Source: Salsipaludibacter albus
Lineage (GTDB): Bacteria > Actinomycetota > Nitriliruptoria > Nitriliruptorales > Nitriliruptoraceae
Length of the DNA: 64,000 nucleotides
Direction of reading: 5' to 3'
Assembly: GCF_019798055.1 (NCBI RefSeq)
Contig: NZ_JAHOPH010000013.1
Coordinates: 1-64,000, forward strand
The position numbers were made by a program, and so were the translations under genes. The notes below the pieces were generated by a model. It had not been told where the DNA came from, searched no databases, and saw only the letters and a list, made by a program, of their open reading frames with translations. Positions 1 through 64,000 of this stretch are shown piece after piece (within the stretch, counting starts at the first letter, position 1; each line of letters begins with the position of its first letter).

Positions 1-27
1 GGTCCGGCGGGTGGTGGTCGGGTGGGA

Positions 28-1158
28 TCAGGCGTGGCGAGCCGCGCGGATGCGCTCGACCTCGCGGGTGACGGCGGGCGACACGGGACCTGTCGCCAGC
101 ACGTCGTCGGCAACGGACGGGTGGCCGTGGAGCAGGGCGACGATCGCGGTGATCCCGCGCGGGCGGGCCTCGTCGCGGGAGGCGCGACCGGCGTCCAGCA
201 CGCGCTGGACGGCCGGGCGGTTCGGGTGCGCGGCCAGGGCGTGGGCCACCAGGACCTCGTTGAAGGCGAGGTCGTGGCGGGGATCGGCGACCATCCGGTA
301 GGCGTCGCGGGACCGTCCGGCCCGCAACCGGCTCGCCAGCGCCAGTGACCCGGCCATCGTGCGTGTCGCGGTGTCGGCGGTGTCCCGCTGGGCGGCCCGG
401 CCGGCCAGGTCCGCGGCCTCGTCGTACTCGCCGGCCCCGAAGTGGTCCTGCGCCCGCTGGACCAGCGCGACCGTCGACGTGCCCGACCGACGCTCGCGCC
501 CCGACAGCACCGACTGCAGGTTCGCGAAGCCGAACCACCCGGCCAGCAGCGCGGCGATGGTCAGCCCGGACAACAGGGCCCACACCATGCCGACCCCGGC
601 CATCGCCACCGACACCACCTCGGCCACCCGGGTGCGGGTGTCGGGTCCGCCTGGCACGAGGTTGCGGAACAGCTGGCCGCCGTCGAGCGGGAGGATCGGC
701 ACCAGGTTCAGCACGCCCCAGAACAGCGACACCACGACCCACACGCTCAGCGCGAACTCGACCAGGTCTCCGCGGTACACGATGCCCACGCCCGGCACGA
801 ACGGCAGTGCGGCCAGCCCGGCGACGATCTGCAGGCCCGGTCCGGCGGCCGTGATGAACAGGCTCCAGCCGCGCGACCGCTCGCCCCGGTAGGTCGTCAC
901 GCCTCCCATGCCGGCCAGCTCGACACGCGGTTCGAACCCGGCCATCCGCGCGGCGATCGCGTGGCCGAGCTCGTGCAGCAGGACCGACGCCGCACCGACG
1001 ACCAGCCACACCCCGATCAGCAGCGGGTCACCCAGCGTGATCCCCAGGAACCCCATCACCAGCAGGAAGCTGATGTGGATCGTCACCGGGATCGGGCCGA
1101 GCTGGAACGACAGCCCGCCCCGCCGGCCGGCGTTGATCGGGCCGAGGGGGTCAGGCAT
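28..1158 (-). CDS. Site-2 protease family (M50) membrane zinc metalloprotease with C-terminal helical repeat region
   Basis: Predicted intramembrane protease of 376 aa. The zinc-binding HELGH lies at residues 62-66 in an early membrane segment, and the third ligand motif (LVPILPLDGGQ, Asp159) lies in a later one; together these define the M50/site-2 protease fold. The first ~225 residues are membrane helices. Residues ~230-376 are a soluble, alanine-rich, TPR-like helical region that could recruit substrates. No PDZ domain is visible, unlike RseP. It lies 18 bp downstream of valS on the same strand and is probably cotranscribed with it. Its substrate is unknown. The family call is firm and the tail function is inference. 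Confidence 0.88.
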   Translation of the reverse strand: MPDPLGPINAGRRGGLSFQLGPIPVTIHISFLLVMGFLGITLGDPLLIGVWLVVGAASVLLHELGHAIAARMAGFEPRVELAGMGGVTTYRGERSRGWSLFITAAGPGLQIVAGLAALPFVPGVGIVYRGDLVEFALSVWVVVSLFWGVLNLVPILPLDGGQLFRNLVPGGPDTRTRVAEVVSVAMAGVGMVWALLSGLTIAALLAGWFGFANLQSVLSGRERRSGTSTVALVQRAQDHFGAGEYDEAADLAGRAAQRDTADTATRTMAGSLALASRLRAGRSRDAYRMVADPRHDLAFNEVLVAHALAAHPNRPAVQRVLDAGRASRDEARPRGITAIVALLHGHPSVADDVLATGPVSPAVTREVERIRAARHA

Positions 1159-1176
1159 GTGCGAGGCCCAGGGTGG

Positions 1177-3867
1177 TCATAGCAGCTCGTCCAGCGCGTC
1201 GACCTGGCGGCGCAGCTCGGCGATGGACCGCTCCTGGCTGGCTTCCCGGTCACGCTCGGCCGCGACGACGTCGGCCGGGGCGCGGGCCACGAACTGCTCG
1301 TTGGCGAGCTTGGCCCGGCTGCGCTCGAGCAACCCACGGGCGGTGTCGAGCTCGCGCTCGAGCCGGGCCCGCTCGGCCGCGACGTCGATCAGCCCGGCCA
1401 GCTCGACCTGGGCCTCGCCGGCGCCGAACACGATCGTGGACGTGCCCGGTCGCTCGGTGATCTCCTCGACGAAGCTGATCGACTCGAGGCCCGCCAGGGC
1501 GGTCACCAGGTCGACGTGGTCCGACAGCAGGTCGGCGCGGGTCGAGGACACCACCAGGGGGAAGCGGCGGGACGGCGCGACGTCGTTGAGGGAACGGAAC
1601 CGGCGCACCTCGGTCACCAGGTCCACGACCACGGCGAACTCGGCCTCGACGTCGGGATCGACGGTGGTCCGGGCCGACGGCCACTCCTGCACCATCAGCG
1701 AGTCACGGCCCCCGGTCGCCCCGGTCAGGTGGCGCCACAGCTCCTCGGTCACGAACGGGATGAGCGGGTGCCACAGCCGCAGCAGGTCGTCGAGCACCCG
1801 GGCCAGCACGGCGCGGGTGGTCGACTTGGCGTCCTCGTCGTCGCCGTAGAGCACGACCTTGGCGGCCTCGAGGTACCAGTCGGCCAGCTCGTCCCAGGTG
1901 AAGTGGTACAGCGCCGTCGACATGCGGGCCCAGTCCCACGGCCCGTAGGCGTCGTCGACGGCCGCGCGCGCGACCTCCAGGCGCGACAGGATCCACCGGT
2001 CGGCGAGACCCAGCTCGGCGTCGTCCGGCAGCTCACCGGGCGTGGTCCCGTCAAGGTTCAGCAGGGCGAAGCGGATCGTGTTGAACAGCTTGTTGAGGAA
2101 GCGCCGGGCGCCCTCGACCCAGTCGGGCGACAGGGGCACGTCGGTGCCCGGCGAGCAGTGCTGGAACAACGCGAGACGCAGGGCGTCCGCCCCATGCGAC
2201 TCGATGAACTCCAACGGGTCGATCACGTTGCCGAACGACTTGGACATCTTCTTGCCCTGGCCGTCCCGCACCAGGCCGTGGTTCCAGATCGTGGTGAACG
2301 GCACGTCGTCCAGGAACCACAACCCGATCTGGAGCATCCGCGAGACCCAGAACGTGTTGATGTCGTAGCCGGTTTCGAGCACCGAGTTCGGGTACCAGGT
2401 CTGCAGTTCCGGCGTGACGTCACCGGGCTTCTCCCACCCGAAGACGGTGAACGGCCACAGCTGGCTGGAGAACCACGTGTCGAGCACGTCGTCGTCCTGG
2501 CGCAGGTCGGTCGAGCCACACTCTCGACACGCGTCGGGGGTGTCACGTGCGACGGTCACGTGGTCGTCGCCGCAGTACCACGCCGGGATGCGGTGGCCCC
2601 ACCAGATCTGGCGCGACACGCACCAGTCGTGGAGGTTCTCGAGCCATTCGACGAAGAACTTCTGCAGCCGCGGTGGCAGGACCCGGGTGTCGCCGGCCTC
2701 CACGGCGGCCAGCGCCTTGTCGGCCAGCGGGCGCACCTCCAGGAACCACTGGTCACTCAGCAGCGGCTCGACCACGTCGCCGGTGCGTGAGCAGGTCCCG
2801 ACCTGGTGGGTGTAGTCCTCGCGGTCGAGCAGCAGGCCGGATTCGTCCAGCGCCGTGACGACCGCCTCCCGGGCGTCGAAGCGATCCATGCCGGCGAACC
2901 GGCCGGCCTCCCCGTTCATGGTGGCATCGGGGTCGATCACCGAGATCGCAGGCAGGTCGTGGCGCTCGGCCATCGCGAAGTCGTTGGGGTCGTGCGCCGG
3001 CGTGATCTTGACCGCGCCCGAGCCGAACTCGGGGTCGACCCAGTCGTCGGCGATGACGGGGATCGTGCGATCGAGGAACGGGTGGCGCACGGTGCGGCCG
3101 ACCACCGAGGCGTAGCGCTCGTCGTCGGGGTGCACGGCGATGGCGGTGTCCCCCAGCATCGTCTCGGGCCGGGTGGTCGCGACCGCGATCCCGGTGACGC
3201 CGTCCCGGCCGGGCTCCTGGTCGACCCAGGGGTAGACGAACCGGGTCAGCGTCCCGGCCGTCTCGACGTGGTCGACCTCGATGTCGGACAGGGCGGTCAT
3301 GCACTGGGGACACCAGCTGATCAGGCGGTTGCCGCGATACAGCAGTCCCTGTTCGTGCAGGGTGACGAAGACCTCGGTCACGGCCCGTGACCGGGGCTCG
3401 TCGAACGTGAAGGCCTCGCGTTCCCAGTCGAGGCTGAAGCCGAGCCGGCGCAGCTGGTTGAGGATCTGCCCGCCGTACTCCTCCACCCACGCCCAGACCC
3501 GCTCGATGAAGGCGTCCCGGCCGAGGTCGTGGCGGGTCAGCCCCTCGGTGGCCAGCTCGCGCTCGACGACCGTCTGGGTGGAGATGCCGGCGTGGTCCAT
3601 GCCCGGGACCCACACGGCGTTGTGCCCGGTCATCCGCGCGTGGCGGACCATCGCGTCCTCGGTGATGTAGAGCGCGTGGCCGACGTGCAGCGCGCCGGTC
3701 ACGTTCGGCGGCGGCAGCACGATCGCGAACGGCTCGCCGGGGTCGTCGGGCTCGGCGTGGAACAGTCCCGACGACTCCCAGTCGGCGTAGAGCCGCTGCT
3801 CGACGCCCGCCGGGTCGTAGGCGGTCGGGAGGTCGTCGACGGGCGTGGGGCGAGTGTCGGTCATCAC
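1177..3867 (-). CDS. valS: Valine-tRNA ligase
   Basis: Class I aminoacyl-tRNA synthetase that charges tRNA-Val in the cytoplasm. The 896 aa match the usual bacterial length of about 850-950. Visible are the HIGH-type motif (LHVGHAL near residue 60), the large editing insertion, zinc-ribbon-like pairs (WCPQC and CRECGS), the KMSKS motif (GKKMSKSFGN) before the anticodon-binding domain, and the C-terminal ValS coiled-coil arm, rich in Arg, Glu and Leu. The start chosen is MMTDTRP; the 111 bp upstream contain no convincing T-box. Its place after clpX fits actinobacterial gene order, but an FkbM-type methyltransferase gene separates the two here. Confidence 0.97.
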   Translation of the reverse strand: MMTDTRPTPVDDLPTAYDPAGVEQRLYADWESSGLFHAEPDDPGEPFAIVLPPPNVTGALHVGHALYITEDAMVRHARMTGHNAVWVPGMDHAGISTQTVVERELATEGLTRHDLGRDAFIERVWAWVEEYGGQILNQLRRLGFSLDWEREAFTFDEPRSRAVTEVFVTLHEQGLLYRGNRLISWCPQCMTALSDIEVDHVETAGTLTRFVYPWVDQEPGRDGVTGIAVATTRPETMLGDTAIAVHPDDERYASVVGRTVRHPFLDRTIPVIADDWVDPEFGSGAVKITPAHDPNDFAMAERHDLPAISVIDPDATMNGEAGRFAGMDRFDAREAVVTALDESGLLLDREDYTHQVGTCSRTGDVVEPLLSDQWFLEVRPLADKALAAVEAGDTRVLPPRLQKFFVEWLENLHDWCVSRQIWWGHRIPAWYCGDDHVTVARDTPDACRECGSTDLRQDDDVLDTWFSSQLWPFTVFGWEKPGDVTPELQTWYPNSVLETGYDINTFWVSRMLQIGLWFLDDVPFTTIWNHGLVRDGQGKKMSKSFGNVIDPLEFIESHGADALRLALFQHCSPGTDVPLSPDWVEGARRFLNKLFNTIRFALLNLDGTTPGELPDDAELGLADRWILSRLEVARAAVDDAYGPWDWARMSTALYHFTWDELADWYLEAAKVVLYGDDEDAKSTTRAVLARVLDDLLRLWHPLIPFVTEELWRHLTGATGGRDSLMVQEWPSARTTVDPDVEAEFAVVVDLVTEVRRFRSLNDVAPSRRFPLVVSSTRADLLSDHVDLVTALAGLESISFVEEITERPGTSTIVFGAGEAQVELAGLIDVAAERARLERELDTARGLLERSRAKLANEQFVARAPADVVAAERDREASQERSIAELRRQVDALDELL

Positions 3868-3978
3868 GTCAACCTGGGGTCGCTCGAGGTCGTCCGGGTG
3901 CCGTGCGCGGACCCTTCGGGCCCGGGACGACCCGGTCTCCGGGCATGGCTGGGGAGGGTATACGGAGGCGCTGTCGGC

Positions 3979-4722
3979 TCAGCCGGTCGGCACGAACACG
4001 TAGTTGTGCTCGTCCGGGAGTGGCTGGTCGACGACGACCAGGCCGTCGTCGCCGAACCGGTGCGGCACGTAGCCGTGGCCCGACAGGTCGGCGAACAGCC
4101 CCGCGGCGCTGGTGCCGGTGCGCCGCAGGAAGGGGTCGAAGACCTCCAGGATCAGGGTCGGCCGCTGTTCGTCCAGCAGCCGGGTGGCACCGGCCAGCAC
4201 GTCGGGCTCGCCCCCCTCCACGTCGACCTTCACGACGTCGACGGCATCCAGTCCGTGGGTCGCGACCAGGTGGTCCAGCGTGGTCATGCCGACCGTGCGG
4301 GTCCGGGCCGGGAGCCGGGCCAGCAGCGTGCCGTCGTCGCCGCCCTCCCGGCCCGGGTCGGCGTGGCTGCGGGTCGGCACCAGGGGGACGCGCAGGGTCA
4401 GCTCACCGGTGTCCCGTCCCACCGCGCCGTGGACGACCGTGACCTGGTCCGCGCCCAGGATCCGTCGCCAGCCCCGCAGCAGCCGTGCCGACCCGGCCCG
4501 TGCCTCCACGGCCAGGACCCGCCCGGTGGAGCCGACCAGGTCGGCGGCGACGAAGGTGTGGGCGCCGCCGGCAGCGCCGACGTCGATGACCGTGTCGCCG
4601 GGGCCGACCAGCGACCGCAGGACGAACAGTTCCTTGTCGAGGAACGGGACCCGGTCGACGAACCGCCGGACCCGGGGCGAGGGAAGGTCACGACCGGGGT
4701 CGGCAGGGCGTGCTGGGACCAC
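3979..4722 (-). CDS. FkbM family SAM-dependent methyltransferase
   Basis: A 247-aa protein of the FkbM methyltransferase family, which O-methylates small molecules or glycans using S-adenosylmethionine. The SAM-binding motif is VIDVGAAGGAHT near residues 45-56, followed by an acidic beta-2 end (LAVEARAG). The family signature DVVKVDVEGGEPDVLAGA appears at about residues 165-182, and ILEVFDPF near 195. It starts with GTG 53 bp after the clpX stop and ends 111 bp before valS, all on the minus strand. It has no evident functional link to clpX or valS. The substrate cannot be read from the sequence. Confidence 0.85.
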   Translation of the reverse strand: MVPARPADPGRDLPSPRVRRFVDRVPFLDKELFVLRSLVGPGDTVIDVGAAGGAHTFVAADLVGSTGRVLAVEARAGSARLLRGWRRILGADQVTVVHGAVGRDTGELTLRVPLVPTRSHADPGREGGDDGTLLARLPARTRTVGMTTLDHLVATHGLDAVDVVKVDVEGGEPDVLAGATRLLDEQRPTLILEVFDPFLRRTGTSAAGLFADLSGHGYVPHRFGDDGLVVVDQPLPDEHNYVFVPTG

Positions 4723-4775
4723 GTCACGACTCCGGCAGGACGGAGGCGGTCAGGCCGCCTCGAGGAGGTGGGTGC

Positions 4776-6050
<1,275 letters not shown>

Positions 6051-6082
6051 TGGGTCCCACCTGCGTCAGACTCCCGCCGGCC

Positions 6083-6088
6083 AGCGTA
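6083..6088 (-). promoter_or_regulatory. Candidate -10 element of clpX
   Basis: On the minus strand the hexamer TACGCT lies about 32 bp before the clpX start codon, followed by a purine-rich leader with an AGGTGGGA ribosome site. No clear -35 was seen, so this is a weak prediction based on the TANNNT pattern common in actinobacteria. Confidence 0.3.
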
Positions 6089-6323
6089 CTGAGAGGGACG
6101 CCGGGGAGGCGACGAGGTCGTGCATGCGCTGCGGACGGACGTGCGGGTCCAGCAGGGAGGACCGTTCGACACCTCATGCTCCGTCGGGCACGGATGCTCC
6201 CGCAGCGCATGGGACCGTCGCGGCACACAGCGCCGCGAGGGTCCCCCGTTCGGGTCGACCACGAGACCGACAGGCGCGGCGGAGGGGCGACCGGACCAGG
6301 CAGAAGTCCCCGACCAACGGGCG

Positions 6324-6356
6324 AACCCCGACGATCGCTGTTGGATCGTCGGGGTT
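6324..6356. terminator. Perfect 13-bp hairpin in the clpP-clpX gap
   Basis: AACCCCGACGATC (6324-6336) pairs perfectly with GATCGTCGGGGTT (6344-6356) around a 7-nt loop. No U-tract follows on either strand. It could act as a U-less terminator, an mRNA-stability element or a binding site. It lies about 97 nt after the clpP stop and 270 nt before clpX. Confidence 0.55.
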
Positions 6357-6422
6357 CATGCGGTGCGGCCAGCGGCCGTCGACGTCAGGCCGCGGTCGCC
6401 GACCTGTGCACCCAGGCAGTTG

Positions 6423-6444
6423 GCGGTGCGGAGATCCGCACCGC
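6423..6444 (-). terminator. Hairpin directly after clpP
   Basis: GCGGTGCGGA and TCCGCACCGC form a near-contiguous palindrome (2-nt centre, so in practice a 9-bp stem with a 4-nt loop). It begins 9 nt after the clpP stop codon. There is no U-tract. Position and stability suggest a terminator or 3'-end stabiliser for clpP. Confidence 0.6.
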
Positions 6445-6452
6445 ATGCAGGA

Positions 6453-7106
6453 TCACCGGTCGGCGAGGGCCTTGCGGGACTCCAGGACGCGGTCGGCGAT
6501 GCCGTACTCGACGGCCTCGGGAGCGGTCAGGATGAAGTCGCGGTCGGTGTCCTTGTCGACCTTCTCGACCGTCTGGCCGGTCTTGTCGGCGAGGATCTCG
6601 TTGAGCTGGTCACGCATCCGCAGGATCTCGCGGGCCTGGATCTCGATGTCGCCCGCCTGGCCCTCGGCCCCACCGTGGGGCTGGTGCAGCAGCACCCGGG
6701 CCCGCGGCAGGACGAAGCGCTTGCCCTTGGTCCCGGCGGCCAGCAGCACCGCGGCGGCCGACGCGGCCTGGCCGAGGCAGATGGTGGCGACGTCGGGGCT
6801 GATGTACTCCATCGTGTCGAAGATGGCGAACAGCGCGGTGATGGACCCACCGGGCGAGTTGATGTAGATGTTGATGTCCTTGTCGGGGTCCTCCGACTCC
6901 AGGTGCAGCAACTGTGCCATGATGACGTTGGCGATCTCGTCGTTGACCGGCGTGCCCAGGAAGATGATGCGTTCCTGGAGCAGGCGCGAGTAGATGTCGA
7001 AGGCCCGCTCACCGCGGTTGGTCTGCTCGATGACCGTCGGCACGAGGTAGTTGTCGGGCGAAGTCACGATCGAGTGGGGGGCGAATCCGTACGGGGTGGT
7101 GGCCAC
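6453..7106 (-). CDS. clpP: ATP-dependent Clp protease proteolytic subunit ClpP
   Basis: Serine protease subunit of the Clp machine, 217 aa. The catalytic serine is in [11 protein letters not shown], the histidine in VLLHQPHGG and the aspartate in [10 protein letters not shown]. The serine motif reads GQAASA rather than the common GQAASM. The N-terminal processing region is short ([14 protein letters not shown]). It begins with GTG preceded by AAGGGAT. It lies between the giant secreted gene and clpX on the minus strand. Only one clpP copy is in this window, although many actinobacteria have two. Confidence 0.96.
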
Positions 7107-7247
7107 GGCGATCCCTTGCTGGCGGACGGTGAGCTGCGTGGAGGATCACGTTACCCCCGGTGGCCCGTGTCCCGACCCGATGTGAGCGACGCGGGCGCAC
7201 ACAACCTGGACCGGTCGGCCGCGCGCGGCGGGCTGGTCGTGGGGCCG

Positions 7248-10200
7248 TCACGGCGTCGCGGTGATGACCAGCTCGTCGACGACCACCGACCCACGGTCGA
7301 CGTCGTTCTTGTCGTCGAGGACGTCGGTGACGCGCACCTGGACGGTCCGGGCGGGCCCGGCCGGCAGGCTCGCCGTCAACACCTGCTCGGTCGAGCTGTC
7401 GACGGTCGCGAGCGGAGTCCACGTCGAGCCGTTCGTCGACCATGCGAACACCATGTTCTCGGTGCCGAGCCGGTGGGCCCGCGCGCGGAACTGCACACTG
7501 CTGCCCGCCGCCACCTGGAAGGTCCAGCGGTGGTCCAGCCGGGCCCTCCACGGACCCTGCGTGTACTCCTCGCGCAGCGTCTGGACGTCGCCGTCGTCGA
7601 AGTGGGTCGACACGATGGTGCCGCCCTGGACCGACCCGAGCACCGTGGTCTGGGCGGTGGCCCGTGCCTCGGCGGCCGCGACGTCGTCGTCGGCGATGAC
7701 GGTCGTGGCGCTGCCGGGCGGCACGATCGTGTGGGTCGCGGAGACCACGAGCACGAGCTCGACGCTCTCGTCGCCCTCGACGTCGGTGTCCTGGAGCGGC
7801 GACACGGTGACGTCGACCTGCGCCTGGCCGTCCGCGAAGCTCGCGGTCCCCGGCAGGGCCACGTAGTCGTTGCCGGCGGTGGCCGTCCCGGCCACCGTGT
7901 AGCCCACCGTGAGCGGCCCAGTGGTGTCGCTGCGGGTCAGGCGGAACGTCCCGGTGCCCCCGCCCTCGTCGGCCTGGGCGTCGGGGGCGGTCAGGGCCAC
8001 CTCCGGCACGGCGCCCAGTGGATTGGTGGTCCGGACCACGAGCTGGTCCACGCTCACGGTGTCGGCCCCGCTGTTGCCCGCGGTCCGGTTCGTGTCCACG
8101 ACCCGGACCAGGATGGGGCCCGTGGTCGCCGGCGGCATGGCGCCGGTGTGGAGGCTCGGCGCGCCGGCGCTGGCCACCGTCAGGATCCGCTGCCACGAGT
8201 TGCCGCCGTCGCGCGACAGCTCGAACCCGAAGTCGTCGCCCTCCCCGTTGGCCGACCGCGACGCCACCACCTCGAGCGTCATGGCCTCACCGTTGACGAC
8301 CTGCAACGCCCAGCGATGGTCGAGCCAGCTCGTGCGGGAGGCGCGAGGTCCACCTGAGTGCTGCTCGGTGAGGACCTCGCTGACGCCGTCGGCGACCACC
8401 GTCGCGGCGAAGCCGCCGGAAACGATCGCCCCGAGGATCGTGGTCTCGGACGCCGCGAACTGGTGGACCACGTCGTCGGCGACGGTCACCGTCACGGATG
8501 CCGTGGCGCACGCACCCTCGGCGTCGCAGACCCGGTAGGCGAAGCCGTCGGTGCCGCTGAAGCCACCGTCCGGCGTGTAGGCGATCGCGCCGCCGGTCAC
8601 CACGGCGGCAACGCCGTTGCCCGGGGCGGTGGTGATGCTCACGGAGGCCACGTCCAGGGGCCCCTCGAGGTCGTCGTCGTTGGCGAGCACGTCGATGGTC
8701 ACGGGCGTCCCGACCCGGGTGTCGGCGGTGTCGTCGCGCGCCATGGGCGGGTCGTTGACGGGTGTGACCGTGATCGTCACGGTCGCGGCGGCTGACGTCG
8801 CGACACCGTCCGACGCCGTGTAGGTGAACGTGTCGATCCCGTTGGCGTCCGGGGCCGGCGTGTAGGTGACCGTCCCGTCCGGCTGCAGCTGGGCGGTGCC
8901 GGACGACGGGGTGGACAGGTCGGTCACCGCCAAGGCGTCCAGGTCGGCGTCGACGTCGTTGACCAGCACGTCCACGACGACCGCGACGTCCTCGTCGGTG
9001 GTGGCCGAGTCATCGACCGCGACCGGGGGGTCGTTGACGGGCGTGACCGTGACGGTGACCGTGGCAGTGTCGGATCGCCCGGTGCCGTCGTCGATCGTGT
9101 AGGTGAACGCGTCCACGCCGTGGAAGTCCGGCAGCGGGGCGTAGGTCCCGGTGCCGTCGGGCTGCACGTCGACGTGGCCACCGCCACTCGGGTCGCCGAC
9201 CGCGGTCACGGTCAACGAGTCACCGTCGACGTCGACGTCGTTGGCCAGCAGGTCGAGGTCGACCGTGACGTCCTCGTCGGTGGTGATGGCGTCGTCGACC
9301 GCGTCGGGGGCATCGGGGACCGGGGTCACGGTCAGGGTGACCGTCGCGAGGTCCGAGGCCGACGTGCCGTCCGAGGCCGTGTAGGTGAACGTGTCCACGC
9401 CGTGGAAGTCGGCTGCCGGGGTGTAGGTCACCGTGCCGTCCGCCTCCACAACCGCGGTGCCGTTCGGCGGCACCGACAGGTTCGTCACCGTCAGGGCGGC
9501 GCCGTCCGGGTCGGTGTCGTTGGCCAGCACGTCGACGGTGACCGCCACGTCCTCGTCGGTCGTGGCGGTGTCGTCGGCCGCCACCGGCGGGTCGTCGACC
9601 GGGGTGACGGTGACGGTGGCGGTGGCCGTGTCGGTGCCGCCGTTGCCGTCGTCGACCGTGGAGGTGAACGTGTCGACGCCAACGAACCCCGGAGCCGGTG
9701 TGTACTCCACCGTGCCGTCGGCGCCGACCGCGGCCGTGCCGTTGGTGGGCGGGGACACACTCGTCACCGTGAGCACGTCCCCGTCGACGTCGACGTCGTT
9801 GGCCAGCACGTCGATGTCGACGGCCACGCCCTCGTCGGTCGTCGCGGTGTCGTCGACGGCCACCGGCGGGTCGTTGACCGGGACAACCGTGATGCTGACC
9901 GTGGCGACGTTGGACGCCGACGTGCCGTCGTCGGCCGTGTAGGTGAACGCGTCCACGCCGTGGAAGTTCGCCGCCGGGGTGTAGGTCACCGTCCCGTCGG
10001 CCGCCACCACCGCGGTGCCGTGGGCCGGCGTCGACACGTTGGCCACCGTCAACGGGTCACCGTCGGCATCGGTGTCGTTGGCGAGGACGTCGATGCTGAC
10101 GGCGACGTCCTCGTCGGTCGTCGCGATGTCGTCGGCGGCGACCGGGGCGGCGGGCACCGCCGGGGTGGCGCAGGCCACGCCGCTCCAGTCCGACGGGCTC

Positions 10201-13200
10201 GCGAACCCGGTGGCGCGCACGCGGTAGCAGTGCTCGACCTCGGCCGTCAGCCCCGTGTCGGTCCATTCGGTCGCGTCCACGCCCAGGGTCGCGGCGGGCG
10301 TGAACGGTCCGACCGGGCCCGCCGTGGAGCGCTCGACCTCGTAGCCGGTCTCGGTGGTGGCGACGTCGGTCCAGGCCAGGTCCACGGCCTGGTCTGCGCC
10401 GGTCGCGACCAGGTCGGTCGGCGTGGCGGGGGTCGGGTCGGTGCCGCAGGGGACGCCCAGCGTGTGCGTGTCGACCACCCCGTCGTCGACGGAGTGGAAG
10501 GTCACGGTCAGGCCGGAGTCGCACGCCTCGGCGAGCACCGCCCCGAACCCGTCGCGGTAGTACGCCTGGCTCTCGGGCAACAACGACGGCGCCGGATCGG
10601 CGATCGACGCCCCACCCAACCCCGACACCAGGTAGGTCAGGCCGTCGACCTGGAGCCGCTCGTAGACGTGGCGGTCCCCGGACACGACCAGGTCGGCTCC
10701 CCAGTCGGCGTAGGGCCACTGGGTGTCGGTGTCGTTGCCGTTGGACGAGTACGGCGGGTCGTGCACGACCACGACGTTCCACGGACTGGTCGACGCCGCG
10801 AGCCCAGCCTGCAACCAGTCGGCCTGGACCGAGTCGACGTCACGACCGTCGGGCTCGGAACTGTGCGGGTTGAGGACGAACACGTGCACCGGACCACGCA
10901 CGACGTCGTAGTAGCGCTCGTTACCCGACGCCGCCGGTGCGACGTGGCCGCCGCCCGGCACGGTGTAGAAGTCCAGGTAGTCGGCCAACCCACCACCGGC
11001 TTCGATGTCCTCGTCCCCCAACGCCGGGAAGAAGGCGTTCAACGCCGCCCCGTCACCGTGCACCCCGCGGTAGTTGCCGATCCAGTCCGCGTAGAGCGGC
11101 CCAACGGTGGAGTCCTGGTCCCCCGGCCCGTAGTTGTTGTCCCCGACCGTGACCAGGAAGTCCGGCGCCTGCCCGTCCAGCATCGCCGCGACCTCGGCGG
11201 CGTCCGCCGACCCGTTGCCGTAGTCACCGAACAGCCCGAACGACACGGTCGACGGGCCGGTGTCGCCCGGCGCCACCACCTCCACCGGCGCCAGGTCCGA
11301 ACCCACCAACTCCCCGTCGTCCACCGACAGTTGCAGCTGGTAGGTGCCGGACTGCGAGAACGTCGCGGTCGTGTCCAGGGCGTTCGGGTCGACGAACGTG
11401 ACCGTGCCCGGCCCGGCCACCTTCGACCAGGTCGCGTCCAGCGGACCACCGGGCAGGCCATCGTCGGCCACGTGACCGGACAGGTCGGCCGTCTGGCCGA
11501 GGAACGTCGCGTCGGCGCTGGCGACGACGTCGGGTGCGGTGTTGGCCCCGGTCCCACCGCCGTCGAAGCGCACGTGCAGGGTGGGTGACAGGGCCGGGAA
11601 CCCGTCGTGGGCCTCCGCGGTGCGCTTGCCGCTGCCGGTCACCACCAGCACCATCGCGTTGCCGGACTGCCAACCGGGCTGGTCCACCAGCTGCTGCACC
11701 ACCGGCGACAGGTCCGGGGTGCGCTGGGCCGGACCACGCTCCCCGACGACGTTCCACGCCGGCGGGGTCCAGATCACCGTCTGGGCCAACGTCGGCCGCG
11801 AGGAGATGTCGAACGGCACGACCCCGAACGTCGACGGGTCGTCGGCGTCCTGGAACGCCAACCGCAGGGTCGTCGGGGTCGCGTCGGTCTCGTCGGCCTC
11901 GAACTGCACCCACGCCTCGGTCACGTCCGCGCCGGGCGGCACCACGATCCCGTCGAAACGCACCCCGACCGTCTGCACGCTGGCCTCCTGGACCATCTCC
12001 AGGTCCGAACTGCCCCGGTCCATCGTGCCGTCCGCGGCCTCCTCCGCATCGTCGGTGTCGGACGACACCTGGATCTCCAGGGGCGGATCCCAGTCCGCGG
12101 TGACCGTCACCGTCACCGTCGCCGGAGCCGACACGTCGAGGCCGTCGCTGGCCCGGTAGGTGAACGTGTCGACCCCCACGAACCCGGGATCGGGCGTGTA
12201 GGTCACCGTCTGGTCCGCGTTCACCACCGCGGTCCCGTCACCCGGCTGCACCAGCCCGGTCACGGTCAGGACCTGGCCCTCCGGGTCCGAGTCGTTGACC
12301 AGCACCCCGATCGTGCGCGCGACCCCGACCCCGGTCGTCACAGCGTCGTCGACCGCCACCGGCGGTGCGTTGACGGCCAGCACCGTCACCGTGACCGTGG
12401 CCGTGTCGCACTGCGGGTCCGGGTCGCACACCTGGTAGGGGAAGCTGTCCGTCCCCACGAATCCCGGATCCGGGGTGTAGGTCACCGTCTGGTCGGCATT
12501 GGCCACCGCCGTGCCGTCCGACGGTGCCCCGACGCCGCCCAGGCTGAGCGGGTCCCCACCCAGGTCGGCATCGTTGGCCAGCACGTCGATCGTCACCGCC
12601 TCGTCGACCACGGTGGTCGCGGCGTCGTCGGACGCGACCGGGGGCAGGTCCCCGACCGGGCCGGGGAAGCGCAACTCGTGCAGCCGCCCGTCGTTCTCGT
12701 CCGGGTCCGAGTCGTTGTCCACGCCCCGGTCGACCACGTACATCGACGTGCCGAGGCCGTCCGACGACGGCGCGAGCGTGATGCCCGCCGGCGTCCGGGC
12801 CCCGGCCGCCGAGATGTCGATGATCCGGATCAGCCCGCCGGCCAGGGTCAGCTCGTGGACCAGGTCGGTCCGTCGGTCGGCCACCAGCAGCGTGTCGTCG
12901 AACACGTTGTGGACGATCCCCTCCGGGTCCTGGATCCCGTGCCGGGCCAGGTCGAAACGGCTGATCGTGTCGTCGCCCGTCGACCCGCCACCGGTGAAGA
13001 CCCCGTCGGGACCCGGCGAGATCCGCCACACCTCCGCATTCACCCCGTCGACCACGAACACCGTGTCCGACGCAGCGTGGTAGGCCACGTCCTCGGCGTC
13101 GATCGTCCCGAACCCGAAGCTGCCCATCGTCGCCGTGGTCACCGCGTCGTCGGTGGTCCCGAAGCGGCCGTCCGGACCGGGCCTGACCGTGTGCAGCTTG

Positions 13201-14357
13201 CCGGTGCTGCGATCGTCCGACACGAACAGTCGACCGTTGCCAAGGTCGTGCGACACCCCGGTGGGTTCGTTCGACCACGGCAACGTCACCCCGGTTCGCA
13301 CCAGCGAACCTGCGCGGGTGGCCTGGAACAGGTTCGCCCCCTCGAAGATCGCCATCTCGTTGACCTCCGAGTCCGAGATCAGCAGGCGATCCAGGTCCGC
13401 CAACCACGTCACCCCCGCCGGGTCCGGACTGGGTGGGTCGTACGCCGACAGGTCCGTGGTGCGGACCAGCTCGGCGACGTCGTCGATCGCCGCAGCCTCC
13501 ACCGCGGCGGCCAGCGACAGCTCCACCACCCCGCCCGACGTCTCCTCGGACCCCGCATCGACCACGTACAGGCTCGTGGCGTCGGCGTCGTCGGTCGAGT
13601 CCGCCGTCGGCGCGAAGGTCATCGCACCCGGGTCGACCAGCGACTCCGACTCGACCGTGCGCGACCCCACGACCTCGCCCTGGGCGTCCACGGCGACGAC
13701 CGTGTCGGCCGACCAGTCCGCCACGTTGACCAGCCCGGTCGACGGGTCCACCGCCACCGCGTCCAACCCGTCACCCGCCCAGGCGTCGTCGAGCTCGACC
13801 TCCGTGACGTCGCCGTCCGACCCGACCCGGACCAGGCTCGACACCTCCGCATCCAGCACCACCACGTCGCCGCTCGCGGGGTCGGTCGCGATGGCGGTCG
13901 GGTCCCGGACCGGGATGTCCCGGGTCGTGACCATCCCGGCGTCGTCCTCGGAGGACACGCGGGCACGGTCGGTGGACACCAGGTCACCCGTGGCGTCGAC
14001 GGTCGCGGTCGCCGGGTCGACATCGGTCCGCAGCACGTCCCGCACCTCGCCGCCGTCACGCGAGATGCCGACCAGGGCGGCGTCACCGGGCTCACCGACC
14101 CACAGCACGTCGGCCACAGGGTCCCACGCGATGCCGGTGGGACGGGTCACGCCCAGGTCACCCGTCGCGATCCGGTTCTCCTCGACCGCGCGACCGGGCG
14201 CGGCCCCCGCCCGCCCCGCCAGGCCGACGAACGACGCGGCGGCGAGCATCACCACCAGCAGCGCGGCGGGGACCCGGTGCCCGCGGCCCTGGTCCAGGCT
14301 CCCGGGTCCGGGTCGCGACGAGTCGTGCGGGATCGCCCCCAGCCGTCGGCCATCCAT
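7248..14357 (-). CDS. Giant secreted multidomain protein: beta-propeller, Ig/cadherin-like repeats, calcineurin-like phosphoesterase, FnIII, Calx-beta
   Basis: Predicted extracellular protein of about 2,369 aa, starting at ATG 14357 (an in-frame GTG lies 17 codons upstream at 14408). Approximate domain order: signal peptide (hydrophobic ~29-50, ending AGRAGAA); NHL/SMP-30-like propeller (60-570); two ~92-aa Ig/cadherin-like repeats of the VLANDxD...YTPxxxFxGxDxF type (571-752); a DNRLRE/carbohydrate-binding-like beta domain (756-932); a PKD-like domain (937-1029); a purple-acid-phosphatase-like metallophosphoesterase (1036-1249); FnIII (1309-1397); six more repeats (1404-1959); then two homologous ~145-aa domains (1961-2112, 2222-2369) flanking a Calx-beta domain. 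No sortase motif or C-terminal anchor is visible. The phosphoesterase keeps GDYG, GDNNY and VVVH but has GDED in place of GNHD and GDRH in place of GHxH, so activity is uncertain. It sits between tig and clpP. Confidence 0.88.
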   Translation of the reverse strand: MDGRRLGAIPHDSSRPGPGSLDQGRGHRVPAALLVVMLAAASFVGLAGRAGAAPGRAVEENRIATGDLGVTRPTGIAWDPVADVLWVGEPGDAALVGISRDGGEVRDVLRTDVDPATATVDATGDLVSTDRARVSSEDDAGMVTTRDIPVRDPTAIATDPASGDVVVLDAEVSSLVRVGSDGDVTEVELDDAWAGDGLDAVAVDPSTGLVNVADWSADTVVAVDAQGEVVGSRTVESESLVDPGAMTFAPTADSTDDADATSLYVVDAGSEETSGGVVELSLAAAVEAAAIDDVAELVRTTDLSAYDPPSPDPAGVTWLADLDRLLISDSEVNEMAIFEGANLFQATRAGSLVRTGVTLPWSNEPTGVSHDLGNGRLFVSDDRSTGKLHTVRPGPDGRFGTTDDAVTTATMGSFGFGTIDAEDVAYHAASDTVFVVDGVNAEVWRISPGPDGVFTGGGSTGDDTISRFDLARHGIQDPEGIVHNVFDDTLLVADRRTDLVHELTLAGGLIRIIDISAAGARTPAGITLAPSSDGLGTSMYVVDRGVDNDSDPDENDGRLHELRFPGPVGDLPPVASDDAATTVVDEAVTIDVLANDADLGGDPLSLGGVGAPSDGTAVANADQTVTYTPDPGFVGTDSFPYQVCDPDPQCDTATVTVTVLAVNAPPVAVDDAVTTGVGVARTIGVLVNDSDPEGQVLTVTGLVQPGDGTAVVNADQTVTYTPDPGFVGVDTFTYRASDGLDVSAPATVTVTVTADWDPPLEIQVSSDTDDAEEAADGTMDRGSSDLEMVQEASVQTVGVRFDGIVVPPGADVTEAWVQFEADETDATPTTLRLAFQDADDPSTFGVVPFDISSRPTLAQTVIWTPPAWNVVGERGPAQRTPDLSPVVQQLVDQPGWQSGNAMVLVVTGSGKRTAEAHDGFPALSPTLHVRFDGGGTGANTAPDVVASADATFLGQTADLSGHVADDGLPGGPLDATWSKVAGPGTVTFVDPNALDTTATFSQSGTYQLQLSVDDGELVGSDLAPVEVVAPGDTGPSTVSFGLFGDYGNGSADAAEVAAMLDGQAPDFLVTVGDNNYGPGDQDSTVGPLYADWIGNYRGVHGDGAALNAFFPALGDEDIEAGGGLADYLDFYTVPGGGHVAPAASGNERYYDVVRGPVHVFVLNPHSSEPDGRDVDSVQADWLQAGLAASTSPWNVVVVHDPPYSSNGNDTDTQWPYADWGADLVVSGDRHVYERLQVDGLTYLVSGLGGASIADPAPSLLPESQAYYRDGFGAVLAEACDSGLTVTFHSVDDGVVDTHTLGVPCGTDPTPATPTDLVATGADQAVDLAWTDVATTETGYEVERSTAGPVGPFTPAATLGVDATEWTDTGLTAEVEHCYRVRATGFASPSDWSGVACATPAVPAAPVAADDIATTDEDVAVSIDVLANDTDADGDPLTVANVSTPAHGTAVVAADGTVTYTPAANFHGVDAFTYTADDGTSASNVATVSITVVPVNDPPVAVDDTATTDEGVAVDIDVLANDVDVDGDVLTVTSVSPPTNGTAAVGADGTVEYTPAPGFVGVDTFTSTVDDGNGGTDTATATVTVTPVDDPPVAADDTATTDEDVAVTVDVLANDTDPDGAALTVTNLSVPPNGTAVVEADGTVTYTPAADFHGVDTFTYTASDGTSASDLATVTLTVTPVPDAPDAVDDAITTDEDVTVDLDLLANDVDVDGDSLTVTAVGDPSGGGHVDVQPDGTGTYAPLPDFHGVDAFTYTIDDGTGRSDTATVTVTVTPVNDPPVAVDDSATTDEDVAVVVDVLVNDVDADLDALAVTDLSTPSSGTAQLQPDGTVTYTPAPDANGIDTFTYTASDGVATSAAATVTITVTPVNDPPMARDDTADTRVGTPVTIDVLANDDDLEGPLDVASVSITTAPGNGVAAVVTGGAIAYTPDGGFSGTDGFAYRVCDAEGACATASVTVTVADDVVHQFAASETTILGAIVSGGFAATVVADGVSEVLTEQHSGGPRASRTSWLDHRWALQVVNGEAMTLEVVASRSANGEGDDFGFELSRDGGNSWQRILTVASAGAPSLHTGAMPPATTGPILVRVVDTNRTAGNSGADTVSVDQLVVRTTNPLGAVPEVALTAPDAQADEGGGTGTFRLTRSDTTGPLTVGYTVAGTATAGNDYVALPGTASFADGQAQVDVTVSPLQDTDVEGDESVELVLVVSATHTIVPPGSATTVIADDDVAAAEARATAQTTVLGSVQGGTIVSTHFDDGDVQTLREEYTQGPWRARLDHRWTFQVAAGSSVQFRARAHRLGTENMVFAWSTNGSTWTPLATVDSSTEQVLTASLPAGPARTVQVRVTDVLDDKNDVDRGSVVVDELVITATP

Positions 14358-14564
14358 CGACGCACCCCCATGCCCCGTGGACGCCACCTCCGTGGCGTCG
14401 ATGACCACGTGACCACGCCCCTGCCGGCACCGACAGTGACAGGTGTCCCGGTCGTGGCCAACCCGTCGCTCGTCAGGGTCGCCGTGGCCCGTGCGAAGGC
14501 CATGACGAGGAACACCAGCGGCCCACGTGGAGCCGCTGGTGTGGGTCGTCGCCGGGCCGGGAGG

Positions 14565-16007
14565 TCAGTCCCGGGTGGCGTCCCCGGCATCGGGGTCGCC
14601 GGACGCCCGGTCGTCGGCCCCCTCGCCCCCCTCGTCGGTGTCGTCGGCCGCGTCTGGGTCCTCCGCCAGCCCAAGCTCGACCAGGGTCTCCTGGTCGGGC
14701 TCGCCCTCGAGCGTGCCGGCCTCGACGATGGCGTCCAGGGCCTTGCGGCGGGCGATGTCGCCGATCAGGGCGGGCAGCGAGCCCTGCTCCTGGATCATCT
14801 GGGCGACCTGCTCCGGGCCCATGCCCATCTGCATCGCGTGACGGCTGATCTCGCGGTTGACGTCGTCGGGCTCGATGTCGACCTCGAGCTGCTCGGCCAG
14901 GGTGTCGAGCACGAGCCGGGCCTTGACCGACGCCTCGGCCTGGCCGGTCACCTGCTCCTCCCAGGCCTCGACCTCCATGTCCTGGGTGGCCAGGAGGTCC
15001 TCGAAGGTCATCCCGTACTGCTGGGCCTGCTGGGTCAGCTGGGCACGCTGGCCGTCGATCTCGTCGTCGACCATGGCGGGCGGCAGCGGCACCTCGATCG
15101 TCGCGAGGTAGGCCTCGAGCAGGCTCCCACGCGCCTCGTGGCGGGCCTCGCTGATCGCCTGGCGCAGCAGGTTGGCACGGACGTCGGCACGCAGCTCCTC
15201 GAAGGTGTCGAACTCGCTGGCGGTCGCCGCGAAGTCGTCGTCGAGCGCCGGCAGGGTCTTGGCACGCACGTCGTGGACGGTGACCGTGAACTCGGCCTCC
15301 TCGCCGCCGTGCTCGGGGTACTCCTCGGGCAGGTCGTCGACGTAGGTGAACTCGGCGCCGGCCTCGACGCCCACCAGCTCGTCGTCGAGCTTGGCGGTCA
15401 CGCCCTGCGAACCGACCTCGTAGAGCGCGTCGGTGACGTGGGCGGACTCCAGCTCCTCACCGTCGACGTGGACGGTGAGGTCGATGGTGACGTAGTCGCC
15501 GGTGCCGGCGGCACGCTCGACCTCGTCCACCTCGGCGAAGCGCTCGCGCAGTTCCTCGATGCGCTCGTCGACCTCTGCCTCGTCGACCGACCACTCGGGG
15601 TGGGTGACCTGGATGCCGGTGTGGTCGGGCAGGTCGATCTCGGGCCGGACCTGGACCTCGGCGGTGAAGGCCGCCCCCTCGGTCTCCGAGAAGGTCTGCA
15701 TGTCGACCTCGGGCTGCGCGACCGGGACCAGCTCCTCGGCCTCCAGCGCCTCGCGGTACCAGTCGTCGAGGTGGTCCTCCATGGCGTGCTGGGCGACCGC
15801 CCCGGCACCGAGGTGCTGCTCGAGCAACCGGCGTGGGGCCTTGCCCTTGCGGAAGCCGGGCAGGTTCACCTGCTGGGCGAGGTGGCGGGCCGCGAGGTCG
15901 TGGGCCTTCTTGACGGCCGCGGCGTCGACCTCGACGGTCAGCTTGACGCGGACCGGGTCCAGGGTCTCGACGGATGTCGTGAGGGGGGTGGTGATCGGGC
16001 TGGTCAT
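14565..16007 (-). CDS. tig: Trigger factor, ribosome-associated chaperone and prolyl isomerase
   Basis: Chaperone that binds nascent chains at the ribosome exit. The 480 aa comprise the N-terminal ribosome-binding domain, with the GFRKGKAPRRLLEQ signature near residue 53, a central FKBP-type PPIase domain (GDYVTIDLTVHVDGEE... with the YVDDLPEEYPE flap) and a long helical C-terminal domain. The tail, rich in Glu, Asp and Ala, is common in actinobacteria. It normally precedes clpP directly; here the giant secreted gene intervenes. The start ATG follows a purine-rich stretch. Confidence 0.95.
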   Translation of the reverse strand: MTSPITTPLTTSVETLDPVRVKLTVEVDAAAVKKAHDLAARHLAQQVNLPGFRKGKAPRRLLEQHLGAGAVAQHAMEDHLDDWYREALEAEELVPVAQPEVDMQTFSETEGAAFTAEVQVRPEIDLPDHTGIQVTHPEWSVDEAEVDERIEELRERFAEVDEVERAAGTGDYVTIDLTVHVDGEELESAHVTDALYEVGSQGVTAKLDDELVGVEAGAEFTYVDDLPEEYPEHGGEEAEFTVTVHDVRAKTLPALDDDFAATASEFDTFEELRADVRANLLRQAISEARHEARGSLLEAYLATIEVPLPPAMVDDEIDGQRAQLTQQAQQYGMTFEDLLATQDMEVEAWEEQVTGQAEASVKARLVLDTLAEQLEVDIEPDDVNREISRHAMQMGMGPEQVAQMIQEQGSLPALIGDIARRKALDAIVEAGTLEGEPDQETLVELGLAEDPDAADDTDEGGEGADDRASGDPDAGDATRD

Positions 16008-16141
16008 GGCAGGGCTGCCTGTTCGTCGTGCGAGGTGGGTGGCCGGGCCGACCGGGAGCGGGCCGGGCCAGCAGGTGGAGGAAGGGTGGATGGGGGCGTG
16101 GTCGGGGCCGGGTGGCCGGACGAGTTCACGCCCGCGTGTCG

Positions 16142-16216
16142 TCGGGGCGGCCGGATTCGAACCGGCGACCTCCTGCTCCCAAAGCAGGCACGCTAACCAA
16201 GCTGCGCCACGCCCCG
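16142..16216 (-). tRNA. tRNA-Pro (anticodon TGG)
   Basis: On the minus strand a 75-nt cloverleaf has acceptor CGGGGCG/CGCCCCG with discriminator A, anticodon stem CCTGC/GCAGG and a TTTGGGA loop giving anticodon TGG. The T-arm contains GGTTCGAATCC. CCA is not encoded. Confidence 0.96.
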
Positions 16217-16232
16217 GTTGCTGCGACCCCCG

Positions 16233-16238
16233 ATGCTA
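16233..16238 (-). promoter_or_regulatory. Candidate -10 element of tRNA-Pro
   Basis: Minus-strand TAGCAT ends 16 nt before the mature 5' end of tRNA-Pro. No convincing -35 was seen. Confidence 0.35.
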
Positions 16239-16363
16239 TCGCCCCCACCGGTGGCGTCCCGGCGCCCTGCCGGGTCGTTCGGCCCTGCGTGGGCCGTCCC
16301 CGGTGCTCGTCGGAGCCGCGGAGCCCGCGTCGGCGCCGGGCGAGTCGGCCGCAGCCGCGCCGC

Positions 16364-16369
16364 TACCCT
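16364..16369 (+). promoter_or_regulatory. Candidate -10 element of tRNA-Gly
   Basis: TACCCT ends 12 nt before the mature 5' end of tRNA-Gly, the same hexamer and almost the same spacing as for tRNA-Arg at 17730-17735. Confidence 0.4.
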
Positions 16370-16381
16370 GTCCGACGCCCC

Positions 16382-16452
16382 GCGGGTGTAGCTCAATGGC
16401 AGAGCCCCAGCCTTCCAAGCTGGTCATGAGGGTTCGATTCCCTTCACCCGCT
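16382..16452 (+). tRNA. tRNA-Gly (anticodon TCC)
   Basis: A 71-nt cloverleaf: acceptor GCGGGTG/CACCCGC with discriminator T, anticodon stem CCAGC/GCTGG and a CTTCCAA loop giving TCC. The T-loop is GTTCGATTC. CCA is not encoded. The downstream J-domain gene begins 60 bp later and may share the transcript. Confidence 0.96.
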
Positions 16453-16512
16453 CTTCCGCGTGCAGCCGCTCGTCGGCAGCCGGCTCGTCCCTCGACCTGC
16501 GGTGGTTGTCCC

Positions 16513-17253
16513 ATGGCCACGATCAGCTTCGACCAGGCCCGGGACCTGCTGGGCGTGGACCGACACGCCTCGCCCGACGAGATCCGGCGCGCCTACCGAT
16601 CGCTGGCCCGCAAACACCATCCCGACACGGGCGGCGACCTCGCCACGTTCCAGCAGCTGACCGCTGCCGTGGACCTGCTGCTGGACGGGGCCGCGCGCCG
16701 CCGACCGACGCCGTCGTCGCCCTCGACCGGCCGGCGGGCCTATCCCTCCACCGGCGTCGACGTGGGCGTCAACGGCAGCCGTGACCGGGTGGACACCTCC
16801 CTCCTGGACGGCGCGACCGCGCCGGCTCCCGGCCAGGCGTGGAGCCGCGCCGGCGTGGCGGCCGCGGTGCACGACGCGTTCGACCTGGACTCGTCGGACC
16901 CGGTGGTGGGGGTCAGCCGGGCGCCCCGGTCGCTGCTGAACCGGGTCGTGCGCCACCTCTCCGACGACCTGCTGTCGCGCTGGGAGGTGGGGGGCGCGAC
17001 CCGCCGCGGTCGGACCGGTCGTGACCTCGAGGTCGTCGCGACCTTCCCGCCGGGGGGCCGCAAGCGCGTCGATCGTGCGAGCCTGCCGCCGGGCTGGTCC
17101 ACGACCCGCAACCCCGCCGGCACCGAGTCGACCTGCGTGGTCCGCCCCGACGAGGACCCCGCCGTCACGGCCGTGGTCGTGGCCGACGTGCTCGCGGACT
17201 TCTGCACGGCCATGGACTGGCCCCTGGAGACGTGGCGGCGCCCGACGGAGTGA
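16513..17253 (+). CDS. J-domain (DnaJ-like) protein
   Basis: A 246-aa protein. Residues ~5-55 are a J-domain: SFDQARDLLGVDRHASPDEI, then the diagnostic HPD in RKHHPDTGGD, which stimulates an Hsp70 ATPase. It lacks the Gly/Phe region, zinc fingers and C-terminal client domains of true DnaJ. Residues ~60-246 (linker, then a folded region with SRWEVGG and WPLETWRRP) are not recognised. The frame is open far upstream through the tRNA genes, but composition and the J-domain start set ATG 16513 as the start. A role as a specialised co-chaperone is inference. Confidence 0.82.
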   Translation: MATISFDQARDLLGVDRHASPDEIRRAYRSLARKHHPDTGGDLATFQQLTAAVDLLLDGAARRRPTPSSPSTGRRAYPSTGVDVGVNGSRDRVDTSLLDGATAPAPGQAWSRAGVAAAVHDAFDLDSSDPVVGVSRAPRSLLNRVVRHLSDDLLSRWEVGGATRRGRTGRDLEVVATFPPGGRKRVDRASLPPGWSTTRNPAGTESTCVVRPDEDPAVTAVVVADVLADFCTAMDWPLETWRRPTE

Positions 17254-17264
17254 CCACCGGCTGG

Positions 17265-17609
17265 TTAGCGGCGCTCCTGCGCGGGGTCGAGCGATGCGGG
17301 CGCGTCCAGCCAGTCCGCGACCCACCACGTCGTCATGGACAGCCCCAGCGTCGCGACCGTTGCCTCCACGACCATCCAGGCCCACCACGGGTCGAGGCCG
17401 CCCTCGGGACCACGCGGCAGCACCCAGTAGGCCGCAGCGAAGGGCACGATCCACACGCCGGCGACGAGCAGCAGCCACGCGACGGTCCGCAGGGCAGCGA
17501 TGCCGACCCGGCGCCACGGCAGACCCGACGGGATCGTCGAGCCCGCCGTCGCCCTGTCCGTGGTGTGCATGACCGACCACCAACCCCCGGGTCGCTGCAT
17601 CTCCATCAT
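17265..17609 (-). CDS. Small two-helix membrane protein of unknown function
   Basis: About 114 aa from ATG 17609. In-frame ATGs at 17606, 17600 and 17570 are also possible, and the start is uncertain because ribosome sites are weak. Two hydrophobic segments are visible (VAWLLLVAGVWIVPFAAAYW and a second around WAWMVVEATVATLGLSM), with an Arg-rich segment before the first and a charged C-terminus ending DPAQERR. No family was recognised. It converges on the J-domain gene with an 11-bp gap and lies opposite the tRNA-Arg region. Confidence 0.55.
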   Translation of the reverse strand: MMEMQRPGGWWSVMHTTDRATAGSTIPSGLPWRRVGIAALRTVAWLLLVAGVWIVPFAAAYWVLPRGPEGGLDPWWAWMVVEATVATLGLSMTTWWVADWLDAPASLDPAQERR

Positions 17610-17729
17610 GCACGGTCGGCGAACCCGGCGCAACGGGTGGATCCCGGGTGCCGACGGGTTCGTTCGCCCTCGAGCACCGGGGCCCCTCCCCCTGCTCGTG
17701 GCCCGACCGACCACGACACACCGGGGGTC

Positions 17730-17735
17730 TACCCT
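17730..17735 (+). promoter_or_regulatory. Candidate -10 element of tRNA-Arg
   Basis: TACCCT ends 11 nt before the mature 5' end of tRNA-Arg, matching the tRNA-Gly arrangement. Confidence 0.4.
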
Positions 17736-17746
17736 TCCCCTCGCAC

Positions 17747-17820
17747 GCGCCCGTAGCTCAGCTGGACAGAGCAGCGGCCTTCTAATCCGCGGGTCGGAGG
17801 TTCGAATCCTCCCGGGCGCG
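17747..17820 (+). tRNA. tRNA-Arg (anticodon TCT)
   Basis: A 74-nt cloverleaf: acceptor GCGCCCG/CGGGCGC with discriminator G, T-arm GGAGG-TTCGAAT-CCTCC and loop CTTCTAA giving TCT. The anticodon stem reads GCGGC/TCCGC, which leaves a C-U mismatch at the loop-closing pair (31-39). CCA is not encoded. Confidence 0.93.
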
Positions 17821-17933
17821 CCGTGCCTCCCCGGGAGGCCCTCCACCCCAGAGGATCAACGCGGAGTGATCGTCACGTCGAGCGCGACAGTCCTGTGCCA
17901 TACTCGTCACCGGGGCTGACGAACGGGGCGACG

Positions 17934-18863
17934 ATGCTGGACCTGCGACGACTTCGGCTGCTCCGGGAGCTGTCCCGCCGGGGAACGCTGGCCAAGGTCG
18001 CCCAGTCGTTGTCCTACTCCCCCAGTGCGGTGTCCCAGCAGCTCAGCAAGCTGCAGGAGGAGGTGGGCGTGACGTTGCTGGAGCCCGACGGGCGGGGCGT
18101 GGCACTCACCCCGGAGGCCCGGCTGCTGGTCCGCCACACCGACGCGGTGTTCGCCCGCCTCGAGCAGGCCGAGTCCGAGCTGGCCGCCGCCGGCAACCAC
18201 GTCACCGGCACGCTGCGGGTGGGCACCTTCCAGAGCGTCGCCCACGCGCTGCTGCCCGACGCCCTGGACATCCTGGCCCAGCGCCACCCCCGGCTGCGGG
18301 TCGAGGCCTGGGTGCTGGAGCCGGCCGAGTCCGTGCCCGCGGTCATCACCGAGGACCTCGACGTCGCCGTGGACGAGGAGTACCCCAACCGCGCCGCCGC
18401 TCCCGACGAGCAGCTCGACCGACAGCTCGCGCTGGACGACCCCCTGCAGCTGGTGGTGCCGGCTGCATGGGGCCCGGCCACGGTGCTGGAGGACATGGCC
18501 GAGCGGCCGTGGGTGTTCGAGCCGCGTGGCACGATGGCGCACGCCTGGTCGGTGGCCTTCTGTCGCGACGCGGGCTTCGAGCCCGACGTCCGGTTCGCGT
18601 TCAACGACCTGGTCCTGCGCCTGCGCTTCGCCAGCACCGGCCACGCCGCGACGATCCTGCCCGCCCTGGCCGGGGCAGCCGCCGCCCCCGACGTCCTGGT
18701 CCGCCCCCTGCCCCGCAGTCCGGTGCGCCGCATCTCGACGGTCGTTCGCCGCGGACGGGTCATCCACCCCGCGATCGGGGCGTTCCGGACGGCCCTGCGC
18801 GAGTCGGCCGACCGGTTCGCTCAGAACACCGGCAGGCAGTCGGCGGCGAAGGTGGCCCGGTAG
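17934..18863 (+). CDS. LysR-type transcriptional regulator
   Basis: A 309-aa DNA-binding regulator. The winged HTH occupies residues 1-65 (LRLLRELSRRGTLAKVAQSL...SPSAVSQQLSKLQEEVGVTLLE), followed by a linker helix and the two-lobed periplasmic-binding-type effector domain starting near GTLRVGTFQSVA. The start ATG begins with MLDLRRLRLL, the usual LysR opening. Its last 43 nt overlap the 3' end of the convergent YceH/DinB fusion gene. The regulated genes cannot be told, since no divergent target lies directly upstream (tRNA-Arg does). A short C-terminal extension (QNTGRQSAAKVAR) lies within the overlap. Confidence 0.9.
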   Translation: MLDLRRLRLLRELSRRGTLAKVAQSLSYSPSAVSQQLSKLQEEVGVTLLEPDGRGVALTPEARLLVRHTDAVFARLEQAESELAAAGNHVTGTLRVGTFQSVAHALLPDALDILAQRHPRLRVEAWVLEPAESVPAVITEDLDVAVDEEYPNRAAAPDEQLDRQLALDDPLQLVVPAAWGPATVLEDMAERPWVFEPRGTMAHAWSVAFCRDAGFEPDVRFAFNDLVLRLRFASTGHAATILPALAGAAAAPDVLVRPLPRSPVRRISTVVRRGRVIHPAIGAFRTALRESADRFAQNTGRQSAAKVAR

Positions 18864-20056
18864 AGGACCCGCAGGCCCGCCATGCTCCCGTGACGGCGGC
18901 GCAGGACGTCCAGCCCGACGGTCGTCGCGACCGCCACGACCTCGTCGGGGACGTCGACGTCGAGGCCGGCCACGCTGCGGTCCAGGTCGTCGAGGTGGAC
19001 CGCCTGCTCGACGATCCGGGTGGCGAGGTAGTCGTCGAAGCGGATCGACAGGCCGGCGTACGCCGCGATGACCCGGTCGGGTTCGACGGTCGGCACCCGC
19101 GTCGCCAGCGCGTCCAGCCGCGCGCGGGCCGTGCGCACGAGGTGGTCGTGGCCGACCGCCGCGACCGCGGCACCACGGTCACGGATCGCGCGGTGGTCGT
19201 CGTCGGTGAGGCTGTCCGCGAGGTCGGCGACGTAGTGGGCGGCGCTGGTGAAGTCCGGTGGTCCCCCGGACTGGTCGAGGTCGTCGTCGAGTTCGTCGTC
19301 GAGTTCGTCGTCGAGGTACTCGCCGACGAGCCACACGGCTCCGCGGGCGAGGTGGCCCGCGAGGCTGGCCACGGTCTGGCCCTCGAGCACCGACAGCTGG
19401 TCCCAGGCAGCCCCGACGGCCGGGTCCGCGATCGCTGCCACGACTGCCTCGGCGCCGGCGACCCAGGTCGCGGCCATCGTCGAGCCGCCGGTCGGCGCCG
19501 ACGCGCTGGCCGCGGCGGGCGTCGCCTCGTCACCGTCCTCGCCGGGATGGTCACCCAGCAGGTGGAGCCAGCGGGACTCCTTCTGGCCCGGGCCACGGGC
19601 CAGCTCCCGTGCCAGTGCCGGACTGCGCGTGGACAGCCCCGCCAGGACGTCGCCGACCTCCTCGACCGTCGCGAAGTCGTGCTGGCGGCCGGTTCGGGTG
19701 CGCAGCTCGCCCGGCGTCTGGGCCCCTCGCAGGGCCAGCACCGACAGCACCGCGGTCTGCGCGTCGTCGAGCTCGAGTTCGTCGGGGACGGCGTGGCGGA
19801 ACTTCGTGACCCGGTCGCCCGGGTTGCGCACGGGCCGGGCGAGCCGGCGGTCGCGCAGGCTCAGCAGGGCCGACTGCACCTCCTGCTCGGTCACGTCCAT
19901 CACGGGGTCGCGGCTGGACGTCTGGTTGCAGGCGTTGCGCAGGGCGTTGAGCGTCAGCGGGTAGGACGCCGGCGTCGTGGCCTCCTTCTCGACCAGGCAG
20001 CCCAGCACCCGGACCTCGATGGGTGAGAGGTCGCCCGTGACCGTGCCGTCGTCCAT
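18821..20056 (-). CDS. Fusion of a YceH-like (DUF480) protein and a mycothiol-type DinB/MDMPI domain
   Basis: A 411-aa two-part protein. Residues 1-175 match the YceH/DUF480 double winged-helix family: LSPIEVRVLGCLVEKEATTP, then YPLTLNALRNACNQTSSRDPVM and AVLSVLALRGAQTPGELRTR. After an Ala/Ser/Thr-rich linker (176-190), residues ~191-411 match the mycothiol-dependent maleylpyruvate isomerase N-terminal/DinB fold, with candidate metal ligands in SLAGHLARG and in IVEQAVHLDDL. A run of DDEL repeats encoded by a 12-bp DNA repeat lies in a loop of the second part. The two families are normally separate proteins. A mycothiol-linked or thiol-transfer role is inference, supported by the mycothiol gene mscR about 2.4 kb away. 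Confidence 0.82.
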   Translation of the reverse strand: MDDGTVTGDLSPIEVRVLGCLVEKEATTPASYPLTLNALRNACNQTSSRDPVMDVTEQEVQSALLSLRDRRLARPVRNPGDRVTKFRHAVPDELELDDAQTAVLSVLALRGAQTPGELRTRTGRQHDFATVEEVGDVLAGLSTRSPALARELARGPGQKESRWLHLLGDHPGEDGDEATPAAASASAPTGGSTMAATWVAGAEAVVAAIADPAVGAAWDQLSVLEGQTVASLAGHLARGAVWLVGEYLDDELDDELDDDLDQSGGPPDFTSAAHYVADLADSLTDDDHRAIRDRGAAVAAVGHDHLVRTARARLDALATRVPTVEPDRVIAAYAGLSIRFDDYLATRIVEQAVHLDDLDRSVAGLDVDVPDEVVAVATTVGLDVLRRRHGSMAGLRVLYRATFAADCLPVF

Positions 20057-20078
20057 GGAGCCTCCTGCGTGCGTGCCG

Positions 20079-20357
20079 TCACCCGGCGGGTGCGGTCACC
20101 CCGTCGATCCACGCCGCGAGGTCGACGTCCTTGTCGGTGACCGACGAGTCGGCGTCGTGGGTGACCAGCGACACCTTCACCGTGCCCCACCCGACCGTGA
20201 TGTCGGGGTGGTGGTTGCGACGTTGTGCCTCCAGCCCGATCCGGACCGTCAGCGCCATCGCGGCACCGTAGTCGTCCACCTCGATGGTGCGATGGATGCC
20301 GTCGTCGTCCAGCTCCCAGTCGAGCAGTTCCTCGCGTACGCGGTCGAGCGGATCCAT
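20079..20357 (-). CDS. 4a-hydroxytetrahydrobiopterin dehydratase (pterin carbinolamine dehydratase family)
   Basis: A 92-aa protein of the PCD/DCoH family, which dehydrates the 4a-hydroxy pterin formed by aromatic amino acid hydroxylases. Diagnostic are RRNHHPDITVGWGTVKVSL (HHPD motif with the following beta strand) and TDKDVDLAAWID. The length is typical (90-110 aa). The start at MDPLDRV is chosen over an upstream extension because it matches the family N-terminus. No hydroxylase gene is nearby, so another role for the fold is possible. Confidence 0.88.
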   Translation of the reverse strand: MDPLDRVREELLDWELDDDGIHRTIEVDDYGAAMALTVRIGLEAQRRNHHPDITVGWGTVKVSLVTHDADSSVTDKDVDLAAWIDGVTAPAG

Positions 20358-20436
20358 GGGGGTTCCTCGTCGTCGGGTCGTCGGTGCCATGGTGGTGGCC
20401 GCTCCGCCTCCCCGCAATCGACCACCGGTCCACACC

Positions 20437-20442
20437 TAGGAT
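20437..20442 (+). promoter_or_regulatory. Candidate -10 element of the S41-like lipoprotein gene
   Basis: TAGGAT lies 28 bp before the lipoprotein start codon. The leader contains GAGG and GGGGGCGACGGG. No -35 was recognised. Confidence 0.3.
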
Positions 20443-20470
20443 CGGGCCAGCGAGGATCGGGGGCGACGGG

Positions 20471-21739
20471 ATGGGACGTGGCAGGGTCCTCGTCGCCGTG
20501 GTCGTGCTGGCCACGGTGTCGGCCGGCTGCAGCGACGAGGGGCCCAGCAGCACGGGAACGACGTCGCCGACCGCCACCTCCACGAGTCGAGACCCGACGA
20601 CGAGCGCGGCCCCGGCGACGGAGTCGGTGGCGGAGGCCTCGGTCGTCGCCGCCCGGCGCGCGGACCTCGCGACGGTCACGGAGCTGTTCGAAACCCGCCA
20701 CGTCGCGCCCCTCGACCTCGGCCCGGAGCTTCCCGACGACGCCGAGTTGGCCGCGATGGACGAGCCCGCGTTCCTGGCGACGGTGATGGACGCCACGGCC
20801 GGCCGTGCCCGCGACGGTCACAGCGGCGTGTTCCCCCTCGCCCAGCCGGACATGCAGCTGTGGCCGCTGCAGCTGTACCCCTTCGCGGACGGGTGGCGGG
20901 TGGTCGCCGCACTCCCCGGCCACGACGACCTGGTCGGCCGGGAGGTGACGGCCATCGGCGGCCGCGAGCCAGACGCCACGGCCGACCTGGTCGCACCGCT
21001 GGTGCCACGCGACAACGACGCCAGCCTGCGCGGACGCCTCCCCCAGTACCTCGTCGTCCCGGAGGTGCTCGCCGGCGTGGGACTCGCCCCGACCCTCGAG
21101 CTCGACGGGCAGGACGTGGCGCTCGACCCGGTGCCGGCCCGGGACTACGCCACCCACTTCGACCTGTTCGACCCACTGGTGTGCCCGGGGCTGCCGAGCG
21201 AGGTCCCGACGTGGGACGTCCGGACGGTCGATGACGCCGTGGTGGTCCGGTGGGGTCGCGTCGTGTTCCGGCTGGACGGTCGTTCCCACCGGGAGTTCGT
21301 CGACGAGGTGGCCACGACGATCGAGTCGGCCGACCCGGCGCGCGTGGTCCTGGACCTGCGGGACAACCCCGGCGGTGAACTGCCCGCGAACGCGCCGTTG
21401 GTGGACCTGCTGCAGGACGTCACGGCCGACGACCCCGATGCGCTCCGCATCCTGGTCGGACGGTGCACGTTCTCGGCAGCCGCGTTGATGGCCGCCGAAC
21501 TTCGCACCACCACGGACGCGCGACTGCTGGGCGAGACGATGGGAGGCGCACCGGGGCTGTGGGCCGACGCCCGCCTCCACCGCCTGCCCGAGTCCGGGAT
21601 CCAGGTGCACGTCGCGACCGGCGCCTACGGCGACATGGACCGGCCGGCCGCCACCGTCGTCGACCGGGAGGTGCCGGTGCGGTGGGACGACCACGCGGCC
21701 GGACGCGACCCGACCCTGGCCGCGGCATTGCAGCCCTGA
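20471..21739 (+). CDS. Secreted lipoprotein with an S41 (tail-specific) protease-like domain
   Basis: A 422-aa predicted lipoprotein. The signal peptide ends in the lipobox VSAGC (Cys near residue 20) and is followed by a low-complexity Ser/Thr/Pro linker. The C-terminal half carries S41 hallmarks: a strand VVLDLRDNPGGE (compare DLRxNxGG), the candidate nucleophile in GRCTFSAAALMAAEL, and LLGETMGGAPG. The lysine of the Ser-Lys CtpA dyad is not evident after the serine, as in tricorn/IRBP-type members. No PDZ domain was clearly seen. It would act outside the membrane; substrate and activity are unknown. Confidence 0.72.
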   Translation: MGRGRVLVAVVVLATVSAGCSDEGPSSTGTTSPTATSTSRDPTTSAAPATESVAEASVVAARRADLATVTELFETRHVAPLDLGPELPDDAELAAMDEPAFLATVMDATAGRARDGHSGVFPLAQPDMQLWPLQLYPFADGWRVVAALPGHDDLVGREVTAIGGREPDATADLVAPLVPRDNDASLRGRLPQYLVVPEVLAGVGLAPTLELDGQDVALDPVPARDYATHFDLFDPLVCPGLPSEVPTWDVRTVDDAVVVRWGRVVFRLDGRSHREFVDEVATTIESADPARVVLDLRDNPGGELPANAPLVDLLQDVTADDPDALRILVGRCTFSAAALMAAELRTTTDARLLGETMGGAPGLWADARLHRLPESGIQVHVATGAYGDMDRPAATVVDREVPVRWDDHAAGRDPTLAAALQP

Positions 21740-21748
21740 CGGCGGGTG

Positions 21749-22423
21749 TCAGCCGTCGCGGTCGGTCGTGCCCGGGGCGGTGTCCTGCGCGCCGAGCTCG
21801 TCGGCGATCGCCTGCTCGATCCCGGGGCGCTCGGCGCCGATCGTGGTCGAGGGACCATGGCCGGTGTGGACCACCGTGTCGTCGGGCAGGTCCAGCAGGC
21901 GGTGCCGGATCGACTGGAGGATCTGTGGACGTGACGAGAACGACCGACCGGTCGCCCCGGCGCCACCCTCGAACAGGGTGTCGCCGGTGAAGACCTGGCC
22001 CCCGCCACCCATGCCGTCGACGAGCACGCACGAGCCCGGCGAGTGGCCGGGGGCGTGGCGCACGACCAGCGAGCCACCGGCGACGTCCATCACCAGCCCG
22101 TGCTCCAGGTCACCGTCGGGCTCGCGATCGGGGTGGACCGCGTCCCACAGCATCCGGTCCTCGGGATGCAACCAGATCGGTGCGTCCACGGCATCGGCGA
22201 GGTCGACCGCGGCGTTGACGTGGTCGTTGTGGCCGTGGGTGCACACGATGGCGACCACGATCCGGTCGCCGACGGCCTCCACGATCGGGCCGGCGTCGTG
22301 GGGTGCGTCGACGACCACGACCTCCTCGGCGTCGCCGACCAGCCAGACGTTGTTGGTGACGTCGAAGTCCTGCCCGTCCAGGGAGAACACGCCGTCGATC
22401 TCGATGCGTTCGTGGTCCAGCAT
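21749..22423 (-). CDS. MBL-fold metallo-hydrolase, partner of mycothiol-dependent formaldehyde dehydrogenase
   Basis: A 224-aa metallo-beta-lactamase-fold hydrolase (glyoxalase II-like). Metal-binding motifs are VCTHGHNDHVNAA (HxHxDH), HAPGHSPGS, FTGDTLFEGGAG and a C-terminal VHTGHGPST. It starts 2 nt after the stop of mscR and is clearly co-translated with it. In mycobacteria an MBL-fold gene accompanies mscR, where it is thought to hydrolyse the S-formylmycothiol product. That role is inferred here from family and context. The C-terminus has a short, Gly/Thr/Asp-rich tail. Confidence 0.88.
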   Translation of the reverse strand: MLDHERIEIDGVFSLDGQDFDVTNNVWLVGDAEEVVVVDAPHDAGPIVEAVGDRIVVAIVCTHGHNDHVNAAVDLADAVDAPIWLHPEDRMLWDAVHPDREPDGDLEHGLVMDVAGGSLVVRHAPGHSPGSCVLVDGMGGGGQVFTGDTLFEGGAGATGRSFSSRPQILQSIRHRLLDLPDDTVVHTGHGPSTTIGAERPGIEQAIADELGAQDTAPGTTDRDG

Positions 22424-22425
22424 CC

Positions 22426-23529
22426 TCAGCTCCCCTCGCGACCGGGCATCGACACGACCGAGCGCAGCACCTCGCCACGCTCCATCCGGTGGAAGGCCTC
22501 CTCGACGTCGTCGAGGCCGATCACCTCGCTGACGAACCCGTCGAGGTCGAAGCGGCCCTGCTGGTACAGCGACGTCAGCATCGGGAAGTCCCGCTCGGGC
22601 AGGCAGTCGCCGTACCAGGAGGGCTTCAGTGCTCCGCCACGCCCGAAGAAGTCGATCATCGGGATGTCGGGCAGCGCCATGTCGGGCGTGGGGACGCCGA
22701 CCTGCACCACCGTGCCGGCCAGGTCCCGGGCATAGAACGCCTGCTCGAGCACCTCGGGCCGGCCGACCGCCTCGACGACGATGTCCGTCCCGAACCCATC
22801 GGTCAGCTCCCGGATCGCCTCGACCGGGTCGGTCTCGGCGGCGTTGACCGTGTGGGTCGCACCGAAGCCGCGGGCCCACTCGAGCTTGGTGTCGTCGACG
22901 TCGACGGCGATGATCGTGTGGGCGCCGACCAGGGCGGCACCGGCGATCGCGGCGTCACCGACGCCACCACAGCCGAAGACGGCGATCGAGTCGGCGCTGG
23001 TCACGCCACCGGTGTTGACCGCGGCACCGAAGCCGGCCATGACGCCACAGCCGAGCAGCCCGACCGCCTCGGGTCGTGCCTGCGGGACCTTGGTCGCCTG
23101 GCCGGCCGCGACCAGGGTCTGTTCCACGAACGCCCCGATGCCCAGTGCGGGGGTCAGCGGCGTGCCGTCCTCCAGCGTCATGGACTGTTCGGCGTTGTGG
23201 GTCGCGAAGCAGTTGCGGACCACGCCCTTGCGACAGGCGCGGCACTCGCCACACACGGCCCGCCAGTTCAGCACCACGAAGTCGCCCGGGGCGACCCGGG
23301 TGACGTCCGGTCCGACCGACTCGACCACGCCGGCCGCCTCGTGACCCAGCAGGAACGGGAACTCGTCGTTGATCCCGCCTTCGCGGTAGTGCAGGTCGGT
23401 GTGGCACACGCCACAGGCCTGCACGTCGACGCGGACCTCCCCCGGGCCGGGATCGGGGACGACCACGTCGACCAACTCGACGGGTGCTCCCTCGGTCCGG
23501 GCGACGACTCCCTTGACGGTGTTGGACAT
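22426..23529 (-). CDS. mscR: S-(hydroxymethyl)mycothiol dehydrogenase
   Basis: Zinc-containing medium-chain alcohol dehydrogenase of 367 aa that oxidises the formaldehyde-mycothiol adduct (and reduces S-nitrosomycothiol). Seen are the catalytic zinc Cys in [16 protein letters not shown], His-Glu in [14 protein letters not shown], the four-Cys structural zinc lobe ([15 protein letters not shown]) and the NAD-binding glycine motif [11 protein letters not shown]. The start ATG ([12 protein letters not shown]) matches MscR proteins. Followed directly by its MBL-fold partner. It implies that the organism makes mycothiol. Confidence 0.93.
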
Positions 23530-23551
23530 GCCTCGTACTCCTCGAACGCGT

Positions 23552-23578
23552 CGACGGGCGCCGTTGCGGCGCCCGTCG
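23552..23578 (-). terminator. 12-bp GC hairpin after the L,D-transpeptidase gene
   Basis: CGACGGGCGCCG (23552-23563) and CGGCGCCCGTCG (23567-23578) pair perfectly around TTG. It lies 58 nt downstream of the ldt stop and 23 bp upstream of mscR, without a U-tract. It is likely to end the ldt transcript. Confidence 0.6.
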
Positions 23579-23636
23579 TCGAGGATAGGAGGTGGCCCAC
23601 GCCCGACCCGTGGCCGGTCGTCGCCCCCGGCTCGGC

Positions 23637-24869
23637 CTACCCGGTGGGGATGAAGGTGTGGGTGCCACCGTAGATGCGGACCTGGGTGCCGTTGGGCACC
23701 TGGGCGCCCAGCCACTTGGCGTCGGCCCGGGTCAGCCGCGTGCAGCCGTGGCTGGCCTCGTACGCCGGCACGCTGTTGGACCCGTGGATCGCCCAGCCCT
23801 TGTAGAAGTACAGCGGGTCGTACAGGATCCCGAGGTCGGCTTCGCGGATGCCCTCGATGCGACGCTCGATCACGAAGTCCCCAACCGGGGTCTTGGCGTT
23901 GGCGGTGCCACCGGACGAGGTCGCGTACTGCTCGCCGTTGCCACTGCTGGTCGGCATCGTGCGGACGCGGGTGCCGTTCTTGACCAGGTGGATGACCTGG
24001 GCCGACAGGTCGATCTCGATCCGCGTGCTGTTGCCGCCCTTCAGGGACGGCTGCTTCGGGTTGCGCAGCGCGGCCGAGGTGTCGGGTCCCAGCGAGCCGT
24101 CACGGGAGATGCCGTTGACCTTCTGGAAGGCCACGAGCGCGGACGTGAACGCGTCGCCGGCCTCGCCGTCGACCTCGCCGAGGTAGTAGCCCTGGTCGCG
24201 CAGGACCTTCTGTGCGTCGCTGACCGACATGACGCCCTCGCCGTCGTCGACCGGCTCGTCGTCCTCGCCCTCGGACTCGGACTCCTCGTCCTCCTCGGGC
24301 TCCGGCTCGGGTTCCGGCTTCGGCTTGGCGTCGTCGGACTCCAGCGCCTTGGTCGTCTGGTCGCCGATGACCCCGTCGACCTCCAGCCCGTTGACCTCCT
24401 GGAACTCCTCGACCGCGGCCTTCGTCTTGGGCCCGACGTCGCCGTCGATGCCGCCGTCGTAGTACCCGAGCTCCTTGAGGATCTCCTGGGCGTCCTTGTT
24501 GGCCGCGATCTCGTCGAGGCGCTCCTGCTCCTCGACCAGGTCCCGGGCAGCCTGGCGGGCACTGCGCTTGGCGTCGCGCTGGGCCTCGGCAGCGGCCATG
24601 ACGACCGCCCGGTCGCGCGCGACCACCTTGGCGTCCTGGCGCGCGGTCATGGCGGCCTCGGCCTCGGCCAGCCGCTCGGCACCGACCGCGAGGACCTGCG
24701 CCCCGACGGCGTCCACGGACGACCCACCCAGGGCGACCGGCTGCGCCGCGACGGGTTCCGCCTGCACGGCGGACCCGGCCTGCGACGACGCACCGGACGC
24801 AGCGCCGCATCCGGACAGCAGGAGCCCTGCCACGGCCAGTGCCGCGGCGGCTCGGGGGGAGATCGGCAT
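23637..24869 (-). CDS. L,D-transpeptidase lipoprotein with two peptidoglycan-binding domains
   Basis: A 410-aa cell-wall cross-linking enzyme. The lipobox LLLSGC sits at the end of the signal peptide. An Ala-rich coiled-coil region (residues ~45-120) is followed by a PG_binding_1 repeat ([20 protein letters not shown]), an acidic linker of Pro-Glu and Glu-Ser-Asp runs, a second PG-binding repeat ([19 protein letters not shown]) and a YkuD catalytic domain. The active-site signature is AIHGSNSV...ASHGCTRL with Cys376. The start at MPISPRAAA has GAGG upstream. A CTGTACAG palindrome lies ~110 bp upstream near a minus-strand -10-like TACAGT. Confidence 0.93.
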
Positions 24870-25139
24870 CAGGATCCTCGAAAGGGGTTCAGATCGGTCA
24901 GCGGTCCGACTGGCGGGGGGACTCGACGGGACGACCGCAGTCGCGTCTCGAGTGCCCCTCGCGGTCGGTTCTGCACTGTACAGGTGGGCCACGCCGCAGG
25001 CGACGGGCCGGACGGGACGATGGCCCACCACTGCTGGGACCGAAGTCCCACGAGAGTCCCCGACGCGAGGAGGAGGACTCCGACCGACCCCCGGCCCGAC
25101 ACCCGGCCACGGGTCCGCCGCGGCCCGGGCGCGGTGCAG
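24870..25139. other. Divergent intergenic region between ldt and the glycine riboswitch
   Basis: 270 bp without a gene. It contains an 8-bp palindrome CTGTACAG at 24976-24983 overlapping a possible ldt -10 (minus-strand TACAGT), a 6-bp stem with a CGAA tetraloop (25035-25050) and a GAGTCC/GGACTC inverted repeat (25054-25059, 25075-25080). No protein is evident. Confidence 0.4.
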
Positions 25140-25145
25140 TAGCCT
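25140..25145 (+). promoter_or_regulatory. Candidate -10 element of the glycine riboswitch-gcvT transcript
   Basis: TAGCCT lies about 25 bp before the first riboswitch helix. The same hexamer followed by CG occurs before tRNA-His at 42250. No clear -35 was seen. Confidence 0.4.
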
Positions 25146-25164
25146 CGTCGCAAACCGAACAGCC

Positions 25165-25375
25165 GTGCACACCCGGGAGAGACCGTCCTCGAGACGGCGC
25201 CGAAGGGGCATCCCACCTCCCACCAAACTCTCAGGCACCCAGGACCGGGTCGTGCTGGCACCTCTGGAAAGCGACCACAGGCGTGGTCCGCCGACGGTGC
25301 AACTCCCGCCCGCCACGCGGCCGGGACGAACCTCTCAGGCCCCGGCCCCCGGCCGGCGATGACAGAGCGGGAGGG
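25165..25375 (+). promoter_or_regulatory. Tandem glycine riboswitch
   Basis: Two adjacent glycine aptamers in the leader of gcvT. Aptamer 1 shows GGGAGAG (25175-25181), GCCGAAGG (25199-25206) and CTCTCAGG (25228-25235). Aptamer 2 shows CTGGAAAG near 25264, GCCGACGGTGCAA (25290-25302), CCTCTCAGGC (25331-25340) and a closing GACAGAGCGGGAGG (25361-25374). These are the conserved blocks of the family. Glycine binding usually turns the glycine cleavage genes on, and the gene order here fits that. The 3' strand contains an in-frame ATG (25359), but the ribosome site lies 90 nt further down. Confidence 0.93.
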
Positions 25376-25463
25376 CGACTCCGAGCACGTCCCGGTCGCC
25401 CGGGCAGCCACCCGCTCCGGGTCCGACCCGACCACCCGCCATCGCCCCACCAGGAGGCCCGAC

Positions 25464-26615
25464 GTGGGCACCCCCGACGTCTCGTCCGGCGGCACGAGCG
25501 GCACGCCGCTCCGCCGCACCCCCCTGCACGACCACCACGTCGCCGCCGACGCCCGGATGGTCGACTTCGCGGGGTGGTCGATGCCACTGTCGTACGACTC
25601 CCCCATGGCCGAGCACCTGCACTGCCGCGATGCGGCGGGCCTGTTCGACGTCGGCCACATGCTGGTCATCGACCTGGTCGGACCCGACGCCGCCGCCGCG
25701 CTCGAGGCCCTGACCCCCTCGACGCTGACCGACCTGGCACCCGGACGGTCGCGCTACCTCGTGCTGACCACCGAGGCCGGCGGCGTCGTCGACGACCTGA
25801 TCGCCACCCGCCTGGCCGACGACCGTGTCCGGGTCGTCGCCAACGCCGCACGCGCCGAGGTCGACCTCGACCACCTCGTCGGCCACCTCGACTCCGACGT
25901 CACGGTCACGCCGCGCGACGAGCTGGGCGTGCTGGCCCTGCAGGGCCCCGACGCCGCCGCGGTGCTGGCAGACCTGGGCGAGGACACCGCGGACCTGTCC
26001 TTCCTGGACGGACGCCCGACGGGCCTGGCGGGGGGCGCCGACGACCTCGACTGCTGGCTGTCGCGCGGGGGCTACACCGGCGAGGACGGCTTCGAGGTGA
26101 TCGCCGACGCCGCGACCCGTCGCCGGCTGGCGGACGCCCTGCTGGCGGACGAGCGGGTCCGCTGGGTCGGGCTGGCCGCGCGCGACTCGCTGCGCCTGGA
26201 GGCCGGGCTGTGCCTGTACGGCCAGGACCTCGACACCGAGACCACCCCGGTCGAGGCCGGGCTGACCTGGACGATCCCCAAGGACCAGCGGGCTGCCCCG
26301 AGCTGCCCCGGCGGCGAGGTGCTCGCCCGCCAGCTGGCCGACGGGCCACCACGCCGCCTGGTCGGCCTGGCGGTGACCGGACGCCGGCCGGTGCGACCCG
26401 GGGCCCACCTCGCACTGGTCGAGGAAGACCGGCGCCGCGACGTCGGCGCGGTCACCTCGGGCGGCTGGGGCCCGACCGTCGACGGTCCCGTGGCCATGGG
26501 CTACGTGACCCCCGACGTGGCGACCGGCGACGACCTGGTCGCCGACGTCCGCGGCAACGACGTCGAGGTCACGATCGTCCGGCTGCCCCACGTCCCCCAC
26601 CAGTACCGCCGGTGA
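25464..26615 (+). CDS. gcvT: Glycine cleavage system T protein (aminomethyltransferase)
   Basis: A 383-aa folate-dependent enzyme that releases ammonia and 5,10-methylenetetrahydrofolate from the aminomethyl-lipoyl H protein. Signatures include MVDFAGWSMPL near the N-terminus, the CRDAAGLFDVGHM region, YTGEDGFEV and RDSLRLEAGLCLYGQDL. The start GTG 25464 is set by an AGGAGG ribosome site 6 nt upstream; the reading frame stays open back to an ATG inside the riboswitch, giving 35 unlikely extra codons. Controlled by the riboswitch, followed by gcvP after 109 bp. The H protein gene is not in the window. Confidence 0.95.
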   Translation: MGTPDVSSGGTSGTPLRRTPLHDHHVAADARMVDFAGWSMPLSYDSPMAEHLHCRDAAGLFDVGHMLVIDLVGPDAAAALEALTPSTLTDLAPGRSRYLVLTTEAGGVVDDLIATRLADDRVRVVANAARAEVDLDHLVGHLDSDVTVTPRDELGVLALQGPDAAAVLADLGEDTADLSFLDGRPTGLAGGADDLDCWLSRGGYTGEDGFEVIADAATRRRLADALLADERVRWVGLAARDSLRLEAGLCLYGQDLDTETTPVEAGLTWTIPKDQRAAPSCPGGEVLARQLADGPPRRLVGLAVTGRRPVRPGAHLALVEEDRRRDVGAVTSGGWGPTVDGPVAMGYVTPDVATGDDLVADVRGNDVEVTIVRLPHVPHQYRR

Positions 26616-26724
26616 CGCGGCCACGACGGGCCTCGGCCACCGACCACTGCCCGAGGTTCCCCGCCACCCGCCAACTCCACACCGCCTGCCGTTCCCTCCC
26701 CGTCCGGACCACCCGGAGACCGCG

Positions 26725-29628
26725 ATGACCACGACACTGTCCGCGCCCGTGACCGCCACGACGCTGCCCGACGGGTTCCCCCGCCGGCACGTCGGGCCCG
26801 ACGACGCCCAGGTCGCCACCATGCTGGCCCGGCTGGGCCACGACTCGCTCGACGCCCTCATGGCCGCGGCGCTGCCCGAGGGCATCGACCACCGTGGCCG
26901 GGCCGACCTGCCGCCGGCGCGCTCCGAGGCAGCGGTGCTGGCCGCGCTGCGTGAGCAGGCGTCGCGGACGACCCCCGGCACGCCACTGATCGGCATGGGC
27001 TACCACCCGACCGTCACGCCGGCCGTGATCCGCCGCAACGTGCTGGAGAACCCCGCCTGGTACACCGCCTACACGCCGTACCAGGCCGAGATCTCGCAGG
27101 GGCGGCTGGAGGCGCTGCTGCACTTCCAGACGATGGTGTGCGACCTGACCGGGCTCGACCTGGCCAACGCGTCCCTGCTGGACGAGGCCACGGCGGCGGC
27201 CGAGGCGGTGGCGCTGGCACACCGGGCGACCCGGGGTCGCCACGACACGGTCGCGGTCGACGCCGACGTCCACCCCCAGACCCTGGCCGTGGTCACCACG
27301 CGGGCGGAGGCCCTCGGGCTGGACGTACGCACGGTCGACCTCGACCACGACGACCCGGCCGAGCAGCTGGCAGACACCTTCGGACTGGTCGTGCAGTACC
27401 CCGGGTCGTCCGGACAGGTCCGAGACGTGACCGCATGGACCGACGCCGCGGACGACGCCGGTGCCGTCGCGATCGCGGCGTGCGACCCGCTCGCGCTCCT
27501 GCTGCTGGCCGCGCCGGGCGACCTGGGCTTCCAGGTCGCGGTCGGGTCGACCCAGCGGTTCGGCGTCCCGCTGTGGTACGGCGGACCGCACGCCGGCTTC
27601 ATCGCCGTCACCGAGCGCCATCGACGGATGCTGCCCGGCCGCCTGGTCGGGGTCTCGGTGGACGCCGACGGCAACGCCGGGCTGCGCCTGGCCCTGCAGA
27701 CCCGCGAGCAGCACATCCGTCGGGAGCGGGCGACCTCCAACATCTGCACGGCCCAGTCGCTGCCGGCGATCGCGTCGGTGGCCTACGCGATCTTCCACGG
27801 GCCGTCGGGCCTGCGACGGATCGCCCGCGAGGTCCACGACGCGACCAGCCTGCTGGTCGGGCACCTGCGCGCCATGGACCTCGACGTCGTCACGACACGG
27901 TGGTTCGACACCGTGACCGTGGCCGTGGACGACGCCGCGGCGGTCCACGCCGCCGCCCGTGCGGACGACCTGGAGCTGCGCGAGGTCGACGCGGGCCACG
28001 TCGGGATCGCGTTCGGCGAGGGTGCCGACGCCGCGCTGGTGGCCCGGGTCGTGACGGCCGTCGCGACCGGGATGGGCCGCCGACCCACCGACGAGGTGGA
28101 GCCGCCGGCGTCGCCGCTGGGCGACCAGCCCGACCGTGACGTGCTCGACCACCGGGTCTTCCACGACGCCCACGCCGAGACCGAGCTGATGCGGCTGCTG
28201 CGCCGCTGGTCCGACCGCGACCTCGCGCTGGACCGCTCGATGATCCCGCTGGGATCGTGCACCATGAAGCTCAACGCCGCGGCGGAGCTCGAGCCGATCT
28301 CGTGGCCGGAGTTCGCCGACCTGCACCCGTTCGTGCCACCGGAACGCGCCGCGGGCCTGCACGAGGTGATCGACGACCTGCGGACCTGGCTGGCCGAGCT
28401 GACCGGCTTCGCGCAGGTCTCGCTCCAGCCCAACGCCGGCTCGCAGGGCGAGTTCGCCGGCCTGCTGGCGATCCGGCGGTACCACGAGGCCAACGGCGAC
28501 CCGCAGCGCACGGTCGTGCTGATCCCGGCGTCCGCCCACGGCACCAATGCCGCCTCGGCCGCGATGGCGGGCCTGGACGTCGAGGTCGTCGCCTGCGACG
28601 ACGACGGCAACGTCGACCTGGACGACCTGCGGGCACGGTGCGAGCGCCACGCCGACGACCTGGCCGGGCTGATGGTGACCTATCCGTCCACCCACGGCGT
28701 GTTCGAGACCGCGATCACCACGATGATCGAGGCGGTGCACGAGGCCGGCGGCCAGGTCTACTTCGACGGCGCCAACCTCAACGCGCTGGTGGGGTGGGTG
28801 CGACCGGGCGACCTGGGCGCCGACGTGGCCCACCTGAACCTCCACAAGACCTTCGCGATCCCGCACGGCGGCGGTGGTCCCGGCGTCGGCCCGATCGGGG
28901 TCGCCGAGCACCTCGTCGAGTTCCTGCCGACCCACCCGGTGGTGGTCCCCGAGACCGGCGGCACCCCCGACGCCACGACCATTGCGGCAGCCCCGTGGGG
29001 CTCGGCCGGCATCCTCACCATCTCGTGGGCCTACCTCGCGATGATGGGGGGCGACGGGCTGGAGGCCGCGACCGCGGTGGCGGTCCTGGCCGCCAACGAC
29101 CTCGCACACCGGCTCGAGGAGTCCTTCCCGGTGCTGTACCGGGGACGCAACGGCCTGGTCGCCCACGAGTGCATCGTCGACCTCCGCGCCATCACGGACC
29201 GGACCGGGGTCACCAACGAGGACGTCGCGAAGCGCCTGATCGACCACGGCTTCCATGCGCCGACCATGTCCTTCCCCGTCCCCGGGACCCTCATGGTCGA
29301 GCCGACCGAGTCCGAGTCGCTGCGCGAGATGGACCGGTTCGTGGACGCGATGACGGCGATCCGCGTCGAGATCGGCGAGGTCGAGGACGGCGGGACCAGC
29401 GTCGAGGACTCGCCCCTGCGGCACGCCCCCCACACGGCGGCGGTCGTGACGGCCGACACGTGGGACCGGGCCTACCCACGCTCGAGGGCAGCGTTCCCGC
29501 TCGGCCCGGAATCGATGGCCGACAAGTACTGGCCGCCGATCGGTCGGATCGACAACGCCGCCGGTGACCGCAACCCGATCTGTGCCTGCCCCCCGATGAC
29601 CGAGTGGCAGGACCTGGTCGAGGCGTGA
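26725..29628 (+). CDS. gcvP: Glycine dehydrogenase (decarboxylating), single-chain P protein
   Basis: A PLP-dependent enzyme of 967 aa that decarboxylates glycine and passes the aminomethyl group to H protein. It is the long, single-chain form: both halves are present, starting RRHVGPDDAQVATML and containing PLGSCTMKLNAA at the start of the second half. The PLP lysine lies in NLHKTFAIPHGGGGPG. The C-terminal SPLRHAPHT and YWPPIGRIDNAAGDRN are typical. It is in the riboswitch-controlled operon and overlaps the next gene by 4 nt (GTGA). Confidence 0.97.
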   Translation: MTTTLSAPVTATTLPDGFPRRHVGPDDAQVATMLARLGHDSLDALMAAALPEGIDHRGRADLPPARSEAAVLAALREQASRTTPGTPLIGMGYHPTVTPAVIRRNVLENPAWYTAYTPYQAEISQGRLEALLHFQTMVCDLTGLDLANASLLDEATAAAEAVALAHRATRGRHDTVAVDADVHPQTLAVVTTRAEALGLDVRTVDLDHDDPAEQLADTFGLVVQYPGSSGQVRDVTAWTDAADDAGAVAIAACDPLALLLLAAPGDLGFQVAVGSTQRFGVPLWYGGPHAGFIAVTERHRRMLPGRLVGVSVDADGNAGLRLALQTREQHIRRERATSNICTAQSLPAIASVAYAIFHGPSGLRRIAREVHDATSLLVGHLRAMDLDVVTTRWFDTVTVAVDDAAAVHAAARADDLELREVDAGHVGIAFGEGADAALVARVVTAVATGMGRRPTDEVEPPASPLGDQPDRDVLDHRVFHDAHAETELMRLLRRWSDRDLALDRSMIPLGSCTMKLNAAAELEPISWPEFADLHPFVPPERAAGLHEVIDDLRTWLAELTGFAQVSLQPNAGSQGEFAGLLAIRRYHEANGDPQRTVVLIPASAHGTNAASAAMAGLDVEVVACDDDGNVDLDDLRARCERHADDLAGLMVTYPSTHGVFETAITTMIEAVHEAGGQVYFDGANLNALVGWVRPGDLGADVAHLNLHKTFAIPHGGGGPGVGPIGVAEHLVEFLPTHPVVVPETGGTPDATTIAAAPWGSAGILTISWAYLAMMGGDGLEAATAVAVLAANDLAHRLEESFPVLYRGRNGLVAHECIVDLRAITDRTGVTNEDVAKRLIDHGFHAPTMSFPVPGTLMVEPTESESLREMDRFVDAMTAIRVEIGEVEDGGTSVEDSPLRHAPHTAAVVTADTWDRAYPRSRAAFPLGPESMADKYWPPIGRIDNAAGDRNPICACPPMTEWQDLVEA

Positions 29629-30317
29629 GCGGACGACGAGCCGCCACCCTGGCGACGATCGCGGACGCGGTGGTCGCCGCGGCCGGAGGCGACGGTCCGC
29701 TCCGCGTCGGGGTGGACGGCGTCGACGGGTCCGGCAAGACCCACTTCGCCGACGAGCTCGCCGCAGTGCTGGCCCAGCGCGACCTCGCGGTCGCCCGCGC
29801 CAGCATCGACGGCTTCCACCGTCCCGCGGCCGCGCGGTACCGGCGTGGCCGGACCTCGCCCGAGGGCTTCTACCACGACTCCTACGACCTCGACGCGCTG
29901 CGGGGGCTCCTGCTCGACCCCCTGGCACCCGGTGGCGACCGGCAGGTCGTTCGTGCGATCCACGACGTCGACGCCGAGCGACCGGTCCCCCACGTGGTCG
30001 AGGACCTCTCCGGAGTCCGGGTGGTGGTCGTCGACGGGATCTTCCTGCACCGCCCCGAGCTCCGTGACAGCTGGGACTTCACGGTGTTCCTCGACGTCGA
30101 CTTCGCGGTGTCGGTGGCCCGGATGGCCGGCCGGGACGGAGGTGACCCGTCCCGCGACAGCCCGTCGAACCGACGCTACGTCGAGGGCCAGCGGCTCTAC
30201 CTGGCCGGGTGCGACCCGCGACGCCGGGCCACCGTCGTGGTGGACAACGACGACCTCGCGGACGCCCACCTGGTCCCCGCGACCGCACGGGACGCCCCGC
30301 TGGACGGGGACGGATGA
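29625..30317 (+). CDS. Uridine kinase-like P-loop NTPase coupled to gcvP
   Basis: A 230-aa P-loop kinase of the uridine kinase/phosphoribulokinase group. Walker A is GVDGVDGSGKTHFADEL near residues 30-46. A DGFHRP motif and a strand VVVVDGIFLHRPEL (Walker B-like) follow, then the lid region with Arg residues. The GTG start overlaps the gcvP stop (GTGA), so translation is coupled and the gene is probably under the glycine riboswitch. The phosphorylated substrate is unknown; it is annotated elsewhere as uridine kinase, but lacks a clear nucleoside-specific signature. Confidence 0.82.
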   Translation: MSGRRAATLATIADAVVAAAGGDGPLRVGVDGVDGSGKTHFADELAAVLAQRDLAVARASIDGFHRPAAARYRRGRTSPEGFYHDSYDLDALRGLLLDPLAPGGDRQVVRAIHDVDAERPVPHVVEDLSGVRVVVVDGIFLHRPELRDSWDFTVFLDVDFAVSVARMAGRDGGDPSRDSPSNRRYVEGQRLYLAGCDPRRRATVVVDNDDLADAHLVPATARDAPLDGDG

Positions 30318-30341
30318 CGCCCCGCACGACGGTGACGGGAT

Positions 30342-31172
30342 CTACGAACCGGGTCCCAGGTCCGCGAACACGTCCTGCAGCCGGGGCGTGCCGGGCACCC
30401 AGTCCGGCCAGGCCATGACGAAGTGGCTGGCGCCCGCGGCCCAGCGCCAGCCCTCGGGAGTCTGTTCGCTCCATGGCGGTGCCCACTGGGTGCGGTGCTC
30501 CCGGAAGGCGGCCTCGACGACCTCGACGTGCTCGAGTTGGTCGACGGAGCAGGCGATCGTCTCGTCGGGCACGCCCCGCAGGTCGTACACCCGCGTCGGG
30601 TCGTGGGGCCGACGACCCGCCGCCTCGAGCCACGCGTTGTGGCGGTCCAGCGCCGACTGCGGCACGGCGGCGTGGAGCAGCCGGCGGAACCCCGGCCCGT
30701 CGTCGCCGGCGAAACGCAGGAAGGCGTCCGTGGTGGCGCGCCCGACCGCCACGTGGTCGGGATGGCCGCTGATCCCGTCGGGTCCCGCCGACACGACGAC
30801 GTCGGGGCGCTCGGTGGCGAACACCGTCGCGATGCGGTCCGCGAGCAGCCCGTCCGGCAGGTCGGCGAGTCCGCCGTCGGGAAGTCCGAACCACTCGTGG
30901 CGATCCGGCTCGCGACCGACCACGCGCCAGCCCGCGCGATCCTCCTCGCGTCGCACCGCACCCAGCGTGGCCCGCGTGGCCCCACTGCCCGGTGCGATCT
31001 CGCCGGCCTCGCCGTCGGTGGCGTGCACCAGCACGAACCGCAGCCCGGGATCGTCCCGCAGGCCGGCCACGATGCCGACGACACCCATGACGTCGTCGTC
31101 GGGATGGGCGGCCACGAAGGCCAGGACCCGACGCCCGTCGTGCGCCCCCGGGCCCCGATCGTCCATGCCCAT
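30342..31172 (-). CDS. PIG-L family N-acetylglucosaminyl deacetylase-like protein
   Basis: A 276-aa zinc-dependent deacetylase of the PIG-L/LmbE family, which includes the mycothiol enzymes MshB and Mca. Zinc-site motifs are FVAAHPDDDVMG near the N-terminus (AHPDD) and GISGHPDHVAVGRAT. The start is set at ATG 31172, which puts AHPDD near residue 23 as usual; a TTG further upstream (31247) overlaps the preceding gene's stop and is less likely. It lies 71 bp after the HTH gene on the same strand. Whether it acts on a mycothiol precursor or conjugate, or another N-acyl sugar, is open. Confidence 0.85.
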   Translation of the reverse strand: MGMDDRGPGAHDGRRVLAFVAAHPDDDVMGVVGIVAGLRDDPGLRFVLVHATDGEAGEIAPGSGATRATLGAVRREEDRAGWRVVGREPDRHEWFGLPDGGLADLPDGLLADRIATVFATERPDVVVSAGPDGISGHPDHVAVGRATTDAFLRFAGDDGPGFRRLLHAAVPQSALDRHNAWLEAAGRRPHDPTRVYDLRGVPDETIACSVDQLEHVEVVEAAFREHRTQWAPPWSEQTPEGWRWAAGASHFVMAWPDWVPGTPRLQDVFADLGPGS

Positions 31173-31243
31173 GGGATCCACGGACGTGCCACCTGCGTCG
31201 CGGTCGTTTGCTCGCCGAAGCCTGCTCGGTGGAGCAAGAGTTG

Positions 31244-31621
31244 TCAATGGGCGCTGTCGACGTCATCGCCGCGGCGGCGGGCGGCTGCCAGGAGGCTCGA
31301 CACGCGCTGGCGCGTCACGCCGAACAGGTCGGCGATCTCGGCCATCGTGAGTCCCTCCTCACGCAGGGCCTCCGCCTGCACCCCGCGGAGATGGGCCCCC
31401 GAATCCTGCAGGCTGGCGAGGTTGGCGCTGACCAGCTCGACGATGCGGGGTCCGGGCTCGCGACGCATCAACTCGGCCACGGAGACGTCCGCGTCGAGCT
31501 GGTCGAGCAGGCGCTGGGCACGACGCTGGATGGCGTCGTTGCGCTGCGTGTTGTCCTCGGCGACAGCCTGGATCGCCTCCAGCGCTGCGACCAGGCGGTC
31601 GTGTGGGGAGTCGTCATCCAT
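31244..31621 (-). CDS. Small helix-turn-helix protein
   Basis: A 125-aa predicted DNA-binding protein. Residues ~90-120 form an HTH of sigma-region-4/Fis-like type (EGLTMAEIADLFGVTRQRVSSLLAAARRR). The N-terminal half is a helical, charged region (AIQAVAEDNTQRNDAIQRRAQRLLDQL) that may dimerise as a coiled coil. The start at MDDDSPHD is chosen over an upstream in-frame codon. A 12-bp palindrome CGTGACGTCACG about 50 bp upstream is a candidate autoregulatory operator. No named family was recognised. Confidence 0.72.
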   Translation of the reverse strand: MDDDSPHDRLVAALEAIQAVAEDNTQRNDAIQRRAQRLLDQLDADVSVAELMRREPGPRIVELVSANLASLQDSGAHLRGVQAEALREEGLTMAEIADLFGVTRQRVSSLLAAARRRGDDVDSAH

Positions 31622-31671
31622 GGTGCGGAGGCTGCTGGCGAAGGGGGCGGCTGTCAAGGACGCACCGACGT

Positions 31672-31683
31672 CGTGACGTCACG
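31672..31683. promoter_or_regulatory. Palindrome CGTGACGTCACG upstream of the HTH gene
   Basis: Perfect 12-bp palindrome overlapping the stop codon of fbp and 51-62 bp upstream of the HTH gene start. Half-site CGTGAC also forms the arms of the palindrome upstream of the DHA2 gene. An operator role is only a suggestion. Confidence 0.3.
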
Positions 31684-32716
31684 GCCCGGGGGCCGCGTCG
31701 ACCATGTCCTGCAGGCGTTCCACCAGCCCACGGTGGCCGAGGAACACCGGTGTGCGCTGGTGGATGGTGGTCGGGACCACGTCCAGCAACGGCTGGTGGC
31801 CGTCGGACCCCAGGCCGCCGGCCTGCTCGGCGAGGAAGGCCAGGGGCGCACCCTCGTAGACCATCCGCAGCTTGCCGTCCGGCAGTCCGGTCTCGGCCGG
31901 GTAGCCGTAGATGCCGCCGTGCAGGAGGTTGCGGTGGAAGTCGGCCACGGCCGAGCCGATGTAGCGCTGGGACAGCTGGGGCGTGTCCGGCCGTTCGAGC
32001 CAGGCCACGAAGTCCCCGATGCCCTGGTCCCACAGGGGCGACGAGGCGTGGTTGAAGCTGTAGTACGCCGGCGTGTCGGGATGGTGCATGTCGGCCCAGG
32101 TCAGCACGAACTCGCCCACCTCGGGGTCCAGCGTGAAGGCGTGGACGCCGTCGCCGGTGCTGAGCACCAGGACGGTCGACGTGCCGTAGAGGACGTAGCC
32201 CGCCGCGACCAGGTCACGCCCGGGACGCAGCCAGTCACCGTCGTCGGGTGGGCCGTCCGGGTCGCTGAGCCGGGGGTAGATCCCGAAGATCGTGCCGATG
32301 CTGACGTTGGAGTCGATGTTGGACGAGCCGTCCAACGGGTCGTGCACCACCACGTAGGTCCCGGTGCCGTCGACGATGGTCGGCTCGGGTCGCTCCTCGG
32401 ACACGATCGCGCAGACCCGTCCTCCCCGGCGCAGCAGCGACGTCACGACGTCGTCGGCGTACAGGTCCAGGGCCTTCTGCTCCTCGCCCTGGGGGTTGAT
32501 CACCCCCGAGGCCCCCATCAGTTCGGTCAGCCCCGCCCGCCGGGTGCGGTTGGAGATCAGCTTGCCCGCCAGCGCGAGGTCGTAGAGCAACGCGGTCAGG
32601 TCACCGCTGGCCCCCTCGGGACGGCGGTCCTGCAGGAACTGCTCGATCGTGACCAGTTCCGCGACGGCATCGGCGCCGACCGGTGGTGCCGGGGGATCCC
32701 GGTCGAGCTCGTCCAT
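31679..32716 (-). CDS. fbp: Fructose-1,6-bisphosphatase, class I
   Basis: A gluconeogenic phosphatase of 345 aa. The class I metal/active-site motif VVHDPLDGSSNIDSNVSIGTIFGI is intact, with EERPEP earlier (metal ligand Glu) and GGIYGYPAE, DGKLRMVYEGAPLAFLAEQAGG late in the chain. Class I enzymes are less usual in actinobacteria, which often use the class II GlpX, so the choice is notable. In the leader, an inverted repeat GCGACGA/TCGTCGC (32744-32750, 32763-32769) and a minus-strand -10-like TAGGCT (32800-32795) can be seen. Confidence 0.95.
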   Translation of the reverse strand: MDELDRDPPAPPVGADAVAELVTIEQFLQDRRPEGASGDLTALLYDLALAGKLISNRTRRAGLTELMGASGVINPQGEEQKALDLYADDVVTSLLRRGGRVCAIVSEERPEPTIVDGTGTYVVVHDPLDGSSNIDSNVSIGTIFGIYPRLSDPDGPPDDGDWLRPGRDLVAAGYVLYGTSTVLVLSTGDGVHAFTLDPEVGEFVLTWADMHHPDTPAYYSFNHASSPLWDQGIGDFVAWLERPDTPQLSQRYIGSAVADFHRNLLHGGIYGYPAETGLPDGKLRMVYEGAPLAFLAEQAGGLGSDGHQPLLDVVPTTIHQRTPVFLGHRGLVERLQDMVDAAPGP

Positions 32717-32855
32717 GGCGCTGGCCTTCCGGCGGTGGGCACAGCGACGAATGGTTCGATGATCGTCGCGGAGGCGACAGCGGTCGCACGATCCAGCCTA
32801 GGAAGCACGACCAGTCGCGTCTGCCCGCCCGGCGGCGGGGCCGTCCGGTCGCGGG

Positions 32856-33617
32856 TCAGTCGCGCAGGCGGATCGACAGGCAGGTCACGCACCCCTCGAG
32901 CTTGGTGAACTCCCCGACGTCGACCGTCACGACGTCCAGTCCCCGGTCGGCCAACAGGGCCATGGTCCGTGGGGCGCCCGTGGCCATCAGCACGGTGCCG
33001 GGGTCCAGCACCACGACGTGGGCGCCCGGTTCCTCAGGGACCGGGAGGAAGGACGGGAACAGCTCCGGGGTGTCCACCAGCGGCGCGTGGCCGATCACGG
33101 TGCCGTCGGGCAGCGCGGTCACCGCCGACTTCAGGTGCAGGACCCGCGTGACCGGCACGGCGACCACGCTGGCCCCGAGCGGTTCGAGGTGGCCGGCCAG
33201 CTGGGTGATGCCGGCAGCGTTGGTGCGGCCGCCCTCGCCGACGTAGACGGTCCGCCCCACCTGCATGACGTCGCCACCGTCAAGCGTCGCCGGGGCGGCC
33301 AGCCGGACCGTTCGCAGGCCGGCGGCCTCCAGCGCCGCCGCGGTCCCGGCCGTCTCGGGACGTCGCTGGGGTGCTCCGGGGCGGGTCACCACGGCCAGGT
33401 CACCGTGCACGATCGCCGAGTCCTCCACGAACACCGCGTCCGGGCAGTCGTCGGCGGGCTCGACCTCGACCGTCGTCCAGCCGCTGGCGTCGAGGGCGGC
33501 CACGTAACCTTCCCACTGCCGCCGTGCGAGGTCGAGGTCCACCGGCACCCGGTCGACATGGGTGACCAGGCCCTCGGCGAGCCGAGGACCCGGGCGGCGG
33601 ACCAGCGCGGTGGGCAT
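32856..33617 (-). CDS. ddaH: Dimethylargininase (DDAH)-like amidinotransferase-fold hydrolase
   Basis: A 253-aa guanidine-modifying-superfamily enzyme predicted to hydrolyse N-omega-methylated arginine to citrulline and methylamine. Residues expected of DDAH are present: DAVFVEDSA (catalytic acid region), TLDGGDVMQVG, the histidine in VLHLKSAVTAL and the C-terminal nucleophilic cysteine in EGCVTCLSIRLRD. The start is at MPTALVRRPG. It is divergent from the MFS gene (76 bp apart). Citrulline production could also serve other pathways; arginine deiminase is less likely given the short length. Confidence 0.9.
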   Translation of the reverse strand: MPTALVRRPGPRLAEGLVTHVDRVPVDLDLARRQWEGYVAALDASGWTTVEVEPADDCPDAVFVEDSAIVHGDLAVVTRPGAPQRRPETAGTAAALEAAGLRTVRLAAPATLDGGDVMQVGRTVYVGEGGRTNAAGITQLAGHLEPLGASVVAVPVTRVLHLKSAVTALPDGTVIGHAPLVDTPELFPSFLPVPEEPGAHVVVLDPGTVLMATGAPRTMALLADRGLDVVTVDVGEFTKLEGCVTCLSIRLRD

Positions 33618-33693
33618 GCGGCCAGCATGCCCGACCGACACGACCAGCGCGTCCGAACCGCCGGCACCGGCGCCCGATCCACCGGGAGTCCCG

Positions 33694-34935
33694 ATGACCG
33701 ACACCACCTCGACCGAGCGTGACGACCCCCGGACCCGGTCGGCGTCCCGACGACTGGTCGGCGCGCTGACGCTCACCAAGTTCGGTGACCGGATCGTGGA
33801 CCCCAAGACGGTCCTGGCATGGTTCCTGGAGACGGTCGGCGCGCCCGTGGCGCTGACCGGCCTGCTCGTGCCGATCCGCGAGTCCGGGGCGCTCCTCCCC
33901 CAGGCGTCGATCTCGCCGTGGGTCGCCGCCCACGAACGACGCACCCGGGTGTGGGTGCTGGGTGCCATCGGCCAGGCCCTCGCCGCGGCCGGGATGGGTG
34001 CCGTCGCCGCCACGCTGACCGGGACGGCCGCGGGCGTGGCGATCCTGGTCCTGCTCGCGGTGTTCGCCCTGGCCCGGTCGCTGTGCTCGCTCAGCATCAA
34101 GGACGTGATGGGGCGGACCATCCCGCCGGGCCGACGTGGCCGGGTCAGCGGGTGGGCCGACTCGGCGTCCGGCCTGGCGGCGCTGACCCTGGGGTTCGGC
34201 CTGCGCAACGTCGAGGGGGCTGCTGCCACCACGTTCGCCTGGCTGCTCGTCGGGGGCGCGGTCCTGTGGGTGCTGGCGATCGCCGTGCTGGTCGGCATCG
34301 ACGAGCCGGCGGCCGCGGATCGCGAGGCCAACATCGAGTCCCTGGGCGACGCGGTCGGGCTGCTCCGCGACGACGCCGACTTCCGCCACTTCGTGATCGC
34401 ACGCACGCTGCTGCTGGCCTCGGCCCTGACACCGCCGTTCGTCGTCGCGCTCGCCGTCGACGCCACCGGCAACGACATCGCCGGCCTCGGACCGTTCGTG
34501 ATCGCGGCAGGGCTGGCGTCCCTCCTCGGTGGGCGGGCCTGGGGGCGGTTCGCCGACACCTCCAGCCGGACGGTGATGGCGATCGCTGCCGGTACCGCCT
34601 CGGTCGTCGTGGTGGTGGTCCTGGTCGTGGACCGGATCGGCGCCACGAGCCTGTGGCCGTGGGTCACGCTGTACTTCCTGCTCTCGCTGGTGCACACGGG
34701 CGCCCGGGTCGGCCGGTCCACCTACGTCGTCGAGCTGGGCGACCGCGGTGCCCGCACCAGCTACGTGGCGGTCTCCAACACGGTCATGGGCCTGCTCCTG
34801 CTGGCCGTCGGCGGGGTCACGGCGCTGCTGGCCATGCTCGGCACGGAGCTGGCGCTGCTGGCGCTGGCCCTGCTGGGGGCGTCCGGGGTCGTGGTGTCGC
34901 TGCGGCTGCCCGAGACGGGGATCGGCGCGGAGTGA
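33694..34935 (+). CDS. Major facilitator superfamily membrane protein
   Basis: A 413-aa polytopic protein with about 12 hydrophobic segments, among them a strongly hydrophobic one with seven consecutive Val near residue 305. It is probably a transporter. The cytoplasmic TM2-TM3-like motif is weak, and the region KDVMGRTIPPGRRGRVSGW is conserved in MFS proteins that resemble BtlA/Bug-type permeases. The start ATG 33694 has a GGGAG ribosome site 5 nt upstream. It is divergent from ddaH. The substrate is unknown. The nearby methyltransferase gene is on the same strand but 85 bp away. Confidence 0.75.
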   Translation: MTDTTSTERDDPRTRSASRRLVGALTLTKFGDRIVDPKTVLAWFLETVGAPVALTGLLVPIRESGALLPQASISPWVAAHERRTRVWVLGAIGQALAAAGMGAVAATLTGTAAGVAILVLLAVFALARSLCSLSIKDVMGRTIPPGRRGRVSGWADSASGLAALTLGFGLRNVEGAAATTFAWLLVGGAVLWVLAIAVLVGIDEPAAADREANIESLGDAVGLLRDDADFRHFVIARTLLLASALTPPFVVALAVDATGNDIAGLGPFVIAAGLASLLGGRAWGRFADTSSRTVMAIAAGTASVVVVVVLVVDRIGATSLWPWVTLYFLLSLVHTGARVGRSTYVVELGDRGARTSYVAVSNTVMGLLLLAVGGVTALLAMLGTELALLALALLGASGVVVSLRLPETGIGAE

Positions 34936-35020
34936 CTCCGTGGTTCGGCAGAAGCCGACATCGGTACCGCCTGCCCCGGGTTCGACCTAGGGTGGTGGAC
35001 GCAAGCCGAGGAGGTGGTTC

Positions 35021-35674
35021 GTGGCGAGCTGCTGCCACGCGGACGAGTACTCGTCGCTGTTCGGTGGCGGCGAGGCGACCAGGCGTGCCTGGCTGTTCCG
35101 CCACGTCGGGCTGCACGGCTCGGCGCGTCGGGCTGCCGAGTTCGCCGCGAACGCCGGTGACGGCGACGCGACCCTGCTGGAGGTCGGAGGCGGGCTGGGC
35201 GAGATCCAGGTGGCGCTGCTCGAACAGGACCGCGTGGCGACGGCCACGAGCGTGGACCTGTCGACCGGGTGGGAGGATCGCGCCGTCGAACTGCTCGTCG
35301 AGCGTGGGCTGGCCGACCGGGTCGAGCGCCGCGTGGGCGACGTCGTCGACGACGTCGAGGACCTGCCGGTCGCCGACCTGGTCGTCGCCCACCGGGTGCT
35401 GTGCTGCTACCCGCACTGGCAACGCATGGTGGACGCGCTCCTGGCGCTGACCCGGCGTCGCCTGGTCGTGACCCTCCCGGTGGACCGTCGCCGGACCCGG
35501 GCCTTCATCGGGATCGGCAACCGGTTCATGGCACGCAGTGGACGGGCGTTCCGGGCCTTCGTCCATCCGGTGGACGACGTGCTGGCCCATGCCGCCGCGG
35601 CCGGGTTCGTCGTGGTTGACGACGACGCCGGCCTGGCCTGGCGGACGATCGCCCTGGAGCCACGAGGGACCTGA
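35021..35674 (+). CDS. Class I SAM-dependent methyltransferase
   Basis: A 217-aa predicted methyltransferase. Motif I is LLEVGGGLGEIQV near residues 47-60, followed by the acidic loop (SVDLSTGWEDRAVEL) and a motif-II-like ADLVVAHRVLCCYPHW. It opens with MASCCHADEYSSLF, a Cys-Cys-His start seen in a group of actinobacterial methyltransferases. The GTG start has GAGGAGG 6 nt upstream. The substrate is unknown. Confidence 0.82.
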   Translation: MASCCHADEYSSLFGGGEATRRAWLFRHVGLHGSARRAAEFAANAGDGDATLLEVGGGLGEIQVALLEQDRVATATSVDLSTGWEDRAVELLVERGLADRVERRVGDVVDDVEDLPVADLVVAHRVLCCYPHWQRMVDALLALTRRRLVVTLPVDRRRTRAFIGIGNRFMARSGRAFRAFVHPVDDVLAHAAAAGFVVVDDDAGLAWRTIALEPRGT

Positions 35675-35704
35675 GAGATCGGCCGACGGGGGGCCGGGGG
35701 AGGA

Positions 35705-36595
35705 ATGACGATGGGTGGGCGACGACGGGTTGCGGAGGACGACGAGCGGTCGATGCGACAGCCGGACGGGCGGTCGCTGACCTGGGCCCAGTTCGGTGAC
35801 CCGGACGGTCGGCCGATCGTGGTGACCGACGGTGCCGGGTCGCGCCTGCAGGGTCGCCTGGCCCACGCCTGGGCGGCCGATCACGGCATTCGTGTCCTCA
35901 CGCCCGACCGACCCGGATTCTTTGGCTCCACGGACATGCCGGACGCGACGTTCGCCAGCGTGGCCGACGACGTGACCGCGCTGCTCGACCACCTGGGGCT
36001 GGACCGTGCCGGCGTGTTCGCCCTGTCGGGTGGCACGGCCTTCGGATGCGCCGTGGCCGCCCGCCACCCGGACCGGGTCGCCGCGCTCGGCCTGCTCGGC
36101 CCGATCGCCCCCCTCGAGGAGGTCGGTGGTCGTGCGGGCATGGACCGGGCATCGGCCCTCGCCTTCCTGCTCGGTCGCCATGCCCCGTTCGCGCTCTCGG
36201 GCATGCTCCGCATGATCCGGTGGCAGACCCGCCGCGACCTCGACCGGGCCGCCGAGCAGTTCACCCGGATGCGCCCGGGCCCGGACCAGGAGGTCATCCG
36301 CCGCCCCGACGCCTGGCCGATCCTGCGCACGAGCTTCCCCGACATCTCCCAGTCGCCGACGGCCGCCGCCCGGGAGTTCGGCCTGATGACGCGGCCGTGG
36401 GGCTTCGACCCGGCCGACATCGCGGTGCCGACGCATGTCTGGGCGGGTGGCGTGGACACGGTGCATCCGCCCCACCACGCCCAGTGGCTGGCCGAGACCA
36501 TCCCGGGCGCGACCCTGGAGGTCCGTGACGACACGGCGATCTTCGGCTTCCTCGACGACTACCCGACGATCCTCGACACCCTCGCGCCGGACTGA
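35705..36595 (+). CDS. Alpha/beta-hydrolase-fold protein lacking the expected catalytic histidine
   Basis: A 296-aa protein with the overall alpha/beta-hydrolase pattern. The nucleophile elbow VFALSGGTAFG gives Ser108, the acid is probably Asp251 (WAGGVDTVHPPHHA), and an RVLTPDRPGFFGS loop is typical. Two catalytic features are missing: the oxyanion HG motif after strand 3 reads TDGAGSR (Asp for His, residues 41-47), and the GH of the last loop is replaced by DDTAIFGF (275-282). It is therefore either inactive as a hydrolase or uses other residues. The ribosome site AGGA is too close to ATG 35705, so ATG 35711 (codon 3) may be the true start. Confidence 0.78.
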   Translation: MTMGGRRRVAEDDERSMRQPDGRSLTWAQFGDPDGRPIVVTDGAGSRLQGRLAHAWAADHGIRVLTPDRPGFFGSTDMPDATFASVADDVTALLDHLGLDRAGVFALSGGTAFGCAVAARHPDRVAALGLLGPIAPLEEVGGRAGMDRASALAFLLGRHAPFALSGMLRMIRWQTRRDLDRAAEQFTRMRPGPDQEVIRRPDAWPILRTSFPDISQSPTAAAREFGLMTRPWGFDPADIAVPTHVWAGGVDTVHPPHHAQWLAETIPGATLEVRDDTAIFGFLDDYPTILDTLAPD

Positions 36596-36622
36596 CGGCA
36601 CCACTGCGCGGCCGGGCGACGC

Positions 36623-37318
36623 TCACCCGGCGTTCACGGCACCCCCGATGCCCAGCACCAGGTTGAGGACCACGAGGGCCCCGAACACCCCGACCACGGC
36701 CATCAGGATCATGGTCCATCGTGGCATCGGACGACCCGTCGTCGCCGCCCGGTACGCGACTCCCGCCAGTGGCAGGCCCAGGAAGGTCACGCCGTGGAGG
36801 ACCCCCATGGCGAGCAGGAGCCCGCCGACCCGTTCCAGGCCCTGGTCCAGCTGTGCCGCCCACGTCGCCGTCACCGGCACGGTCGGCGCGAAGGACGTGC
36901 TCATCAGGGTGATCCCCACGAAGACGAGGTTCCATGCCAGGTCGAGCAGCGGCGCGAGCCGGGACGCTGCCTCGACCGAGCCTCCCAGGCAGGCCGCGAG
37001 GAAGTCGCTGCCGACACGGTCCAACAGTGGCCGGATCCCCACGACCAGCCCGAGCATGACGAGCGTCTCGACGACCTCGAGCAGGCGCCAGTCCAGGAAC
37101 CACCCGAGCGGTCCCCGTTGGAGCGCGACCAGGCCGATCGCCACGGCCGCGACGACCACGATCGCGAGGATCCGCCGACGGCGGCGTCGGCGAACGACGT
37201 CGGCGGAGATGGCGGCGCGCACCCGGTCGAGCAGGTCGTCCGACGGCCGGGTGTCCAGGTCCGCCATGACGCCACGCACCCGGTCGTCGACCCGCAACGG
37301 CCGCTCGTCAGGCTCCAT
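36623..37318 (-). CDS. Five-helix membrane protein, candidate anti-sigma factor
   Basis: A 231-aa protein. Residues 1-48 are cytoplasmic and charged, ending in a run of seven arginines, and lack the HxxxCxxC zinc motif of ZAS anti-sigma factors. Hydrophobic segments lie at ~49-66, 79-96, 125-143, 163-187 and 201-226. Residues 96-189 are homologous to the small membrane protein at 38431-38874: both share DxAxxLVF and GGLLxxMGVLHG...LxLPxxG. The start overlaps the end of the ECF sigma gene by 11 nt, the usual arrangement of a sigma and its regulator. The anti-sigma role is inference. Confidence 0.72.
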   Translation of the reverse strand: MEPDERPLRVDDRVRGVMADLDTRPSDDLLDRVRAAISADVVRRRRRRRILAIVVVAAVAIGLVALQRGPLGWFLDWRLLEVVETLVMLGLVVGIRPLLDRVGSDFLAACLGGSVEAASRLAPLLDLAWNLVFVGITLMSTSFAPTVPVTATWAAQLDQGLERVGGLLLAMGVLHGVTFLGLPLAGVAYRAATTGRPMPRWTMILMAVVGVFGALVVLNLVLGIGGAVNAG

Positions 37319-37859
37319 CGCGGGTGCCTTCCAGTCGTTGTTCGAGCGTGGCCATCGCACGGCGGACGTGGGTCTTGACGGTGTTGGGCGAGATCCCGAG
37401 CGTGGCGGCGATCTCCCGCTCGGACAGACCCAGGTGGTAGCGCAGCACCAGGCAGTCCCGCTGGCGTCGGGGCAGGGCCTGCAGGGCCATGACCACCAGC
37501 GACGACTCCCGCTGGCTGGCCAGGCGCTCCACCACGCCGGTGTCGAGTGCCTCGGGGGCCGGGTCGGGTGGCTGGGTGGCGTGGTGGCGACGCGACATCA
37601 GGCCCCGGCGATTGTGGTCCCGACACAGGTTCAGCAGGATCGATCGGAGGTAGGCCGCCGCCGCGTCCGGATCACGGATCCGTCGCCGGGTCCGGTGGAA
37701 GCGGATGAATGCCTCCTGGACGAGGTCCTCGGCGGCGTTGCGGTCCTCGGTGAACAACCGGGCCAGCCGGACCAGGGAGGTTCCCTCGCTCCGGAACAAC
37801 TCCTCGACCCGGGGGACGGACGCGTGGGTCGCGGAGGCCGACGATCCGGCCTCCGCCAC
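37308..37859 (-). CDS. ECF-type RNA polymerase sigma factor
   Basis: A 183-aa sigma-70-family factor. Region 2 includes LVRLARLFTEDRNAAEDLVQ followed by EAFIRFHRTRRRIRDPDAAA (core binding and -10 recognition), and region 4 is ALPRRQRDCLVLRYHLGLSE with the HTH EIAATLGISPNTVKTHVRRA. The start is uncertain: GTG 37859 is favoured because homology begins at VEELFRSEGTSLVRL; a GTG at 37880 is possible. It is followed, with an 11-nt overlap, by the candidate anti-sigma gene and preceded, 31 bp away, by the SOD-like gene. Confidence 0.88.
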   Translation of the reverse strand: MAEAGSSASATHASVPRVEELFRSEGTSLVRLARLFTEDRNAAEDLVQEAFIRFHRTRRRIRDPDAAAAYLRSILLNLCRDHNRRGLMSRRHHATQPPDPAPEALDTGVVERLASQRESSLVVMALQALPRRQRDCLVLRYHLGLSEREIAATLGISPNTVKTHVRRAMATLEQRLEGTRDGA

Positions 37860-37890
37860 CCCGGCGCCCCCGCCCCGCACGCCGGCCCAG

Positions 37891-38385
37891 TCAGGACAGG
37901 TCGAGGCACGCCAGCCGAACGGCCGGGTTGTCGGGCCAATGGATGACCACCGCCCGTGCGTCGGCTCGTGCGACGTGGTCATGGACCGCCTGGCCCATGC
38001 CCACCCCGGCCGCGTTGGTCGTGATCGTGGGCCAGATCTCGTTGATCGCGTCGACCGCGCCACCCACCTCGTGCTGGTAGTGGCCCCCGCCGGGCGGGGT
38101 GCTGTCACACCCCGCGGCGTGGACGTGGACGCCGTACGTCGCGTCCGGCTCGAGGCCGGACACGTGCACCCGGACACGGGTCGTTGCGGTCGCCGGGCTG
38201 CGCACCATCGTGGCATGGCCGACGATGTCGTAGCCCAGGTCGCCGCCGCCGGCGAGCGTGGTGAAGGTGCCGCGGGTGACGGTCGCGGCCTGGTCGGCGG
38301 ACACGGCGGTCGTGGGGACGAGCAGGGCGAGCAGCAGCAGTGCCGCGCCGAGCAGTCGGATGGTCGGTCGGGTCGTTGACGTCAT
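37891..38385 (-). CDS. Secreted Cu-only superoxide dismutase-like protein
   Basis: A 164-aa protein with a cleavable signal peptide (RLLGAALLLLALLVPTTAVSA). The mature part has the Cu/Zn-SOD family marks YGVHVHAAGC (two copper ligands), GGHYQHEVGG (copper-bridge His), a TTNAAGVG turn and the strand AVVIHWPDN...ACLDL (last copper ligand). The zinc-site His-His-Asp loop is shortened and absent. This resembles actinobacterial secreted SOD-family proteins and Cu-only SODs. Arg of the active-site gate is not evident. In the sigma/anti-sigma cluster, where it may be a target or reporter of envelope oxidative stress. Confidence 0.78.
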   Translation of the reverse strand: MTSTTRPTIRLLGAALLLLALLVPTTAVSADQAATVTRGTFTTLAGGGDLGYDIVGHATMVRSPATATTRVRVHVSGLEPDATYGVHVHAAGCDSTPPGGGHYQHEVGGAVDAINEIWPTITTNAAGVGMGQAVHDHVARADARAVVIHWPDNPAVRLACLDLS

Positions 38386-38430
38386 GGACTTCTCCGTTCG
38401 GTGTCACCGGGCCCTGGGGGCCGATGACGA

Positions 38431-38874
38431 TCAGGCGTCGGCCGACCCCGGACGGGGTCGGTGCGGGAGGTCGAAGTCGGACCCCTGCGTGGGGGGCTGG
38501 TCGAGGCTCGCCGTGCGACCCATGCCCAGCAGCCTCCCGACCACCGGCAGCGACAGCACGTTGAAGCCGTGCAGCACCCCCATCAGGACCAGCAGTCCAC
38601 CGATCCGCAACGTCGTGGCCTGGAGCTGTGCCCCACCCACCGTGGCGCTCCACAGGGGATCCTTGGTGAACTGCACGACGAACATCACGTACGCGCCGAA
38701 CACCAGGTAGTAGGCGAAGTCCATCAGCACCAGGTAGCTCGTGCCGGTTCGCGGGTTCTGTCGGAACACGTCCCCCGCATAGGCCCGACCGAACCGCTTG
38801 ATGAGCGGCCCCAGGACCACGATGATCGCCACCAGCACCACGGCCGTGACCAGTTCCAGCTGCCACCAGGCCAT
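38431..38874 (-). CDS. Three-helix membrane protein homologous to the candidate anti-sigma factor
   Basis: A 147-aa protein with hydrophobic segments at ~5-23, 48-67 and 88-113 and a soluble, Pro/Asp-rich C-terminus (SLDQPPTQGSDFDLPHRPRP). Residues 22-113 align without large gaps to residues 96-186 of the protein at 36623-37318. The best-kept blocks are DFAYYLVFGAYV and GGLLVLMGVLHGFNVLSLPV. No named family was recognised. It is the first gene of a four-gene minus-strand cluster (45 bp before the SOD-like gene). Confidence 0.7.
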   Translation of the reverse strand: MAWWQLELVTAVVLVAIIVVLGPLIKRFGRAYAGDVFRQNPRTGTSYLVLMDFAYYLVFGAYVMFVVQFTKDPLWSATVGGAQLQATTLRIGGLLVLMGVLHGFNVLSLPVVGRLLGMGRTASLDQPPTQGSDFDLPHRPRPGSADA

Positions 38875-39113
38875 CGCCACTCCCTCCGTCCGGATCCCTG
38901 CCTCCACCCAGACAGACGATCGAGTCCGCCCGACGGGTGACATGACGGTCGGGATCCCGACGCCGACGCGCGCTCCCCGACCGCCCCCTCCCCCGCGGAC
39001 GACCACGAGTCGTGCGCACCGTCCCCGTTCGGCACCGTCAGGCGACCATCGCCCGCTGAGCCACCCACGTCAACCGCGACGGACGACGGCGGTCGTCGAG
39101 ATCCTGCGACGGA

Positions 39114-39119
39114 TAGCGT
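39114..39119 (+). promoter_or_regulatory. Candidate leaderless promoter -10 of the DUF2254 gene
   Basis: TAGCGT ends 7 nt before the ATG at 39127, the spacing at which transcription would start at or next to the start codon. No ribosome site is visible in the intervening bases. Confidence 0.45.
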
Positions 39120-39126
39120 CGACGCC

Positions 39127-40458
39127 ATGGACACCCTCCGGCTCTGGGCCACCCATCGGCTCCAGCAACTGCGCTCGTCGCTGTGGGTGATCCCGGCGTT
39201 CGGGGTGGCGCTCGGGCTGGCAGCCGCGCTGCTGCTGGCCCCACTGGGCGACACCGGGGCGTGGCTGCTGCCGCTGTTCGTGGGGTCCGCGGACAGCGCC
39301 CGCAGCGTCCTGTCGGTGATCGCGGGGTCGACCATGACCGTCACGTCACTGACGTTCTCCCTGACGGTGGTGGCCCTGCAGGTCGCGTCCGGACAGTTCA
39401 CGCCACGCCTCATGCGCTCGTTCCTGGCCGACCGGGGCAACAAGGTCGTGCTGGCGATCTTCCTCGGCACGTTCACGCTGTCGCTGGTGCTCCTGCAGGC
39501 GGTCCAGGGCGAGACCGACCGGTTCGCCCTGTCGGTGCCGACGCTGGGCGTCAGCGTGGCGATCATCGCCGCCCTGGCCTCGATCATCGCGCTGGTCTAC
39601 TTCATCCACCACCTCACCCAGCAACTGCGCATCGACCGGGTCATGGCACGGGTCGGCGACCAGACGGTGGCCGCGATCGAGGCGACCTTCCGCCCCGCGC
39701 GGCTCGACGACGACGTCGACGAGGTCGAGCTCCCGGACGACGTCACGGTGGTCCCGGCTCCTCGCACCGGCCACCTGGACGACTTCGACGCCGACGCGAT
39801 GCTGGACGCGGCCGCCGACGCCGGCCTGTCGGTCCGCCTCCGTCCCGTGGTGGGTGCCTTCGTGACCGGCGACACCACCCTGGCCTGGGCCTGGCGGCCC
39901 GACGGTGGCACCGTCGACGTCGACGAGGCCCGGCGCGTGGTGGTCGAGCACGTCGTGCTGGCGACCGATCGGAGCCTCGGCCACGACCCGTCGTTCGGCA
40001 TCCGCCAGCTGGTCGACATCGGGACGCGAGCACTGTCTCCCGGCGTGAACGACCCGACCACGGCGGTCCAGGCGATCCAGCACCTCACCAGGATCCTGCG
40101 CACCATGGCGGGCCACGACCTGGGCACGCTCGTGCGTGCACGCGACGACGTCACCGTGATGATCCCTCGTCCCAACTTCGCCGACCACCTCGCCATGGCG
40201 GTCAACCAGCTGCTCCACTACGGCCGCCACGACGCCGAGGTGCTCCGGGCGCTGGCGCAGCTCGTCCGCGACGTCGCGGAGGGCGTGACGGGACCGACCC
40301 GACACGAGGCCCTGGCCACGCAGTTGGGGCGCATCGCACGAACCGTGGGCGACGCCGACATGGACGACGTCGAGCGCGCACCGGTCGACGACGCGATCCA
40401 GGTGGCCCGGGACGTGCTGGGAGGGCAGGACGCCGGCGCGGACCCACACGCCAGCTGA
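39127..40458 (+). CDS. DUF2254 predicted membrane protein
   Basis: A 443-aa protein matching the DUF2254 family. Four transmembrane segments occupy the first ~165 residues, including VIAGSTMTVTSLTFSLTVVA followed by LQVASGQFTPRLMRSFLAD, the most conserved stretch of the family. A large soluble C-terminal domain follows, with SPGVNDPTTAVQAIQHLTRI. Function is unknown. The gene probably starts leaderless from TAGCGT 7 nt upstream and is divergent from the sigma-factor cluster (252 bp apart). Confidence 0.88.
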   Translation: MDTLRLWATHRLQQLRSSLWVIPAFGVALGLAAALLLAPLGDTGAWLLPLFVGSADSARSVLSVIAGSTMTVTSLTFSLTVVALQVASGQFTPRLMRSFLADRGNKVVLAIFLGTFTLSLVLLQAVQGETDRFALSVPTLGVSVAIIAALASIIALVYFIHHLTQQLRIDRVMARVGDQTVAAIEATFRPARLDDDVDEVELPDDVTVVPAPRTGHLDDFDADAMLDAAADAGLSVRLRPVVGAFVTGDTTLAWAWRPDGGTVDVDEARRVVVEHVVLATDRSLGHDPSFGIRQLVDIGTRALSPGVNDPTTAVQAIQHLTRILRTMAGHDLGTLVRARDDVTVMIPRPNFADHLAMAVNQLLHYGRHDAEVLRALAQLVRDVAEGVTGPTRHEALATQLGRIARTVGDADMDDVERAPVDDAIQVARDVLGGQDAGADPHAS

Positions 40459-40542
40459 CCTGGCCCCGAAACAGCCTGACGTGACTGCCATGGGGTCGTA
40501 CCGTCCGACCCGGGCTCCCGACCGATCGCGACGAGGACCACC

Positions 40543-42174
<1,632 letters not shown>

Positions 42175-42249
42175 CCCGGCCCAGCGGCGACCGCACCCCG
42201 GCGCCATGGCCGGGCCCGGCCCTCTTTGGCTGCCCACGAGCCGGTGCGG

Positions 42250-42255
42250 TAGCCT
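42250..42255 (+). promoter_or_regulatory. Candidate -10 element of tRNA-His
   Basis: TAGCCT 38 bp before the tRNA, followed by CG as in the glycine riboswitch promoter candidate. Confidence 0.35.
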
Positions 42256-42293
42256 CGCTGGTCGCGTCCGGGACGGTCGTCCCGGGCTCGCAC

Positions 42294-42372
42294 GGTGGCT
42301 GTAGCTCAGCTTGGTTAGAGCGTCTGGTTGTGATCCAGAAGGCCGGGGGTTCAAGTCCCCTCAGCCACCCCA
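42294..42372 (+). tRNA. tRNA-His (anticodon GTG)
   Basis: Acceptor GTGGCTG/CAGCCAC with the extra G-1 (42294) facing C73 (42369), anticodon stem TCTGG/CCAGA and TTGTGAT loop. CCA is encoded at 42370-42372. T-loop GTTCAAGTC. Confidence 0.96.
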
Positions 42373-42439
42373 CCACGCCCCTCGTCGCACCGGCGAACGG
42401 GCGTGCACGACCGCAGCGGGCGCCCGTGATCCGACGGGG

Positions 42440-42445
42440 TACCGT
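42440..42445 (+). promoter_or_regulatory. Candidate -10 element of tRNA-Lys
   Basis: TACCGT ends 12 nt before tRNA-Lys, the same spacing as for tRNA-Gly. Confidence 0.35.
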
Positions 42446-42457
42446 GTCCGGTCGTCC

Positions 42458-42533
42458 GCGCCGCTAGCTCAATTGGTAGAGCATCCGGCTCTTAACCGGC
42501 AGGTTCGGGGTTCGAGTCCCTGGCGGCGCACCA
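42458..42533 (+). tRNA. tRNA-Lys (anticodon CTT)
   Basis: A 76-nt gene: acceptor GCGCCGC/GCGGCGC, discriminator A, encoded CCA (42531-42533), anticodon loop CTCTTAA giving CTT and T-loop GTTCGAGTC. Confidence 0.96.
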
Positions 42534-42537
42534 TGCA

Positions 42538-42578
42538 CCACGGCCCGACTCCCGCACGCACGGGGAGTCGGGCCGTGG
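42538..42578. terminator. Bidirectional 16-bp hairpin terminator between tRNA-Lys and gpmA
   Basis: CCACGGCCCGACTCCC (42538-42553) and GGGAGTCGGGCCGTGG (42563-42578) pair perfectly around 9 nt. It starts 4 nt after the tRNA-Lys CCA and lies 15 nt after the stop of convergent gpmA. There is no U-tract on either side. Confidence 0.8.
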
Positions 42579-42593
42579 CATGTCCGGCGTGGG

Positions 42594-43343
42594 TCAGCCC
42601 GGTGCCGCGGCCTGGGCGGCGACCGCGGCCGCCGCGGCAGCGACCTCGTCGGGGTCGCCCAGGTAGGCGGCCGAGTTCACCCGCAGGTCGTCGTCGAGGT
42701 CGTACACCCGTGGCACCCCGGTCGGGATGTTGAGGTCCGGGATGTCGTCGGTGCTGATTCCCTCGAGGTGCATCACCAGCGCCCGCAGGCTGTTGCCGTG
42801 CGCCGCGACCAGCACGGTCTCGCCTGCCCGCAGGTCCGGCACGATCGCGTCGTACCAGTACGGCATCATCCGGGCCACGACGTCGGCCAGGCACTCCGTC
42901 GCCGGCACGACGTCCGGCGACAGCGACGCGTACCGCGGGTCCCCAGCCGGGTCGAACTCCGAGCCGGGCTCGATCGGCGGCGGCGGGACGTCGTAGCTCC
43001 GTCGCCACACGTGGACCTGCTCGGCACCGTGCTTCGCGGTCGTCTGGGCCTTGTCCAGGCCCTGCAGCCCGCCGTAGTGACGCTCGTTCAACCGCCAGGA
43101 CCGACGCACCGGCACCCAGGTCCGATCGCACGCGTCCAGGGCGAGCCACGACGTCCGGATGGCCCGCACCAGCAGCGACGTGTGGCACACGGTGGGCAGC
43201 ACGCCCTCCTCCACCAGCAGTTCCCCGCCCCGGCGGGCCTCGTCGCGTCCCTGCTCGGTCAGGTCGACGTCGACCCAGCCGGTGAACAGGTTCTCGAGGT
43301 TCCAGGTGGACTGGCCATGTCGGAGCAGGACGAGCGTGGTCAT
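42594..43343 (-). CDS. gpmA: 2,3-bisphosphoglycerate-dependent phosphoglycerate mutase
   Basis: Glycolytic/gluconeogenic mutase of 249 aa interconverting 3- and 2-phosphoglycerate. The phosphohistidine motif [20 protein letters not shown] lies at the N-terminus; [14 protein letters not shown] and [19 protein letters not shown] complete the active site. The tail is an Ala-rich run ([16 protein letters not shown]). The start is at [11 protein letters not shown]. It ends at a bidirectional terminator. Confidence 0.95.
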
Positions 43344-43492
43344 GTGCGATCCTTCGCGACCGGCAACGGACGCGACCGCGCCCACCGGGACCAGTATGGC
43401 CGCGACGACCGACCCCCGCAGCGTGACGGATCGGTGCCACAGTTCGCGCTGTTCCGTCACGGTCGGCCGGGGCAGGACGGCCGATGGTGCCG

Positions 43493-43912
43493 TCAGCGAT
43501 CCGGGACGACCACCGTCGGGCAGGGGGCGTGTGTCATGACCTGCTGGCTGACCGAGCCGAGCATCAGGCCGGCGAAGCCACCCCGACCGCGGCTGCCGAC
43601 GACCACCAGGTCCGCGTCCTCGGCCTGCTCCAGCAACGCGCGGGCCGGGAGGTCCAGCACGGCGACGGCCTCGACCCCGTCGAGGTCGTCGCCCAGCGCC
43701 TGGGCCACGAAGGCCTCCAGCGTCTCGCGGGCGGCCTCCTGGTCGTAGGTCGGGTCGAACGGGGCGTCGGGATCGACGTGGCGCTGGTCGCCCCAGTGCC
43801 ACGCCATCACGACCTGCAGGATGGCCCCGTGTGCCCGGGCCTCGTCACGGGCCCACCGCACGGCCCGCGCAGCGTGGGGTGATCCGTCGATGCCGACGAC
43901 GATGCGGTCCAT
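43493..43912 (-). CDS. Universal stress protein (single UspA domain)
   Basis: A 139-aa UspA-fold protein. The start [21 protein letters not shown] and the ATP-binding signature [33 protein letters not shown] (GxxGxxxxxxxxxGS pattern) are complete, so ATP binding is likely. The N-terminal extension to 43957 is less likely. It is separated from the tandem membrane-protein genes upstream by 75 bp on the same strand and may be cotranscribed. Confidence 0.92.
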
Positions 43913-43987
43913 GGTGTGCCTCCCGGGGGACGGGTGGTGCCGGGCGGCAGCAGCCACCCGGCACGTCGTGGGGTCGGGTGCCGGTCG

Positions 43988-44473
43988 TCAGCCGGCCCGC
44001 GGTGCGGCCGGCGTCGGTGTGGCCAGCCGCACCAGCGCCCAGCCCACCAGCACGAAGATGACACCCAGGGCCATGGCCATGGCGGCCACGCCGAAGGACA
44101 CGACCGACGTGAACAGGGAGGCCCGCAGGAACGAGGCGTTCATGGCGACGTCACGCAGCGGGTCCTCGCGGTCCAGCTCGGCGTAGGTCTGGCCCTCGGT
44201 GGACTCGAGCGCGTGCTGGTTGATGATGTCGGCCTGGGCGTAGGCGGTCAGCGGGCCGTCGACGGTCGCGCCACCGAACATGGCGGCGTCCTCGGAGACC
44301 GTGATGTTCTCGTTGGCCAGCTGCCCCTGCACGGTGAACCAGGTGACGGCACCGCCGATCGCCAGGACGATGCCGGCGATGCCCACGAGGATTCCCAGCA
44401 GGCGGACGGTCGAGGAGGTGGTCGAGTCGGCCACGGTGGTCGTGGCCACGGTGGTGTCGGTGGTTGCGGACAT
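43988..44473 (-). CDS. Two-segment membrane protein, tandem paralogue (family often labelled LigA)
   Basis: A 161-aa protein with a Thr/Ala-rich N-terminus, a first hydrophobic segment (LLGILVGIAGIVLAIGGAVTWF), an extracytoplasmic domain (GPLTAYAQADIINQHALEST...YAELDREDP) and a second hydrophobic segment (FGVAAMAMALGVIFVLVGWALV). Such actinobacterial proteins are, to my knowledge, widely mislabelled aromatic ring-opening dioxygenase LigA; no dioxygenase feature is present. The downstream copy of a tandem pair; the start at MSATTDTT has AGGAT upstream. Confidence 0.8.
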   Translation of the reverse strand: MSATTDTTVATTTVADSTTSSTVRLLGILVGIAGIVLAIGGAVTWFTVQGQLANENITVSEDAAMFGGATVDGPLTAYAQADIINQHALESTEGQTYAELDREDPLRDVAMNASFLRASLFTSVVSFGVAAMAMALGVIFVLVGWALVRLATPTPAAPRAG

Positions 44474-44621
44474 GTCACGATCCTTGCAGTGGGGGCACCG
44501 GGGTGTTCCCGGATGCCCCCAGCGTGGACCGTGACGACCGCGCGCACCGACGAGAGCGGCCCCATCCAGAAGGACCTTCGACCCCCCGCCGGCGGGACGT
44601 CCCCGTCGCGCCGGACGGCCG

Positions 44622-45077
44622 TCACACGACCGCGCGTCGATCCCCCGCCAGGCGAACCAGGGCAAGTCCGATCAGGACGAACACGACGCCGAGCCCCACG
44701 GCCATGGCGGCGATCCCGAACGACACCACGGAGGTGAACAGCGACGCGCGCAGGAAGGACGCGGTCATGACGGTGTCGCGGGCCGGGTCGTCGCGCTCCA
44801 GCTGGGCGTAGGTCAGCCCGTCGGTGGACTCCAGCGCGTGCACGTTGATGACGCCGGCCTGCGCGTAGGCGGTCAGCGGTCCGTCGACCGGCTCACCCGC
44901 GAACATGGCCGCGTCGTCGGCGACCACGATCTGTTCGTCGGCGAGCTGGCCCTGGACGACGAACCAGGTCGCGATCCCGGCCACGGCCAGGACGATGCCC
45001 GCGATCGTCACCAGCAACCCGAAGGTGCGGACGGTCGAGCTGGAGGAGGTGTGGGTGTCAGTGGTGGCAGTCGCCAT
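44622..45077 (-). CDS. Two-segment membrane protein, tandem paralogue (upstream copy)
   Basis: A 151-aa paralogue of the next gene, with the same layout: hydrophobic segment (GLLVTIAGIVLAVAGIATWF), the block GPLTAYAQAGVINVHALEST, a block YAQLERDDPARDTVMTASFL and a second hydrophobic segment. The conserved ASFLRASLFTSVVSFGxAAMA is nearly identical in both copies. The start at MATATTDT has AGGAG 8 nt upstream. The copies are 148 bp apart, each with its own ribosome site. Function unknown. Confidence 0.8.
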   Translation of the reverse strand: MATATTDTHTSSSSTVRTFGLLVTIAGIVLAVAGIATWFVVQGQLADEQIVVADDAAMFAGEPVDGPLTAYAQAGVINVHALESTDGLTYAQLERDDPARDTVMTASFLRASLFTSVVSFGIAAMAVGLGVVFVLIGLALVRLAGDRRAVV

Positions 45078-45208
45078 GACAGCACTCCTTGGTCGGGACG
45101 GGGAGGTGCAACCCATCCTTGCACACCGGTCCGGGCGACGCGAGGAGTTGCGGACACGACCCGCCCCCTCGCAGCCCTAGGCTGAGGGCTCGTCACGGGA
45201 GGTTGCGC

Positions 45209-46714
45209 ATGTTGTTCGTGGAGGTGGCCCGGACCTGGGCGGACGTCGCGAGCACGCGATCCCGCCTGGCCAAGGTGGCACGGCTCGCCGAGACCCTGGC
45301 GGCCCTCGACGACGAGGAGCGCGCCGCCGGGACGGCGATGCTGACCGGCGCACCACGGCAGGGCCGCATGGGCGTCGGATGGGCCAGCCTGCGTGACCTC
45401 GAGGTCGCACCGGCCGGCGAGCCGACCCTGTCCGTGGCGGACGTGGACGACGCCTTCGCCACGCTCGCGACGACCAGCGGGCCGGGCTCGGTCGCCCGCC
45501 GCTCGCGGGTGCTCGAGGACCTGTGGGGTCGGGCAACCACCGACGAGCAGTCGCTGCTTCGTGGCCTGGTGCTCCAGGAGGTGCGCCAGGGTGCGCTGGA
45601 GGGCGTGGTCCTGGCCGCCGTGGCACGCGCCGCGGCGGTGGACGAGCCCGTGGTGCGCCGGGCCGCCATGCTGAGCGGTGACCTCACGGCGGCAGCCGTC
45701 GTGGCGATGGAGGACGGCGCCGAGGCGCTGGCCGCGATCGGCCTGGAGGTCGGTCGGCCCGTCCTGCCCATGCTGGCGAGCTCGGAGCCAGACCTGGCGG
45801 CCGCCCTGGCCCGCACCGGCCCCGCCCGCGTCGACACCAAGTTCGACGGGATGCGCATCCAGGTCCACCGGACCGGCGACGACGTCGCGGTCTTCACCCG
45901 CAGCCTCCGCGACGTCACCGGCGACCTCCCGCGCGTGGTCGAGGCCGCCCGGGGCCTGGCCGCCGACACCGTGGTGCTGGACGGCGAGGCACTCGCGCTG
46001 GACGACGACGGTCGACCCCGGGCCTTCCAGGACACCATGTCCGGCGACACCCACCTGCGCCCGGTCTTCTTCGACCTGCTGCACCTCGACGGCACCGACC
46101 TGCTCGACGAGCCGCTCACGACCCGCCGCGAAGCCCTGGCCCGGGTCGCGCCGGACCACCTGGCCGATGGTGTGGAGACCGACGACCCCGAGGTCGGCAC
46201 CGACCACCTCCGGGCTGCGCTCGCCGCTGGGCACGAAGGGGTCGTCGTCAAGTCCCTGGACGCACCGTGGGAGGCCGGCAGGCGTGGCGCCTCGTGGGTG
46301 AAGGTCAAGGTCGCGCACACCCTCGACCTGGTCGTGCTGGCGGCGGAATGGGGATCCGGACGCCGGCGGGGGTGGCTGTCCAACCTCCACCTGGGGGCGG
46401 TGGACGACGACACCGGCGAGGTCGTGATGCTGGGCAAGACCTTCAAGGGCCTGACCGACGAGCTGCTCGCATGGCAGACCGAGGCCTTCCTGGCCCGCGA
46501 GACGTCCCGGTCCGACCATGTCGTGCACGTCCGACCCGAGTTGGTCGTCGAGATCGCGTTCGACGGCGTGCAGTCCTCGTCCCGGTACCCGGGCGGGGTC
46601 ACCCTGCGGTTCGCTCGGGTCAAGCGCTACCGCGACGACAAGCGGGTCGAGGACGCCGACACGCTCCAGACCGTCCGCGACATCCATCGCGGCGTGATCA
46701 CCCCAGAGGTGTGA
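45209..46714 (+). CDS. lig: ATP-dependent DNA ligase
   Basis: A 501-aa ligase for DNA end-joining or repair, separate from the NAD-dependent replicative ligase. The N-terminal helical DNA-binding domain spans ~1-200. The adenylation lysine is Lys211 in VDTKFDGMRIQVHR (motif I), FTRSLRDVTGD is motif Ia/III region, VLDGEALA is motif III, EGVVVKSLD motif IV and SWVKVKV motif V; the OB-fold then follows. It resembles actinobacterial LigB. The start ATG 45209 has GGGAGG 6 nt upstream, and a TAGGCT element lies 25 bp upstream. Its stop lies within a 15-bp tandem repeat shared with the next gene's start. Confidence 0.93.
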   Translation: MLFVEVARTWADVASTRSRLAKVARLAETLAALDDEERAAGTAMLTGAPRQGRMGVGWASLRDLEVAPAGEPTLSVADVDDAFATLATTSGPGSVARRSRVLEDLWGRATTDEQSLLRGLVLQEVRQGALEGVVLAAVARAAAVDEPVVRRAAMLSGDLTAAAVVAMEDGAEALAAIGLEVGRPVLPMLASSEPDLAAALARTGPARVDTKFDGMRIQVHRTGDDVAVFTRSLRDVTGDLPRVVEAARGLAADTVVLDGEALALDDDGRPRAFQDTMSGDTHLRPVFFDLLHLDGTDLLDEPLTTRREALARVAPDHLADGVETDDPEVGTDHLRAALAAGHEGVVVKSLDAPWEAGRRGASWVKVKVAHTLDLVVLAAEWGSGRRRGWLSNLHLGAVDDDTGEVVMLGKTFKGLTDELLAWQTEAFLARETSRSDHVVHVRPELVVEIAFDGVQSSSRYPGGVTLRFARVKRYRDDKRVEDADTLQTVRDIHRGVITPEV

Positions 46715-46735
46715 CGATGCGAGGTGTGACGATGC
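46706..46735. repeat. 15-bp tandem repeat spanning the ligase stop and next start
   Basis: GAGGTGTGACGATGC occurs twice in direct succession (46706-46720 and 46721-46735), and a degenerate third copy (GAGATGCGACC) follows. Copy 1 holds the ligase stop and the ATG of the lipoprotein gene; copy 2 supplies a second in-frame ATG. This gives the repeated MRGVTMRDAT start. Confidence 0.85.
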
Positions 46736-47076
46736 GAGATGCGACCCCACGAGATGCCACCGGGCGAGAGGTGACCGTCCGGACCCGACGCCGCGTGACC
46801 ATGGCCCTGGCGCTGCTGGTGGGCGCGGTCGCACTGGCCGGCTGTGCGCCGGGCGCGAACCCCGACGTCGGCGTCGCCTCGGCCACCGGCGAGGTCGCGG
46901 GCTTCTGGCTCGGGCTGTGGCAGGGGGTCATCGCGCCCGTCACGTTCGTGATCAGCCTGTTCTCCGACGGGGTCGGCATCTACGAGGTCCACAACAACGG
47001 TGGCTGGTACGACTTCGGCTACGTCCTGGGACTCGGGATGATCGTCGGGGGTGGCTCGGCGGCCTCCTCGCGCTGA
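46717..47076 (+). CDS. Small lipoprotein with membrane-like segments
   Basis: Up to 119 aa from ATG 46717. In-frame ATGs at 46732 and 46801 are also possible. The lipobox VALAGC follows a hydrophobic segment preceded by Arg-rich residues (TVRTRRRVT). The rest has a hydrophobic stretch (GFWLGLWQGVIAPVTFVISLF), a DGVGIYEVHNNGGWYDFGY motif and a glycine-rich end (GLGMIVGGGSAASSR). Similar proteins with the YEVHNNGxWYDFG signature are widespread and unnamed. It begins 2 nt after the ligase stop. Function unknown. Confidence 0.72.
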   Translation: MRGVTMRDATPRDATGREVTVRTRRRVTMALALLVGAVALAGCAPGANPDVGVASATGEVAGFWLGLWQGVIAPVTFVISLFSDGVGIYEVHNNGGWYDFGYVLGLGMIVGGGSAASSR

Positions 47077-47187
47077 CCGTTCGGCGCACCGGTCGGGCCG
47101 CGCGAACCGTTCGCGTATCCGGGTGGTCGGCGGTTCCAGTTCCACGACCCCAGCGGCAACGAGATCGCGATCTACCAGCGCGACTGA
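47077..47187 (+). pseudogene. Remnant of a glyoxalase/VOC-fold protein, C-terminal end only
   Basis: Immediately after the lipoprotein stop and in the same frame, 36 codons read PFGAPVGPREPFAYPGGRRF followed by QFHDPSGNEIAIYQRD and a stop. FHDPSGNEIAIYQ is the typical last strand and metal-ligand motif of VOC/glyoxalase-bleomycin-resistance proteins, usually written FxDPxGNxxxxYQ. Nothing else of the fold is upstream, which carries the lipoprotein gene instead. No start codon or ribosome site is visible. It is taken as a broken gene left after a deletion or recombination. Confidence 0.65.
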
Positions 47188-47216
47188 GCACACGACGTCG
47201 AACCGGCCCGGAGACG

Positions 47217-47248
47217 ACGCTGCCCCCGGCCGGAGCCGGGGGCAGCGT
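47217..47248 (-). terminator. 14-bp hairpin terminator of trxA
   Basis: ACGCTGCCCCCGGC (47217-47230) and GCCGGGGGCAGCGT (47235-47248) pair perfectly around a 4-nt loop, 18-49 nt downstream of the trxA stop. No U-tract. Confidence 0.8.
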
Positions 47249-47265
47249 GGAAGTGGGGGTGCGCG

Positions 47266-47643
47266 TCAGGCCGAGGCGTGCTCGGACTCGTGCTCGGCGA
47301 TCTGGGCACGGACGTCGTCCATGTCCAGTGCGCGGATCTGGCCCAGCAGGTCCTCGACGGCCGCCTGGGGCAGCGCGCCGGCCTGCGAGAACACCATGAT
47401 GCCCTCGCGGAAGGCCATCAGGGTCGGGATGGACCGGATGCCGAAGCCCTGGCCGAGCTCCTGCTCCGCGTCGGTGTCCACCTTGGCGAACACCACGTCC
47501 TCGTGCTGCTCCGAGACCTGTTCGTAGATCGGGCCGAAGGCCTTGCACGGGCCGCACCACTCGGCCCAGAAGTCGACGAGGACGATGTCGTTGTCCTCGA
47601 CAGTGGAGGTGAAGTCGTTCTTGGTGAGGTCGACGGTTGCCAT
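47266..47643 (-). CDS. trxA: Thioredoxin
   Basis: A 125-aa cytosolic thiol-disulfide reductase. The WCGPCK active site lies in VDFWAEWCGPCKAFGPIY near residue 32, and the cis-proline is in IRSIPTLMAF. The tail carries an extra Glu/His-rich segment (RAQIAEHESEHASA). The start is at MATVDLTKNDF, with a GAAGCGAGC leader. A perfect hairpin ends the transcript. Confidence 0.95.
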   Translation of the reverse strand: MATVDLTKNDFTSTVEDNDIVLVDFWAEWCGPCKAFGPIYEQVSEQHEDVVFAKVDTDAEQELGQGFGIRSIPTLMAFREGIMVFSQAGALPQAAVEDLLGQIRALDMDDVRAQIAEHESEHASA

Positions 47644-47802
47644 GTCGTGCTCGCTTCCGCCCGCGCGGGGCTCGAGGTCGATGTGTCGTGAAATCGGAGG
47701 GCGTCGCTGTCGCGCCCGTTCGCTGGGGTCAACGAGCCCCCATCCACGAACATTCCCGGCCTGGCGTGCACCCCGAGCGTCCCGACCGTCCACGCGTCGC
47801 CC

Positions 47803-47821
47803 GGGTGAGGGACCCTCGCCC
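47803..47821 (-). terminator. Weak hairpin after the JAMM peptidase gene
   Basis: GGGTGAGGG and CCCTCGCCC form an inverted repeat with one T-G pair and a 1-nt centre, 10-28 nt after the JAMM gene stop. It can fold only with an opened centre, so this is a tentative terminator. Confidence 0.35.
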
Positions 47822-47830
47822 AGGGGCGTC

Positions 47831-48265
47831 TCAGGGGGCGGTCGTCGCCTCGACGACGACCCCACGCTCGGTGACCTCGCCGTCGAGGATCCGGAACGCG
47901 CGCACGTTCGGGCGGTCGCGGTCCTGGAGGGTGACGATCGCGTAGGTCGCCTCCGGGTAGGCCGCCAGGCGGATGTCGGTCTCGGACGGCCACGCCTCGG
48001 TGTGCGTGTGGGAGTGGTAGATGACCAGCTCGCGCTCGTTGTCCTCGATGTCGCGCATCGCCCGCAGCAACTCCCGCGGGTTCATGGCGTAGTAGGTCAT
48101 CGACCGCTGGTCGTTGGTGATCGGCACGTGGTGGATGGTGCCGTCGTCGTCGATGCCCAGCAGGCCACAGACCTCGTAGGGCACGTCGGAGAAGGCATGC
48201 GCCACCAGCGCCTCCCACGTCTGCCGGTCCAGGCGCAGCGGCTCCTCGGACGTCGACTCGCTCAC
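47831..48265 (-). CDS. JAMM/MPN (M67) zinc metallopeptidase
   Basis: A 144-aa peptidase of the JAMM family. Active-site residues are Glu31 (EVCGLLG), His84 and His86 (YHSHTHTEAWPSETD), Ser94 and Asp97. Bacterial members such as Mec release cysteine or other cargo from a ubiquitin-like sulfur carrier (CysO/MoaD-like). No CysO-like gene is in the window. The GTG start overlaps the stop of the DUF1295 gene by 4 nt, so the two are coupled. The start was set at this GTG because homology begins near it. Confidence 0.88.
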   Translation of the reverse strand: MSESTSEEPLRLDRQTWEALVAHAFSDVPYEVCGLLGIDDDGTIHHVPITNDQRSMTYYAMNPRELLRAMRDIEDNERELVIYHSHTHTEAWPSETDIRLAAYPEATYAIVTLQDRDRPNVRAFRILDGEVTERGVVVEATTAP

Positions 48266-49050
48266 GCCGACACCTCCGACCGGGGGCCCGGGAAGAAGGC
48301 GTTGGTGCGGGCCACGTACTCGTCGTAGCCCTCGCGCTTGCTGCCCGACGAGCCCATGCGATCGTCGGTCATCGCGACCCCCGAGACCTTCACGATCAAC
48401 AGCCACATCAGGATCGGCCCCGGCAGCGCCCACCACGCCCCGGCGGCCACGGCGAACAGGCCGAAGGACAGCCACACGACCGAGTCGCCGAAGTAGTTCG
48501 GGTGGCGCGTGTACCGCCACAGGCCACGGTCCATCACCGTGCCCCGGTTGGACTCATCGGCCAGGAACCGGGCCAACTGCCAGTCCCCCACGGCCTCGAA
48601 GAACACCCCGACCGCCCACACGACCACCGCGACCAGGTCCAGCCAGCCCAGCTCGCCGGAACGCGTGGCGACCGCCACCAGGGGCATCCCGACCAAGGTC
48701 GCCAGCACGGCCTGGAGCCAGAAGACGCGGACCAGGCTGACGATGGTGAAGTTGCCCGACGACCGCTCCCGCATGTCGACATAACGCGGGTCCTCGCCCT
48801 CACCCCAGTTGCGCCAGGTCAGGTAGGCCGACAACCGCACGCCCCACAGCGTCACGAGCACGGCGACCAGCAGGGACCGGTCCGACGGCTGTCCGACCAG
48901 GTGGACCGTCCACGCCTGGACGACGAAGAACATCCCCCAGACCCGATCCACCAGGCTGACGTCGTGACGCACGACGCTCGCGATCCACACCAGCGTGGCA
49001 AAGGCCACGGTGGTGCCCAGGGCGGTCAGCCAGGCCAGCCAGAAGCTCAC
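48262..49050 (-). CDS. DUF1295 / isoprenylcysteine methyltransferase-like membrane protein
   Basis: A 262-aa polytopic protein with about six or seven transmembrane segments. The characteristic C-terminal region GLWRYTRHPNYFGDSVVWLS (RHPNYFG) is the signature shared by DUF1295 proteins, steroid reductases and isoprenylcysteine carboxyl methyltransferases; KREGYDEYVARTNAFFPGP follows. GTG 49050 has GAGGAG 7 nt upstream. Enzyme activity (lipid reductase or methyltransferase) cannot be decided. Translation is coupled to the JAMM gene. Confidence 0.88.
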   Translation of the reverse strand: MSFWLAWLTALGTTVAFATLVWIASVVRHDVSLVDRVWGMFFVVQAWTVHLVGQPSDRSLLVAVLVTLWGVRLSAYLTWRNWGEGEDPRYVDMRERSSGNFTIVSLVRVFWLQAVLATLVGMPLVAVATRSGELGWLDLVAVVVWAVGVFFEAVGDWQLARFLADESNRGTVMDRGLWRYTRHPNYFGDSVVWLSFGLFAVAAGAWWALPGPILMWLLIVKVSGVAMTDDRMGSSGSKREGYDEYVARTNAFFPGPRSEVSA

Positions 49051-49192
49051 GTCAGGTCTCCTCGTCGACGGCGAGGTGGCCCACCCGGGCATGGCGCCCG
49101 CCACCGGCTCGCCCGGGCAACGTAGTGACTGGTGGCGACGAGGTTCGACCGGTGGCTTGTAGGGTGGTCGGCGGCCGACGACCAGGAGTGGC

Positions 49193-50740
49193 GTGGAGGA
49201 CGGACTGGAGCCCTACGACACCCCTGCCGGCTTCGACGAGGCGATCGGCCCCGACGGGGTGCGTGATGCCTACCGCGACACGTTCGCCTTCTACGGGGGC
49301 ATGTCGGCCCGCGAGTTCGGGCGCCGCCGGGCGCTGACCGACCTCGCGTTCCGCAACCAGGGGATCACGTTCACCGTCTACGACGACGACCGTGGCACCG
49401 AGCGCGCGTTCCCGTTCGACCCGGTCCCCCGGATCATCACCGCGGACGAGTGGGCCCACGTCGAGGCGGGACTGCGCCAGCGGGTCACCGCGCTGAACGC
49501 CTTCCTCGGCGACGTGTACGGCGAGCAGGAGATCCTCCGCGACGGGGTCGTGCCGGCGCGCCTGGTGCTCGACAACCCGAACTACCGGCCGCTGATGCAC
49601 GACGTCGAGCCGCCACACGGCGCGTGGACCCACGTCGTCGGCACCGACCTCATCCGCGACCACGAGGGCACCTTCCGGGTCCTGGAGGACAACCTGCGCA
49701 ACCCGTCCGGCGTGTCCTACATGCTGGTCAATCGCGACGTCACGGCGCGCAGCTTCCCCGGACTCCTGCGACGACACGGCGTGCGGCCGATCCGCCACTA
49801 CTCGATCGACCTGCTCGCCACGCTGTCGAGCCTGTCCCCCCGCGACACCGACGACCCCACCGTGGTCCTGCTCACCCCGGGCCAGTTCAACTCCGCCTAC
49901 TACGAGCACAGCTACCTCGCCCAGCAGATGGGCATCGAGCTGGTGGAGGGGCGTGACCTGTTCGTCGACGAGGGCCGGGTGTGGATGCGCACGACCCGCG
50001 GACGCCAGGTGGTCGACGTGATCTACCGGCGGGTCGACGACGCCTTCCTCGACCCGGACACCTTCCGTGAGGACTCGATGCTGGGGGTCCGGGGGCTGAT
50101 GGAGGTGGTTCGGGCCGGACGCGTCGGGCTGGCCAACGCCGTGGGCACCGGCGTGGCCGACGACAAGGCGATCTATGCCCACGTGCCCGCGATGGTGGAC
50201 TACTACCTGGGCGAGGAACCGATCCTGCCCAACGTCGAGACCCACCTGGGCGCCGACCCCGATGGCCTCGACCTGATGATGTCGGAGTCCGAACGGCTGG
50301 TCATCAAGGAGGTCGGGGGCGCCGGCGGGTACGGGATGCTGATCGGGTCACAGGCCGACGAGCGGGAGCGCGCCGCCTTCCTGGAGGTGGTCGCGGCCGA
50401 CCCGGACAACTACATCGCACAGCCGATCATCCAACTCTCCAGCCACCCGACCTTCTACCCGGACACGCGTGCGTTCGAGCCCTGCCACGTCGACCTGCGG
50501 CCCTTCGCCCTGGTCGGTGAGGACATCACGATCGTGCCGGGAGGGCTGACCCGGGTGGCGCTCGAACGTGGCTCGCTGATCGTCAACTCGTCACGCGGTG
50601 GGGGCTCCAAGGACACCTGGGTGCTGGCCGACGACGGGGACGTCGAACCGGGCGGCGCCGCCGACGAGCCGGCCCGGACCAGGCCACGCGACGAGCGTGA
50701 CGCCGAGCCCGCCCCCCGCCTGCTGGAGGTGGACCAGTGA
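49193..50740 (+). CDS. Circularly permuted ATP-grasp protein (type 2)
   Basis: A 515-aa protein of the CP_ATPgrasp_2 (DUF407) family. Typical blocks are DEAIGPDGVRDAYRDTFAFY at the start, GEQEILRDGVVPARLVL, VLEDNLRNPSGVSYMLVNR, TPGQFNSAYYEHSYLA and VVGGAGGYGM-like VIKEVGGAGGYGML. Members are usually encoded beside an alpha-E protein and a transglutaminase, as here, and are thought to form a peptide-modifying or amide-ligating set. Function remains unproven. The C-terminus is an extra Asp/Glu/Arg-rich tail. Confidence 0.9.
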   Translation: MEDGLEPYDTPAGFDEAIGPDGVRDAYRDTFAFYGGMSAREFGRRRALTDLAFRNQGITFTVYDDDRGTERAFPFDPVPRIITADEWAHVEAGLRQRVTALNAFLGDVYGEQEILRDGVVPARLVLDNPNYRPLMHDVEPPHGAWTHVVGTDLIRDHEGTFRVLEDNLRNPSGVSYMLVNRDVTARSFPGLLRRHGVRPIRHYSIDLLATLSSLSPRDTDDPTVVLLTPGQFNSAYYEHSYLAQQMGIELVEGRDLFVDEGRVWMRTTRGRQVVDVIYRRVDDAFLDPDTFREDSMLGVRGLMEVVRAGRVGLANAVGTGVADDKAIYAHVPAMVDYYLGEEPILPNVETHLGADPDGLDLMMSESERLVIKEVGGAGGYGMLIGSQADERERAAFLEVVAADPDNYIAQPIIQLSSHPTFYPDTRAFEPCHVDLRPFALVGEDITIVPGGLTRVALERGSLIVNSSRGGGSKDTWVLADDGDVEPGGAADEPARTRPRDERDAEPAPRLLEVDQ

Positions 50741-50786
50741 TGGCCACGTCGCCGCAGCCCGCGCCAGGGAGGAGGGTCGCCCCACC

Positions 50787-51737
50787 GTGCTGAGCCGCAT
50801 CGCCGAGAACCTCTACTGGATGGGCCGCTACGTCGAGCGGTCCGAGAACACCGCGCGACTGCTGGTGGTGAACTACATCGCCATGGCCGAGGCACCCCTC
50901 GTGCCCGGCAGTGCGGGCCTGGTCACCGAGCAGTGGGCGCCACTGCTCGACCTGACCGACGACGAGGACGCCTTCCGGGAACACCACGGTCGGGCGGACG
51001 CGGGGGCGGTCATCGAGTGGTTCACCACCGATCGCCGCAACCCGGGCTCGATCGCGTCGTCGCTGGCCCGGGCGCGGGAGAACGGCCGCACCCTTCGTGG
51101 CCGGATCTCCACCGAGATGTGGGAGGCCCTCAACCGGACCTACCTCGACCTGTGCACCCGCTCCGCGGTCGACGAGGACGAGTTGGCCGACTTCTGCCTC
51201 GCGGCCAGGGACGCCGGACAGCTCTTCGCGGGCATCGCCGACGCCACCCTCGTCCGCGACCAGGGGTGGTACTTCCTGCGTGCCGGAGCGCTCGTCGAGC
51301 GGACCGACAACACGCTGCGGACCCTGCAGCTGCGGTTCCGGCTGGCGGGCCGTGGGGCGGCCGAGGCCGCCGGGCTCGAGGCCCACCGGGCGATGGCGCT
51401 GCTCAAGTCGCTCGGTGCCTACGAGACCTTCCGCCGCACCCACCACCAGGCGCCGGACGCGACCAGCATGGCGGACTTCCTCCTGCTGTCGGACGACCTG
51501 CCACGGTCGGTCCGCTACTGCACGGACACGCTGGCCCGGATCGGGCGGTCGCTGGCACTGGTCAACCCCGGCCAGGGCGACCAGTTCGCCCGCGACGCCC
51601 GGTGGCTGTCGGCCTGCATGGGCCGGATCACCGACGTGGCGACGATCCTGGAGGACGAGGAGCCGGGGATCGACGACCTGCTCGACGACGTCGCGATGCT
51701 GTCCGACGTCCTCACCCGGACGTATTTCGTCGTCTGA
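50787..51737 (+). CDS. Alpha-E domain protein (DUF403)
   Basis: A 316-aa helical protein of the alpha-E (DUF403) family. It begins MLSRIAENLYWMGRYVERSE, the signature of the family. The start GTG 50787 follows an AGGGAGGAGGG ribosome site, 46 bp after the ATP-grasp gene. It is the standard partner of the circularly permuted ATP-grasp protein and presumably forms a complex with it. No catalytic residues are known to me. Confidence 0.9.
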   Translation: MLSRIAENLYWMGRYVERSENTARLLVVNYIAMAEAPLVPGSAGLVTEQWAPLLDLTDDEDAFREHHGRADAGAVIEWFTTDRRNPGSIASSLARARENGRTLRGRISTEMWEALNRTYLDLCTRSAVDEDELADFCLAARDAGQLFAGIADATLVRDQGWYFLRAGALVERTDNTLRTLQLRFRLAGRGAAEAAGLEAHRAMALLKSLGAYETFRRTHHQAPDATSMADFLLLSDDLPRSVRYCTDTLARIGRSLALVNPGQGDQFARDARWLSACMGRITDVATILEDEEPGIDDLLDDVAMLSDVLTRTYFVV

Positions 51738-51844
51738 CCGCCGAGAACTCGGGACTGCGGCGTCTCCCCGATCCGGTCAGATTGGAGTTGCTCGCTGCGC
51801 TCACAACGTCCAGTGTGATCGCCGGCGCCGGACGGGGCACCGCG

Positions 51845-52717
51845 TCAGGCGGGGGTGGGGTCACCGGTGAGGTCGTCGGGACCGGCGTGGCGCACGGCCA
51901 CCTCGACGGTCAGCGACTCGGTCGTGGCACCACGTCGCAGTCCCCGCACCGGGGGCACGTCGTCGTAGTCCCGGCCCACCGCCAGCTTGACGTGCGCCTG
52001 GTTGATGATGCAGCCGTTGGTCGGGTCGAACCCGATCCAGCCACTGCCCGGGAGGTAGACCTCGACCCAGGCGTGCGAGCCCTCGGCACCGATCATCGAC
52101 TCGTCACCCGACGGGTTGGCGTGGACGTAGCCCGAGACGTAGCGCGCCGGGATCCCCACGCTGCGACAGATCGCGAGCATGGCGTGCGCGAAGTCCTGGC
52201 ACACCCCGGTCTGGGTCTTGGCGAAATCGGCCAGCGGGGTGTCGACGGTCGTCGAGTCGGACTGGTAGTTCAGGCGGCGTTGCAGGTGCGCGGTCAGGTC
52301 GGTGATCCAGGTGACCACGTCGTCGCCCTCGCGGATCGCGACCGAGCCGAAGATCCCGATCCAGTCGTCGTTGAGCGGGACCCGCTCGGTCGGCGACAGG
52401 TACTCGAAGAAGCGGTGGCGCAGCTCCGGCAGCAACTCGCCCGGGACACGCTGCGGGGTCGGGATGGCATAGGTCGACACGACCGAGCGCGTGTGCACCT
52501 GCATGCGCGGATGCCGACCGGGCAGGTGGAAGTGGTGCACCGTGTTGTCGTAGAAGTCCCGGTGCGTGCGGACCGACACCTCGGGCTCGACGACCACGTC
52601 GAAGCGCAGCAGCGTCTGCCGGTAGTCGTCGGCCGGCTGCAGCCGGACCTCGTTGAACGAGTCCCACGCCTGTCCGTCGTAGGCGTAGGTGGTGGTGTGT
52701 TCGACCGAGAGCAGCAT
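51845..52717 (-). CDS. Transglutaminase-like cysteine protease family protein
   Basis: A 290-aa protein with an N-terminal domain (LLSVEHTTTYAYDGQAWDSF) and a C-terminal transglutaminase core. The catalytic triad is Cys173 (TGVCQDFAHAM), His215 (GSHAWVEVYL) and Asp231 (GFDPTNG). In many bacteria it is the third member of the ATP-grasp/alpha-E cluster. Here it is convergent (108 bp from the alpha-E stop), so the three genes are not one operon. The start is at MLLSVEHTTTYAY. It is likely cytosolic, as no signal peptide is visible. Confidence 0.92.
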   Translation of the reverse strand: MLLSVEHTTTYAYDGQAWDSFNEVRLQPADDYRQTLLRFDVVVEPEVSVRTHRDFYDNTVHHFHLPGRHPRMQVHTRSVVSTYAIPTPQRVPGELLPELRHRFFEYLSPTERVPLNDDWIGIFGSVAIREGDDVVTWITDLTAHLQRRLNYQSDSTTVDTPLADFAKTQTGVCQDFAHAMLAICRSVGIPARYVSGYVHANPSGDESMIGAEGSHAWVEVYLPGSGWIGFDPTNGCIINQAHVKLAVGRDYDDVPPVRGLRRGATTESLTVEVAVRHAGPDDLTGDPTPA

Positions 52718-52783
52718 GGCGCGGAGCGTACCCCCGGCGTCTCGCGCCCAACCCCGCCCTGGGGCCGTGGACGGGTCGGCCCG

Positions 52784-52789
52784 TAGCCT
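52784..52789 (+). promoter_or_regulatory. Candidate leaderless promoter -10 of the UDG gene
   Basis: TAGCCT ends 9 nt before the ATG at 52799, with no ribosome site between. This is compatible with leaderless transcription. Confidence 0.45.
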
Positions 52790-52798
52790 GTCGCGGAC

Positions 52799-53506
52799 AT
52801 GACGACCCACCACTCCGACGATGCCGTCCCCGCGTCGACCGACCGCCTCGGCGCGGTGGCGACCGGGGTCGCGGACTGCCGACGGTGCCCCCGACTGGTC
52901 ACGCACCGCGAGCGGGTGGCCGTCGACAAGCGGGCCGCCTTCGCCGACCAGGACTACTGGGGTCGGGGCGTGCCCGGCTTCGGCGATCCGGACGCCGACC
53001 TGCTGGTGGTCGGGTTGGCCCCGGCCGCGCACGGCGCCAACCGCACCGGCCGGATGTTCACCGGGGACCGCTCCGGCGACATGCTGTTCGCGAGCCTCCA
53101 CCGGGTCGGGCTGGCCAACCAGCCGACCGCCACGCACGCCGGTGACGGGCTCGAGCTGCGTCGGACCTGGGTCACCTCACCCGTCAAGTGCGCCCCGCCC
53201 GGCAACCGGCCCACCACGACCGAGCGCGACACCTGCGTGTCGACCTGGCTGGTCGACGAGCTCGCCCTGCTCGATCCGACCGTGCTGGTCGCGCTGGGCG
53301 GCTTCGCCTGGGACGTGTGCTGTCGGCTGGGTGGGTGGGACGGCCGCAAGCCACGCTTCGGCCACGGCGCCGAGGCCCGGCTGGCGGACGGTCGCGCCCT
53401 GGTCGCCAGCTACCACGTCAGCCAGCTCAACACGTTCACGGGGCGCCTCACGGACGAGATGCTCGACGACGTCTTCCGCCGTGCCCTCGAGCTCGCCGAC
53501 GGCTAG
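52799..53506 (+). CDS. Uracil-DNA glycosylase, family 5 (UdgB-type)
   Basis: A 235-aa iron-sulfur DNA repair enzyme. Motif 1 is [20 protein letters not shown] and motif 2 is [13 protein letters not shown], both matching family 5. Cysteines of the 4Fe-4S cluster are in [17 protein letters not shown] and RDTC, with a fourth among later cysteines (DVCCRL). It would excise uracil and other deaminated bases from DNA. It probably starts leaderless, and its last 4 nt overlap the end of the convergent epimerase gene. Confidence 0.9.
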
Positions 53507-54384
53507 GCCAGGGCATCCTGCGCGGCCTGCTCGATCGTGGAATGGGTGAAGGTGAACCCGGACTCCAGCAGGCGCTGGGGGATCACCCGCTGCGACGCCG
53601 TCGCCAGGTCCCGTCCCACCTCGCCGTAGAGCAGCCGGACGGCGAACACCGGCACCGGCAGGATCGTCGGCCGGTTCCACGCGGCCCCCAGCGCCTTGGT
53701 CATGCGGGTGTTGCGGACCGGCTCCGGGCCGGTCAGGTTGAACGGCCCGGACAGGTCGTTGTCGAGCAGGTGGGCGAGCGCACGGACCTCGTCGTCCAGC
53801 GAGATCCACGGGACGAACTGTGTCCCGGACCCGACCTTGCCGCCGACCCCCAGCTTGAACGGCACCTCGACCTTGTCGACGAGTGGGCCGCCCTCGGCCA
53901 GCACGACCCCGGTCCGGGGGTGGGCGACCCGCAGCCCTGCTTCCCGGGCCGGCTCGGCCGCCTGTTCCCACGCGACGCAGATGTCGGCCAGGAAGTCGTC
54001 GCCCGGGGTGGACTCCTCGGTCAGGATCTCGTCGCCGCGCGACCCGTAGATCCCGACGGCGGACGCTGAGAGGAACACCTCCGGGCCCCGGTCGAGCCCG
54101 GCCATCGACTCGGCCAACAGGCGCGTGCCGTCGACCCGCGAGGTCTTGAGGCTGTCGGTCCAGGACCCGGTGTCGATCGGCTCGCCGGCCAGGTGGACCA
54201 CGGCGTCGGTTCCCACGAGGTCGTCGGGGTCGAGCCGCTGGTCGGCGACCGACCACAGGATGTCGCCGTCACGCAGGTCGTCGACCGAGCGCACCAGCCG
54301 GGCGACGCTGTCGCCGCGTGCACGCAGGTGCTCGGCCAGGGCCGACCCGATCAGCCCGGTCGCACCGGAGATGGCCACCTTCAT
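53503..54384 (-). CDS. TIGR01777-type NAD-dependent epimerase/dehydratase family protein
   Basis: A 293-aa short-chain-dehydrogenase-fold protein. The nucleotide-binding motif [16 protein letters not shown] is at residues 5-20, followed by [23 protein letters not shown] and the C-terminal [15 protein letters not shown] with [12 protein letters not shown]. This is the YfcH/TIGR01777 group, found from bacteria to chloroplasts; the substrate is unknown. Convergent with the UDG gene with a 4-nt overlap. Confidence 0.9.
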
Positions 54385-54438
54385 GGAGGTTCCTTCGCAT
54401 CGTCGTGCGGACCCGCGCTCTCCGGACGGTACTGGTGC

Positions 54439-55323
54439 TCAGGCCGCACCCGCCCCGCCCAGCCGGGCCCGCAGTGCCACGGCCAGGCGCTCGGCAGAGC
54501 CGGGCGCCCCCGCCAGGTGCAGGCCCGGGTCGACCAGATCGACCTCCAGCAACTGCCAGGTGCCGTCCGGAGCCGGCAGCAGGTCGACCCGGGCGAACAG
54601 CGGCTCGGCCTCGGTCGCCGCGACGATCCACTCGGCCAGGCGGGCCGTTGCCAGGTCCGGTTCGACGTGCTCGTGGGTCGCGCCGAACGCGACCCGGACT
54701 CGCCAGTCCCCGGCGGCCGGGACCTTGCGCACGGCATGCGAGCACCGACCGTCGATGCAGACCACGGAGAGCTCGCCGAGGTCGCCGACGCGTTCGAGGA
54801 ACGGCTGCACCAGCACGTCGTGGTGGGCGAGCAGCTCGGTGAACGCCTCCTCCTCGGCGGCCGGATCGCGCGCGACGACGATGCCCACACGGCCGGCACC
54901 CACGGCGGGCTTCGCGACGACGGCATCCCAGCCACGGTCGGCGGCCAGGTCTGCCAGCGACACGCGATCCCCCGCTGCCAGCCATGCGGTGGGCACGATC
55001 GGGGCGCCGCGGTCCTCCAGCTCCAGCAGGTAGGACGTGTGGGTGTTCCACCGGACGACGTCGGCGTCCGGGAACAGCTGCGTGACGCCGCCGACCCGAC
55101 CGGCCCAGTCCACGAGCTCGTCGCGACGCTGGGGGTCGTGTCGGACCGAGCGCAGGACCACGGCGTCGGCGCCGGACCAGTCGACGGCCGGGTCGTCCCA
55201 CGTGACGACCTGGACGTCCGTCCCGACAGCAGCCAGCGCGTCGGCCATCACCCGGTCGTCGTCGTCGACCGGCACGTCGTCGAGCACGTCGAGGTCGGTG
55301 GTGGCGATCAGCACACGAGGCAC
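54439..55323 (-). CDS. ATP-grasp domain protein
   Basis: A 294-aa predicted carboxylate-amine/thiol ligase. Diagnostic regions are TSYLLELEDRGAPIVPTAWL, VVAKPAVGAGRVGIVV (glycine loop), VQPFLERVGDLGELSVVCIDG and the C-terminal magnesium site region FARVDLLPAPDG...LLEVDLVDP. It resembles glutathione-synthetase-like ATP-grasp proteins of actinobacteria. The GTG start 55323 has AAGGGG upstream. It ends 54 bp before the epimerase gene on the same strand and may be cotranscribed with it. The substrate is unknown. Confidence 0.82.
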   Translation of the reverse strand: MPRVLIATTDLDVLDDVPVDDDDRVMADALAAVGTDVQVVTWDDPAVDWSGADAVVLRSVRHDPQRRDELVDWAGRVGGVTQLFPDADVVRWNTHTSYLLELEDRGAPIVPTAWLAAGDRVSLADLAADRGWDAVVAKPAVGAGRVGIVVARDPAAEEEAFTELLAHHDVLVQPFLERVGDLGELSVVCIDGRCSHAVRKVPAAGDWRVRVAFGATHEHVEPDLATARLAEWIVAATEAEPLFARVDLLPAPDGTWQLLEVDLVDPGLHLAGAPGSAERLAVALRARLGGAGAA

Positions 55324-55421
55324 GGTGCACCCCTTCGGCGGCGGGAACGGGCGGTGGAGGACAGTATCGTGACCGCTCCCGCAGCCCGGCTCCCCCGACG
55401 CCGGCGACCGAGGAGGCAACC

Positions 55422-56252
55422 ATGGCCCGTCCCGACCTCGCCGACCTGCGTGTCACCGAAGGTGTCGAGCCCGTCCTGGGGGTGCGCGAGCACACCCACG
55501 CCACGGCCGGCATGGAGGACAAGGACGCGGGCGAGGACCTCCTCGACGTCCTGCAGGAGCGCGTCGCGGAACTCCAGGAGCGGCTCTGGGCCGAGAACGC
55601 GCGCGCCGTCCTGCTGGTGCTGCAGGGCATGGACACCGCCGGCAAGTCCGGGACGATGCGGCGCGTGTTCCCACTGGTCAGCCCACAGGGCGTCCAGGTC
55701 GCGGCCTTCAAGCAGCCCAGCGACCGCGAGCTCGACCACGACTACCTGTGGCGCGTGCACGCGTCGTGCCCGTCGCGGGGCACGATCGGCGTGTTCGACC
55801 GGTCGCACTACGAGGACGTCGGCATCGTGCGCGTCAACGGGTGGATCGACGAGGACACCGTCCGGCAGCGCTACCGCCAGATCAACGACTTCGAACGGAT
55901 GCTGGTCGAGAACGGCACGGTCGTCCGGAAGGTGTTCCTCGACATCTCGCACGAGCAGCAACGCGAGGAACTCCAGGAACGGATCGACGAGCCGGACAAG
56001 AACTGGAAGTTCAGCCACGGGGACCTCGAGGTGCGCGCGCAGTGGCACGACTACATGCACGCCTACCGCGAGGCGATGGCCGCCACGTCCACCGACCACG
56101 CCCCGTGGTACCGGATCCCGGCGGACCGGCGGTGGGTCAGCGGCGCGTGTGTCGCACAGCTGCTGGTCGACACGCTCGAGGAGATGGATCCGCAGCCACC
56201 TCCGCCCGCCGACGACCTCGACGGCGTCGAGATCCCGGCACTGGACGACTGA
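55422..56252 (+). CDS. ppk2: Polyphosphate kinase 2 (PPK2)
   Basis: A 276-aa kinase using polyphosphate to phosphorylate nucleotides (AMP, ADP or GDP, depending on class). Walker A is GMDTAGKSGT (residues 69-78), Walker B is VFDRSHYEDVGI (~123-134), and the lid region is QRYRQINDFERMLVENGTVV. WKFSHGDLEVRAQWHDY and APWYRIPADRRWV are family signatures. One-domain, class I/III-like length. The N-terminus is ~25 residues longer than some members. Divergent from the ATP-grasp gene. Confidence 0.94.
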   Translation: MARPDLADLRVTEGVEPVLGVREHTHATAGMEDKDAGEDLLDVLQERVAELQERLWAENARAVLLVLQGMDTAGKSGTMRRVFPLVSPQGVQVAAFKQPSDRELDHDYLWRVHASCPSRGTIGVFDRSHYEDVGIVRVNGWIDEDTVRQRYRQINDFERMLVENGTVVRKVFLDISHEQQREELQERIDEPDKNWKFSHGDLEVRAQWHDYMHAYREAMAATSTDHAPWYRIPADRRWVSGACVAQLLVDTLEEMDPQPPPPADDLDGVEIPALDD

Positions 56253-56294
56253 GGAGGGCGAGCCGGCCGGACTGCCGCCGACGTCCTCCAGCCG

Positions 56295-57899
56295 TCAGGC
56301 CCCCGCGGCCTCCGGTACCACCTCCCCCGGGCGGCCCCGGGGCAGGTTCCCGGTGAACCCCAGTGCAAGCAGAGCCAGCACGGCCGCGACGAGCAGCCCG
56401 CTCTTGAGCGAGCGGAGCTGGGCGTCCTGGTAGTCCTCCACGATGGCCGTGACCTCGGCCTCGTCGAGTCCGGCCGACACGGCGGCCTCTTCGACGACCT
56501 CCACCGGCAGGAAGTCCGGCGTCGCGTCCTCCAGTCGCTGCTCGACCAGCGCGACCACCTCGGGGTCGAGCCTCGCGTCGTCGCGGACGTTGGCCAGGAA
56601 CGACGTGGTCAGCCCGCCGAGCACGATCGCCCCGATCAGCGCGATCCCCAGGGACGACCCGAGCTGCTGACCGGTGAACTGCAGCCCGCCGGCCTCGCCC
56701 CGCCCGGAGGCATCGACCGACGACTGCACCACGTTGCCGAGCTGGGAGACGATCAGGCCCATCCCGACGCCCAGCAACGCCATCGACACGCCGAAGGCGC
56801 CCTCCGCCAGCGACGGCTCGACCGTCGCGAGCAGGGCGATGATCGCGACCATCGTCGCCACCAGCCCACTGCGCACGATCGTCCGGGCACCGAACCGTCC
56901 CGACAGGCCCGAGCCCAGCGCCGAGGTCGCCAGCATGGCGATCGAGACCGGCAGCATCCGCACCCCGGTCTCGAGCGCGTCGAGCCCGATCACCAGCTGC
57001 AGGTACAGCGGCAGGCCGAAGAAGACCCCCATCAGGACCAGGTTCTGGCTGAACAGGCCCACCAGGCCGGAGCGCAGCGCCGGGACACCGAGCAGGTCGA
57101 GGTGCACCAGTGGGTCCTGTTCGTGCGCCTCGCGGCGTCGCTGCCAGCGGACGAACGCCCACACGAGCAGCGCGCCGGCCAGGACGACGAAGGGTGTCAG
57201 GGCGAACCCGAAGGGCTCCACGGGCGACTGGCGGGGCTGCAGCCATCCCCAGGTGCTGGCGCGGAGCACGGCGAGCACCATCGTCCCCAGTCCCAGCGCC
57301 GACAGGACCGTGCCGACCACGTCCAGCCGCACGGGCGGTCCCGACCGGGCGGCATCGCTCACCCGTCGCGACAGGACCAGGATGACCAGGACGAGCACGA
57401 CCTCGCCGACGAAGACGACCCGCCACGACAGCTCGGTCGTCGCCCACCCACCGACGATCGGCCCCACCGCGATCCCGGCCCCGGCCATGCCACCGATGAC
57501 CGCGTAGGCGACACCACGCAGGTGGCCCTCGTAGTTGCCGGCGACCAGGGCGACCAGGGCCGGCAGCACCAGCGCGGCGCCCAGCCCCTCCAGGACCGAC
57601 CACCCGATCGCGAGGACCGCGACCGTCGGTGCCACCGCGGTGACGGCGGAGCCCAGCCCGTACACGACCAGCCCGACGACGAAGGCGCGGCGACGACCGA
57701 TGATGTCGCCGACCTTCCCGCCGGCCAGCATGAACATCGCCATCACGAGCGAGTAGAGGGTGATCACGCCCTGGATCGTGGACACCGAGGTGTCGAAGTC
57801 CTCGACCAGCTGGCTGATCGACACGTTCATGACGGACTGGTCCAGCACCATCAGGAACTGCGCGATCGCCAACGCCACCAACGGCCACCATCGCCCCAT
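56295..57899 (-). CDS. DHA2-type MFS drug efflux transporter
   Basis: A 534-aa transporter of 14 predicted transmembrane segments. TM1 carries FLMVLDQSVMNVSISQL, the motif typical of DHA2 multidrug exporters; GGKVGDIIGRRRAF is the MFS loop signature and VLEGLGAALVLPALVALVAG a motif-C-like region. A large acidic extracellular loop (DDARLDPEVVALVEQRLEDA) precedes the last segment. A 16-bp palindrome overlapping a -10-like TAGGGT lies 49 bp upstream of the start and is probably the repressor site. No repressor gene is adjacent. Confidence 0.9.
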   Translation of the reverse strand: MGRWWPLVALAIAQFLMVLDQSVMNVSISQLVEDFDTSVSTIQGVITLYSLVMAMFMLAGGKVGDIIGRRRAFVVGLVVYGLGSAVTAVAPTVAVLAIGWSVLEGLGAALVLPALVALVAGNYEGHLRGVAYAVIGGMAGAGIAVGPIVGGWATTELSWRVVFVGEVVLVLVILVLSRRVSDAARSGPPVRLDVVGTVLSALGLGTMVLAVLRASTWGWLQPRQSPVEPFGFALTPFVVLAGALLVWAFVRWQRRREAHEQDPLVHLDLLGVPALRSGLVGLFSQNLVLMGVFFGLPLYLQLVIGLDALETGVRMLPVSIAMLATSALGSGLSGRFGARTIVRSGLVATMVAIIALLATVEPSLAEGAFGVSMALLGVGMGLIVSQLGNVVQSSVDASGRGEAGGLQFTGQQLGSSLGIALIGAIVLGGLTTSFLANVRDDARLDPEVVALVEQRLEDATPDFLPVEVVEEAAVSAGLDEAEVTAIVEDYQDAQLRSLKSGLLVAAVLALLALGFTGNLPRGRPGEVVPEAAGA

Positions 57900-57947
57900 G
57901 ACGCCCTCCCCGGAACTCGCCCCCTGTGGCCCTGCGTGCGACCTTCT

Positions 57948-57963
57948 CGTGACCCTAGTCACG
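57948..57963 (-). promoter_or_regulatory. Operator candidate upstream of the DHA2 gene
   Basis: CGTGACCCTAGTCACG is a perfect inverted repeat (6-bp arms, 4-nt spacer). On the minus strand it contains TAGGGT (57957-57952), a possible -10 element, so a bound repressor would block transcription of the efflux gene. Confidence 0.5.
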
Positions 57964-57998
57964 GGCACACGGCCCGGGGGGTTCGCACGCGTCGGACA

Positions 57999-58036
57999 GA
58001 CCGGCGGGCGCCACCCTGGGGTGGCGCCCGCCGGTC
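57999..58036 (-). terminator. 17-bp hairpin terminator after the LVIVD protein gene
   Basis: GACCGGCGGGCGCCACC (57999-58015) and GGTGGCGCCCGCCGGTC (58020-58036) pair perfectly around CTGG, 26 nt downstream of the stop. No U-tract. Confidence 0.82.
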
Positions 58037-58062
58037 GTGCGTCCAGGTCGTGCCTCAGCCGA

Positions 58063-59961
58063 TCACTCGACGCCCGGGATGCGGGGCTTGAGGATGAACA
58101 GGCCACGGTCGATGCTGCTGACGGCAACCACGCCCTTCTGGCGGAAGTACGGGTAGTTGCTCCACGTCCCACCTTCGAACGTGGCGTTGTCGTTGTCCGG
58201 GTAGACGTCGAAGTAGGCCACTTCCTCCAGGCCGGAGGCGGGGTCACTGACGTCCGTGATGCGCAGTCCGGTCGTGTAGTTCGACTGGTACATCAGGTCG
58301 CCCTCGGTGTACAGGTTGTGGTCGATCGAGGTGGTCGCGTTGGTGTAGGTGTCCGTGTGGACCGGGTTGCGCAGGTCGGACACGTCCCAGACCCGGGTGG
58401 TCGTGTTCAGCCCGTTGAGCTGCTCGTCGCCTTCGTCACCGTGCATGAACCACGCCTGGTCCTCGGTCAACCACCCCTGGTGGGAGTAGCCCGAACCGCT
58501 GTAGCCCAGCACCGAGAGGGTCTCGGGGTTGTCCTTGTCGGTCACGTCGACGATCGAGAACAGGTTGGCCGCAGGGTTGGTCGAGTAGGCCAGCCCGTTG
58601 GAGTTGAAGCAGATCTCGTGACCCTGGAAGTCCGCGTCCGGCCCGTCGTACACCACGCACTGGGTGTCGTGGACGTAGCCGTTGCCGTCGAAGCAGCCAC
58701 CGAACTGGGGATCGACCGGGTCGTTGATGTCGATCATGTGCAGCCCGGTGCCACAGGACGGCGCGTCCGGATTGGTCGACACGCTGCCGGTGGCCGGCAA
58801 CCCGGCCTTGATGACGGCGCCGTCCTCGAGCGAGACCATGACCGCGGGGATGGTGATGGACGGGTCGGAGCCACCCATCGAGATGGTGCCACCGCCCGGA
58901 GCGTTGTTGGCGACGATCAGCGCGACCGCGCCGGCGGCCTGGGCGTTGGCGGCCTTGATGGTGAAGTTGCAGGAACCCCGGTCCGCGATCGCGATCGCGC
59001 CTGCGGGGAAGCCGACCAGCGGCTGGCATGCATCTGCCGTCGCCCCGGTCGCGTCGTCGGTGAGCACGACGCTGCCCGACAGGCCCGCCTCGCTGGCGGC
59101 CGGCCCGAAGGCGGCGTCGTTGGCCTGGTAGGAACCGGCGGTCGCGGACGGCGCGTCGATGGTGACCAGGTTCGGCAGCCCCTGGGCCGAGTGCGGGCCC
59201 GCACCGACCGAGTACGCGAAACCGGTGTCGGTGTTGATGTTGATGTTGTGCGCGGACCCGTGGCCGATGTAGTGGGCGTCCATGTCGTACTCGGTGTAGG
59301 TCCCGTCCCAGTCCCGGAGGCGGGTCAGGTCGAAGACCTGCACGCCGTGGTCGGTGTGCTCGGAGACGACGAACGCGTGGTCCTCGTAGACCTTGATGTC
59401 GCGCCACGTGGAACCGCCCACGGTCGACGCCGTCGGCAGGATGCCGAGCACGACCGGGCGACGCGCCTGGGTGATGTCGACGAACACCGTGCCGTTGGTG
59501 GCGCCCACCAGCGCGTAGTCCTTCCTGGTGGCGGGGTCGGTCCAACCCCAGATGTCGTTGGCGCGGGTCGTCCCCAACTCGGCATGGGACACGTAGGCGA
59601 GCATGTCGATGCCGTCACACGGGAACAGGTCGGCGGCCATGCCCCGCACACACGGGGCGAAGGTCGGTGCCTGGCTGTCGGGGTCGGCCCGGTCCGCGGG
59701 ACTGGTCGTGTTGTCGACCACGAAGTCACGCTCGAGGATCGGCTCCACCTCGGCGAACTTGTCGGGACAGTCCGGCGCCTCGGTCGACAGCAGGCTCGAG
59801 AACACGTTCACGGCGGCCACGACCTTGACCAGCATGCTCGTCGGCGGCGCGATGACGCAGGAGTCATGGGCCTGGGCGGCTCTCGGGTTGGCGACGACCA
59901 GCATCAGGGCCAGCGCCAGTACGACGGCCAGGCCGATCGGCCTGCGCAACGGGTGGGTCAT
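58063..59961 (-). CDS. Secreted choice-of-anchor-B/LVIVD repeat protein with an inserted PA domain
   Basis: A 632-aa predicted extracellular protein. The signal peptide is RPIGLAVVLALALMLVVANPRAAQA. LVIVD-type propeller repeats run through the chain (VFVDITQARRPVVLGIL, VQVFDLTRLRDW, LHMIDINDPVDP, FSIVDVTDKDNPETL, TRVWDVSDLRNP, LRITDVSDP). A protease-associated (PA) domain is inserted at about residues 275-395 (PLVGFPAGAIAIADRGSCNF...ALIVANNAPGGG...IPAVMVSLEDG). No anchor motif is visible at the C-terminus (ILKPRIPGVE). PA domains are usually on proteases, but no catalytic domain is present. Function unknown, probably binding or scaffolding. Confidence 0.85.
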   Translation of the reverse strand: MTHPLRRPIGLAVVLALALMLVVANPRAAQAHDSCVIAPPTSMLVKVVAAVNVFSSLLSTEAPDCPDKFAEVEPILERDFVVDNTTSPADRADPDSQAPTFAPCVRGMAADLFPCDGIDMLAYVSHAELGTTRANDIWGWTDPATRKDYALVGATNGTVFVDITQARRPVVLGILPTASTVGGSTWRDIKVYEDHAFVVSEHTDHGVQVFDLTRLRDWDGTYTEYDMDAHYIGHGSAHNININTDTGFAYSVGAGPHSAQGLPNLVTIDAPSATAGSYQANDAAFGPAASEAGLSGSVVLTDDATGATADACQPLVGFPAGAIAIADRGSCNFTIKAANAQAAGAVALIVANNAPGGGTISMGGSDPSITIPAVMVSLEDGAVIKAGLPATGSVSTNPDAPSCGTGLHMIDINDPVDPQFGGCFDGNGYVHDTQCVVYDGPDADFQGHEICFNSNGLAYSTNPAANLFSIVDVTDKDNPETLSVLGYSGSGYSHQGWLTEDQAWFMHGDEGDEQLNGLNTTTRVWDVSDLRNPVHTDTYTNATTSIDHNLYTEGDLMYQSNYTTGLRITDVSDPASGLEEVAYFDVYPDNDNATFEGGTWSNYPYFRQKGVVAVSSIDRGLFILKPRIPGVE

Positions 59962-60139
59962 TGACGTCTCCTCGGGGGGAACCAGGCCTCTGGGACCTGC
60001 CCGGAGGGACGGCCACGCCGTCCAGCAGGAACCTCGTTCTCCCCGGTCGACCACCACAACGACTTCGATCGGGCACCACGACTTCGTTCGGCTGGCGCAC
60101 GAACTGGCCGTGGACGCTTCCCAGAAGGCCGGCCGTCGG

Positions 60140-60943
60140 TCAGGAAAGGTCGGCGGAGAAGCGGCGGTCCGGCAGGAAGCGGAACCGGTCGCGCACCTCG
60201 GCGACACGGTCGGTGTCGACCGTGGCCACGAGCAGGGTCGGCTGGCCGGCGGCCGAGGCGACGACTTCGCCCAGTGGATCGACGACCATCGAGTCCCCCG
60301 AGTACTCGAGGTCCCGGCCGTCGATCGTGCGCCCGACCCCGACCCGGTTCAGTCCCACCACCCAGGCCTGGTTCTCGATCGCCCGGGCCCGCAACAGCGT
60401 GCGCCAGTGCGCCCGACGGGGGGACGGCCAGTTCGCGGGGACGACGAACAGGTCGACGTCGGGCCCCAGCGACCAGAAGACGTTGGCGAAGCGCAGGTCG
60501 TAGCACACGAACGGTGCGACGCGGACCCCGGCCACGTCGACGATCCGCGTGGCCCGACCCGGTGCGAAGTGCTGGTCCTCGCCGGCGTGCGAGAACGGGT
60601 GCACCTTGTCGTAGTGGTGCACGGTCCCGTCCGGACCGGCCAGCAACAGCCGGTTGGTGGGCCGACCGTCGTCACCCCCGTCGGCACAGGCGAAGCTGCC
60701 CACGAGCCACGCCCCGGTCGCGGCGGCGCGCTCGACCAGGAAGGTGGCCGAGGGTCCCTCGGCGGGCTCCGCCGTGACGTCGGTCGCCATCGAGAACCCG
60801 GACGGGAACATCTCCGGCAGCACCACCAGATCCGCCCCGATCGCCGCGGCGCGATCCACCTCGCGGTCGAACATCGCCAGGTTGGCGTCGCGGTCCTCCC
60901 AGGCCAGGTCGGCCTGCACCCCGACGACCGTCAGGCGGGTCAC
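60140..60943 (-). CDS. Carbon-nitrogen hydrolase (nitrilase superfamily, omega-amidase-like)
   Basis: A 267-aa amidase-fold enzyme with the Glu-Lys-Cys triad: Glu44 (LVVLPEMFPSGF), Lys113 (HYDKVHPF) and Cys147 (APFVCYDLRFANVFW). RARAIENQAWVVGLNRVG and EYSGDSMVVDPLGEV are typical. It is nearest to YafV/NIT2-type omega-amidases, which hydrolyse alpha-keto-amides. The ATG overlaps the TetR gene stop (ATGA), so the two are coupled. Confidence 0.9.
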   Translation of the reverse strand: MTRLTVVGVQADLAWEDRDANLAMFDREVDRAAAIGADLVVLPEMFPSGFSMATDVTAEPAEGPSATFLVERAAATGAWLVGSFACADGGDDGRPTNRLLLAGPDGTVHHYDKVHPFSHAGEDQHFAPGRATRIVDVAGVRVAPFVCYDLRFANVFWSLGPDVDLFVVPANWPSPRRAHWRTLLRARAIENQAWVVGLNRVGVGRTIDGRDLEYSGDSMVVDPLGEVVASAAGQPTLLVATVDTDRVAEVRDRFRFLPDRRFSADLS

Positions 60944-61575
60944 GACGCCGCCTGGTCACGGTCGGCGAGGATCCGCAGCGGGGCGGGCTCGGCCTCGAGT
61001 CCCCGCAGGCCGTTCCACAACAGGTTGACCACGTGGGCCGCCATGCGGTCACGGTCGGGCTTGCCGGCCTCCAGCCACCACTCCCCCACGAACGCCACCG
61101 CGCCGATCAGCATGCGGGCGTACATCGGCGCGGCCTGGTCGTCGAACCCGCGCTCGGCGAAGGTCTCGCGCAGCAACTGCTCGACGCGCACCGCGACGTC
61201 GGACATGACCGTGGCAAGTCCGCCCTCGCTGCGGCCTGCCGGGGCGTCGCGGACGAGCACGCGGAAGCCGTCGCCGCGCTCGTCGATGTAGGTCAGGAAG
61301 GCCAGCGCGGCCTGCTCGCCGGCGACGCGTGCCTGGTTGGTGGCGACCGCCGCACCCATCCGGGCGGACAGCTCCTCGATCTCGCGGTCCACGACCACGG
61401 TGTAGAGGCCGTCCTTGCCGCCGAAGTGCTCGTAGACCACCGGCTTGGTCACGCCGGCGCGGTCGGCGATCTCCTCGACGGTCGTGGCCTGGTAGCCGCG
61501 CTCGGCGAACAGGCTGCGTCCGACGCCGATCAACTGGCGTCGTCGTTGGGGCCCGGACATCCGGGTGGTGGCCAC
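60940..61575 (-). CDS. TetR family transcriptional regulator
   Basis: A 211-aa repressor-type protein. The HTH is in SLFAERGYQATTVEEIADRA with VTKPVVYEHFGGKDGLYTVVV; the C-terminal ligand-binding helices follow. The stop overlaps the start of the nitrilase gene by 4 nt. It probably regulates its own operon; a link to the nearby desaturase gene (119 bp away, also minus strand) is possible. Confidence 0.92.
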   Translation of the reverse strand: MATTRMSGPQRRRQLIGVGRSLFAERGYQATTVEEIADRAGVTKPVVYEHFGGKDGLYTVVVDREIEELSARMGAAVATNQARVAGEQAALAFLTYIDERGDGFRVLVRDAPAGRSEGGLATVMSDVAVRVEQLLRETFAERGFDDQAAPMYARMLIGAVAFVGEWWLEAGKPDRDRMAAHVVNLLWNGLRGLEAEPAPLRILADRDQAAS

Positions 61576-61694
61576 GGCGGGGTCCTCGTGATGGGCACGT
61601 GCGCGGGGAGCGCCCGGTCGAGTCTAGGTGACCGGGGTGATCCCCCCGGACCGCCGGACGCGGGCGCCGCCATGGCCGGGTCGGCCAGTGACGA

Positions 61695-62672
61695 TCAGGT
61701 CTTGGCCGGCCGTGGGAGCCGCTTGCGCGCCATCTGGGTGGAACTGGGCAGCTTGACGTTGCGGGCGAGACCGACCAGCTTCATCGAGCGGATCGTGATC
61801 CACGACAGGTCGAACTCCCACCAGCGCAGCCCGTGACGGGCCGATGCCGGGAAGGCGTGGTGGCCGTTGTGCCACGACTCCCCGAAGGACACCAGGCTCA
61901 GCCACGGGTTGTTGCGTGACTCGTCGCGTGCCTTGAACGGGGTCGTGCCGTAGAAGTGGCAGATCGAGTTGATCGACCAGGTGACGTGGTGCAGCAGGAA
62001 GACCCGGACCAGGCCACCCCAGACCAGTCCGGTGAGTGCCCCGGCCACGCTGCCCGCCCACAGGCCGCCGATCAGCGCCGGCAGCCCGAACGTGGTCAGG
62101 ATCAGCAGGGGGAAGGACCGGTTGACGCGCACCAGGCCCGGGTTGTCCAGCAGGTCGGGGGCCCAGACCTCCGCCTTGGTCCCCGAGGGGTTGAACATCC
62201 AGCCGAGGTGGGCGTGGAACAGGCCACGCAGCACGCCACGGACCCCGTCCGCTGCCTCGAGGTGGGGCGAGTGCGGGTCGCCCTCCTCGTCGGAGTAGGC
62301 GTGGTGGCGGCGGTGGGTGGCGACCCAGTCGATGACGCCACCCTGGATCGACAGCGATCCGGCGATGGCCCACCCGATTCGCACCCAGTTGGGGACGTCG
62401 AAGGACTTGTGGGTCAGCAGCCGGTGGAAGCCCACCGTGATGCCCAACCCGGTGATGACGTAGAAGACCCCGAACAGGACCAGGTCACGACCCGTCAGGC
62501 CCCAGCCCCACACTTGCATGGCCGCGAACAGGATGCCCAGCGGGGGGATGATCGAGATCGCCAGCATCGAACGCCGCTGCCACCGCACCGTGTCCTCGGT
62601 GGGCGCCTCGACCCCGCGGATCGTGGTGGCCTGGGTGCGCATGTCGGAGACGACTTGGGCTGGTGATCGCAT
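61695..62672 (-). CDS. Acyl-CoA/acyl-lipid delta-9 desaturase
   Basis: A 325-aa integral membrane di-iron fatty acid desaturase. The three histidine boxes are HRLLTH (~82), HRRHH (~120) and HNGHH (~270). Four transmembrane segments flank the first two boxes. It introduces a double bond into a saturated acyl chain, adjusting membrane fluidity. The C-terminus ends RKRLPRPAKT. A separate transcription unit upstream of the TetR/nitrilase pair. Confidence 0.93.
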   Translation of the reverse strand: MRSPAQVVSDMRTQATTIRGVEAPTEDTVRWQRRSMLAISIIPPLGILFAAMQVWGWGLTGRDLVLFGVFYVITGLGITVGFHRLLTHKSFDVPNWVRIGWAIAGSLSIQGGVIDWVATHRRHHAYSDEEGDPHSPHLEAADGVRGVLRGLFHAHLGWMFNPSGTKAEVWAPDLLDNPGLVRVNRSFPLLILTTFGLPALIGGLWAGSVAGALTGLVWGGLVRVFLLHHVTWSINSICHFYGTTPFKARDESRNNPWLSLVSFGESWHNGHHAFPASARHGLRWWEFDLSWITIRSMKLVGLARNVKLPSSTQMARKRLPRPAKT

Positions 62673-62892
62673 GGAGTCCTCGAGAGGTGGGTGGCTCGTT
62701 CCCGATGCGTCGGAACGCGATCGACGGGCGGGGCCGGGGTCGGCCCGGCGCGGTCGTCGTGCCTCGCTGGTGGTCGTCGCGGCGGCGGGAACCTACGCCA
62801 TCGTAACCCATGGCCCTCTCGCGGCGGGGGCCCCGACCCCCGGCCGTCCGGCCAGCATGTCCCCGCCCCCGGTGGCGCGCGCCGCCAGGCCG

Positions 62893-62898
62893 TACGGT
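62893..62898 (+). promoter_or_regulatory. Candidate leaderless promoter -10 of the inositol-phosphatase-family gene
   Basis: TACGGT ends 7 nt before ATG 62906, with no ribosome site between. Confidence 0.45.
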
Positions 62899-62905
62899 CG
62901 CGCCC

Positions 62906-63766
62906 ATGGACCCGTCCCCGTCGCCCCGTGTCGGATCGCCCGCCGAGCTGCTCGACCCGGCGGTCGCCCGGGTGGTCCGTCGTGCCGCCGGGGTGGCCAA
63001 CCGTGCCGTCGACGACCTGCGGTCGGACCTGCTGGCCGGGGCTGGCACCAGCCGGCGCCACGTCAAGCGCGACGGCAGCCCGGTGACCGACGCCGACCGG
63101 GCCGTCGACCGCGCCCTGGTCACCGCCTTCACCGACGCCTTCCCCGACCACGGCGTCCTGTCCGAAGAGGGCGACACCACCTGGCACGGCGCCGAGTGGA
63201 CCTGGGTGGTCGACCCGATCGACGGCACGTCGAACTACGCCGCCGGACTGCCGTGGTGGTGCGTGTCGGTCGGGCTGGCGCACCACGGCGAGGTGGTGTG
63301 GGGCATGGTGGACGCCCCCGAGCTGGGACGTCGCTGGGAGGCCACCCGGGGTGGCGCGACCACTCGCGACGGCCGGCTGGTCCACGTGGCCGAGCCCGTC
63401 GACGTGTCTCGTCGGGTCGCTGCCAACCATCCCGTCGCCGTCACGCAGGGCACCATCCGTCGACGCCGCCGAGGCACCTTCTACAAGGCACGCGTCATGG
63501 GCTCGGCAGCGCTCGAGCTCGCGATGGTCGCCGACGGCACGCTCCTGGCCGCCTACCAGCGGGTGCCCAAGGCGTGGGACGTCGCCGCCGGTGGCCTGCT
63601 GGTCACCGAGGCGGGTGGCGCGGTCGTGTGCCCCGACCAGCCGAGCCACTTCCCCCTGCAGCCCGGCGTCGACGTCGCCGGCCAGGGCGTGGTGACGGCC
63701 GCGGGTCCCGACCGGGCCTGGGTCCAGGACTTCGTCGAGCGGCTGTGGCCGGACGACGAGTCCTGA
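62906..63766 (+). CDS. Inositol monophosphatase family protein
   Basis: A 286-aa lithium-sensitive-type phosphatase. Metal motifs are VLSEEGD (Glu) and WVVDPIDGTSNYAAGLPWW (DPIDGT), with PKAWDVAAGGLLVTEAGG (WDVAAG) near the C-terminus. The family includes inositol-1-phosphatase and histidinol-phosphatase of actinobacteria; which substrate applies here is open. The start at MDPSPSPRVGS is supported by a -10-like TACGGT 7 nt upstream (leaderless). Confidence 0.9.
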   Translation: MDPSPSPRVGSPAELLDPAVARVVRRAAGVANRAVDDLRSDLLAGAGTSRRHVKRDGSPVTDADRAVDRALVTAFTDAFPDHGVLSEEGDTTWHGAEWTWVVDPIDGTSNYAAGLPWWCVSVGLAHHGEVVWGMVDAPELGRRWEATRGGATTRDGRLVHVAEPVDVSRRVAANHPVAVTQGTIRRRRRGTFYKARVMGSAALELAMVADGTLLAAYQRVPKAWDVAAGGLLVTEAGGAVVCPDQPSHFPLQPGVDVAGQGVVTAAGPDRAWVQDFVERLWPDDES

Positions 63767-63850
63767 CGGATCGATGACGAGGCACGGTCGGCACGTGACA
63801 GCCGGCCGCCCGGGGAGTTTGCTGGAGGCACGTCGACCACTGGGACTGCG

Positions 63851-64000
63851 ATGGATCCTCGACCCACCGCGCGTCCGCCCGTCAACGGGCTGACCCGCCG
63901 CGTGCTCCTGCTGGACCTCGGCACGGCGGCTGTCGCGCTGGTCCTGGGTGGCTGCACCTCGTCGGAGCCACAGGACACGCCCACGAGCACCGAGGCACGG
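63851..64000 (+). CDS. Start of a Tat-type lipoprotein, cut off by the window end
   Basis: Fifty codons remain. The N-terminus has a twin-arginine-like LTRRVLLLDLGTAAVA followed by the lipobox LGGC (Cys near residue 36) and a Ser/Thr/Glu-rich linker. The functional domain lies beyond position 64000. Tat-exported lipoproteins often carry folded cofactors (sugar dehydrogenase, Rieske or similar), but nothing here decides this. Confidence 0.6.
   Translation, partial: MDPRPTARPPVNGLTRRVLLLDLGTAAVALVLGGCTSSEPQDTPTSTEAR

Follow-up and report, generated by a model that had tools for sequence, protein, structure and literature searches.

The locus and its features

The 64,000-nucleotide stretch of DNA analysed here (the window) belongs to a 4.2 Mb genome and carries four compact genes on its minus strand. 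They lie in the transcriptional order modA (a working name), SOD-like gene, ECF sigma factor gene, and five-helix protein gene. An earlier note, made from the sequence alone, had described this arrangement together with an 11-nt overlap between the sigma factor and five-helix genes, and the coordinates bear out both (the overlap spans 37308-37318). The features discussed below are as follows:

38913-38941, minus strand: predicted sigma promoter, GTCACCC-N16-CGTCTG, 38 nt upstream of modA (exact match in the genome, conserved before most cassettes)
38431-38874, minus strand: modA, three-helix membrane protein, 147 aa, stand-alone copy of the module
37891-38385, minus strand: secreted copper-only-SOD-like protein, 164 aa, with signal peptide
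37308-37859, minus strand: ECF sigma factor of the SigE family, 183 aa, GTG start assumed (Sigma70_r2, r4_2, TIGR02983)
36623-37318, minus strand: five-helix membrane protein, 231 aa, probable anti-sigma factor (from its position in 36 genomes and a predicted model)
37175-37318, minus strand: codons 1-48 of the five-helix gene, probable cytosolic sigma-binding segment (from sequence, alignment, and predicted helices)
36755-37090, minus strand: codons 77-188 of the five-helix gene, shared three-helix module (from ModA alignment, profile match, and column conservation)

The sigma factor narrowly passes the TIGR02983 (SigE family) cut-off, with 143.3 bits versus 141.55. It contains Sigma70_r2 and r4_2 regions only and ends about 10 residues past region 4. 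Membership of ECF41, which the promoter described below had suggested, was rejected on the absence of the fused C-terminal regulatory (SnoaL-like) domain. A DUF2254 membrane protein gene (window positions 39127-40458) is divergent to the cassette, and a similar gene occupies the same place in G001 (L050:12466-13269). The earlier note did not recognise the cluster as a described system; a search of the open-access literature likewise yielded no description of it as a system.

A three-helix module shared by ModA and the five-helix protein

Residues 3-113 of ModA align to residues 77-186 of the five-helix protein with 37/111 identities (33%; 56.6 bits, E = 4e-15). This alignment spans the whole membrane part of ModA and is longer than the match that the earlier note had proposed (22-113 and 96-186). 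Profiles of the two families align at E = 1e-35 across 118 columns, and a ModA search retrieves five-helix genes in relatives and vice versa. The resemblance between the two membrane proteins, which the earlier note had allowed might be due to chance, is thus far above it. No Pfam or NCBIfam model covers the module, and a PDB sequence search was also empty.

More distant three-helix relatives exist, and the module fold is thus part of a wider family. Some form tandem pairs in family f4 (profile-profile E = 1.2e-6). Others, which match the anti-sigma profile at E = 1e-13 to 1e-15, adjoin genes for DCC-type thiol-disulfide oxidoreductases; their genomes measure 6 to 11 Mb, and we presume them to be Streptomyces. 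Stand-alone distant relatives followed by a DCC1-like thiol-disulfide oxidoreductase gene were seen at L193, L194, L196, L198, and L061:6446-7323, and overlapping tandem genes that place two three-helix paralogues side by side at L113:6915-7762, L114:9262-10115, L115:9641-10488, L060:6204-7036, and L187:5722-6503. A scan of genome contigs with the single ModA sequence recovered one near relative only, in a Nitriliruptorales metagenome assembly, and no relatives were found on plasmids.

Distribution of the cassette

We searched the first 41 genomes (the window's own included), the phylum, the class of G237, and the class of G144; genes were called on the fetched stretches by a simple script, and their starts are approximate. 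Both modA and the five-helix gene were present in 11 of the first 41 genomes, and the cassette was found in 36 genomes in total. It takes the form modA-sigma-anti-sigma in 23 of these (split across two contigs in G014). The 13 others, a third class included, have a two-gene form that is the simplest seen: a sigma factor and a module-bearing anti-sigma factor without ModA.

The exact four-gene order with the SOD-like gene occurs in seven genomes from two actinobacterial classes: G000 and G001, from the window's genus, and G664, G641, G494, G503, and G539, from another class. The gene order on which the earlier note had staked its reading is thus kept in relatives, including those of a different class. 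Module and sigma factor occur together in 36/36 genomes; the SOD-like gene, the third element of the co-occurrence envisaged by that note, is a recurrent and not a constant partner (11/36). In four two-gene genomes of one genus, it is divergent and adjoins the sigma gene. Elsewhere, its place is taken by other genes behind the same promoter, which encode small secreted or membrane proteins. The first 41 relatives had pointed to a SOD-like gene restricted to the genus of the window, a view that the search of the second class overturned.

A common promoter motif and a small set of likely targets

The upstream regions share the motif TGTCACCC-N16/17-CGTCTGT. In its strict form, the promoter has 56 matches in 513 kb of cassette neighbourhoods versus 0 in a reversed control, and it precedes the first cassette gene in 25 of the 36 loci. 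It is missing directly upstream of the remaining 11 cassettes, three of which have it before a preceding c9 gene. Across 12 whole genomes, the motif occurs 28 times, versus 2 for a control pattern, and about two thirds of these occurrences are at or beside the cassette. The cassette promoter is one of only two exact matches in the genome of the window. G000 and G001 each contain one second exact match, both upstream of a c7 membrane protein gene on another contig (L230:1718-2416 in G000:C56, site at 63684; L222:503-1183 in G001:C67, site at 1363). Members of the c7 family carry the motif PEFSWSGT, lack a Pfam model, and are encoded by the divergent neighbour of the cassette in G664, G016, G566, G144, G799, and a four-genome genus. 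The motif also precedes divergent SOD-like genes, genes of the membrane families c5, c7, and c9, genes for small secreted histidine-containing proteins (c3), and some ABC-transporter genes. Because motif, sigma gene, and targets travel together, we infer by co-occurrence that this is the promoter of the cassette sigma factor.

Inspection of the neighbourhoods led to several further observations. The promoter spacer is 16 nt before modA-first cassettes (17/17) and 17 nt before sigma-first cassettes (6/7). The c3 proteins are about 90 aa long, start with HxHxxxTPxG, have no Pfam model, and are encoded beside cassettes without a SOD-like gene in nine genomes, some behind the same promoter (L051:6293-6574, L052:8132-8404, L053:7219-7512, L056:9264-9542, and L174:8744-9034, among others). 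Plastocyanin-type cupredoxin genes lie near two cassettes (L053:6803-7165 and L058:14220-14489), with promoter-like sites upstream. At L165, L169, L171, and L172, two-gene cassettes have a gene for the secreted protein c10 nearby; three of these four loci also have an ABC transporter pair (c4, c14), and a promoter-like site is present at two ABC genes.

The SOD-like protein and the nature of the signal

Among the Foldseek matches listed for the predicted SOD-like model (pLDDT 89.5), all are Cu/Zn SODs (best E = 6e-6), and the best solved match to the SOD-like profile is the Cu-only SOD5 of Candida (E = 4e-4). Both results agree with the label that the earlier note had given this protein. Pfam, NCBIfam, and PDB sequence searches with the window protein alone returned no match; a close relative passes the Pfam Sod_Cu cut-off. 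An alignment of 13 members keeps the HxH pair, the third and fourth copper-type histidines, and the cysteine pair (H87, H89, H102, H149, and C93/C160, aligned with SOD5); R157 is conserved as well. No zinc-loop histidines are conserved in these 13 sequences. The electrostatic loop appears to be absent, since only 7 residues lie between H149 and R157 in the window protein. The Cu-only E110/D113 signature is at most half matched, with E116 invariant and D113 lacking an assigned counterpart. By fold and copper ligands, the protein looks like a putative bacterial copper-only SOD. Related SOD-like domains are also embedded in very long open frames (1,700-2,500 codons) of the same genome and of relatives, as at L250 (G000:C25:3290-3703), L256 (G000:C11:18214-18564), and L258 (G000:C12:209462-209866), one of which seems to be continued by a ThuA-like stretch.

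The SOD-like protein and some neighbours hint at a redox or copper theme, which is the weakest step in our reading. There is a substantial chance, somewhat short of even, that the unit answers general envelope or membrane stress and that the SOD-like protein is an accessory product that says nothing about the signal. The absence of an adjoining SOD-like gene from 25/36 cassettes would fit such a role, as would the other targets, namely uncharacterized membrane proteins and some ABC transporters. The SOD-like gene nevertheless lies within the operon in two classes and, in one more genus, is transcribed divergently behind a motif of its own, and a cupredoxin is added at some loci, all of which would be less expected of a product unrelated to the signal.

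Probable duplication and one-sided divergence of the module

We compared module histories in a tree that combined 57 modules with seven distant relatives. The anti-sigma modules with a ModA partner all group together (support 81/100) on long branches, whereas ModA and the two-gene anti-sigma modules lie near each other on shorter ones; the long branches make the root and the exact order uncertain. In every one of 231 genome pairs, conservation is higher for ModA (mean identity 0.66) than for the partnered anti-sigma module (0.42). Two-gene anti-sigma factors keep the same residue in 43 of 58 ModA-conserved columns, and partnered ones in only 17. The partnered copies retain a polar core, which in the numbering of ModA and the anti-sigma factor consists of E7/E81, D52/D126, R90/R163, and H102/H175; the residues lost from them belong chiefly to the inner, positively charged loop motif RFGRxYAxDVFRxNPRTGKS, together with the N of HxxN. 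A single duplication would explain these sequences most simply, with ModA remaining under the earlier constraints and the anti-sigma copy drifting away from them.

Since ModA kept the motifs and its partnered anti-sigma copy lost most of them, conserved sensing is more likely to reside in ModA or in the pair. The combination of a conserved stand-alone copy and a fast-diverging anti-sigma copy further suggests a two-protein anti-sigma complex. Loop charges also bear on how the module is oriented. ModA loop 1 has a mean of 5.8 K+R vs 1.0 D+E, and loop 2 has 0.6 vs 3.7, and on this basis loop 1 is placed inside. With its additional helix at the start, the anti-sigma factor would then have a cytosolic N-terminus and a module in unchanged orientation.

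ModA could instead be an output of the system: an envelope protein with its own function (e.g. lipid, quinone, or metal binding) that is made upon sigma release and feeds back only by consuming a ligand that the anti-sigma factor, having borrowed the same fold, also senses. We give this account roughly one chance in four. It would explain why modA is the first gene behind a sigma-type promoter, like other targets, and why ModA evolves the more slowly of the two copies, as a functional enzyme or binding protein would; the distant relatives that stand alone beside DCC-type redox genes fit it as well. It sits less easily with the finding that every modA identified occurs in a cassette with an anti-sigma gene. 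The two-gene anti-sigma factors, moreover, themselves carry ModA-type motifs, which therefore presumably serve signalling there.

The five-helix protein as a probable anti-sigma factor

The predicted model of the five-helix protein, of fair quality (pLDDT 84.9), contains helices at residues 29-64, 77-110, 115-140, 153-194, and 200-222, each of membrane-spanning length. Foldseek returned only chance helix matches to this model and no solved counterpart. A short, charged N-terminal segment precedes the first membrane helix, with predicted helices at 10-22 and from 29 onward. The HxxxCxxC zinc-binding motif is absent from this region in 28 aligned five-helix proteins; many class I anti-sigma factors also lack it (PMC7406223), and its absence alone is compatible with class I. 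Gene position and topology both fit what is generally expected of membrane anti-sigma factors. Because of the invariant gene pairing, directly downstream of the sigma gene in all 36 genomes, and this architecture, we assign the five-helix protein a probable anti-sigma role.

The earlier note had proposed that a putative anti-sigma factor senses through the same module as its neighbour. The shared module stands and the anti-sigma reading is supported by the 36/36 adjacency and the charged N-terminus; conserved sensing by the anti-sigma copy itself is less likely, this copy having lost most motifs where ModA is present. It is very unlikely that the five-helix protein is another target or transporter-like protein, with the sigma factor controlled otherwise: Pfam and NCBIfam anti-sigma domain models give it no confident match and its N-terminal segment is merely about 48 residues long, but sigma-binding segments of fewer than 50 residues are known in class II anti-sigma factors (PMC7406223), and it is the sole partner always found directly behind the sigma gene, where modA and the SOD-like gene come and go.

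A model for the signalling unit

Taken together, these genes probably constitute an autoregulated ECF sigma/membrane anti-sigma unit in which the sensory module has been duplicated into a paralogous partner, ModA, and which controls a small envelope regulon. The five-helix protein would tether the sigma factor to the membrane by means of its short cytosolic N-terminal segment; the extra first helix would put this segment on the cytosolic side and leave the module oriented as in ModA, with its start and its acidic loop outside and its positively charged loop and its end inside. ModA would be a second copy of the module that lacks the sigma-binding segment. Because of paralogy, co-conservation, and one-sided motif loss, we consider it most likely that ModA associates with the anti-sigma factor in the membrane, serving as a second subunit or co-sensor in the way that YhdK serves YhdL. 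A signal acting on the paired modules would release the sigma factor, which would then read the shared promoters and raise expression of its own operon and of a small envelope regulon that includes the secreted copper-only-SOD-like protein and the c7 membrane protein family.

A more specific version is improbable but worth stating. ModA and the anti-sigma factor could form an intramembrane heterodimer in which E7/E81, D52/D126, R90/R163, and H102/H175 make up one ligand site, perhaps for heme or copper, that reads extracytoplasmic redox state and drives a bacterial copper-only SOD regulon. If true, such a heterodimer with a shared ligand site would represent a new class of anti-sigma sensor.

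These observations provide a testable set of parts (promoter, regulon, and paralogous pair) for a membrane signalling unit that occurs in at least three actinobacterial classes and whose module has no database family. They offer a clear example of a putative sensor domain that was copied out of its anti-sigma factor, and point to a regulated bacterial protein that resembles copper-only SODs reported from fungi and animals.

Comparison with known systems

A close parallel in organization is the autoregulated sigma-M operon of B. subtilis, in which YhdL and YhdK form a two-protein membrane anti-sigma complex; one membrane protein binds the sigma factor and the other is needed for full inhibition (PMC6827917). 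Both systems combine an ECF sigma operon (autoregulation being proposed here) with two membrane proteins. The second protein of the present system differs in being a paralogue of the anti-sigma factor's own module and in being encoded first in the operon.

The promoter is close to that of ECF41 (TGTCACA-N16-CGTC; PMC3426412), and in both cases the targets are few and mostly neighbours. The present sigma factor, unlike ECF41, lacks a carboxymuconolactone decarboxylase or similar partner and any fused C-terminal regulatory domain, and has a membrane anti-sigma factor instead.

The SOD-like protein shares with fungal SOD5 and animal CSRP its secretion, a SOD fold, copper histidines with a cysteine pair, and, as it appears, the lack of both conserved zinc ligands and an electrostatic loop; it differs in being bacterial and about 16 kDa with a signal peptide. 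According to a 2026 review, the distribution of open-site Cu-only SODs is limited to fungi and oomycetes (PMC13017621).

Finally, the three-helix partners of DCC-type oxidoreductases resemble the module in helix layout, a GRxFLxDVF-like loop, the HxxN motif, and significant profile matches. Those proteins stand alone, and no sigma/anti-sigma pair adjoins them.
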